Source: a bacterium | Lineage (GTDB): Bacteria > Vulcanimicrobiota > Vulcanimicrobiia > Vulcanimicrobiales > SCRA01 | Direction: 5' to 3' | Assembly: GCA_004297985.1 (NCBI GenBank) | Contig: SCRA01000049.1 | Location: 1 to 35,581, forward strand | DNA: 35,581 bases | Part shown: positions 1 through 35,581 of the stretch, piece after piece | Layout: every line of letters starts with the position of its first letter | Numbering within the stretch: the first letter of the stretch is position 1 | Program-made: the position numbers and the translations under genes | Notes under the pieces: generated by a model | Told to the model about the DNA's origin: nothing | What the model saw: the letters and a program-made list of their open reading frames with translations, nothing else | Databases searched by the model: none

Positions 1-1073
1 TCGACGCGGATGCCGCCCATCGCATAGTGCGTGGTGGGGAAGACCTCCATCGGCTCCTTGGTGATGTCCACGTCGGCGAACGCCATGAACTGCGTGTACA
101 TCGAGGGCAGCTTATTACGCACGAAATCGGCCGGCCTGTGGTTAATCGCCAGGAAGGCGCCGCCATGCGGCGATCCGCGCCCCTCACGAACCTCGGTGAA
201 GATGGCGCGCGCCACGACGTCGCGCGTCGAGAGCTCCATGCGCTGGGGATCGTAGCGCTGCATGAAGCGCTCGCCCTTGCTGTTCGTCAGCAGACCGCCC
301 TCGCCGCGAACCGCTTCCGTGACGAGGATGCCGCGCACGCTCATCGGCCAGACCATTCCGGTGGGATGGAACTGAACGAACTCCATATCGGTAAGCTCGG
401 CGCCCGCGTGCAGGGCCAGTATTTGGCCGTCGCCCGTGCACTCCCACGAGTTCGAGGTGACGGTATATATCTTGCCCGCACCGCCCGAAGCAATGATCAC
501 CGCGGGGACTTTGAAGACGACCGTCTCGCCGCTCTCGCGCTTGTAGCCGACGGCACCCGCCACGCGCCCGTTCTCGAGCACGATGCGCGTGATCGTGTAC
601 TCCATGTACACCTCGACCTTCTTCGCCACCGACGCATCTTGAAGCGTGCGAATCAGCTCGAGCCCGGTGCGGTCGCCGACGTGCGCCAAGCGCGGATAGG
701 TATGACCGCCGAAATTCCGCTGCAGAATCTTGCCGTCGTCGGTACGGTCGAAGAGCGCTCCCCAGTGCTCGAGCTGGTTTACCTCGCCGGGAGCCTCTTT
801 CGCGTGGAACTCCGCGGCTTGCCAGTCGTTGACGTACTTCCCGCCGAACATCGTGTCCTTGAAGTGCGTCTTCCAGTCGTCGCGCGCATCGACATTGCCC
901 AGCGCCGCGGCGATGCCTCCCTCGGCCATGACGGTGTGGGCCTTGCCAAGCAGCGACTTGCTGACCACCGCGACGCGCGCGCCGGCTTCCTTGGCGGCGA
1001 TCGCCGCGCGCAGCCCGGCGCCGCCGGCGCCGACGATGAGGACGTCGGTCTCGTGTACCTGATTGCGTTCCAT
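1..1073 (-). CDS. sdhA: Succinate dehydrogenase/fumarate reductase flavoprotein subunit (partial, C-terminus off the left edge)
   Basis: Catalytic subunit of complex II: oxidises succinate to fumarate with covalently bound FAD on the cytoplasmic face of the membrane. The 357 visible codons start at the ATG at 1073. They show the FAD-binding dinucleotide fold LIVGAGGAGLRAA (residues 12-24), the segment GKAHTVMAEGGIAAAL with His46 at the position that normally carries the FAD, the substrate-loop motif FVQFHPTG, and near the left edge THYAMGGIRV, the usual HYxMGGI active-site motif. The C-terminal helical and capping regions lie outside the window. The gene starts 3 bp after the stop of the membrane subunit, so both are surely one transcript. 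The order membrane subunit then flavoprotein matches the mycobacterial Sdh1 operon, where the iron-sulfur subunit follows; here that would lie beyond position 1. Family assignment is secure; succinate oxidation rather than fumarate reduction is inferred from the partner subunit. Confidence 0.95.
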   Translation of the reverse strand, partial: MERNQVHETDVLIVGAGGAGLRAAIAAKEAGARVAVVSKSLLGKAHTVMAEGGIAAALGNVDARDDWKTHFKDTMFGGKYVNDWQAAEFHAKEAPGEVNQLEHWGALFDRTDDGKILQRNFGGHTYPRLAHVGDRTGLELIRTLQDASVAKKVEVYMEYTITRIVLENGRVAGAVGYKRESGETVVFKVPAVIIASGGAGKIYTVTSNSWECTGDGQILALHAGAELTDMEFVQFHPTGMVWPMSVRGILVTEAVRGEGGLLTNSKGERFMQRYDPQRMELSTRDVVARAIFTEVREGRGSPHGGAFLAINHRPADFVRNKLPSMYTQFMAFADVDITKEPMEVFPTTHYAMGGIRV

Positions 1074-1076
1074 CGG

Positions 1077-1850
1077 TTAGAAGATCCTCGGATCTTGGAA
1101 TACGCCTGCCGCGAGGAGACGGACGTAGAGGTCGGCGACGGCTACCATGTAGAGGCTGAGCCAAGCCCACATGGGGTGCTGACCCGTCAGGTAGCTGACG
1201 ATCTTCCAACTACGGTAGCGCAGATCGCCGCCCGTGCCGCAGGCAAAGCACTTCTGATTTCCGCCCACGGCGCTGCGCAGCGCATGGCAACCGAAGGTGA
1301 AGGCTGTGAGCATCGCAGCGTTGGCGAGCAACACGATCGTTCCTAGACCCATCCCGAAGTGCCCGCCGAAGTCGAAGGCGCGGAAGGCATCATACCAGAG
1401 GACCGCGAGCACGATGATCGACGGGTAGAGGAACCAGCGGTGAAGGATCGGGAGCCAGCGCAGCAAGCCTTCCGACTCTCCGCGGTACTTCTTGGGCCGT
1501 TCGCTGACCGCGCAGGCCGGCGGACTCCAGAAGCCCGCCCGGTAGTACGCCTTGCGGTAGTAGTAGCAGGAGCCGCGGAAGCCCAGCGGGACCCACAAGA
1601 CAAAGATCGCCGGCGAGAGTGCCAGTCCGGGGATCCGGATCAACGGCGAGTAGAACGGTGAGATGTACGGGCCGGACTCGTAGTTCGTGCCGGCGAATGC
1701 CGCCCAGGTCGAGTAGATGATGAAGATCAGCAACCCGATCGCGACGAGCGTCGGCTCGACCCACCAGCCGTCGCTGCGAGCGGTCTGACCAAGCCCGCCT
1801 TCGCCGACGTGAGCGACAAAAGTCTGATTCCGCGTTTGTAAATCTTGCAT
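1077..1850 (-). CDS. Succinate dehydrogenase membrane subunit, Sdh1-like
   Basis: Probable membrane anchor of complex II that passes electrons to quinone. The 257-residue protein has about five hydrophobic helices, at roughly residues 33-53, 78-93, 140-160, 170-195 and 230-250. Features recalled from the actinobacterial Sdh1-type membrane protein are visible: the YYYRKAYYR motif followed by SPPACAV, histidines in ILHRWF and GCHALRS that could be haem ligands, a CFACG pair, and a C-terminal MWAWLSLYMVAVADLYVR. It is unlike the short SdhC/SdhD pair of Proteobacteria, being one longer chain. A TTG at 1859 lies in the same frame, but the ATG at 1850 is preferred: it has AAAGG 11 nt upstream, whereas the TTG is only 2 nt from it. 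Its stop is 3 bp before sdhA. Family known; haem content and quinone specificity are not visible. Confidence 0.85.
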   Translation of the reverse strand: MQDLQTRNQTFVAHVGEGGLGQTARSDGWWVEPTLVAIGLLIFIIYSTWAAFAGTNYESGPYISPFYSPLIRIPGLALSPAIFVLWVPLGFRGSCYYYRKAYYRAGFWSPPACAVSERPKKYRGESEGLLRWLPILHRWFLYPSIIVLAVLWYDAFRAFDFGGHFGMGLGTIVLLANAAMLTAFTFGCHALRSAVGGNQKCFACGTGGDLRYRSWKIVSYLTGQHPMWAWLSLYMVAVADLYVRLLAAGVFQDPRIF

Positions 1851-1861
1851 TGTTTGCAACG

Positions 1862-1875
1862 CCTTTGCTCAAAGG
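1862..1875 (-). promoter_or_regulatory. Palindrome covering the ribosome binding site of the sdh operon
   Basis: CCTTTG-CT-CAAAGG is a perfect 6-bp inverted repeat. Read on the minus strand, its right arm is the AAAGG that serves as Shine-Dalgarno for the ATG at 1850. In RNA it could fold as CCTTT-GAGC-AAAGG and occlude ribosome binding; as DNA it could be an operator. No sigma-70 promoter was recognised in the 84-bp gap upstream of the start. Functional meaning is inference. Confidence 0.35.
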
Positions 1876-1934
1876 TAACAGTCTCAGTACGCCGCGGATA
1901 CGACCTCTGTCGCTCCCTTGCTTCTGCAGCGCGC

Positions 1935-2969
1935 TCACACGCGCAACACGTCGGCGAGGGTGTAACTATTGCCCCATCCGCCCGGGTCGATCCTCCGCAT
2001 CAGGGGACGGTAACCCAGTACGAGCTCTTCGATGGTCGATAGGCCCCCGCCGATCAACGGCGCCAGACGGGCGGCGAACCATGGCCAGCTCGTCGTGAGA
2101 TCCCCGTCGATGTCCAGGGAGCCGGCGTCGTGGACAAGGGCCGCGTCCGCGGCACGAAGCAGACGCTCCGCATACGCGGCGATGGCTGCCATCTTGCCTG
2201 GACGCAAGCGATCCACCGTGTCGCTCTCGCGATGATAGTGGCTCCAGCGCCCGCACGTGAGAAAAACGAAGGGATGCCCCATGACGCGGAACGTGTGGTA
2301 GTCGCTGACGTCGCCCGTGATCCCGTTGGGCACGGGGATCGGCCGCAGCGCCAAGCCGTGCTCGAGGTGCCGATCGAAGCTGGCCCGCAGAGCTCTCGAG
2401 CGTTCCAAGCCCATCACCATCACGCTCTCGGCCAGCTCGCCGTCCTCCACGTCGTGGCCGCAGAGATCGAGTACGATGGGGAGCGCCACGCGCTCTTCGC
2501 GCGCCGCCAGGACCTCGTGATAGAAACGCATCGAGCCCATGTCGGAGGTCCGAAAATACGGGGGCTCCTCGGCATCGTAGAGCGCGATCGCTACGTCGTG
2601 GGCGGGCGGATCCTCACGCAGCCGGCGCGCCGCCTCCACGACGATGGCGACGGCGGCGGCGTTGTCGTCGGCCCCCGGCGAGGTGGGCAGATGGTCGAAA
2701 TGGGCGCCGAGCAGGAAGAGCGGTTGTGCTGCCCGCCTGCCGCGCACGCGGGCCACAAGATTCGTCAGTTGCGCGCCGTCGCGCCGCGCTACGAACTCGT
2801 GGCGGTGCGAGGAGCCGTCGAAAGGCGCGAGCCCCTCGGAGCGGAGCACTGCCTCTAAGTACGCGATGGCCGCCGCATGCCCGGGCGAGTTGGGGTCGCG
2901 GCGCACGCTAGGCGGATCGGCGAGCGCGCGCGCATGATCCAAGAGGCGCCTCTCGTCGTAGCGGCTCAC
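1935..2969 (-). CDS. M28-family zinc aminopeptidase-like protein
   Basis: Predicted co-catalytic di-zinc exopeptidase of the M28 fold. All expected metal and catalytic positions are visible: HFD (His90), PGADDN (Asp101), DAEEPPY (Glu134-Glu135), DLCGHD (Asp168 region) and a C-terminal HYHRESDT histidine. No signal peptide is apparent, so it is probably cytoplasmic. The frame is open to an ATG at 3014, but the GTG at 2969 is preferred: it overlaps the thiolase stop as GTGA, a classic translational-coupling junction, and gives 344 residues. It is downstream of and co-transcribed with the thiolase, although the two share no obvious pathway. Family members include aminopeptidases, carboxypeptidases and glutaminyl cyclases, so the substrate cannot be named. 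About 85 bp of non-coding DNA separate its stop from the sdh start. Confidence 0.85.
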   Translation of the reverse strand: MSRYDERRLLDHARALADPPSVRRDPNSPGHAAAIAYLEAVLRSEGLAPFDGSSHRHEFVARRDGAQLTNLVARVRGRRAAQPLFLLGAHFDHLPTSPGADDNAAAVAIVVEAARRLREDPPAHDVAIALYDAEEPPYFRTSDMGSMRFYHEVLAAREERVALPIVLDLCGHDVEDGELAESVMVMGLERSRALRASFDRHLEHGLALRPIPVPNGITGDVSDYHTFRVMGHPFVFLTCGRWSHYHRESDTVDRLRPGKMAAIAAYAERLLRAADAALVHDAGSLDIDGDLTTSWPWFAARLAPLIGGGLSTIEELVLGYRPLMRRIDPGGWGNSYTLADVLRV

Positions 2970-4108
2970 AACCGCTCGATGATCGTGGCCGTCGCCATGC
3001 CGTGGCCGATGCACATCACCTGGAGCCCGAGATGCCCCCCGCGGCGCTCGAGCTCGTGGAGCAGCTTGGTCAAGAGCACGGCACCGGTGGCGCCGAGCGG
3101 GTGACCGTGGGCGATCGCGCCGCCGTTGGGATTGACGCGCTCCATGTCGAGGGGGCCGTAGCTGCGCTCCATCTCCCGTGCCCAGGCCAGCACCACGGAG
3201 GCGAAGGCCTCGTTGATCTCCACCACGTCGATCTCTTCGAGGCGTAGTCCCGCGCGCTCCAGGGCACGGTGCGTGGCGGGGATCACCTCCAGGAGTTGGA
3301 GCGTAGGGTCTCCGGCAACGACGACGCGCGCTCGGAAGCGTGCCCGCGCCCGCAGCCCCAGGGCTGCCGCTCGCCCACGATCCGCGATCAGCACGGCGGC
3401 GGCGCCATCGGAGATTTGGCTCGCGTTGCCCGCGGTGATCACGCCGTCCGAGCGGTAGGCGGGCGGGAGCGCCAGCATGCGCTCGAGGCTCGGCTCGAGG
3501 CGCACCCCTTCGTCGCGCTCCAGCCCGGCTAGCGGAGCCATCTCGCGCCGGTGGTATCCCTCGCGCGCCGCCTGCGCCCCTCGCCGATGGCTCTCGTAAC
3601 CGAAGGCGTCGAGGTCGTGCCGGGAGAGGCCGTAGCGCGCGGCGATGCGCTCGGCGGACTCACCTTGGTGAATCATTTCATGGCGTTCGAACAAGGCGGG
3701 ATCGAGGCGCTCGAAGCCTCCGCCGATATCGCTGAACATCGGCACGCGGGTCATCGACTCGACGCCCCCCGCCACGACTACTCCCTGATCGCCGGCCGCC
3801 ACGGCCTGGGCCGCGAAATGGATGGCCTGCTGCGCCGAGCCGCACATGCGGTCGAGCGTCACGGCGGGAACGGAGACGGGAAGACGCGAGAGCAGCACCC
3901 CCAAGCGCCCGACGTTCGCCCCCTGCTCGCCGGCCTGCGTGACGCACCCCACGACCACGTCTTCGATCGCGCGCGGATCGACGCCGCTGCGTCCGACCAG
4001 CGCGTCGAGGACGTGCGCGAGCAGCGCATCGGGCGGCACACCCCGCAACCCCCCTTGGGCCTTGCCGATCGGCGTGCGGACCGCGTCGACGATGACGGGC
4101 TCCCCCAT
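2966..4108 (-). CDS. Acetyl-CoA acetyltransferase / thiolase
   Basis: Thiolase-superfamily enzyme that condenses or cleaves acyl-CoA (acetoacetyl-CoA or 3-ketoacyl-CoA), a 380-residue cytoplasmic protein of normal length. Catalytic residues are all present: nucleophile Cys89 in [15 protein letters not shown] at 299-303, His336 in [14 protein letters not shown], and the second cysteine Cys366 in [10 protein letters not shown]. In that last motif the usual CIGGG is CIGHG. The ATG at 4108 is preceded by a strong GAGGAGGAAG ribosome binding site. It is divergent from the SDR dehydrogenase, with a 99-bp gap that could hold both promoters, and overlaps the M28 peptidase downstream by 4 bp. Together with the dehydrogenase, acyl-CoA synthetase and thioesterase nearby it suggests beta-oxidation or ketoacyl-CoA metabolism. 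Biosynthetic versus degradative role cannot be decided from sequence. Confidence 0.93.
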
Positions 4109-4207
4109 CGCTTCCTCCTCTCAGGGCGCCGCCAGCCTTCGACGCAGGTATCGCCCGTGACATTTTGCAAATCCGAGGCATCATCGGTATCTCACGAGAG
4201 GAGCATC

Positions 4208-4972
4208 ATGCGCATCGACGGCTTGAGCGCGATCGTCACGGGGGGAGCCTCCGGGCTCGGAGCGGCTACTGCCCGCAGGCTCCACGCGCAGGGGGCGAGC
4301 GTCGTCATCGCCGACGTCAACGCCGCCACGGGCGAGGCCACAGCGAAAGCGCTGGGTGATCGCGCCGCCTTCGTGCGCACCGACGTCACCGACGAAGCCT
4401 CGGTCGAGGCGGCCGTCGCGGCCGCCACCGCCATGGCGCCGCTGGGCGCAGTGGCCAACTGCGCCGGCATCGCGATCGCCGAGAAGGTCGTCGGCCGCGA
4501 GGGGCTTCACAGCCTGGAGCGCTTTGCCAAGGTCATCCAAGTCAACCTCGTCGGGACCTTCAACGTAACGCGCTTCGCCGCCGCCGCCATGAAGACCAAC
4601 GAGCCGAACGCCGAAGGCGAGCGGGGCGTGGTGATCTGCACGGCCTCCGTGGCCGCCTTCGAAGGGCAGGTCGGACAGGTCGCCTACAGTGCCTCGAAAG
4701 GCGGCGTCGTCGCCATGGTGCTCCCGCTCGCGCGCGAGCTCGCCTCGTTCGGCATCCGCGTCTGCGCCATTGCGCCGGGCATCTTCGACACGCCGATGCT
4801 GGCGGGACTCCCCGAGGCGGCGCGCACCTCGCTGGGGCAGCAGGTCCCCTTCCCCTCGCGCCTAGGGCGCCCCGACGAGTATGCGGACCTCGCCGCCCAC
4901 ATCGTCAGCAACCCCATGCTCAACGGCGCGGTGATCCGTCTCGACGGCGCCATCCGAATGGCGCCACGCTAG
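4208..4972 (+). CDS. SDR-family dehydrogenase, 3-hydroxyacyl-CoA dehydrogenase type-2-like
   Basis: Short-chain dehydrogenase of 254 residues, NAD-dependent (Asp36 after the second strand favours NAD over NADP). Visible motifs: TGGASGLG cofactor loop (11-18), NCAGIA (84-89), catalytic Ser147 in [11 protein letters not shown], and Tyr160/Lys164 in YSASK. The long loop [19 protein letters not shown] and the ending [15 protein letters not shown] resemble HSD17B10-type 3-hydroxyacyl-CoA dehydrogenases, which convert 3-hydroxyacyl-CoA to 3-ketoacyl-CoA and so would feed the divergent thiolase. The frame is open far upstream, but the ATG at 4208 is clearly the start: GAGAGGAG lies 4-5 nt before it and the protein begins at the usual family position. 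It is followed after 22 bp by the acyl-CoA synthetase fusion, probably in one operon. Confidence 0.92.
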
Positions 4973-4994
4973 CGGCGGCGGCGGAGCGGCTACG

Positions 4995-7676
4995 GTGACG
5001 GCTCGCCCGCGCGGCCTCGACGCGATCTTCGCCCCGCACACGGTGGCGGTGATCGGCGCTACCGAGCGGCCGGACAGCGTGGGCCGCGCCGCGCTCTGGA
5101 ACCTCATCGGCCATCCGTTCGGCGGAACGATCTACCCCGTTACCCCGGCGCACGCGAGCGTCATGGGAATCAAGACCTACCCCTCCATCGGCGACGTACC
5201 GGAGCCCGTCGACCTAGCGGTCATCGTGACGCCTGCCAAGAGCGTCCCGGATCTGATCGGCGCCTGCGTCGATGCAGGCGTGCGGGGCGCCATCGTCATC
5301 TCGGCGGGCTTCCGCGAGATCGGCGCCGCAGGCGCGGAGCTGGAGCGGCGCATCCTCGAGCAGGCGGCCCGCGGCAATATCCGCATCGTCGGGCCAAACT
5401 GCCTGGGCGTCCTGCGCCCGGAGAGCAACTTCCACGCCTCCTTCGTCGGCGAGTCATCGCAGCCGGGGAGCGTGGCCTTCATCACGCAGAGCGGCGCCTT
5501 GGGGGCGGCGATCCTCGATTGGTCGACCGATCAGCACATCGGCTTCAGCGCCTTCGTCTCGATCGGCTCGATGTTGGATGTGGGATGGGGCGACCTCATC
5601 ACCTACTTCGGCGAGGACACGCATACCCGCGCAATCGTCTTGGCGATGGAGTCGATCGGCGACGCGCGCGCCTTCCTCTCCGCGGCGCGCGAAGTAGCGC
5701 GCAGCAAGCCGATCATCGTGCTCAAGGCCGGACGCACCGAGGAAGCGGCACGCGCGGCGGCCTCCCACGTCGGCGCGCTGGTGGGCAGCGACCAGGCGCT
5801 GGATGCGGCCTTCCGGCGCTGCGGCCTGCTGCGCGTCGATACCATCGCCGACCTCTTCTACATGGCCGACGTGCTCGCCAAACAGCCGCGCCCGCGGGGA
5901 AACCGCTTGGCCATCATCACGAACGCCGGCGGCCCCGGCGTGCTGATCACCGACGCGCTGATCGCCGGAGACGGCGCCCTTGCCGCGCTCTCGGACCAGA
6001 CGCTGGGAGCGCTCGACCGCGTGCTCCCCGAAGCGTGGAGCCACAACAATCCCGTCGATATCTTAGGCGATGCCGACGCCGGACGCTACGAGGCCACCTT
6101 CGAGTTGGTCTGCCGGGATCCGGGAGTCGACGGCGTCCTCGTAGTCATGGCTCCGCAAGGGCTGGCCGCATCGACGCCGATCGCCGAACGGCTGGCCGCC
6201 TTCGTCCACGCCACGCGGAAACCCCTGATCGCCAGTTGGATGGGAGGCATCGAAGTCGCCGAGGGGGCCGCCATCCTGAGGCGTGCGGGTATTCCCACGT
6301 TCTCTTACGCCGACACGGCGGCGCGTATGTTCAACTACCTCTGGCGCTACGACGAGAACTTGCGCGCGCTCTACGAGACGCCGCTCCCGCCGGACGACGT
6401 CTTCCCGAATACCGCGGTCCCCAGGGCGGCGACCGCACTGATCGATCAGGCGAGCGGCGCAGGCCATACGCTGCTCAGCGAGACGGAATCGAAGCGTCTG
6501 CTCGAGCTCTACCACATCCCCATCGTCGAGACGCGCATCGCCGAAAGCGTCGAGGAAGCGGAGCGAATCGCCGCGGAGACCGGCTATCCCGTGGCCCTCA
6601 AACTCCACTCGCACACCATCGCGCACAAGCGCAGTGCGGGGGGCGTTCGGCTCCACGTGCACGACGCCGCCGACGTGCACGAGGCCTTCGCTCGTATCCG
6701 AGCCGCTGTGCCGCCCGCGGACTTCGACGGCGTCAGCGTCCAGCCCATGGTCAACGAGGACGGCTACGAGCTTTTGCTCGGCGCGGCGCTCGATTCACAG
6801 CTCGGTCCAGTGCTCGCCTTCGGTCACGGCGGGCGGCTGGTCGAGACGATCGGCGATCGCAGCCTCGCGCTCCCGCCCCTGAACACCACCCTCGCGCGCC
6901 GCATGATGGAGCGCACGCGCATCTTCCGCGCCCTGTCGGGGGAGCGCGAAGGCCCTGCGGTCGACTTGGCGGAGCTCGAGCAGGTACTGGTACGCTTCAG
7001 CTACCTCGTGGCCGAGCAGCGTCAAGTGCGCGCCATCGAGATCAACCCGCTCTTCGCCGCGCCCGGGCGCATCGCCGCCCTCGACGCGCGTGTTGAGCTG
7101 CATGCGCCCGGTACGCCGGCCGACTCGATTCCGCCGCTGGCGATTCGTCCGTATCCCGTCCAGTACGTCGACCTCTGGCGCATGCCGGACGGCCAAACGG
7201 TCCTCATCCGCCCCGTGCGCCCGGAAGACGAGCCGTTCATGCGCGCCTTCCACGACACGGTCTCCGAGCAGAGCGTCTATATGCGCTATGCCCACGTGCT
7301 CTCGCTGCGTGAGCGCATCGCCCACGAGCGGCTCAGCCGCGTCTGCTTCATCGACTACGACCGCGAGATGGCGCTGATCGCCGTGACCACTGAGAAAACG
7401 CCGGCGATCATCGGCGTCGGGCGCCTGGTGCGGCTGCGCAACAAGCACAGCGCCGAGTTCGCAATCATCGTGAGCGACCAGTACCAGCAACGCGGCCTCG
7501 GCACCGAGCTGCTGCGCCGTCTCGTGGCGCTCGCCCCGCGCGAGGGCATCGACCGGGTCGTGGGCTACATTCTGCGCGAGAACAGCGGCATGCAAGAAGT
7601 CTCGCGCCGCCTGGGGTTCACGCTGCGATACTCGGAAGAGTACGGCATGATGGAGGCGGATATCCGCACCGCGTGA
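4995..7676 (+). CDS. ADP-forming acyl-CoA synthetase fused to a GNAT acetyltransferase (Pat-like)
   Basis: An 893-residue three-part protein. Residues 1-470 form the CoA-binding and ligase half of NDP-forming acyl-CoA synthetases, with IGAT at 20-23, GPNCLG at 133-138 and TQSGALG at 164-170. The phosphorylatable histidine is present as His258 in [11 protein letters not shown]. Residues about 490-700 are an ATP-grasp domain ([20 protein letters not shown]). Residues about 735-893 are a GNAT domain with the acetyl-CoA loop [10 protein letters not shown] near 830. This architecture is that of protein lysine acetyltransferases such as Pat/PatZ, which control acetyl-CoA synthetase. As I recall, Salmonella Pat lacks the catalytic histidine; here it is retained, so the ligase half may be active. 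The start is the GTG at 4995 with GGAG 8 nt upstream. It follows the SDR gene by 22 bp and belongs to the acyl-CoA cluster. Confidence 0.9.
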
Positions 7677-7777
7677 ACGAATGATGTCCGCGTGATGACT
7701 CCGAGATCCCCGTCGGCGTTGCGCGTACGCTCGTGCCGCGAGCCTGAAGCGCTCGCTTGGAGGGCATCTACGAGGTG

Positions 7778-8179
7778 ATGACGACCAGCGGCCGATTCGA
7801 CGACGCCATGCCCATTCCAGCGAGGCGTCTGGGCCTCTCGAAGATGCACGTCGAGCGGGGCTCCATCGCGATCAGCGGTCGCGTCGATCCAGAGCACGAT
7901 GCCGATCCCGCGCTGATCCACGCGTTGGCCGCGGCAACGCTCGATGCCGCCGTCGATCGCGCCGTTTGCAGCGCGCTCGCAACTGGTCATGGCGCCACGA
8001 TCATCGAGCTGAAGATCCGCTTCGCGCGCCCCTTCACCAGCACGAGCGGCATCATGACCTGCCGTGCATCCGTGGTGGAGCTAGGCGAGCATCTCGGCAC
8101 CGCCAGCGCTCGCATCGCCGACGCGGCTGAGAACGTCTATGTCGAGGCCGACGCGACCTGCTTGATCCGCCGCCCGTGA
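7778..8179 (+). CDS. PaaI-family hotdog-fold acyl-CoA thioesterase
   Basis: About 133 residues, predicted to hydrolyse an acyl-CoA thioester. The order of elements fits the PaaI/YdiI-like family: a short leader with PIPARRLG, the helix region LAAATLDAAVDRAVCSAL in place of the usual HGGVxATLxDxA motif, then TIIELKIRFARPFTSTSG and a C-terminal VEADATCLIRR. The HGG residues are replaced (LIHALAAATLDAA), so it is a divergent member and activity is not assured. The start is uncertain: an in-frame stop at 7745 bounds it. TTG 7757, GTG 7775 and ATG 7778 are possible; GGAGGG at 7759-7764 favours 7775 or 7778. About 100 bp separate it from the preceding synthetase, so it may have its own promoter. 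Confidence 0.75.
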   Translation: MTTSGRFDDAMPIPARRLGLSKMHVERGSIAISGRVDPEHDADPALIHALAAATLDAAVDRAVCSALATGHGATIIELKIRFARPFTSTSGIMTCRASVVELGEHLGTASARIADAAENVYVEADATCLIRRP

Positions 8180-8232
8180 GAACCGGTCCACGAAAGGGAG
8201 CGCGTGCGCGCAAGCGAACGCAGAGCACCCTC

Positions 8233-10893
8233 ATGCGTCTGCTGGCCTTCATCCTCTCACTCTCTCTGCTTACCGGAGCCGCGCCACGGCCCGCGCGCGC
8301 CGCCGCCGACCCGAGTATCCTGCGCGCGACGCTGGCCAACGGACTGCGCGTGCTCGTGGTACGCGACACGCTGGCGCCGGTGGTCTCGACCGAAGTCTCC
8401 TATCTCGTCGGTTCCAGCGACGACCCCGCCGCATTTCCCGGAATGGCACATGCGCAGGAGCACATGCTGTTTCGCGGCACGCGCGACGTCTCCACCGATC
8501 AACTCAATACGATCGCCACGGCGTTGGGCGGCGACTACAACGCGTTCACGCGGCCGACCGTAACGCAGTTTCTCTTTACCGTTCCGGCAAATGATCTCGA
8601 TGTCGTGCTCCACATCGAGGCCGACCGCATGCGCGACGTCCTCGACGCGCAGAGCGAGTGGGCCGACGAGCGCGGAGCCATCGAGCAAGAGGTGGCGATG
8701 GACGAGTCGCAGCCGGGCTCCGACTTCTTCAACGATGTGCGCGTCAAGGTCTATGCCGGTACGCCCTATGCCCGCGACCCCGTCGGCACGAAGGCATCCT
8801 TCGACCGCTTGACGGGCACGGAACTGAAGCGCTTCTACCATACCTGGTATGCGCCGAACAATGCCGTGCTGGTGATCGCCGGCGACGTCGATCCTGCGCA
8901 GGCGCTGGCCAAGGTAACGTCGCTCTTCGCGGAGATCCCGCGCCGCGACGTTCCAACGCGCACCGTCGCCCACCTCGCGCCCGTGCACCGCACGGTGATC
9001 CGGCGCGTGACGACCCTGCCCTACCCGCTGGCCGTCGTCGGCTATCGGCTGCCGGGCGTGAGCAGCAAGGATTACGTCGCGTCGTTCCTGCTTCAGGCCG
9101 TGCTCAACAGCGAGCGCGGGGCCCTGCGCAGTCTGACCACGCACGGGCTTACCATCGGGTCCGGCTTCCAAGCGGAGCCGGCTCTCCCGGAGAGCCAGCT
9201 CTGCTACGCCGTCGGCGCCGTCGCCCCCGGGCAGGACCCGTGGGCGATGACCGAGCGGCTCGAGTCGATCATGGCACGCTACGCCCGCGAAGGCATCCCG
9301 GCCGATCTCTTCGAGGCCACCAAACGGCGGGTGATCGCCGACCAGCAGCTCAGCCGCAACTCGATCACCGAGCTGGCTTCGGATTGGTCCGACGTGCTCG
9401 CCGTCGACAAGGAGCCCTCCGTCGAGTACGAAGTCGCGCTGTTGCGGGGCGTGAGCCTGGCGGACGTCAACCGGCTGGCGAGAGCCTTCTTCAACCCTGC
9501 GCACGCAATCGTGGGTGCGCTCACCCCAACCTACCGAGCCGGAACGCAGAGCACGGAGAAACTTTCGGAGACGCTGCTGCCGCAACGTCCCGCGGGGAAC
9601 GTAACGCTTCCCTCGTGGGCGCAGCCGGTGATCACGAACTTCGAAGTACCGCAGCCTTCGCTCAGCCCCACGGTCAGCGAACTGCCCAACGGCATTCGCC
9701 TCATCGTTCAACCGGAGACGATCTCGCACTCGGTCTTCGTCTTCGGCGGGATCGACACCGAGCCGCCGCTTCAGGAGCCTGCCGGGAGCGACGGCGTCTC
9801 CACCGTGGTCGAGGGGATCTTCGACTACGGCACCGCTACCGTAGACCGCGACCAATTTCAACGCCGCTTGGAGGCGCTCGCCGCACGCGAAGATGCGGGC
9901 GCGCGCTTCTCGCTCCAGTTGACGAGCGATGCCTTCGAGCAGGGCGTGGAACTGCTGGCCGACAACGAGCTCCATCCGCGCTTCGACGCGGCGAGCTTCC
10001 AGGCCGCACGGCGCCAAGCGGCGGGGAACGTTGCCGCCTCCCTCTCCGGCTCGCATGTGATCGCGCTCCACGACCTCGACGCCAAGCTCCTTCCAGCGGG
10101 CGATCCGGGACTGCGTCAAGCAACCCCGAAGAGCATCGCGGCCATCTCCCTCGAGCAAGCGAAGGCGTACTACGCCAAAGCCTTCCGTCCCGACCTCACG
10201 ACCATCGTGGTCATCGGCGACATCTCCCCGCCGCGCGCACGCGCGGCGATCGAGCACGCCTTCGGCTCGTGGCAGGCCGCGGGGCCCAAGCCGGATCTCA
10301 CCTACCCCAGCGTTCCGCTCAACGCCCCCGACATGATCAAGATCACGCCGCAGACGATGCAGCAGGATGCCGTCACGCTCACCGAGCTGATCGGCATCAC
10401 GCGCGACGACCCCTCGCGCTACGCGCTGACGCTGGGCAACGCCGTGCTGGGCGGAGGCGACGCGGGGCCGCTAACCAGCCGCCTCTTCCGTGAACTCAGG
10501 ATGAATGCGGGCTTGGTCTACCAGGTCAACACCTCGCTCTCGATCGGCCGTAGCCGCTCGCGCTTCGAGATCGCCTATGCCTCATCGCCGAAGAACGCGG
10601 CGCAGGCGCACACGCTGGTGGATCGTGATCTGCGGGAGATGCAGCGGGCGCCGATCCCGCAGCGGGAGCTCGAGCTCACCAAGGCCTCACTACTGCGCCG
10701 CACCGTCGTCGACGCCTCCGCGGAGGATGCCATCGCCGGCGGCCTCCTGCGGCGCTCGATCGAGGGGCTCCCGTTGGACGAGCCGGCGATCGCCGCCGGG
10801 CGCATCAAGGCGACGACGGCGGAGCAGATCCGCGATGCCTTCGCGCGCTGGATCCGTCCCGCAGGGTTCGTCCAGCTCACCGAGGGGCCGTAG
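8233..10893 (+). CDS. Secreted M16 zinc metallopeptidase, two-domain single chain
   Basis: Insulinase/processing-peptidase family protein of 886 residues. Residues 1-23 are a signal peptide (hydrophobic LLAFILSLSLLTG, then cleavage near ARA-AADP), so it acts in the periplasm. The N-terminal half has the inverted zinc motif HAQEH (His73, Glu76, His77) and the distant glutamate Glu153 in the usual x75-76 spacing. The C-terminal half repeats the fold without the zinc motif and keeps the conserved SRLFRELRMNAGLVYQV segment, as expected for the non-catalytic partner in families where both halves are one chain. The frame is open to a GTG at 8176 overlapping the thioesterase stop (GTGA). The ATG at 8233 was preferred because it starts right at the signal peptide, but the longer form is possible. 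It ends 3 bp from the convergent pxpA. Confidence 0.9.
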   Translation: MRLLAFILSLSLLTGAAPRPARAAADPSILRATLANGLRVLVVRDTLAPVVSTEVSYLVGSSDDPAAFPGMAHAQEHMLFRGTRDVSTDQLNTIATALGGDYNAFTRPTVTQFLFTVPANDLDVVLHIEADRMRDVLDAQSEWADERGAIEQEVAMDESQPGSDFFNDVRVKVYAGTPYARDPVGTKASFDRLTGTELKRFYHTWYAPNNAVLVIAGDVDPAQALAKVTSLFAEIPRRDVPTRTVAHLAPVHRTVIRRVTTLPYPLAVVGYRLPGVSSKDYVASFLLQAVLNSERGALRSLTTHGLTIGSGFQAEPALPESQLCYAVGAVAPGQDPWAMTERLESIMARYAREGIPADLFEATKRRVIADQQLSRNSITELASDWSDVLAVDKEPSVEYEVALLRGVSLADVNRLARAFFNPAHAIVGALTPTYRAGTQSTEKLSETLLPQRPAGNVTLPSWAQPVITNFEVPQPSLSPTVSELPNGIRLIVQPETISHSVFVFGGIDTEPPLQEPAGSDGVSTVVEGIFDYGTATVDRDQFQRRLEALAAREDAGARFSLQLTSDAFEQGVELLADNELHPRFDAASFQAARRQAAGNVAASLSGSHVIALHDLDAKLLPAGDPGLRQATPKSIAAISLEQAKAYYAKAFRPDLTTIVVIGDISPPRARAAIEHAFGSWQAAGPKPDLTYPSVPLNAPDMIKITPQTMQQDAVTLTELIGITRDDPSRYALTLGNAVLGGGDAGPLTSRLFRELRMNAGLVYQVNTSLSIGRSRSRFEIAYASSPKNAAQAHTLVDRDLREMQRAPIPQRELELTKASLLRRTVVDASAEDAIAGGLLRRSIEGLPLDEPAIAAGRIKATTAEQIRDAFARWIRPAGFVQLTEGP

Positions 10894-10896
10894 ACC

Positions 10897-11685
10897 TCAG
10901 GCCGCGGCTCCCTGCCGCAGCACCTCCGCCATGGAAGCGATGCGCACCCCGGCACGCTCCAACGCCCCGCGCAGACGCGCGGCGAGATCGGCGGCTCCCG
11001 GGGTGTCGCCGTGCGTGCAGATGGTGTGGACGGGAATCTCCAGCACCGTACCGTCCACCGCTCGCACGCGGCCTTCGAGCACCATGGAGACCGCACGCTC
11101 CACCACGCGCGCGGGGTCGGTAATCACCGCGCCAGGGAGACGCCGCGAGACGAGCGTGCCGTCGGCGTTGTACTCGCGATCGGCGAAGACTTCGAAGACC
11201 ACGCGCATCCCAGCCGCCTGCGCGGCCTTGGCGAACTCGCCGCCGTACGCCACCACCAGCAGATTGGCATCGAAGTCTTTGATCCCCGCGACGATGGCAT
11301 CGGCCAGCACGCGATCGGTCATCGCCAGGTTGTTGAGCTGTCCGTGTGGTTTGACGTGCTGCAGCGAGAGATCGGCGCGCCGGCAGAATGCGGAGAGCGC
11401 CCCGATCTGATAGAGCACGTCGGTGCGCGCTTCGTCCGGCGTGACGCCGATATTGCGCCGCCCGAAGCCCACGAGGTCGGGGAACGCGGGGTGTGCCCCG
11501 ACCGCAACGCCGTGGTGCTTGGCCGTCTCCACCGAGCGTGCCATGACGCGCGGATCGCCGCCGTGAAAGCCGCAGGCGACGTTGGCCGAGGAGATCGAGG
11601 GAAACATTCGATCGTCATCGCCCATCGTCCAGGCGCCGAAGCTCTCGCCCATGTCGCAGTTGAGGTCTACTACTCGCTCGGCCAT
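10897..11685 (-). CDS. pxpA: 5-oxoprolinase subunit A (LamB/YcsF family)
   Basis: Subunit of the bacterial ATP-dependent 5-oxoprolinase PxpABC, which opens 5-oxoproline (pyroglutamate) to glutamate in the cytoplasm. The 262-residue length is typical and the LamB/YcsF signatures are all there: DLNCDMGESFG near the N-terminus, ANVACGFHGGD, GAHPAFPDLVGFGRR, and VKPHGQLNN. The ATG at 11685 has AGAAGGAG about 7 nt upstream; a longer open frame to 11886 is not used because it adds an arginine-rich stretch without family similarity. It is the last gene of the order pxpB-pxpC-pxpA, 52 bp after pxpC. The finding that these three families together form 5-oxoprolinase is established knowledge; its action here follows from the intact triad. 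Confidence 0.93.
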   Translation of the reverse strand: MAERVVDLNCDMGESFGAWTMGDDDRMFPSISSANVACGFHGGDPRVMARSVETAKHHGVAVGAHPAFPDLVGFGRRNIGVTPDEARTDVLYQIGALSAFCRRADLSLQHVKPHGQLNNLAMTDRVLADAIVAGIKDFDANLLVVAYGGEFAKAAQAAGMRVVFEVFADREYNADGTLVSRRLPGAVITDPARVVERAVSMVLEGRVRAVDGTVLEIPVHTICTHGDTPGAADLAARLRGALERAGVRIASMAEVLRQGAAA

Positions 11686-11737
11686 CGCAGCACTCCTTCT
11701 TCGTCTCTTCGGTTCCGTTCGACGGCGCGCGCCGCCC

Positions 11738-12880
11738 CTACTCGTCGGCGAGGATCTCGCAGACGGGGGCGGCCTCATGCACGTCGGCGCCATTCTCCGC
11801 CAACATCCGTACGAGGCGCCCTCCAATCGGCGTGCGCAACGTGCGGTGTTCCCCCATGACCTCCAACTCCGCGATGGCATCGCCACGCTCCACGCGCGTG
11901 CCGGGCGCCAGGACGCCGTGCCAGACGGCCCAGCGCGGCGAGCGCAACGTCACCGAACGCTGCGCGCGCCAGGCCTCCAGTGCCTCGCGCTCCTCGACGA
12001 GCCGAAGGCGCAGCCGGTCGCCCGGCTTGCGCTGGGCGAGCGCTGGAAGATCGGCGGAGATCACCACCGCCAACGTGGGGTAGCCCCCGATCGACCCGCG
12101 GCTGCGCAGCAGCAGGAGCGGCTCCCCGCTGGAGGTGATCTCGACGGCGCCGATGGCCATGCCTTCGGAGATCTCGTCCCCACGCACGGCCGCCGGCACG
12201 CGCGGCCCGCGCAAGCGCAGGCCAACGCGATCGGAACGGTGGTCGACGCGATACCAGGTCTCGACGAGGCGTCGCAGCCCGCTGCTTGCCGCGCCCTCGG
12301 CGCGATGCCCGGTGAGCGCGCGGACCACCTCGCGCTCCAACAGCGTCGAAGGGACCTCGAAGCGCGCATACTCCGCGTCCGCCGGTTCGGCTGCGGGCGC
12401 GGCAAGCGCGAGACTGTCGCCGACGCGCAGCGCGCGCCCCTCGAGCCCGCCGATGCCTGCCAAGAGGTCGGTGGCGCGGCTCCCCATCACCATCGGCACG
12501 TCTACGCCACCGGTTACGGCGAGGTAGGCGCGGACGCCGCGCCGGGCGGAGCCGCCGCCGATGCGGTCGCCGGGGTGCAGGAGATGCACTTCCCCCGGTA
12601 GCCACGGCTGGCCGTTGAACGTGCAGGAGAGGTCTGCGCCGGCCAGCGCGGCCGCTCGCGGCGCATCGTTCGCCCCGTCGCCCAGTACCTCGAGCGTAGG
12701 GGCCAGCAACGTCATCTCCAGGACGGCGGCGCCGTCTCGATTCCCCGCCTGCCGATTGGCCCAGGCGGCGGCGCGCGTGTCGAGCGCGCCATTGACCATG
12801 ACGCCCAGATGCTCGTAGCCCAGCCGCCCCCGATCTTGCACGGTTGTTGCCAGACCGGGCGCGGTCACGCGGAGGCGCAC
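11738..12880 (-). CDS. pxpC: 5-oxoprolinase subunit C (KipA-like) with a degenerate biotinyl-like C-terminal domain
   Basis: Residues 1-300 are the AHS2/KipA domain (PGLATTVQDRGR at the start, YLAVTGGVDVPMVMGSRATD, SEGMAIGAVEITSSGEPLLLL, GGYPTLAVV), partner of PxpB in 5-oxoprolinase. Residues about 310-380 form an extra domain with the pattern of biotin carboxyl carriers: GDAIAELEVMGEHRTLRTP, IGGRLVRML, then a G-x-x-V turn and CEIL. The biotinylation motif EAMKM reads EVMGE, so the acceptor lysine is replaced by Gly343. The start was set at GTG 12880 because GAGGAG lies 5 nt upstream and the product begins like known PxpC; GTG 12868 would give a GTGA overlap with pxpB and is the main alternative. 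It overlaps pxpB by 16 bp. Confidence 0.88.
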   Translation of the reverse strand: MRLRVTAPGLATTVQDRGRLGYEHLGVMVNGALDTRAAAWANRQAGNRDGAAVLEMTLLAPTLEVLGDGANDAPRAAALAGADLSCTFNGQPWLPGEVHLLHPGDRIGGGSARRGVRAYLAVTGGVDVPMVMGSRATDLLAGIGGLEGRALRVGDSLALAAPAAEPADAEYARFEVPSTLLEREVVRALTGHRAEGAASSGLRRLVETWYRVDHRSDRVGLRLRGPRVPAAVRGDEISEGMAIGAVEITSSGEPLLLLRSRGSIGGYPTLAVVISADLPALAQRKPGDRLRLRLVEEREALEAWRAQRSVTLRSPRWAVWHGVLAPGTRVERGDAIAELEVMGEHRTLRTPIGGRLVRMLAENGADVHEAAPVCEILADE

Positions 12881-13593
12881 AGCCACTCCTCGCCCGCCGC
12901 GGATGCCGCGGCGAGCTCTTCAAAACGCGCCCGATCGATGGCGTAGAAGCGCAGCAGATCGCCGGACGACCACACTACCGGCGGGCGGCGCGCCGCCCGG
13001 AAGGGGATGACCGGCGTACGCCCCAGCAGGTGCCAACCGCCGGGACTAGCCGTGGGGTAGATCGTGACCTGTTGTCCGGCGATGGCCACCGAGCCCAGCG
13101 GGACGGCGGCACGCGGGGCCCCGCGCCGCGGCACCCGCAGTTCCTCGGGGAGCACCCCGCAGAGCGGCTGCCCGGGGGTGAAGCCGATGGTGAAGATGCG
13201 GAAATCGCGCGAGGTGTGCAGCTCGACGACTCGATCGGTCGAAAGACCCGTGCGCTCCGCGACGCCCTCGAGGTCCTCACCCGCATACCAGACCGGGACC
13301 AGGAAGCGGCGCGACGGCGAGGCCTCCTCCTGCCGCGCCGCTAGGCGGAGACTCAAACGAGCGATGATTTCGCGGCGCGCGATCGTCAGAGGATCGAATT
13401 CAATGAGCAGCGTGGTGTACGAAGGAATCGCTCCCCAGACGCCGGGGAGCTCACCGCGTTCGATCAACTGCTGCGCGGCGCGCGCCACCCGATGGACGCG
13501 CTCGTTGACGGCCGTCTCGACACGATCTCCAAACTCCAACAAGAGCGCGGCATCCCCCACGGGGAGCACCCTTTGCCATGGTTCTTCCTCCAC
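12865..13593 (-). CDS. pxpB: 5-oxoprolinase subunit B (KipI-like)
   Basis: First gene of the pxpBCA operon. The 242-residue AHS1/KipI domain protein pairs with PxpC to form the ATP-using part of 5-oxoprolinase; the same fold in Bacillus KipI inhibits the KinA kinase. Visible family features are VLPVGDAALLLEFGD at the start, PSYTTLLIEFDP, a central FTPGQPLCGVLPEEL (the usual GFAPGFAYLGGL region), and PRAAVPLGSVAIAGQQ followed by TIYPTASPGGWHLLGRTP. The frame extends to GTG 13611, but GTG 13593 is preferred because GGAGG is 5 nt upstream. It is divergent from the chemotaxis receptor, with about 217 bp between the two starts in which I recognised no firm promoter. Confidence 0.9.
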   Translation of the reverse strand: MEEEPWQRVLPVGDAALLLEFGDRVETAVNERVHRVARAAQQLIERGELPGVWGAIPSYTTLLIEFDPLTIARREIIARLSLRLAARQEEASPSRRFLVPVWYAGEDLEGVAERTGLSTDRVVELHTSRDFRIFTIGFTPGQPLCGVLPEELRVPRRGAPRAAVPLGSVAIAGQQVTIYPTASPGGWHLLGRTPVIPFRAARRPPVVWSSGDLLRFYAIDRARFEELAAASAAGEEWLCASA

Positions 13594-13810
13594 GCGCACC
13601 TCCGCCGCCACTCTGCACCGCGATTTTGCCGCCGTCCTGCCGATGACGTGATGGATCGCCTATTCGGGCGCGCGTTACGCGACCTTTACAGAAACGGCCA
13701 AGGGTCGACGACATCTCGGGTGGTAGATACGGCGCGTGCCGGCGGATCCACGTTCTCATGGAGAGAGCGGGGTTCTCGTTAGCTATGCGGTCGGGAGGGA
13801 GGCACACGGC

Positions 13811-15937
13811 ATGGACCACCCTACAGAGATCGCCATGGAGCGGACAACCCTGAGCAAGCGCATGAGCTTGGAGCGAGGGCTGGTCGTCGCCTTCGGCGTC
13901 GTCCTGGCCATCGTGGTCGCCATCGCACCGCTGGCGATCTGGGCGGTACTCTCGATCTCCTCGCGCGCCGAGGTGCTCCACACCACGATCATCCGCGCGC
14001 AGGTAGCCTACGCGCAAGTGGCATCCGACGCCGATCTGCTGCGCGCCGCTTTGCTGGAGGCGGCGACCACGCCGGACAAGTCGCGCGCCGCCGCCTCCAC
14101 CCGAATCGTCGGGGAGATGCTCAAGCAGTTCCCCGACGATGCGCGCAAGATGGAGGAGGTAGCCAAGAGCGATCCGGACTTCGCACAACTGTTGGAGGCG
14201 TTCCGCGCCTCGGCCAGCGCCTATGACTTCGCCTCGCTCCCCGCCCTCTCGATGCTCTCCGCCGGCCAGCGCAAACAGGCCCAACAACTCATCGACGGCC
14301 CCTCGTACACCGCCTACCAGCAACAGAAGAGCGACGGCGACGCGCTCCTGCAAGCCTTCAACAAGGCCTCCGATGCGCTCTGGAACCAGTTGCTGCGCGC
14401 GCGCGCTATCGCTATCTCCGTGCTCGTAGCGGGCGTGGCGGTAGCCTTCATCGTGGCGCTCCTGGTGAGCGCGTGGGTGCGGCGCATCGTGCTGCGCGGC
14501 ATCGGCCGATGCCTCGAGACGTTCGAGGCTATGGAGCGCGGCGACCTCACGCAGCGCATCGGCTGGGAAGGAAGCGATGTGCTCGGCCGGCTCGCCACGG
14601 CCGTCGACTCGCTTGCCGATCGCCTGAGCAGCATGATCGGCGCGATTCAGAGCGTCTCCGCCACCGTGCTCCACGCCAGCGGCGAGGAACGGCGGATCTC
14701 TCGCGAAGTAGACGAGCGCGTGCGCGAAGAGTTACAAGCTCTCCAAGAGGCTAGCGGCATCTCGGCCGGCGTCGGACGATCGGCGGCCAGCGTCGCCGAG
14801 AACTCCAATCGCGTGGCCGACCGCGTCTCCGACGTATCCGGCGCCGTAGCCCAGTTCGCCGCCTCGATCAAGCAGATCGAGTCCAACGTCTCCAGCCTCT
14901 CCGCCGTCGTGCAGCAGACCATCGTCGCGACGCAGGAGATGGCCGCTACCATCGTCCAGGTAGCCAGTAACGCCGATCGCGTGCGCGGCGAGTCGACGCA
15001 GACCGACCGTGAGTTCCTCGAGGGCCGCGATGAAGTCGCAGCGCTCTCCGCGCGCGTAGGGAGCATGCGCTCGACCGTTGCCAATGTCATGAGCGAGATG
15101 GACGGGCTCGACTCCGCCTCTCGCCAAATCGGCGAGATTCTCAGCCTCATTGAAGAGATCGCCGATCAGACCAATCTGCTCGCGCTCAACGCCGCCATCG
15201 AGGCGGCACGAGCCGGCGAGCACGGGCGCGGCTTCGCCGTCGTCGCCGAAGAGGTACGTAAGCTCGCCGAGAAGTCGTCGACCTCGACGCGCGATATCGG
15301 CGCGCTGATCGCCGACATCCAACGGCGCACGCGCGCCGTACTCGAGCGCACCTCCACCGCCAACCAAGACGTGCAGGCCAGCGCCGAGTCCGCGGCTTCG
15401 GTCAATCGGACCATCGAGGCGATCGCGCAACGCGTCACGCAAATGGCTCGTTTGGTCGGCGAGATCAGCGTCGCCACCGCGCAGCAGGCGCAAGCGTCGG
15501 AAGAGCTGGCCAACGCCAGCGGCCAGATGGGCAAGATGGCGGAAGAGGCGACGCTCGCCATCACTCAGCAGACGGCCTCTTCCAATCAGATTCTCGATGC
15601 CGTGACGGAGATCGAGCAACGCACCGGCGAGGCCGCGCGCGCGAGCGACGAGCAGCGCACGGCAATCGAGGCGCTGACCGCGCGCGTCGAGCGCACGGCC
15701 GAGCTCGGCAATGAGAACGCGCGTGCCGTTACCGGCATGCGCCTAGCCAGCGAACGCATGGAGACGCAGGCCGGCTCGCTCGGCGAGATGGTCGAGCAGT
15801 TCACGGTGGCCTCGAATGGCGAAGCGGGCTTCGCCGGCGCGGCGCTCGACGAACCGTTTGCTCCCTCGTTGGGAGCCGCTCCAGCCGGGCGATCCGGCGC
15901 TGGGAAAGCCACGCCGCTGCAGGAACTGGCCGGGTAA
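13811..15937 (+). CDS. Methyl-accepting chemotaxis protein
   Basis: Transmembrane chemoreceptor of 708 residues. It has TM1 (about 24-48), a mainly helical periplasmic sensor of about 150 residues, TM2 (about 199-222), a HAMP linker (about 223-276, with [13 protein letters not shown]), and a long cytoplasmic coiled coil. The signalling tip near 449-488 carries the near-invariant [20 protein letters not shown] followed by [18 protein letters not shown]. The helical sensor recalls four-helix-bundle domains, but no ligand can be named. The C-terminus (PLQELAG) shows no CheR-docking pentapeptide. The start ATG 13811 has AGGGAGG 8 nt upstream; the open frame continues further 5' without similarity. 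No che genes are in the window, so it must work with a distant CheA/CheW. A small exported protein follows 43 bp downstream. Confidence 0.93.
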
Positions 15938-15980
15938 CGAACGTATCCACCGCACACCACACGACACGGAGCCACCTACA

Positions 15981-16289
15981 ATGCGCCGTCTCATCGCCAC
16001 GCTCGTCAGCGCACTCGCGATCTTCTCGTTCGCCGCGGCGGTGTCCGCCGCGCCGAGTCCTGACGCCACCGTCGATCCTTCGCTCATTCCCGATGGAACC
16101 TATACCGTTACGGTCACGAAGGTCGTCGATCCCCAGCACGTCCTCGTCATCATGCCCGGCAACATGAAGACCGAGCTCGAAGCCGCACGCCCCAGCATCT
16201 CCTTCGCGAAAGTGAAGGAAGGCGACAGCCTCAAGGTCTCCACCGGTAAGGGAAAGATCCTCGTCTTCATGGACATGACGCAGAAGTAG
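15981..16289 (+). CDS. Small exported protein of unknown function
   Basis: A 102-residue protein that I do not recognise. Residues 1-23 are a clear signal peptide (arginines, then LIATLVSALAIFSFAAA, cleavage near VSA-APSP), so the mature part of about 79 residues is periplasmic or secreted. The mature sequence looks like a single small beta domain (GTYTVTVTKVVDPQHVLVIMPG, then DSLKVSTGKGKILVFM), possibly OB-like, with no cysteines. The ATG at 15981 has GGAG 9 nt upstream. It lies 43 bp after the chemoreceptor in the same direction and is followed by a strong hairpin at 16303-16350, so the two genes may form one transcript. A role as a sensor partner is possible but purely contextual. Confidence 0.75.
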   Translation: MRRLIATLVSALAIFSFAAAVSAAPSPDATVDPSLIPDGTYTVTVTKVVDPQHVLVIMPGNMKTELEAARPSISFAKVKEGDSLKVSTGKGKILVFMDMTQK

Positions 16290-16302
16290 ACAGACCTGCG
16301 CG

Positions 16303-16350
16303 CTGCGACGAGAAGGGGACCGGCTGCCGCCGGTCCCCTTCTCGTCGCAG
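16303..16350 (+). terminator. Strong hairpin terminator after the chemoreceptor operon
   Basis: A perfect 22-bp inverted repeat (16303-16324 with 16329-16350) encloses the 4-nt loop TGCC. It begins 13 bp after the stop at 16289. The stem is GC-rich and very stable. No U-tract follows (next bases TATGTT), so it is an atypical intrinsic terminator or an mRNA-end stabiliser. Confidence 0.75.
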
Positions 16351-16354
16351 TATG

Positions 16355-16427
16355 TTAGGGAGTCTCTGATCTGCGTTCAGACCAAGGCGCCGAGAGGCTG
16401 GGATGACGCAGATCAGAGACTCCCTAA
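16355..16427. repeat. Perfect 22-bp inverted repeat with 29-nt loop, MITE-like
   Basis: Arms 16355-16376 and 16406-16427 are perfectly complementary and begin TTAGGGAGTCTCTGATC. The 29-nt centre is not paired. Each end has a TA dinucleotide bordering the core GGGAGTCTC...GAGACTCCC, as expected if a tiny element inserted at TA. The right arm contains the stop codon TAG (16426-16424) of the minus-strand gene 16424-17020. It may also act as a bidirectional terminator. There is no transposase, and copy number elsewhere is unknown. Confidence 0.6.
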
Positions 16428-17020
16428 TACCAGCCGTCGGCCAGCGCTGCCAGCTCGGTGACGGCGCGGCGACGCTCCTGCACTTCGGAGGCATGAGATC
16501 CGACGTGCGTCTCGATGATGCGCTCGAATGCTGTGCGCCGCTCCTGCTTGGCAACCGTCAACGCCTCGACTTCTCCGTGTGTCAACAGTGCGAGCAGCAC
16601 CGCGTTGACTTCACCGCGCAGGCGCTGCACGTCGCGGCGCCCCCGATCGGCGGCGTCGGCGGCGCGAATACCATCGGCGTGCGAGACGCCGCCGGCGGAA
16701 GGCACATAGGTGTCGAGCGGATCGAAGTCACCGTAGGTTTTACCGAAACGCCGATAGATCGCGTCGATCTCGCGGCGCACATGCTCGCGAACTTCGTGCA
16801 CGTTCACGCGGAAGGCCGCCATCAGCCGCAGCATCTCTTCGGCCTTCGCGGCGGGAAGCGTGGCACGGACGGCGGCACGATATCGTCGGTCTGCGCCGTC
16901 CAGCTCGGCTACGGCCGGTGCCAAGGCCGCGGCTACGGCATCCTCGCCGCCGGGTGGGAGATCTAAGCGCGCGCAGAGGGCCGCCGCAAGCGCGGCAGCA
17001 AGGTGTAATTCGATCGTCAT
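16424..17020 (-). CDS. Hypothetical helical protein
   Basis: A 198-residue protein that I cannot assign. It is rich in alanine, arginine and glutamate and looks all-helical, with charged helices such as NVHEVREHVRREIDAIYRRFG and KQERRTAFERIIETH. The middle has a distinctive loop DFDPLDTYVPSAGG. There is no signal peptide or membrane segment, so it is probably cytoplasmic. The ATG at 17020 has GGCGAGG a few bases upstream. It is divergent from the next hypothetical gene, with only 54 bp between the two starts. Its stop codon lies within the right arm of the inverted repeat at 16355-16427, so its present C-terminus may have been set by insertion of that element. The reading frame has normal codon use for the window. 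Confidence 0.65.
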   Translation of the reverse strand: MTIELHLAAALAAALCARLDLPPGGEDAVAAALAPAVAELDGADRRYRAAVRATLPAAKAEEMLRLMAAFRVNVHEVREHVRREIDAIYRRFGKTYGDFDPLDTYVPSAGGVSHADGIRAADAADRGRRDVQRLRGEVNAVLLALLTHGEVEALTVAKQERRTAFERIIETHVGSHASEVQERRRAVTELAALADGWY

Positions 17021-17059
17021 CGGCCTCGCCTTCGATGCGAGGTTGCCGTACCCATCGCA

Positions 17060-17065
17060 TATAAC
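17060..17065 (+). promoter_or_regulatory. Possible -10 element, suggesting a leaderless transcript
   Basis: TATAAC lies in the 54-bp divergent gap, and the ATG at 17075 begins 9 nt after it. Transcription starting 6-7 nt downstream would leave almost no 5' leader, and no Shine-Dalgarno is visible. No good -35 hexamer was found at 16-18 bp, so this is tentative. Confidence 0.3.
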
Positions 17066-17074
17066 TCTCGGTGT

Positions 17075-17533
17075 ATGGGCAGCGAGAGGCAGTTACGCGA
17101 CGCCGTCCACGCGGCGCTCCAATATCTCGAGGGCCTCGAAGCCGGAGCCCCCGGCGAAGACGATGCCCGTCTGCAGACGCTCGCCCAGCTTCGCAGCGCG
17201 CTCGCGCCGCCGCCCGCCCCCGAGCCAGCCTGCGCGGCGAAGCCCGCACCGCACGCGGACGAGGATGCGCGCAACGCCGCCGTACGCGATGCGTTGGGCC
17301 CCGATCTCCTGCGTCTAGCCGAGCGTGCCAATCTCGACGAAACGTTCATCGCGGGGCGTCTGCTGGGAGCTCGCGCGCCGTTCACCGCTACCGAGGTCGC
17401 CCTCGAATGCTTCGGTATGCCCAACAAGCACGAGCGGGAGCGGATGCAGCAGGTGATCGAGGCGCTCGAGCGAGCCGGCCTGCTGGTGCGTCTCGACCCC
17501 GCGGGGATCCGCTGGAGCCCGCCGGGTGCGTAG
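17075..17533 (+). CDS. Hypothetical protein with a possible C-terminal winged helix
   Basis: A 152-residue cytoplasmic protein, not recognised. Residues 1-42 are helical (QLRDAVHAALQYLEGLEAG). Residues 45-65 are a proline/alanine-rich linker (APPPAPEPACAAKPAP). Residues about 70-152 look like a compact helical domain ending in TEVALECFGMPNKHERER, then QVIEALERAGLLVRLD and a short strand, a pattern that suggests a winged helix. No Shine-Dalgarno is seen; a TATAAC sits just upstream, so the message may be leaderless. A second frame starting at GTG 17071 is arginine-rich and is judged non-coding. It is convergent with the LolA-like gene, 4 bp between the stops. A regulatory role is only a possibility. 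Confidence 0.65.
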   Translation: MGSERQLRDAVHAALQYLEGLEAGAPGEDDARLQTLAQLRSALAPPPAPEPACAAKPAPHADEDARNAAVRDALGPDLLRLAERANLDETFIAGRLLGARAPFTATEVALECFGMPNKHERERMQQVIEALERAGLLVRLDPAGIRWSPPGA

Positions 17534-17537
17534 CACG

Positions 17538-18257
17538 TTAGGATCCGTCGTGCACGACGTGGTCGCCGGAGGCCGGCGTCGCGCTGCCGACCGTCAGACG
17601 GTAGTTACTGAACGCCGCGTGGGCCGTGGCCTTGAAGCCAGGCATCGCGATCTCGGCGTCCTGCGTAACCGGCAACACAAAGCCTTGCATCCCCGCCGAG
17701 CGCTGGACGATCTCGATCGTGCCGCCGTGTTCGTAGAGGAAGCGCATGCGCTTCACGCTGCCGGTGTTGGCGTCGATCGTGGCGCGTGCCTCGGTGATCT
17801 CGCCCTTGATCCGCTCGTGAAGGATCAGCTCGACGTCCGCGGAGTCTTGCCTGCCCACGGAGATGGTGTACTTCTGAGGCCAGCTCGCTGGGTCGAGCAT
17901 CTCTCCGGTCACCTTCTGGTAGTTCTTCGCCAGCGCGGGCACTTGCCGGAACGCGATGCTGTAACGGCCCGGCTTCTCATAGGTGCCACTGCCGATGAGG
18001 TAGGGCTGGAGCCAGGGGAAGGTATGCATGGCGATCTTCACGCGCAGGTCGAACGAGTAGCCTTCGAGCGCGGCGTTTCTTTCGGCCAGCAGCGCCAGGA
18101 CGCGCGATGCATCCGGCGCAATGGGATCACCGAGAGCCGAGGCTGCGGGAACGGGGGTCGGAGGAGGCGCGGCCGCCGCCGCGGAGAGCGTAGCCCCTAG
18201 CAGGGCCAGGGCGAGCAGCCCAACTCGAGACCAACCTCTTGACATCGTCGCTTTCAT
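17538..18257 (-). CDS. Exported LolA-like protein
   Basis: A 239-residue secreted or periplasmic protein. The N-terminus is a signal peptide (MKATMSRGW, then VGLLALALLGATLSAAAAA), followed by a proline-rich stretch. The mature part (about 55-230) alternates strands in a way that resembles the LolA/outer-membrane lipoprotein-sorting fold: LLAERNAALEGYSFDLRV, GTYEKPGRYSIAFRQ, KYTISVGRQDSADVELIL and ARATIDANTGSVKRMRFLYE. This is a fold-level guess; real LolA would sit with ftsK or lolB partners, which are absent. The ATG at 18257 has AGGA close upstream; ATG 18245 is an alternative. It is divergent from the MarR-TolC-Sco operon and shares with it the palindrome cluster at 18262-18297, so MarR may control both. 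Confidence 0.65.
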   Translation of the reverse strand: MKATMSRGWSRVGLLALALLGATLSAAAAAPPPTPVPAASALGDPIAPDASRVLALLAERNAALEGYSFDLRVKIAMHTFPWLQPYLIGSGTYEKPGRYSIAFRQVPALAKNYQKVTGEMLDPASWPQKYTISVGRQDSADVELILHERIKGEITEARATIDANTGSVKRMRFLYEHGGTIEIVQRSAGMQGFVLPVTQDAEIAMPGFKATAHAAFSNYRLTVGSATPASGDHVVHDGS

Positions 18258-18261
18258 TTCC

Positions 18262-18297
18262 TAAACTTAACTCGTTGAAAGTTTACCACTAAACTTT
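18262..18297. promoter_or_regulatory. AT-rich palindrome cluster, probable MarR operator
   Basis: A perfect palindrome AAAGTTTA-CCAC-TAAACTTT spans 18278-18297. A further half-site TAAACTT at 18262-18268 pairs with the AAGTTTA at 18279-18285 to make an overlapping inverted repeat. The block is strikingly AT-rich compared with its surroundings. It lies 4 bp upstream of the minus-strand start at 18257 and 119 bp before the MarR start. TTGAAA (18275-18280) with TATCGA (18297-18302) at 16 bp spacing could be a weak plus-strand promoter overlapping it. Confidence 0.6.
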
Positions 18298-18415
18298 ATC
18301 GAGGTAAAGCGACTCCGGAATCACTCGCGAATCATCTCGAAGGCGCTCTACGATAGACAACGCGCAACCGCCCTCGCCGAACGGGTGCAGCGCGGAGAGT
18401 CAGAGACAGGACATC

Positions 18416-18973
18416 GTGTCGAAACCCACCGACGCATCACGACGCCACCCCGCCAACGGCTGTGCGATGACGGTTCCTATACCGGACGAGATCTTCGACG
18501 GCTCTCTCCAGGGGTACCAGGGATTCGACCGGCTGGCCATTCAGACGATCCTCGCGCTCAAAGTCACGGCGCACCGATTGGAGAACTGCGCGGGCGTCTG
18601 GTTCGACGAGTACGGCTTGACGCCGGCGAAGCTCAACGCTCTCATCTGCCTGCGCGCTCGGGGCGATCAGCCGATGCGCCTCTCGGAAGTCGGCGATTAC
18701 CTCTTTTCCACGCGCGCGAACGTCACGGGGCTGATCGACGGACTCGAGCGCGACGGCCTGGTCAAGCGCACTGCCAATCCAGGCGATCGCCGCTCGACGC
18801 TCGTCTCACTCACCAACAAGGGCCTCGGCCTGCTCGCCGTCCTCCTTCCCAAGCATTTCGCCCGCGTCCATCGCATCACGTCCGATCTCTCCCCAGCGGA
18901 GCAACGTCAGCTCATCGCATTGCTGGCCAAGATCTTCGGTGCGATGGGTGATCTCAACGACTCAAGCACCTAG
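18416..18973 (+). CDS. MarR-family transcriptional regulator
   Basis: A 185-residue winged-helix repressor-type protein. The core about 45-165 follows the MarR pattern: a dimerisation helix (LALKVTAHRLENC), the recognition region MRLSEVGDYLFSTRANVTGLI, DGLERDGLVKRTANPGDRRSTLVSLTNKG with the conserved D-R-R in the wing, and a C-terminal dimer helix. The start is GTG 18416 with AGGA 4 nt upstream; ATG 18467 lacks a ribosome binding site. It is the first gene of an operon with a TolC-like channel (9 bp downstream) and an Sco-like lipoprotein. The palindromes at 18262-18297 are the likely operator, giving autorepression and control of the divergent LolA-like gene. MarR proteins typically respond to small aromatic or hydrophobic ligands; none can be named here. 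Confidence 0.92.
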   Translation: MSKPTDASRRHPANGCAMTVPIPDEIFDGSLQGYQGFDRLAIQTILALKVTAHRLENCAGVWFDEYGLTPAKLNALICLRARGDQPMRLSEVGDYLFSTRANVTGLIDGLERDGLVKRTANPGDRRSTLVSLTNKGLGLLAVLLPKHFARVHRITSDLSPAEQRQLIALLAKIFGAMGDLNDSST

Positions 18974-18982
18974 AGGAGATCG

Positions 18983-20302
18983 ATGTTCACCGCACTCTTC
19001 GCCGCCGCGCTCGTCGCCGCGGCCGCGCCGGCCGCTCAGCCGGCCGCCACGCCCGGGCAGACGGCCACGCTCTCATTGAACCAAGCCGTGAACCGCGGCC
19101 TGACCGAAAACCTCACCTATCTCCGCGCACAGGAGAGCGTCTCCGCGGCTATCGCACGGCTCAAGCAGGCGCGCGCGCCGGAGCTGCCGTTCTTGGTACT
19201 CAAGGACGCGTACAAGAACACCAACCCCCTGGCCTCGCTGACGCTTCCCCTGCCACCGCCCCTGGGACCCGTCAACGTTACGCAGGGATTGGAGAATGCC
19301 AACGATCCTCGCATCGCCCTGCAGTATACGCTGTTCGACGGCGGGAAGACGGCCTCTCAAGCCGGTGAGGCCGCCGCCTCACTTGCCTCCGTCGAGTCGC
19401 AGCTTCGTGCCGCGGCGGACGGAACCGTCCAGAGCGTCTCCGACGGGTACTACCGTCTGCTCGAAGCACGGCGGCTGGCAGACGTAGCCGACGAAGCGGT
19501 GCGTGTCGATCAGGCTCACGTGAAGCAAGCGCAGCAGTTCCTGCAAGCTGGTACGGTCGCTCGCTCGGACGTCTTGCGCGCCGAGACGACGCTTGCCAAC
19601 GACCAAGTCGCGGCGATCCGCGCGCACAATTCCGCCGACCTCGCCGAATCGTCGCTCGACAATGCGCTCAGCTATCCTGCAACGACGCACCTCGTCTTGA
19701 CCGACTCGATCGGACAGAGCGTTCCCGAGATCACGCTAGAAGCGCTGCAGTCGGCAGCGCATGTGAACCGCGGCGAGCTGCAGGCGGCGCGCTACGCGAT
19801 CGATGCGGCGCATGCGACCATCGGCATCGCACGCTCCGACGAAGTTCCGTCGATCTCCCTGCAGGCCTCGGAGGGCAATACCCAACCCCAGCTCGTCAGC
19901 GGCTTCCGCGCGCAGTTCATGCTCCAGCTCGACGCCGTCTGGACGCTCTTCGACCACGGCTTGACCGCCGGAAAGATTCACGAGGCGGAGTCGCAACTGC
20001 GGAATACCGAGCTTGCGTACCGGCAGACGGAGCAGGGCGTCGATCTCCAAGTCGAGCAGGCTTATCTCGATCTGCAGGCCTCGCGCGCGGCAGTCGGGGC
20101 GGCGCAGCGCCTCGTCACCTTCGCCGAGGAGAACCGGCGGCTTGCCGAGGAGCGTTACAATGCAGGCGTCGGCACCGCCGTCGAGTTAGCCGACGCGCAG
20201 CTCAACGCGACATCGGCCCAACAGGAGCTGGTGAAGGCCCTAGGTGATCAGCAGACGGCGTTGGTCGACGCGCGCTACGCAGCAGGGCTCCTAGGCCGCT
20301 AA
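18983..20302 (+). CDS. TolC-family outer membrane efflux protein
   Basis: A 439-residue outer-membrane channel subunit of the TolC/OEP family. It has a signal peptide (residues about 1-18, FTALFAAALVAAAAPAAQ), then LSLNQAVNRGLTENLTYLRAQESVSAA and two structural repeats of long helices: VESQLRAAADGTVQSVSDGY in the first and VDLQVEQAYLDLQASRAAVG in the second. RYNAGVGTAVELADAQLN near the end is the usual OEP signature. The ATG at 18983 has GAGGAG 4-5 nt upstream and lies 9 bp after marR. No inner-membrane pump or periplasmic adaptor is encoded in the window, so its transport partner must be elsewhere. MarR control suggests efflux of a toxic compound. Its presence is the main evidence for an outer membrane in this organism. 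Confidence 0.92.
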   Translation: MFTALFAAALVAAAAPAAQPAATPGQTATLSLNQAVNRGLTENLTYLRAQESVSAAIARLKQARAPELPFLVLKDAYKNTNPLASLTLPLPPPLGPVNVTQGLENANDPRIALQYTLFDGGKTASQAGEAAASLASVESQLRAAADGTVQSVSDGYYRLLEARRLADVADEAVRVDQAHVKQAQQFLQAGTVARSDVLRAETTLANDQVAAIRAHNSADLAESSLDNALSYPATTHLVLTDSIGQSVPEITLEALQSAAHVNRGELQAARYAIDAAHATIGIARSDEVPSISLQASEGNTQPQLVSGFRAQFMLQLDAVWTLFDHGLTAGKIHEAESQLRNTELAYRQTEQGVDLQVEQAYLDLQASRAAVGAAQRLVTFAEENRRLAEERYNAGVGTAVELADAQLNATSAQQELVKALGDQQTALVDARYAAGLLGR

Positions 20303-20304
20303 CG

Positions 20305-20916
20305 GTGATTCGCGTACACAGCCTCCTCGCCGCCGCGCTTCTTGCCGCCCTCACAGCCTGCGCCCCACACGCTGCTTCGACCTCGGCTGCGCAGGCGAGC
20401 GACTACGGCCCGGCCCCAGAGTTCACGCTGCCCAACGTCACGGGCGGAGCCTTCGCGCTAGCCGCTCAGCGCGGACGTGTGGTCGTGTTGAGCTTCACGG
20501 CCGCCAACTGCACGGAGGAATGCCCCGTGCTGGAGGCGATTCTCCAGCGCGCCGCGCGCGCCTGGAAGGCGCAAGGGGCCCTCGGTCCGCGGGTAACGAT
20601 CGCAACGATGGAGATCGACCCAAAGACCAACGGCACGGCGGCGGTGGCCAAGCTGCGCGCGAAGTGGTGGCCGGCATCGGGCTGGGCCTTCCTGCGCGGT
20701 AACGCCGCCCAGACGGCCCCTGTGCTCAAAGCGTACGATATTCTCGTGCTCCCGCCGCCCAACAAGGGGCACGACGATGTCGAGCACACCGTCGAAGTCT
20801 ACGTGATCGATCCCCAGGGCCGCGAGCGCGATATCCTCGCTCCAGGGGCGAATCTCTCGGTATCCGCCCTCGAACGCGCCGTCGAGCGCGCCTACAAGCC
20901 TTCTGGGAAGGCGTAG
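20305..20916 (+). CDS. Sco1/SenC-like thioredoxin-fold lipoprotein
   Basis: A 203-residue lipoprotein with signal peptide and lipobox LTAC (Cys19). The mature domain is the thioredoxin-like fold of Sco proteins: APEFTLPNVTGG, then VVVLSFTAANCTEECPV with the CxxxC copper motif (Cys69, Cys73), and HTVEVYVIDPQGR with His161 at the third copper-ligand position. Sco proteins deliver copper to cytochrome oxidase CuA or act as thiol-disulfide reductases. Here the gene is in an operon with marR and a TolC-like gene and not beside oxidase genes, so a role in copper stress or thiol redox is also possible. The GTG at 20305 is 2 bp after the TolC stop. Its 3' end overlaps the convergent gene 20892-21524 by 25 bp. 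Confidence 0.88.
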   Translation: MIRVHSLLAAALLAALTACAPHAASTSAAQASDYGPAPEFTLPNVTGGAFALAAQRGRVVVLSFTAANCTEECPVLEAILQRAARAWKAQGALGPRVTIATMEIDPKTNGTAAVAKLRAKWWPASGWAFLRGNAAQTAPVLKAYDILVLPPPNKGHDDVEHTVEVYVIDPQGRERDILAPGANLSVSALERAVERAYKPSGKA

Positions 20917-21524
20917 AGCGGCGGCGCCACCACGGGCTTGCCCACTTCGAGGGTAATCTCCGAGCGCGGCGCCAACGGTATCGCGCGCAGGTCACCCTGA
21001 TAGGCCATGCCGTCGACATATGCGTGTACCGCGCCCGTGTGGCCGGCTATGTCGTCGGGCGCCAACTCCTGCCCCCAGATGGCGAAGAATTGGCCTAGCG
21101 TGTAGGTGCCGTTGGGATCGGGCGACTCGATGTGGATCAGGCCCGTCGCATCGTGAGTGTGGAGCCAGTAGATGCAGCCCTGATTCTGGGGCTTCATGAC
21201 GATTCCGACGAACTTGGGCAGCGCCGCCTGCACGCCGTCGAAGAACAGCGTGAGGTGGGCGTGCTGATGCTTGGCGAGCATCTCCTGTATGTTGCACTCG
21301 ATACCGCCGACGGTCTGCCCCCGCCCACCGCTAGCCGTGTCGCCGTCCGCGAAGAGGACCTTACCGATCACCGAACCTTGAACGATCGGCGTCCCTTGCG
21401 GCGCGGGCGCCTCCGCGGCGGAGGGTGTGGAGACGCTGTACGAATGACGGATGCCAAGCGTTACAGCGACCACGATCAACAGACTGGCGAGCGTGACGAC
21501 GATCGCTGGTCCGGAAATCCTCAT
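20892..21524 (-). CDS. Uncharacterised membrane-anchored or exported His/Cys-rich protein
   Basis: A 210-residue protein with an N-terminal hydrophobic segment (about 7-26, uncleaved anchor or signal) and an extracytoplasmic domain. I do not know its function. The domain has a recurring look: KHQHAHLTLFFDG (His86, His88, His90), Cys77 and Cys117, CIYWLHTHDATGLIHIESP (His122, His124, His131), TLGQFFAIWGQEL, and an ending AYVDGMAYQGDLRAIPLAP. The clustered histidines and two cysteines suggest metal binding, but that is inference. The ATG at 21524 overlaps the stop of the upstream oxidoreductase gene as ATGA, implying translational coupling. Its 3' end overlaps the convergent Sco-like gene by 25 bp. 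Confidence 0.8.
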   Translation of the reverse strand: MRISGPAIVVTLASLLIVVAVTLGIRHSYSVSTPSAAEAPAPQGTPIVQGSVIGKVLFADGDTASGGRGQTVGGIECNIQEMLAKHQHAHLTLFFDGVQAALPKFVGIVMKPQNQGCIYWLHTHDATGLIHIESPDPNGTYTLGQFFAIWGQELAPDDIAGHTGAVHAYVDGMAYQGDLRAIPLAPRSEITLEVGKPVVAPPLYAFPEGL

Positions 21525-22528
21525 GCGATCCGCACCACGACCTTACCGAACTGCTCCGAGCGCTCCAAGAGCGCGAACCCTTCGCCTGCCGATTCCAGCG
21601 GCAGAACGCGATCGACGGCGGGAACGATCTTGGCACGCTCGACGAGCGCGAGCATCTGGGCAAAGTCGCGTGGGCTGCCCATCGTCGTCCCTTCGATGCG
21701 GATCTGCCGGAAGAAGACCAGCGCCGCGGGCACCGTCCAGTTGCCCAGCGTCGCACCGTAGGCGACGATGCGCCCGGTGTTCCCCATGGCCTTGACGACT
21801 TCAGCGAAGGTTTCGCCGCCTACGGAGTCGACGGCGAGCGAGACGCCCGCACCGCCGGTCACTTCTCGCACCGCCTTCGACCAGTCGCCGCGCGAGATGT
21901 TGACGACGGCATCGGCGCCCAGGCGTTTGGCGTGCTCCAACTTCTCGTCGCTGCGCGAGGTAGCCACGACCTTGGCGCCAAGCGCCTTGGCGAACTCCAG
22001 TACGTAGGTCTGCACGCCGCCGCCGATGCCGGTGGCCAAGAGCCACTCGCCGGGCTCCAGCCGCCCCTTGGATACCACGGAACGGTAAGCGGTCAACCCC
22101 GCGAGCGGAAGCGCCGCCGCCTGCTCGAAGTCCAAGTGCGCGGGCATCGAGAAGACGCACTCTTCCGGCACCACGATGCGCTCAGCCAGCGTTCCCTGAT
22201 CCGGCATGCCCAGAATACGGAAGCCGCCGCCAGGGAAGTCCTCGCGCTCGCCCCACCCGGTCTCGGGGAGAATGACGACCCGATCGCCCTGCTTCCAGCG
22301 CGTGACGCCGGAGCCGACGCCATCGACCTCGCCGGCACCGTCGGAGCCGACGACGCACGGAAACTGGATCTTCGGGTAGAGCCCAACGGTGATGAAGTAG
22401 TCGCGGCGATTGAGCGCCGCGGCGCGAAGGCGAATCGAGACCTGACCCGGCCCGGGCTGGGGATCGGGCCACTCTTTGACGGTGACGCCGGCCGGGCCTG
22501 ACTTATCGCTAATGACCACTGCACGCAT
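21521..22528 (-). CDS. MDR-family NAD(P)-dependent oxidoreductase, quinone oxidoreductase-like
   Basis: A 335-residue medium-chain dehydrogenase/reductase. The GroES-like N-terminal part has LRAAALNRRDYFITVGLYP, VVGSDGAGEVDGVG and GDRVVILP; the Rossmann part has LLATGIGGGVQTYVLEFAKALGAKVVATSRS and DAVVNISRGDW. The usual structural-zinc cysteine cluster is absent, so it is closer to quinone reductases and enoyl reductases than to zinc alcohol dehydrogenases. The start was placed at ATG 22528, the family-typical MRAVVISDKSGP, although no clear Shine-Dalgarno precedes it; the frame is open to 22633 with cysteine/arginine-rich sequence of no similarity. It is part of the minus-strand run from purF and is coupled to the next gene by ATGA. 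The substrate cannot be inferred. Confidence 0.9.
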   Translation of the reverse strand: MRAVVISDKSGPAGVTVKEWPDPQPGPGQVSIRLRAAALNRRDYFITVGLYPKIQFPCVVGSDGAGEVDGVGSGVTRWKQGDRVVILPETGWGEREDFPGGGFRILGMPDQGTLAERIVVPEECVFSMPAHLDFEQAAALPLAGLTAYRSVVSKGRLEPGEWLLATGIGGGVQTYVLEFAKALGAKVVATSRSDEKLEHAKRLGADAVVNISRGDWSKAVREVTGGAGVSLAVDSVGGETFAEVVKAMGNTGRIVAYGATLGNWTVPAALVFFRQIRIEGTTMGSPRDFAQMLALVERAKIVPAVDRVLPLESAGEGFALLERSEQFGKVVVRIA

Positions 22529-22577
22529 GGCCCGGTTGTTTGCGAGCGGCGCCGCGACGCTCCTGCTCGCCGCGGCA

Positions 22578-23348
22578 TCACACGAAGCGCACGAGCATCT
22601 CGGCAAGCTCCGCGGAAGCCTCGATCGGCACATTGTGCCCCACCTCGCGCAGCGTCACGAAGAGACACCCGGGGATCCTCTGCGCGACGTCGCGCTTGAC
22701 GCGGCTGGGCGGCACCAACGGGTCGCGCTCTCCAGCCACGGCAAACGAGGGGAGCGCGATCTCACCGAGCCGCTCGGCGAAGTCGACGTTGCGCCCGTGA
22801 TCGTACCATCCGAACCACGCTTCGCGCTGGGCGATCAACGCGTCGTCGACGATGCGTTCGAGCGTCTGTGCTGGAACTTCGCGCACCATGGCCGCGCGTT
22901 GAAAGCGCTCGATGCGTTCGCGTGATCCGTAGGCGTCGAGCGCCATCTGGCGATGGCGGGCGCTAGCCGTATAGGCGCGCGCCGTCCCCGGCGTGATCAG
23001 CGCAAGCTTTGCGAGATTGCGCGGCGAATCGATGGCCGCGTACTGCGCGACTTTCCCGCCCATGGAGTGCGCGACCACGGTAACGGGCGCCTCCACGACG
23101 GTGATCGCGGCGCGCAAGTCGCTCGCGTACCCTTCGAGATCGTGGCCTTCGAGAGGGCGGTCGCTGCGCCCCGCCCCACGGAAGTCGAGCAGATACAGCG
23201 TGAATGCAGCGGGATCGAAGCGCTCGACGAGGTCGTACCACATACGCCGCGAGCTGATCCACCCGTGAGCGAAGAGCACGTGACGCGGGCCGCTGCCGAG
23301 CACCTCGAGGTGAAGCTTCACGCCGGCGTTGTCGATGAAACGATCCAC
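22578..23348 (-). CDS. Alpha/beta-fold hydrolase
   Basis: A 256-residue hydrolase with a complete catalytic triad: Ser95 in the nucleophile elbow AHSMGGK, Asp209 in AGERDPLV, and His238 in VGHNVPIE. The oxyanion-hole motif FAHGW is at 26-30. The strand DFRGAGRSDRP (55-65) is typical of the esterase/epoxide hydrolase/BioH-like group. There is no signal peptide, so it is cytoplasmic. The start is GTG 23348; no ideal ribosome binding site is seen, the nearest GGAGGG being about 16 nt upstream. It lies 39 bp after the ABC-F gene and 49 bp before the MDR gene in the same direction, probably co-transcribed. Ester hydrolysis is the default expectation; the substrate is unknown. Confidence 0.9.
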   Translation of the reverse strand: MDRFIDNAGVKLHLEVLGSGPRHVLFAHGWISSRRMWYDLVERFDPAAFTLYLLDFRGAGRSDRPLEGHDLEGYASDLRAAITVVEAPVTVVAHSMGGKVAQYAAIDSPRNLAKLALITPGTARAYTASARHRQMALDAYGSRERIERFQRAAMVREVPAQTLERIVDDALIAQREAWFGWYDHGRNVDFAERLGEIALPSFAVAGERDPLVPPSRVKRDVAQRIPGCLFVTLREVGHNVPIEASAELAEMLVRFV

Positions 23349-23387
23349 GGGGCGGTTGGTTGCCCTCCCGTCGTCGCGGACCCTGTC

Positions 23388-25292
23388 TCAGACGAGATCG
23401 ACCAGCTCCCCCCACCGATCTTCGAGGCCTTCCAGCTCCTCGCGCGCCGCGGCGAGGCGCTGCTGCAGGTCGCGCACCCGTTCGCCTTCGCGGTAGGTGC
23501 CGGGGTCGCACAACTCGTGCTCCATCGCCGCAATCTCGGATTCGAGCGCCTCGATGCGCCGCTCGACGCCCTGCAACTGGCGCTTGGGACTCGGTCCGCG
23601 CGCCGCCTGCGCGCCGCGCTGCTCGGCTTTCTGGCGCTCGCGTTCCGTCTTCCCCACGCGCTCCACCGCGCGGGCAGACGCCGGGGCGTGCGCCGCGGCG
23701 AGCTCCGCGTAGCCGCCCTCGCAGAGGGATGCCGTGCCATCGGCGATCTCCACCACGCGATCGCAGAGGCGCTCCAAGAGAAAGCGGTCATGGCTCACCA
23801 TGACCACCGTGCCTTCGAAGGCCCCGAGGACTTCTTCCAGAACCTCGCGCGAGGCGATGTCGAGATCGTTCGTGGGCTCGTCGAGCAGCAGCACGTTGGC
23901 TGGCCGCGACACCATCTTGGCGAGCATGACGCGGCGCTTCTCGCCGCCGGAGAGCGAGGCGATGCGCTTCTCCGCATCTTCACCGCTAAAAAGCAGAGCC
24001 CCCAGCAGGCCGCGCGCCTCTTCCGGGGTACCCAGCCAACCGCGCAGCAGCTCGTCGAGCACGCTGGCCCCGGGATCGAGGTCCCCCACTTCCTGCGCGT
24101 AGATGCCGCGCTGTACGCCCTCGCTCCACAGCACGTCACCGGCGTCCGGGAGCACCTCTCCCGTCAACATCTTCAACAGCGTGGACTTGCCCGCGCCGTT
24201 GGCGCCCACGATACCCAGGCACTCGCCGGCTCGCACTGCCAGGGAGAACGGCGCGAAGAGCGTCCGCCCCCCATAGGCCTTGGAGACGCCGCGCAGCTCC
24301 ACCACCGGATCGTGGAGCGCTCGCGACGGGCGGAAGCTCACGCGCAGCGCGCGCGTACGCGATGTCGGCGCGATGCGCTCGACCCGCTCGAGGCGGCGTG
24401 CCCGCGCCTTCAACTGGACGTAGTTATGCGAGCCGTGCGTCGCCAGCTCGGCGATCACTTTGCGCTCATGAGCGATCTGGCGCTCCTGCGCGGCAATGCG
24501 CCGCTCGCGCTCCTCGTCGGCACGTGCCTTCGACTCCACGAAGTGCGAGTAGTTGCCTTCCCAGGCGGAGAGCGCTCCGTCCTCCAGCAGCCAGACGCAC
24601 CCAATCACGCGGTCGAGGAACCATCGGTCGTGGGAGACGACGATCACGCCGCCGCCGTAGCGCGAGAGGAAGCCTTCGAGCCACTCGACGCCGGCGATGT
24701 CGAGATGGTTGGTGGGCTCGTCGAGCAGCAGCAGGTCGGGAGCATCCAGCAGCACGCGCGCCAATGCGGCACGCGTTTTCTCGCCGCCCGAAAACGTCTG
24801 CAGCAAACGTGCCGCATCGTTCTCGTCGAAACCTACGCCGCGCAGTACCGCGTCGATGCGGTAGACGTAGTCGTGGCCGCCCGCGCGCTCGAAGCGTTCA
24901 CGCAACAGGGCGTAGCGCTCCATCACCTCGTTCAGCTCCTCGCCGCGAGCGCGCCCCATCTCGTACTCGAGGTGCTCCAACTCGCGCGCGTCGGCCTCCA
25001 TGTGCGCGAAGGCTTCCTGCACGTAGTCGCGCAGCGTGCGCCCCTCGTGCTCGCCGAAGAACTCGCCGGAGGCTTGGCGGAACCAGCCGATCTCGATGGA
25101 GCGCGCACGCGAGATCTCGCCGCCGTCGGGCTCCGCCTCTCCGGTCAACAGCGAGAAGAGCGTCGACTTGCCGGCGCCGTTGCGCCCGACCAGCGCTACG
25201 TGCTCGCCCTGCCGTACGACGCCGCCGGCTTCGCGCACGATGCAGCGCGCGCCATACCAGCGCTCGAGATTGCGGAAACGCAGCAGTTCCAC
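23388..25292 (-). CDS. ABC-F family ATPase (ribosome-associated type)
   Basis: A 634-residue protein with two ABC ATPase domains and no membrane segments. Domain 1 has the Walker A GRNGAGKST (about 36-44), signature TFSGGEKTR and Walker B LLLLDEPTNHLD. Domain 2 has GANGAGKST, LSGGEKRR and LLLDEPTNDLD. Between them lies the charged interdomain linker (ARADEERERRIAAQERQIAH and onward) that in ABC-F proteins reaches the ribosomal peptidyl-transferase region. The C-terminus (from about 555) is a basic segment and a coiled coil, QLQGVERRIEALESEIAAME. This fits housekeeping ABC-F translation factors (Uup/EttA-like) rather than exporters; a resistance role cannot be excluded. The start is GTG 25292, 3 bp after the purF stop, so expression is tied to purF. 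Confidence 0.93.
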   Translation of the reverse strand: MELLRFRNLERWYGARCIVREAGGVVRQGEHVALVGRNGAGKSTLFSLLTGEAEPDGGEISRARSIEIGWFRQASGEFFGEHEGRTLRDYVQEAFAHMEADARELEHLEYEMGRARGEELNEVMERYALLRERFERAGGHDYVYRIDAVLRGVGFDENDAARLLQTFSGGEKTRAALARVLLDAPDLLLLDEPTNHLDIAGVEWLEGFLSRYGGGVIVVSHDRWFLDRVIGCVWLLEDGALSAWEGNYSHFVESKARADEERERRIAAQERQIAHERKVIAELATHGSHNYVQLKARARRLERVERIAPTSRTRALRVSFRPSRALHDPVVELRGVSKAYGGRTLFAPFSLAVRAGECLGIVGANGAGKSTLLKMLTGEVLPDAGDVLWSEGVQRGIYAQEVGDLDPGASVLDELLRGWLGTPEEARGLLGALLFSGEDAEKRIASLSGGEKRRVMLAKMVSRPANVLLLDEPTNDLDIASREVLEEVLGAFEGTVVMVSHDRFLLERLCDRVVEIADGTASLCEGGYAELAAAHAPASARAVERVGKTERERQKAEQRGAQAARGPSPKRQLQGVERRIEALESEIAAMEHELCDPGTYREGERVRDLQQRLAAAREELEGLEDRWGELVDLV

Positions 25293-25295
25293 GGA

Positions 25296-26765
25296 TCAGA
25301 TGGACGACCGGCCGGCGGAGAGCGCCGGCTCGGGTCTGCTCACGATGCGCCCGTCGCCCTCGACGTCGTCGGCGATCACTTCGGGATAGTGGCCCGTCAA
25401 GCAGCCCGTGCAGAAGTCGTTGGCCGGGCGCCCCGTGGAGGCCAGCAAGCCCGCCAGGCTGAGGTATCCTAGCGAGTCTGCGACGATGTGCGCTCGAATC
25501 TCCTCCACGCTCTGATTGGCGGCGATCAGCTCGTCGTAGCTCGCGGTGTCGACGCCCAAGAAGCACGGATGGATCATCGGCGGCGACGTGATGCGTATGT
25601 GGACTTCGGTGGCTCCGGCCTCGCGGACGAGCTTTACGATGTTTCGCGTCGTCGTGCCGCGCACGATCGAGTCGTCCACCACGACCACGCGCTTGCCGCG
25701 CAGATTCTCGGCCAACGCGTTGAACTTGAGCTTGACGCCGCGCGCTCGCATGCCCGGATCGGGACTGATGAAGGTGCGGCCGATGTAGCGGTTCTTGATC
25801 AAGCCCTCCACGTAGGGTAGGCCGCTCCTCTCGGCATAGCCGATCCCGCCGGGAACCGCGCTGTCGGGCACGGCCATCACCACGTCTGCATCGGCGGGCT
25901 GCTCCTCGGCCAAGCGGCGCCCCATGGCGTGGCGCGCTGTGTAGATCGAGCTGTCGGCCATGATCGAGTCCGGTCGCGCGAAGTAGATATACTCGAAGAC
26001 GCAGAAGGCGGGCTTGCGCGCTACTGCGGAGTGCACCGAGCGTATTCCCGCATCGTCGATGCAGACGATCTCGCCGGGCTCGATCTCGCGCACCAGCTCC
26101 GCGCCAACCGTGCCCAGCGCACAGGATTCGCTGGCGACGATCCAGCCTTCGCCGAGGCGCCCGAGGCAGAGTGGACGTATGCCCCACGGGTCGCGGAAGG
26201 CGATCAGTTGATCGGCCGTGGTCAACACGATGGAATACGAGCCTTCCAAGCGCGGCATCAGGCCACGAATGCGCGCGACGATGTCGTCGCCCGGCTCCCG
26301 CGCCAGCAGTCTGGCCATGACCTCGGAGTCCGACTCGTCCTGGAAGCGTGATTCGAGCGGGAGGAGAGCCCGCAGGCGATCGACGTTGGTGAGATTTCCG
26401 TTGTGGGCGAGCGCGAAGTCCCCCCACGGCGAAGGCTCGAGCAAAGGCTGCGCGTTGACCACGAGCGAGCTGCCGGTGGTGGAGTAGCGCGTATGCCCAC
26501 AGGCCACGTATCCCGTCAGACGCGAGAGGATCTGCTCGTTGAAGATGGCGCCGATGAGTCCCATCTCGCGGTGGCAGACGATGGTGTGCCCGTCACCAAC
26601 GGCGATACCCGCGGATTCCTGGCCGCGGTGCTGCAGCGCATAAAGGCCGAAGTACGCGATGCGCGCGACGTCGGCACCGCGTACGCGCACGCCGAGGACC
26701 CCGCACTTCTCCTGGAGGGATTCTCCGCCGGGATGCGGTGCCTCTTCGTCGAACGCTCGCGCCAT
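25296..26765 (-). CDS. purF: Amidophosphoribosyltransferase
   Basis: First committed enzyme of purine synthesis: makes phosphoribosylamine from PRPP and glutamine. The 489-residue protein has an N-terminal propeptide of 20 residues, then the catalytic Cys21 (KCGVLG) of the Ntn glutaminase domain, with LQHRGQESAGI, GHTRYSTTG and AHNGNLTN. The PRPP loop is VVVVDDSIVRGTTT. Four cysteines in FCVFEY, HPCFLG and CTGC match the [4Fe-4S] ligands of the Bacillus-type enzyme, so a cluster is expected, probably oxygen-labile. The ATG at 26765 begins the gene 54 bp after the IclR stop. It is followed with 3 bp spacing by the ABC-F gene. purD and guaA lie about 8 kb to the right, so the purine genes are split. 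Confidence 0.96.
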   Translation of the reverse strand: MARAFDEEAPHPGGESLQEKCGVLGVRVRGADVARIAYFGLYALQHRGQESAGIAVGDGHTIVCHREMGLIGAIFNEQILSRLTGYVACGHTRYSTTGSSLVVNAQPLLEPSPWGDFALAHNGNLTNVDRLRALLPLESRFQDESDSEVMARLLAREPGDDIVARIRGLMPRLEGSYSIVLTTADQLIAFRDPWGIRPLCLGRLGEGWIVASESCALGTVGAELVREIEPGEIVCIDDAGIRSVHSAVARKPAFCVFEYIYFARPDSIMADSSIYTARHAMGRRLAEEQPADADVVMAVPDSAVPGGIGYAERSGLPYVEGLIKNRYIGRTFISPDPGMRARGVKLKFNALAENLRGKRVVVVDDSIVRGTTTRNIVKLVREAGATEVHIRITSPPMIHPCFLGVDTASYDELIAANQSVEEIRAHIVADSLGYLSLAGLLASTGRPANDFCTGCLTGHYPEVIADDVEGDGRIVSRPEPALSAGRSSI

Positions 26766-26819
26766 CGTCTCTCGCTATTCGAAGGGCGTGCGTCCGACTC
26801 TTCCCCGCTGTGGCGCGGT

Positions 26820-27512
26820 CTACGGCGTTCGTTCGATCGGACGGTGACCCAATGCGGCGGATATCTCGGCTGCCGCGGAGACGACGAGCGCGGCGTAGCG
26901 CTCGGCCCGCCCATCGCCGAAGCGATCCAGCGGACCGGTGACGTCGAGCGCGGCCACGAGGTGAGCGTTGGCGTCGAAGATGCCGGCGGCGACACCGCAG
27001 GCGTTGGGGACGCGCTCCGCTCGCGTGATCACCGCGCCGGCACGCTGTGCCTGTGCCGGCGTCATCGAGAGGATCCTTCCCGCCGCTCCGCGATCGAGCG
27101 GCATGCGCTGGCCCACGTTGACCACCAGGCGCATGTCATGCGACGACTCCAGACGCTCGATGCAATAACGCGCATCTCCTTCGCACACGTAGAGCCCCAC
27201 CGTTTCGTTGACTTCGTCGCGCAACCGCTCCATGACGGGGCGCGCCAGACGCGGGAAACCGTGGTCGGCGTCATATGCTCGCGCGAGCATCAGCACTTTC
27301 GCGCCCAGCGCGTAGCGCCCGGAACGTTGATCCTGGCGCAGATAACCGCAGTCGCGCAGCGTGGCTAAGAGCCGGTGGGCGGTGGACTTGGCGAGCCCGA
27401 GCATCAACGCGGCTTCCCCGACGCTCACCTCACGGCGCTCGGGCGTGTAGAGATCGAGCAGCGCCGCGGCTCGCGCCACCGTCTGTGCCCCCTCGCCCGC
27501 AGAACGTCTCAC
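26820..27512 (-). CDS. IclR-family transcriptional regulator
   Basis: A 230-residue regulator. The N-terminal winged helix (about 8-70) shows TVARAAALLDLYTPER, VGEAALMLGLAKSTAHRLLATLRDCGYL and the wing SGRYALGAK. The C-terminal effector domain has RLRDEVNETVGLYVCEGDARYCIERLES, the usual G-R-I-L segment (GAAGRILSM), and GVAAGIFDANAHLVAALDVTGP. The start was set at GTG 27512; the open frame beyond it is arginine-rich and without similarity. It is divergent from the decarboxylase operon. An operator-like palindrome at 27521-27537 starts 8 bp from this start codon, so autoregulation is likely. A near copy lies before the CoA-transferase gene, which makes this protein the probable regulator of the whole cluster. 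The effector is presumably a substrate or intermediate of that pathway. Confidence 0.92.
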   Translation of the reverse strand: MRRSAGEGAQTVARAAALLDLYTPERREVSVGEAALMLGLAKSTAHRLLATLRDCGYLRQDQRSGRYALGAKVLMLARAYDADHGFPRLARPVMERLRDEVNETVGLYVCEGDARYCIERLESSHDMRLVVNVGQRMPLDRGAAGRILSMTPAQAQRAGAVITRAERVPNACGVAAGIFDANAHLVAALDVTGPLDRFGDGRAERYAALVVSAAAEISAALGHRPIERTP

Positions 27513-27520
27513 ACATCGGC

Positions 27521-27537
27521 ATTCCGTTAAGTGGGAC
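27521..27537. promoter_or_regulatory. Operator-like site 1 for the IclR regulator
   Basis: ATTCCGTTAAGTGGGAC is an imperfect inverted repeat (TTCC...GGGA) in the gap between iclR and the decarboxylase gene. It matches site 2 (29085-29101) at 13 of 17 positions. Its place next to the regulator start fits autoregulation and control of the divergent operon. Confidence 0.5.
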
Positions 27538-27566
27538 GGCAACCCTGCCGCGGCCGGGCGCCGTCG

Positions 27567-27600
27567 AGGAGGCAGCCGGCCATGGCGCGAAGCCGCGCCA
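27567..27600 (+). promoter_or_regulatory. Ribosome binding site with hairpin before the decarboxylase start
   Basis: AGGAGG at 27567-27572 is the only strong Shine-Dalgarno upstream of the decarboxylase, but it is 32 nt from the ATG at 27605. A perfect 7-bp hairpin TGGCGCG-AAGC-CGCGCCA (27583-27600) lies between them and would shorten the effective spacing to about 14 nt. The ATG at 27582, ideally spaced, leads into another frame of unlikely coding character. Confidence 0.45.
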
Positions 27601-27604
27601 CCCC

Positions 27605-29029
27605 ATGCCGAACGAAGATCGAGATTTCCGCCACGCGCTCGAGCGCGCGAGCGCGTGGGTCGCACGCTATCTCCACGACGTCGCGGATCTCCCGGTGCTC
27701 TCTCGCACGCGCCCAGGAGAGATCGCCGCACGCCTCCCCGCGGCGATGCCCGAGGAGGGCGAGCCTTTCGACGCTCTGCTCGACGACTTCGAACGCCTGG
27801 TGCTCCCCGGCATCACGCACTGGAACCATCCTCGCTTCTTCGCCTACTTTGCGATCACGGGATCGGAGCCGGGCATCTTGGGCGAGCTGCTCAGCGCGGC
27901 ACTCAACGTCAACGCGATGCTCTGGCGCACCTCGCCGGCGGCCACGGAGATCGAGGAAGTCGCATTGCGCTGGCTACGCCAGGCGCTGGGCATCCCGGAA
28001 AGCTTCTTCGGCGTGGTCTACGATACGGCCAGCGTCTCCGGACTCCACGCGCTGGCGGCCGCGCGCGAGTCGCTCGATCTTGATATACGTAACCTCGGCG
28101 CCAGCGGTCGCGATCTTCCTGCTCTGCGCGTCTACTGCACGGAGCAGACCCACTCGCACGTTGAGAAAGATGCGATCCTGCTGGGTATCGGCCGCGAGAA
28201 CGTCGTCAAAGTTCCTACGGACGATGCCTTCCGCATGGATCCGCGCGCGCTCGAGCGCCTGCTCGGCGAGGATCGTGCCGCGGGGCACCTGCCCATGTGC
28301 GTGACTGCCACGATCGGCACCACGTCCACGACGTCCATCGATCCCGTACCGGAGATCGCACGGATCTGCAAAGGGGCCGAGGTCTGGCTCCACGTCGACG
28401 CGGCCTATGCGGGACCCGCGGCTATCGTCCCCGAGCTTGCGCACTTGATGGACGGCATCGAGTACGCGGACTCGCTGGTGGTCAACCCACACAAGTGGAT
28501 GTTCGTGCCCGTCGATCTCTCCGTGCTCTATACCCCGCACGAGGATCTGCTGCGCCGCGCCTTCAGCCTCGTGCCCGCGTATCTCGAGACGCCGGAGAGC
28601 GACGTGCGCAACTACATGGATTACGGCGTGCAACTGGGGCGGCGATTCCGCGGGCTCAAGCTCTGGTTCGTCCTGCGCTCCTACGGGCGCCGCCGTCTGG
28701 TCGAGCTGCTGCGCGGCCACGTCGCTATGGCGCAGGCCTTGGCGGGCTGGATCGAAACGGAACCCAACTTCGAGATCCTCGCACCGCACCCGCTCTCGGT
28801 TGTCTGCTTTCGCCACGTTCCGCCGCACCTGAACGACGACTCTGCGGCGCTCGACGCCCACAACGCGGCGTTGGCCGAGCGCGTCAACGCCACCGGCTTC
28901 GCCTTCATTTCGACGACTCGGCTGCGCGGGGTGACGACGCTGCGCATAGCTATCGGGAATGCTCGGACGAAGGAGCGCGACGTGCGCGAGACGTGGGAGC
29001 TGATCGCGAACCTGGCACGCGAGGGATAG
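27605..29029 (+). CDS. PLP-dependent group II decarboxylase (aromatic-L-amino-acid decarboxylase-like)
   Basis: A 474-residue cytoplasmic pyridoxal-phosphate enzyme. The family motifs are present: HWNHPRFFAYF (72-82), LWRTSPAATEIE (106-117), the PLP-stacking His185 in THSHVEKDA, HVDAAYAG with Asp265, and the PLP lysine Lys297 in VNPHKWMF. The overall pattern is that of aromatic-L-amino-acid decarboxylases (DOPA, tryptophan or tyrosine decarboxylases) rather than glutamate decarboxylase, but related enzymes also do oxidative deamination, so the reaction is not certain. It opens a presumed catabolic operon divergent from iclR. ATG 27605 is the only start that fits the family; the frame is open upstream from 27275 without similarity. 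The next gene starts 65 bp later and has its own operator-like site. Confidence 0.9.
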   Translation: MPNEDRDFRHALERASAWVARYLHDVADLPVLSRTRPGEIAARLPAAMPEEGEPFDALLDDFERLVLPGITHWNHPRFFAYFAITGSEPGILGELLSAALNVNAMLWRTSPAATEIEEVALRWLRQALGIPESFFGVVYDTASVSGLHALAAARESLDLDIRNLGASGRDLPALRVYCTEQTHSHVEKDAILLGIGRENVVKVPTDDAFRMDPRALERLLGEDRAAGHLPMCVTATIGTTSTTSIDPVPEIARICKGAEVWLHVDAAYAGPAAIVPELAHLMDGIEYADSLVVNPHKWMFVPVDLSVLYTPHEDLLRRAFSLVPAYLETPESDVRNYMDYGVQLGRRFRGLKLWFVLRSYGRRRLVELLRGHVAMAQALAGWIETEPNFEILAPHPLSVVCFRHVPPHLNDDSAALDAHNAALAERVNATGFAFISTTRLRGVTTLRIAIGNARTKERDVRETWELIANLAREG

Positions 29030-29078
29030 CGAGGAGCCGGCTCCATGCTGAGCGAAGCCCCCGCGCAGCACGTTACGG

Positions 29079-29101
29079 AATGGAGTTCCATTAATTGGAA
29101 C
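29079..29101. promoter_or_regulatory. Operator-like site 2, overlapping the CoA-transferase start
   Basis: Two overlapping palindromes: AATGGA-GT-TCCATT (29079-29092) and GTTCCA-TTAAT-TGGAAC (29085-29101). The second closely matches site 1. The region also contains the Shine-Dalgarno GGAG (29082-29085) and the TTG start at 29095. A regulator bound here would block an internal promoter, or a folded RNA would hide the start. Confidence 0.6.
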
Positions 29102-30273
29102 GATCGAGTTTTCAACCGCCGCTCTCCGGCATCCGTGTCCTCGAGCTGGGCAGCTCGGTCTCCGGGCCCTTCGCGGGGCGCCTTCTCGCCGATCTCGGTG
29201 CCGAGGTCTTGAAGGTCGAGCCGCTCGAGGGCGAGCAGCTCCGCACCTGGGGGATGCAGGCTCCCGACGGCTCCTCGTGGTGGTTCAAGTCGCACAATCG
29301 CGGCAAGAAGCTGCTGGCCTTCGACCTGCACGAACCGCGCGCAGTCGAGACCGTCAAGGCCATCACGCGCCGCTGCGACGTGCTGTTGGAGAACTTCCGC
29401 CCCGGGCGCTTGGCCGAATGGGGCCTGGGCTACGAGGCGCTCGCCGCCGATCATCCGGGCCTGATCTACGTCTCCATCAGCGGATACGGCCAAGACGGCC
29501 CCTACTCCGGCCGCCCGGGCTACGGCAACGTCGCGGAATCGATGGGCGGCCTGCGCTACGTCACGGGCTTCCCCGACCGCCCGCCGGTGCGCATGGGCAT
29601 CAGCGTCGGCGACCAGGTCTCCGCGCTCTACGCGGTCATCGGGACGCTCGCGGCGCTCCAGGCGCGCGAGCGCGACGGCATGGGTGACTTCGTCGACGTA
29701 GGATTGGTGGAGTCGTGCTTCAGCTTGACGGAGGCCGCCTTGCCGGAGTACAACGCCGCCGGCATCGTCTGCGCGCGCAGCGGCAATCGCTTTCTGCGCG
29801 CCGCCCCCAGCAACGTCTACGAAACTCGCGACGGGCGCTGGATGGCGATCGGCGGCAACGGCCAGGGCATCTTTCGCCGCCTTTGCGAGGCCATGGGGCA
29901 TTCTGAGCTCGCCGGCGACGCGCGCTTTTCGAACAACGCCGCGCGCGTCGCCAACGCCGCAGAGCTCGACGCCATCATCGAGGCGTGGACCAAGACCCAG
30001 GAGAGCGACGCGCTGAACGATCTGCTCGCCAAGGCAGGGGTCCCGGCGGGACCGGTCATGTCGGTGGCCGACATCGCGCGCGATCCGCACTTCCGCGCGC
30101 GCGGAATGATCGCCAGCATCCGGGACGAGCGCGGACAGGAGATCGCTACACCCGGCATCGTGCCCAAGTTCCGCCACCACGCCGCGCACCTCACGACTGC
30201 CGCGGGCGCCGTCGACCGCGATACCGACGCCGTGCTGCGCGAGCTAGGCCTCGCCCTGGAAGCGCGGCGCTAA
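29095..30273 (+). CDS. CaiB/BaiF family III CoA-transferase
   Basis: A 392-residue enzyme that moves CoA between carboxylic acids through an acyl-aspartyl intermediate. Visible features: LSGIRVLELGSSVSGPFAGRLLADLGAEVLKVE at the start (10-42), FKSHNRGKK, NFRPGRLAEWGLGY, SISGYGQDGPY, and PPVRMGISVGDQVSALYAVIG with Asp173 at the expected catalytic position. The TTG at 29095 must be the start: an in-frame TAA lies directly before it, GGAG is 9 nt upstream, and the product begins at the family-typical place. It follows the decarboxylase by 65 bp and precedes the lyase gene by 1 bp. Paired with an HMG-CoA-lyase-like enzyme, it would activate a dicarboxylic or hydroxy-acid intermediate as its CoA ester before cleavage. 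Confidence 0.93.
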   Translation: MERSSFQPPLSGIRVLELGSSVSGPFAGRLLADLGAEVLKVEPLEGEQLRTWGMQAPDGSSWWFKSHNRGKKLLAFDLHEPRAVETVKAITRRCDVLLENFRPGRLAEWGLGYEALAADHPGLIYVSISGYGQDGPYSGRPGYGNVAESMGGLRYVTGFPDRPPVRMGISVGDQVSALYAVIGTLAALQARERDGMGDFVDVGLVESCFSLTEAALPEYNAAGIVCARSGNRFLRAAPSNVYETRDGRWMAIGGNGQGIFRRLCEAMGHSELAGDARFSNNAARVANAAELDAIIEAWTKTQESDALNDLLAKAGVPAGPVMSVADIARDPHFRARGMIASIRDERGQEIATPGIVPKFRHHAAHLTTAAGAVDRDTDAVLRELGLALEARR

Positions 30274-30274
30274 C

Positions 30275-31186
30275 ATGGCCGAGCACGTCACGCTGCTGGA
30301 CGTCAGCGCTCGCGACGGCCTCCAAGACGAAGCGTGCATCGTCGCGACCGGCGAGAAGCTCGCCGTTGCGCAAGCGCTGATCGATGCCGGCGTCGCGGAG
30401 ATCGAGATCACTTCGTTCGTGCATCCCGCCTGGGTGCCGCAGCTCGCGGACGCGGATGTCCTGGCGCCCCGCCTGCCGCGCGGCCCTCGGTATTCAGCAC
30501 TGATCATGAACGTCAAAGGGTACGACCGCGCACGTGCCGCATTCGCGGATCATACCCCGGGAACGTGGTCGCTAGCGTTCGTGGCCTCGGCGAGCCCGCG
30601 CCACAACATGAGCAACAACAACCGCACGATCGAGCAGACACTCGAGATCTTCGATGCGGTTGCCGCGCGCGCACGCAGCGACGGCGTCGAGGTCCACGGC
30701 GCCATCGCCTGTTCCTTCGTCTCGCCCTACGCCGACGAGCCTACCGATCCCGAGACCGTGGCATCGATCGCGCGACGCTACGAGCGCGGCGGCTGCACGC
30801 TGATCACGCTGGCCGACACGGTCGGCCGTGCCGACCCCTATACCGTCGCGCTCCGCATCGACGAGATAGCCGCCGCCACGCGCACCACGCTCTCGCTGCA
30901 CCTGCACGACTCCTTCGGCTACGCCTTGGCCAACGTCTACGCCGGCCTCACGCGAGGCATACGGCGCTTCGAGGGCGCGCTGGCCGGACTGGGTGGCTGT
31001 CCCTTCGCCCCAGATGCGCCCGGTAATCTCGACCTCGAGCGCCTCAACCGCTTCGTCACCGACTGCGGATTCGAGACCGGCATCGACTCCGCGGCCATCT
31101 CGCGCGCAGGCGACCGCATCCGTGCCGCCTTGCGCACCGCCAAACCCATCCCGGGAAGGAAGATTACCGAATCGACTAACGCTTAG
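30275..31186 (+). CDS. Hydroxymethylglutaryl-CoA lyase family protein
   Basis: A 303-residue TIM-barrel lyase of the HMG-CoA lyase group, which splits a 3-hydroxy-3-methylacyl-CoA into a keto acid or acyl-CoA plus acetyl-CoA. Catalytic elements match: SARDGLQDE (Arg13, Asp14), [29 protein letters not shown] with the metal-binding HxH, and [14 protein letters not shown] with the flexible-loop cysteine and the asparagine nine residues later. The segment after it ([10 protein letters not shown]) differs from classical HMG-CoA lyase, so the true substrate may be another 3-hydroxyacyl-CoA such as a citramalyl-like ester. It begins 1 bp after the CoA-transferase stop and is followed by the transporter after 10 bp, so the three are one transcript. 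Confidence 0.9.
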
Positions 31187-31196
31187 AAAGGACGAC

Positions 31197-32588
31197 ATGG
31201 CAACCGCTTCAACGTCCGCCCCCACGATCGCGGCTCGGCTCGATCGACTCCCGGAATCCAAGTACATACGTGGTTTCATCACGCTGCTCTCACTAGGCGG
31301 CGTCTTCGAGTTCTACGACCTCTTCTTGATGGCGTACATCGCTGCCGGACTCTTTAAGTCCGGACTCTTCACCCCCACGACGCAAGGTTTCTTCGACCTC
31401 CACGGCTTCGCCAGCTTCATCGCCTCGACGTTCGCCGGGCTGTTCGTCGGCACGCTCGTCTTCAGCTGGGTATCCGATCGTTACGGCCGGCGGTCGATCT
31501 TCACGTTCTCGCTGCTCTGGTACTCCGTCTGCACGTTCATCATGGCGTTCATGCAGACGTCGGTCACCGTCGATCTCTGGCGCTTCATCGCCAGCGTGGG
31601 CATCGGCGTGGAGCTCGTGAACATCGACACCTACATCGCGGAGCTAGTGCCGAAGAACACGCGCGGCAAAGCCTTCGCCTTCAATCAATTCGTCATGTTC
31701 CTGGTCGTGCCGGTCGTGGCGTTCATCGCGTACATGCTCGTCCCGCACACGTTTGCCGGTTTGGATGGCTGGCGCTGGGTCGTGCTCATCGGCTCGGCCG
31801 GTGCGATCTTCATCTGGTGGATCCGGCTGCGCCTCCCCGAGTCGCCGCGTTGGCTTGCCATGCACGGCCGTACGGCCGACGCAGACCGCGTCATGCGCGC
31901 GATCGAGCAGCGCGTTCAGGCGGAAGCCGGCAGGCCGCTACCCGAACCCGAGATGCTGGCTGGGGAAACCGAGCGCGCCCACGGATCGTGGCTCGAGATA
32001 TGGAGCCCGCAGTACCTCCCGCGCACCATCATGCTGATCATCTACAACTTCTTCCAGACGATCGGCTACTACGGCTTCGCGAGCTGGGTGCCCACGCTGC
32101 TGATCAAGCACGGCATCACCGTTACCCACTCGCTCGAGTACACGTTCATCATCGCCCTAGCCAACCCGTTCGGCCCGCTCATCGGCATGGCCATCGCCGA
32201 CCGCATGGAACGCAAGTGGCAGATCTGCTGCTCCGCCGCGCTGATCGCCATCTTCGGCATCATCTTCGCGCAGATGACCAGTGCCGCTGGGATCATCGTG
32301 CTGGGCATCCTGATCACCCTCTCGAATAACTGGCTCTCGTTCGCTTTCCATACGTATCAGGCGGAGCTTTATCCCACGCGCATCCGCGCGCAAGCAGTGG
32401 GCTTCGTCTACTCGTGGAGCCGCTTCAGCACGATCTTCACGAGCTTCTGGATCGCGGCGATCCTAGGCGGCTACGGCGTCAGCGGGGTCTTCCTCTTCAT
32501 CGCGCTGGCGATGGTGGTCGTCATCGTCGTGGTCGGCGGCATGGGGCCGAAGACTGCGCACCAGCGCTTGGAGGCGCTCAGCGCCTAG
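31197..32588 (+). CDS. MFS transporter (metabolite:H+ symporter type)
   Basis: A 463-residue inner-membrane protein with about 12 transmembrane helices. Features of the sugar/organic-acid symporter group: [17 protein letters not shown] in TM1, motif [17 protein letters not shown] (about 83-98), [10 protein letters not shown] just after TM6 (about 209-219), a cytoplasmic loop (about 220-275), and [18 protein letters not shown] late in the chain. This pattern is seen in uptake systems for aromatic acids and other carboxylates. The start ATG 31197 has AAAGGA 5-6 nt upstream; the longer open frame is rejected because it overlaps the lyase gene. Placed within the catabolic operon, it is probably the uptake system for the substrate of the decarboxylase/CoA-transferase/lyase set. 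Confidence 0.92.
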
Positions 32589-32600
32589 GAGGCTAGCTGA

Positions 32601-33380
32601 TTGGCAGCGCTCGATCTCCACTTCCAGGTCTACGGAACGGGACCGCGCACGCTTCTGTTGATCCATGGATGGGCGTGCTCACACCGTTACTGGGAGGATT
32701 TCGCAGCGCTGCTGCCATCAGGGTATCGCGCGGTCGCGGTCGACTTACGGGGCTTCGGCGAGTCGCCGAAGCCCCCGGCCGGATACCACTTCGACGATCA
32801 CGCGGCCGATCTGGTGCGGCTCATCCATCGCCTCAACCTTCCGCGCGCCGCACTCGTGGGCCACTCGATGGGCGGGGCAATCGCACTCCATCTCGCCCTC
32901 GGTCACGCACTGCTCTTTCGAGCGCTAGCGATCGTCGACGCGGGGGCCCACGTCGCTCAACGACGGCAAATCCTCGCGCTCGCCGGCGACGACCTGTTTC
33001 GAACGGGCATGACGGCCAGCCAGCTCTCAAAGGCCGTCGCTTCGTGGTTTCACGACCCGGAGGATCCGCATATCCCCGAGTTTCAACGGATCGCATGCTC
33101 ATCACCCGGCACGATCCGCGGCGAGGCATTACGCTGCCACATCGCGCGCGATATGCGCAACGAGGTCCAGCACATCAATCTTCCGACGCTTGTGCTCTAT
33201 GGCGCCTTGGACGGCACGCGTTCCTACGAAGAGGCGGCGTACCTGCGTGACACGATCCCAGGCGCCGAATTGCGCGTCATCGCGGGCGCTGCGCACTCTC
33301 CACAGATCGAGCGCCCCCTCGAAACCGCCGCCGCGCTCCTCGACTTCTTCGAACGCCGCCGCATTTGGCCGGACGCGTAG
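32601..33380 (+). CDS. Alpha/beta-fold hydrolase, last gene of the catabolic operon
   Basis: A 259-residue hydrolase with an intact triad: Ser89 in VGHSMGGAI, Asp204 in YGALDGT, His232 in AGAAHSPQ. LIHGWACSHRYW (20-31) forms the oxyanion hole and DLRGFGESPKP is the usual strand-4 region. The closest general resemblance is to 3-oxoadipate enol-lactonase and meta-cleavage hydrolases, so a lactone or ester intermediate is a reasonable substrate, though unproven. The start is TTG 32601 with AGGAGG 8 nt upstream, 12 bp after the transporter stop. It is distinct from the other hydrolase at 22578-23348 and not a recent duplicate of it, the sequences differing through most of the chain. Confidence 0.9.
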   Translation: MAALDLHFQVYGTGPRTLLLIHGWACSHRYWEDFAALLPSGYRAVAVDLRGFGESPKPPAGYHFDDHAADLVRLIHRLNLPRAALVGHSMGGAIALHLALGHALLFRALAIVDAGAHVAQRRQILALAGDDLFRTGMTASQLSKAVASWFHDPEDPHIPEFQRIACSSPGTIRGEALRCHIARDMRNEVQHINLPTLVLYGALDGTRSYEEAAYLRDTIPGAELRVIAGAAHSPQIERPLETAAALLDFFERRRIWPDA

Positions 33381-33456
33381 AGGGCCGTCGCCAAGCGGAC
33401 GGCCGGTCCCGGAGACGGAGGGGAATCGCGCCCTCGCAGCGGTAATCCCTCGGGCC

Positions 33457-34248
33457 ATGGTCACCGGAGACTCGTCGCCAAAAACGTTCGTTGCCGCAAC
33501 GCGCCGCGACGTCCTTCTCCACGCGCTGACCTTCATCGCCGGGTTCACCATCGTCTTCGTCGCCGCGGGGGCGACGGCAAGTGCCCTGGGCCAACTCTTC
33601 GCCGAGTACCGCCAGGTCCTAACGCGGGTCTTCGGCGTGATCGTGATCCTGCTGGGCCTCAACATGCTCGGCGTCTTTCGTCTCACGTTCCTGGCGATGG
33701 ATAAGCGCCCGCACTTCCAGCACAACGGCATCTCCCTGCTGGGCTCGCTGCTGGCTGGGGTAGGTTTCGCCGCCGGCTGGACGCCGTGCATCGGCCCCAT
33801 CTTGGCGGGCGTCCTGGCGATGGCAAGCGCCACGCAGAGCGTGGGCGCGGGAATCCTGCTCCTCTTCATCTACTCGATGGGGCTGGCACTGCCGTTCTTC
33901 TTGCTGGCCGTTGGCCTGCAGTACGCGTTGCCGGTGCTTGCGCGCGTCAAACGATTCTTGCCCGCCATCGACATTCTAGCCGGCGTCATCGTGCTGGCCG
34001 TAGGGCTGGTGCTCTTCACCAACTCGTTCCTGCGCTTCACGGCCTGGCTCTACCAGACGTTCCCCGCCGCGGCAACGCTGGGTACGGGGCCGACGCTCGG
34101 CGGCGGCGCGATCACGGCCGGCGCGGCTTTCTTGGCCGGACTCGTCTCCTGTATCTCGCCGTGCGTGCTGCCGCTGCTCCCGGCGTATCTCTCGCTGCTG
34201 ACCGGGCAGAGCATCGAAAGCTTGGTGGGCTCCTACGAAGGCGCGTGA
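33457..34248 (+). CDS. ccdA: CcdA-family thiol-disulfide transporter with TM1 at the C-terminus (apparent circular permutation)
   Basis: A 263-residue inner-membrane protein of six predicted helices at about 20-46, 57-80, 92-122, 130-155, 168-192 and 216-249. CcdA carries reducing power across the membrane through one cysteine in TM1 (SPCVLPL) and one in TM4 (WTPCIGP). Here GWTPCIGPILAG is at 108-119 (Cys111), but SCISPCVLPLLPAYLSLLTG, the normal N-terminal helix, is the last one (Cys232, Cys236). The N-terminus starts with the usual TM1-TM2 linker and TM2 (RRDVLLHALTFIAGF), and the C-terminus ends in the first part of that same linker (TGQSIESLVGSYEGA). No TM1 is encoded upstream: 33381-33456 is non-membrane sequence after the hydrolase stop. 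ATG 33457 lacks a clear ribosome binding site. It is convergent with purD, 4 bp apart. Confidence 0.85.
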   Translation: MVTGDSSPKTFVAATRRDVLLHALTFIAGFTIVFVAAGATASALGQLFAEYRQVLTRVFGVIVILLGLNMLGVFRLTFLAMDKRPHFQHNGISLLGSLLAGVGFAAGWTPCIGPILAGVLAMASATQSVGAGILLLFIYSMGLALPFFLLAVGLQYALPVLARVKRFLPAIDILAGVIVLAVGLVLFTNSFLRFTAWLYQTFPAAATLGTGPTLGGGAITAGAAFLAGLVSCISPCVLPLLPAYLSLLTGQSIESLVGSYEGA

Positions 34249-34252
34249 GCGC

Positions 34253-35530
34253 TCAGCGCAACGTTGCTTCGCTGGCGATGTCGGAGCGGAACGTGAGCCG
34301 ATCGCCCACAACGGGCCCGAGGCTGCGCACGGCGCCGTAGACGCGCTGGCGCGCGGACTCGATGTCGTCGCCCAGGGCTGACACGGTGAGCACGCGTCCG
34401 CCGGGCGAGGTTACCCGCCCGTTGGCGACATCCGAGGTTCCCCAAAATGCCGTACATCCCGCGGGCAGATCGATGCTCGCTGGGAGCCCGTCCACGGGAG
34501 TCGAGCGCACCGGATACTCGCGGGTCGCCAGCACGACGCCGACGCACGCTTGGCGGCCGATGGAGATCGTCGAAGGATCGAGGATGCCGTCGGCGCACGA
34601 CTTCAGCAACAGCGGAAGGTCGCCCGTGAAGCGCGGCATCAGGACCTGCGTCTCCGGGTCGCCGAAGCGCGCGTTGAACTCCAGCACCGAGGCGCCTTCT
34701 TCCTCGTTCCACATCAAGCCGAGGTAGAGGGCACCGCGATACTCCTCACCCTCGGCCTCTAGGCCCGCCATCACCGGCGCGAGGATTCTCTCGCGTACGT
34801 GATCGAGGAGATCGTGGGGAAACGTCGCGGGCGGTGAGTACGCCCCCATGCCGCCCGTGTTCGGCCCCGTATCACCGTCTCCGGCGCGCTTGTAGTCGCA
34901 GGCGGCGCCCAGTATCACGCCGGCCCGCCCGTCGAGCAGCGCGAAGACGGAGACTTCACGTCCCTCCAGCTTCGCCTCCAGCAAAACGTCGATTCCGCCG
35001 CCGGGGACGCCCGCGCTACCGTACCAGTCACGCAGGATCGCCCGCGCGTCGTTGGGCGTCTCGCAGACCACCACGCCCTTGCCGGCGGCCAGACCGTCGG
35101 CCTTCACGACCACGGCCCCCTGCCAATCGCTGAGCGCCTTTTCGCCCTGCTCCAGCGAGTGCACGGCACGGAAGTACGCCGTCGGGATCTCATGGCGCTC
35201 CATGAAGCGTTTGGCGAAGATCTTGCTCGACTCCAGGCGTGCCGCGCTGCGAGCGGCGCCGAAGGTCGAGATGCCCGCCGCGCGCATTTTGTCGGCAACG
35301 CCGGCCGCTAGAGCCGTCTCCGGGCCGATCACGCAGAGACCGACATGTTCGGCGAGCGCCCGCTCTACCAGACGCTTTGCGTCGGTCGCGGAGACGCCCC
35401 AATTGGTACCGCGCGATGCCGTCCCCGCGTTGCCGGGCGAGGCGAAGAGCGCCTCGCAGTTCGGCGACTGCGCAAGCTTCCACGAGAGCGCGTCTTCGCG
35501 TGCCCCGTTGCCGACGACCAGGATTCTCAT
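34253..35530 (-). CDS. purD: Phosphoribosylamine-glycine ligase (GARS)
   Basis: Second step of purine synthesis: joins phosphoribosylamine and glycine using ATP. The 425-residue ATP-grasp enzyme shows the N-terminal Rossmann-like domain, IGPETALAAGVADK, SSKIFAKRFMERHEIPTA, the ATP-binding VVVKADGLAAGKGVVV, DGDTGPNTGGMGAYSPP, and LEFNARFGDPETQVLMPR with the metal-binding glutamate and asparagine. The normally conserved GxGGREHA near the start reads GNGAREDA (residues 7-14), a mild departure. The ATG at 35530 follows the guaA stop by 1 bp, so guaA and purD are co-transcribed. PurF, whose unstable product it uses, is encoded some 8 kb away in another unit. Confidence 0.96.
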   Translation of the reverse strand: MRILVVGNGAREDALSWKLAQSPNCEALFASPGNAGTASRGTNWGVSATDAKRLVERALAEHVGLCVIGPETALAAGVADKMRAAGISTFGAARSAARLESSKIFAKRFMERHEIPTAYFRAVHSLEQGEKALSDWQGAVVVKADGLAAGKGVVVCETPNDARAILRDWYGSAGVPGGGIDVLLEAKLEGREVSVFALLDGRAGVILGAACDYKRAGDGDTGPNTGGMGAYSPPATFPHDLLDHVRERILAPVMAGLEAEGEEYRGALYLGLMWNEEEGASVLEFNARFGDPETQVLMPRFTGDLPLLLKSCADGILDPSTISIGRQACVGVVLATREYPVRSTPVDGLPASIDLPAGCTAFWGTSDVANGRVTSPGGRVLTVSALGDDIESARQRVYGAVRSLGPVVGDRLTFRSDIASEATLR

Positions 35531-35531
35531 G

Positions 35532-35581
35532 CTACTCCCACTCCACCGTGGCCGGCGGCTTCGAGGTGATATCGTAGACGA
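35532..35581 (-). CDS. guaA: GMP synthase, C-terminal end only
   Basis: The last 15 codons of a minus-strand gene cut by the window edge: VYDITSKPPATVEWE then TAG. This ending is the highly conserved C-terminus of glutamine-hydrolysing GMP synthase (XMP to GMP), which makes the call safe despite the length. It is 1 bp upstream of purD, so the two form an operon. Confidence 0.88.
   Translation of the reverse strand, partial: VYDITSKPPATVEWE

Follow-up and report, generated by a model that had tools for sequence, protein, structure and literature searches.

The gene at positions 33457-34248 of the window (the whole 35,581-nucleotide stretch of DNA analyzed here) codes for a naturally circularly permuted CcdA, with its helices in the order TM2-TM3-TM4-TM5-TM6-TM1. 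The protein very likely still works as a transmembrane thiol-disulfide electron carrier, although its activity and the packing of TM1 with TM4 are inferred. Going beyond a preliminary description of this gene made from sequence alone, we find that the permutation is clade-wide and recurrent, occurring in families f1/f3 and f6 of the Eremiobacterota and in Chloroflexota, and is not a one-genome oddity.

Helix order of the window protein

Translation of the gene, which lies on the forward strand, yields 263 residues plus a stop, with TM2, TM3, TM4, TM5 and TM6 followed by a linker, TM1 and a short tail. The TM4 cysteine motif, WTPCIGP, occupies residues 108-114 and the TM1 motif, SPCVLP, residues 234-239, the latter opening the stretch SPCVLPLLPAYLSLLTG (residues 234-250), while RRDVLLHALTF lies close to the N-terminus and QSIESLVGSYEGA forms the C-terminus. 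These motif positions and terminal peptides are as the preliminary description had given them. The features of the gene and its surroundings are listed below.

33457..34248, plus strand: permuted ccdA, 263 aa plus stop, TM2-TM6 then TM1; PF02683 and relatives
33457..33513, plus strand: N-terminus of the permuted chain, derived from the distal half of the ancestral TM1-TM2 loop (contains ...AATRRDV)
33496..34020, plus strand: TM2-TM6 part; PF02683 profile 40-216
33778..33798, plus strand: WTPCIGP, TM4 active-site cysteine motif, residues 108-114
34024..34065, plus strand: SFLRFTAWLYQTFP, residues 190-203, what is left of the ancestral C-terminal tail; matches SFLRIAGWFYQFVP of the canonical protein L098
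34066..34113, plus strand: fusion joint or linker from TM6 to TM1, with GTGP motif
34114..34212, plus strand: relocated TM1 part, now C-terminal; PF02683 profile 4-36, 5VKV 4-34
34156..34173, plus strand: SPCVLP, TM1 active-site cysteine motif, residues 234-239
34207..34245, plus strand: new C-terminus QSIESLVGSYEGA, proximal half of the ancestral TM1-TM2 loop
32601..33380, plus strand: upstream neighbor, which from its sequence we take to be an alpha/beta-hydrolase-like ORF; G029 is the one further genome of the genus with a match upstream
34253..35530, minus strand: downstream convergent neighbor, which we take to be a purD-like ORF; beside the permuted gene in 4/4 genomes of the genus

Against Pfam-A, the protein matched DsbD_TM (PF02683) and DsbD_2 only, the former over residues 14-188 (profile 40-216; 68.6 bits against a cut-off of 27.1). 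A genome search with PF02683 placed profile positions 40-216 at 33496-34020 and then positions 4-36 at 34114-34212, this second stretch scoring 19.6 bits (E 9.7e-4), which alone is below the curated cut-off. In a phmmer comparison with the solved structure 5VKV, residues 14-200 matched chain positions 34-212 and residues 220-250 matched positions 4-34 (whole-sequence E 9.8e-30). The two blocks are thus swapped, and the order is a circular permutation whose break lies in the TM1-TM2 loop. The preliminary description had proposed both this break point and the TM2-TM6-then-TM1 order; both hold, the order on the evidence of the profile, 5VKV and relatives. The protein qualifies for CcdA membership in passing the curated Pfam threshold and in carrying a cysteine in TM1 (C236) and in TM4 (C111), each within a PC motif, and all six canonical CcdA helices are represented by homology (the 34-212 and 4-34 blocks of 5VKV); what it does not meet is the linear order TM1 to TM6, its TM1 profile part standing behind its TM2-TM6 part. 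We conclude that the gene is a circularly permuted variant descended from CcdA and not a canonical member. Neither motif pattern has a second copy in the window when all six frames are scanned, so there is no TM1 of SPCVLP type upstream of 33457, the result that would have refuted the permutation according to the preliminary description. An Rfam search of the window gave no match.

Like CcdA (PF02683; solved as 5VKV), the protein has homologous helices TM1-TM6, both cysteine motifs and a similar size, but it differs in placing TM1 after TM6, in having its termini within the TM1-TM2 loop and in its new TM6-TM1 linker. The DsbD beta domain and ScsB belong to the same superfamily as CcdA. They share the same proposed chemistry (PMC4460558), whereas the permuted protein lacks fused alpha/gamma domains, has six helices and not eight, and follows the permuted order.

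An AF2 model of the permuted protein, made with 46 permuted rows, reached pLDDT 77.7 and pTM 0.74, and one of a canonical CcdA reached 80.4 and 0.77. The last membrane helix of the permuted model is broken (221-231 and 240-249), like canonical TM1 (12-23 and 31-40); DSSP merges some helices of the permuted model. VIA-align placed 5VKV first for the permuted model (Z 6.8, rmsd 4.2 over 178 residues; next row Z 5.0), aligning model residues 18-215, which are TM2-TM6 without TM1, and first for the canonical model (Z 7.0, rmsd 4.9 over 198 residues, model 9-247), where an RNF chain reached the same Z. A Z of 6.8 is weak for a helical protein and, because a sequential aligner must lose TM1, the match fits a permutant yet proves no packing of TM1 with TM4. 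Foldseek returned nothing at E<=0.001 for the permuted model, with 5VKV outside the top 50, and ranked 5VKV first for the canonical one; the absence of 5VKV from that top 50 is no argument against the fold of the permuted model.

Occurrence and conservation among relatives

The permuted set comprises 62 loci and 51 distinct ORFs in which both motifs are present, some loci having been fetched twice. Scanning contigs with the window protein left 80 loci, 7 of them permuted: L002 of Ca. Eremiobacter, 67% identical to the window protein; L007, L024, L052, L058 and L071 from Chloroflexota records; and L078 from a 'Clostridiales' bin. Among 149 genomes of Eremiobacterota, the phylum of the window, 119 gave a match, and the permuted order was read in 20: every one of the four genomes in the window's genus, which belongs to family f1, 12 of the 14 listed for f3, one of f2 (G112) and all three listed for f6; the other two f3 genomes (G022 and G025) gave weak matches only, and their order was unread. 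Profile A1 recovered 19 full-length rows among 148 Eremiobacterota genomes, in agreement with the earlier count. Canonical order was read at 13 f2 loci (L098-L110) and at further f2 loci, and was inferred for the other f2 genomes from match ranges ending near query residue 205. In the Chloroflexota (the phylum of G149), 346 of 400 genomes matched and at least 23 are permuted on reading their loci, a lower bound. At E<=1e-40, 173 of 398 Bacillota genomes matched, and the sole full-length permuted row listed came from G153, the 'Clostridiales' bin; weaker permuted rows may be missed. As the G153 protein (L078) and its flanking ORF nearly copy L071 of Levilinea and its neighbor, that bin is probably contaminated. 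Homologs with the same order, a search for which the preliminary description had suggested, are thus found in Eremiobacterota and Chloroflexota, and such independent relatives exclude the assembly or frameshift error that it had named as a possible refutation.

The permuted proteins span 30-92% identity to that of the window. Both PC motifs lie among the 24 columns invariant in 46 aligned permuted sequences, as likewise in 38 canonical ones; the invariant residues include W108, P110, C111 and G113 of the TM4 motif and S234, P235, C236, V237 and P239 of the TM1 motif. Compared with L082, the closest gene within the genus, the window gene (L001) has 27, 8 and 79 differences at codon positions 1, 2 and 3, and differences are concentrated at third positions among all four genes of the genus. 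Because the L001/L082 differences fall mostly at position 3, the permuted ccdA is likely to be maintained as a gene.

Some individual loci also deserve mention. The f2 genome G112 has, besides a canonical gene at the lgt locus (L123), a permuted ccdA on a 4.6-kb contig (L095/L209, contig C3, SPCVFP), which could reflect transfer or contamination. In G030, of the window's genus, a second permuted copy (L117/L211, G030:C26:18562-19331) is split over two frames; it may be a sequencing error or a decaying gene. Permuted proteins L174/L234 (G517) and L058 have a long extra stretch before TM4, and the ORF following L058, L234 and L238 carries, as judged by eye, a shared LCHQ motif. Some f1 and f2 genomes contain a second, distant CcdA paralog in canonical order (L118, L119, L121, L130), which is unmatched in the window genome, G000. 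Finally, eight canonical-order Chloroflexota proteins (L159, L160, L162, L163, L165, L167-L169) carry SPCVFS, or in one case SPCVLS, around the TM1 cysteine where others have SPCVLP, the motif of L162 being known only in part.

Locus, joint and number of origins

At all 12 f3 loci the permuted gene is divergent from lgt and followed by lspA; rluD comes next in the 10 where the retrieved flank includes it. The canonical ccdA of f2 occupies the same lgt-ccdA-lspA site at 13 of 13 loci (L098-L110). We take these neighbors to be lgt, lspA and rluD, the first backed by PF01790 in the window's genus. In that genus the lgt-lspA locus has no ccdA match. There the permuted gene adjoins the purD-like gene in each of the four genomes, and in two of these the hydrolase-like gene has a match upstream. 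Family f1 belongs to the taxonomic order of f2, not to that of f3; it is plausible that f1 received its permuted gene by transfer from an f3-like donor and lost the native gene, with reversal in f2 or an uncertain taxonomy not excluded. On contig C56 of G000, a 126-aa ORF without a Pfam match (L206:3589-3969) stands at the lgt-lspA locus, where related families carry ccdA.

The joint of the window protein consists of SFLRFTAWLYQTFP, a bridge with GTGP and the approach to TM1. The canonical protein L098 ends in SFLRIAGWFYQFVPTPKL, and SFLRFTAWLYQTFP matches its SFLRIAGWFYQFVP stretch near the C-terminus, while the TM1 approach resembles the start of canonical f2 proteins. The ancestral C-terminal peptide is still legible inside the permuted chain, just before TM1. 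GTGP is present in 18 of 18 listed permuted rows of f1, f3 and L095 (17 distinct, L086 repeating L002), and its presence in all of them speaks for a single permutation event in this clade. Across the permuted set the TM6-TM1 linker measures 19-37 residues, with group medians of 20-25. The f6 linkers (L111-L113) carry LGP and resemble the GTGP joint, and for this reason a common origin of the f1/f3 and f6 joints remains possible and is not fully excluded.

The preliminary description had proposed a tandem duplication with later trimming, and this is the origin that we infer: two copies joined head to tail and in frame, after which the first TM1 and the second TM2-TM6 were lost. Given the retained C-terminal peptide and the kinship of both blocks to f2, duplication and trimming would explain the joint, as in the model published for VKOR and DsbB (PMC4555120); the proposal is supported by that peptide and by synteny, yet it remains inferred. 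No flanking remnant of the old TM1 or of a second TM2-TM6 was found by tblastn at E<=0.1 with the TM1 and TM2-TM6 blocks of eight canonical proteins, which gave 0 hits outside the gene against 1002 inside it at the 62 permuted loci (median 2817 bases outside the gene per locus). A duplication intermediate was not seen either, no ORF among 178 having two TM1 motifs under a strict pattern.

For phylogenetic analysis, the proteins were cut into a TM1 and a TM2-TM6 block, which were aligned separately and put in one order before trees were built. Eleven of 189 loci without the motif pair were dropped: the two-frame copy L117, two 100-base stubs and the eight SPCV(F/L)S Chloroflexota loci noted above, which were later read as canonical and restored in a 111-row tree. 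Dereplication at 85% identity reduced the remaining 178 loci to 107, and four long-branch rows (canonical L120, L183 and L180 and permuted L174) were left out of both the 111-row tree and a 103-row tree of 31 permuted and 72 canonical rows. Constraint groups were named by trait, though after sight of a first tree.

In the 103-row tree, the permuted f1/f3 rows and L095 form one clade (100/100) that joins the canonical f2 rows (100/98). Support for the f2 rows as one side is only 92/49, so the permuted clade could nest among them. Mean identity of this clade to canonical f2 is 68.1% in the TM1 block, against 48.4-59.2% for other canonical groups, and 53.1% in the TM2-6 block, against 36.9-41.4%. 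Permuted f6 rows join canonical L066 and L114 (97/86), and permuted Chloroflexota rows are scattered in several places among canonical Chloroflexota rows. A single clade of all permuted rows was rejected by the AU test (lnL 105.8 lower, p 2.2e-7) and again with 111 rows (lnL 110.4 lower; the printed p of 9e-82 is not to be taken literally), as was a clade uniting f1/f3 with Chloroflexota (lnL 87.6 lower, p 3.5e-6). Uniting f1/f3 with f6 was rejected less strongly (lnL 38.3 lower, p 0.0137), and the Chloroflexota permuted rows as one clade were not rejected (lnL 16.0 lower, p 0.068), these rows needing 2 changes in the 111-row tree versus 4 before. It is likely, then, that the permutation of CcdA arose at least twice, and the Chloroflexota themselves might hold more than one event. 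A bolder reading, which we also consider probable, is that CcdA has been permuted repeatedly (f1/f3, Chloroflexota and probably f6), in the same loop each time. On this reading, a small elevator-type electron carrier can have the tether of a moving helix shifted from the inner membrane face to the outer one and still function, and canonical and permuted orthologs share one locus.

Proposed function, alternatives and meaning

How CcdA works has been treated in the literature (PMC12285233), and an elevator movement of TM1 and TM4 in an O-shaped scaffold has been proposed (reviewed in PMC7329351). The permuted chain begins and ends within the TM1-TM2 loop, and a linker bridges what used to be the C- and N-termini. 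By inference, the protein takes electrons from cytoplasmic thioredoxin and hands them on, for cytochrome c maturation, to a TlpA/ResA-like thioredoxin outside the cytoplasm. TM1 and TM4 would be the moving cysteine helices, the linker holding TM1 from the outer side while its cytoplasmic end is left free. Both soluble domains of DsbD are periplasmic (PMC4460558), and therefore TM1 should enter from outside, the TM1-TM2 loop should be cytoplasmic and so should the termini of the permutant. In each of the three groups, the 24 residues on the N-terminal side of TM2 carry a net positive charge (means +1.5, +1.8 and +5.7), though they may take in residues before the true start, and mean C-tail charge is -1.1, +0.4 and -0.7; because the C-tails of f1/f3 and f6 are net negative, charge supports cytoplasmic termini only in part.

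The permuted gene is the sole DsbD_TM gene found in the 96%-complete window genome, which has ResB and Cytochrom_C_asm (CcsA-type) genes side by side on contig C90 and 13 Redoxin-family matches, with ResA-like proteins and peroxiredoxins unsorted. No thioredoxin-like partner gene lies next to the permuted ccdA in the window. The second, frame-split copy in G030 adjoins a Cytochrom_C_asm gene. At the Chloroflexota locus L058, the permuted gene comes after those for an ABC ATPase, CcmB and a Cytochrom_C_asm protein, and at L150 after that for a Cytochrom_C_asm protein; elsewhere in the phylum it precedes an AhpC-TSA/Redoxin (TlpA-like) protein at L007 and L024 and a DsbA-like thioredoxin at L052 and L145. 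L233, L234 and L238 have similar neighbors, the ORFs being judged by eye without Pfam, and no ccm- or thioredoxin-type neighbor was noticed at other loci read, such as L172 and L112.

That the order is a misassembly or binning artefact and the true gene canonical is all but excluded: the window genome is a 90-contig draft and many related records are metagenome bins, but the same order occurs in 51 distinct ORFs from many genomes, including on a 4.4-Mb contig (G161), the proteins range from 30 to 92% identity to that of the window, and the joint sequence is common to one clade. We regard as very unlikely a foreign fusion, in which TM1 was lost and the TM1 of an unrelated CcdA was fused at the C-terminus without self-duplication. 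The TM1 block, at about 40 columns, is too short for a tree of its own, but the f1/f3 TM1 is closest to canonical f2 (68.1%, versus 59.2% for canonical proteins of other phyla and 48.4% for those of Chloroflexota).

One ancient permutation spread by horizontal transfer, in place of several events, would account for the break falling in the same loop everywhere and for the likeness of the GTGP (f1/f3) and LGP (f6) linkers, and it can draw on the moderate rejection of an f1/f3 and f6 clade (p=0.0137) and the non-rejection of a single Chloroflexota clade (p=0.068); it is nonetheless unlikely, as AU tests reject an all-permuted clade in both trees and also f1/f3 with Chloroflexota, and canonical rows intervene in the tree. 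The permuted protein might also not transfer thiols and serve some other, unknown role, given that no partner gene adjoins it in the window and that Chloroflexota genomes such as G149 and G151 also keep a canonical CcdA. Against this very improbable reading stand both cysteine motifs, invariant in 46 rows, the lack of any other DsbD_TM gene found in G000, and the ccm-type and thioredoxin-like neighbors in Chloroflexota.

Natural circular permutation of polytopic helical membrane proteins seems to be scarcely documented. VKOR and DsbB are membrane redox families related by circular permutation, which has been explained by tandem duplication and outer-helix deletion; the authors present theirs as the first such case reported among distant alpha-helical membrane proteins (PMC4555120). 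That permutation is deep and inferred from folds, and which form is older is unknown; the permuted CcdA, unlike it, has canonical relatives of the same class (mean identity 53% in TM2-6, 68% in TM1), a shared locus and recurrence. The preliminary description knew of no account of such a CcdA, and we found none in the open-access literature searched, though one elsewhere cannot be excluded. The permuted order also exposes a blind spot of annotation, where the Pfam hit reads DsbD_TM and the order of the helices stays hidden. With permuted and canonical CcdA alignable, found at the same locus, retaining a trace of the joint and recurrent, the origin and the tolerance of such rewiring become testable, and the permuted protein bears on which tether of TM1 matters in the proposed TM1/TM4 elevator (PMC7329351).
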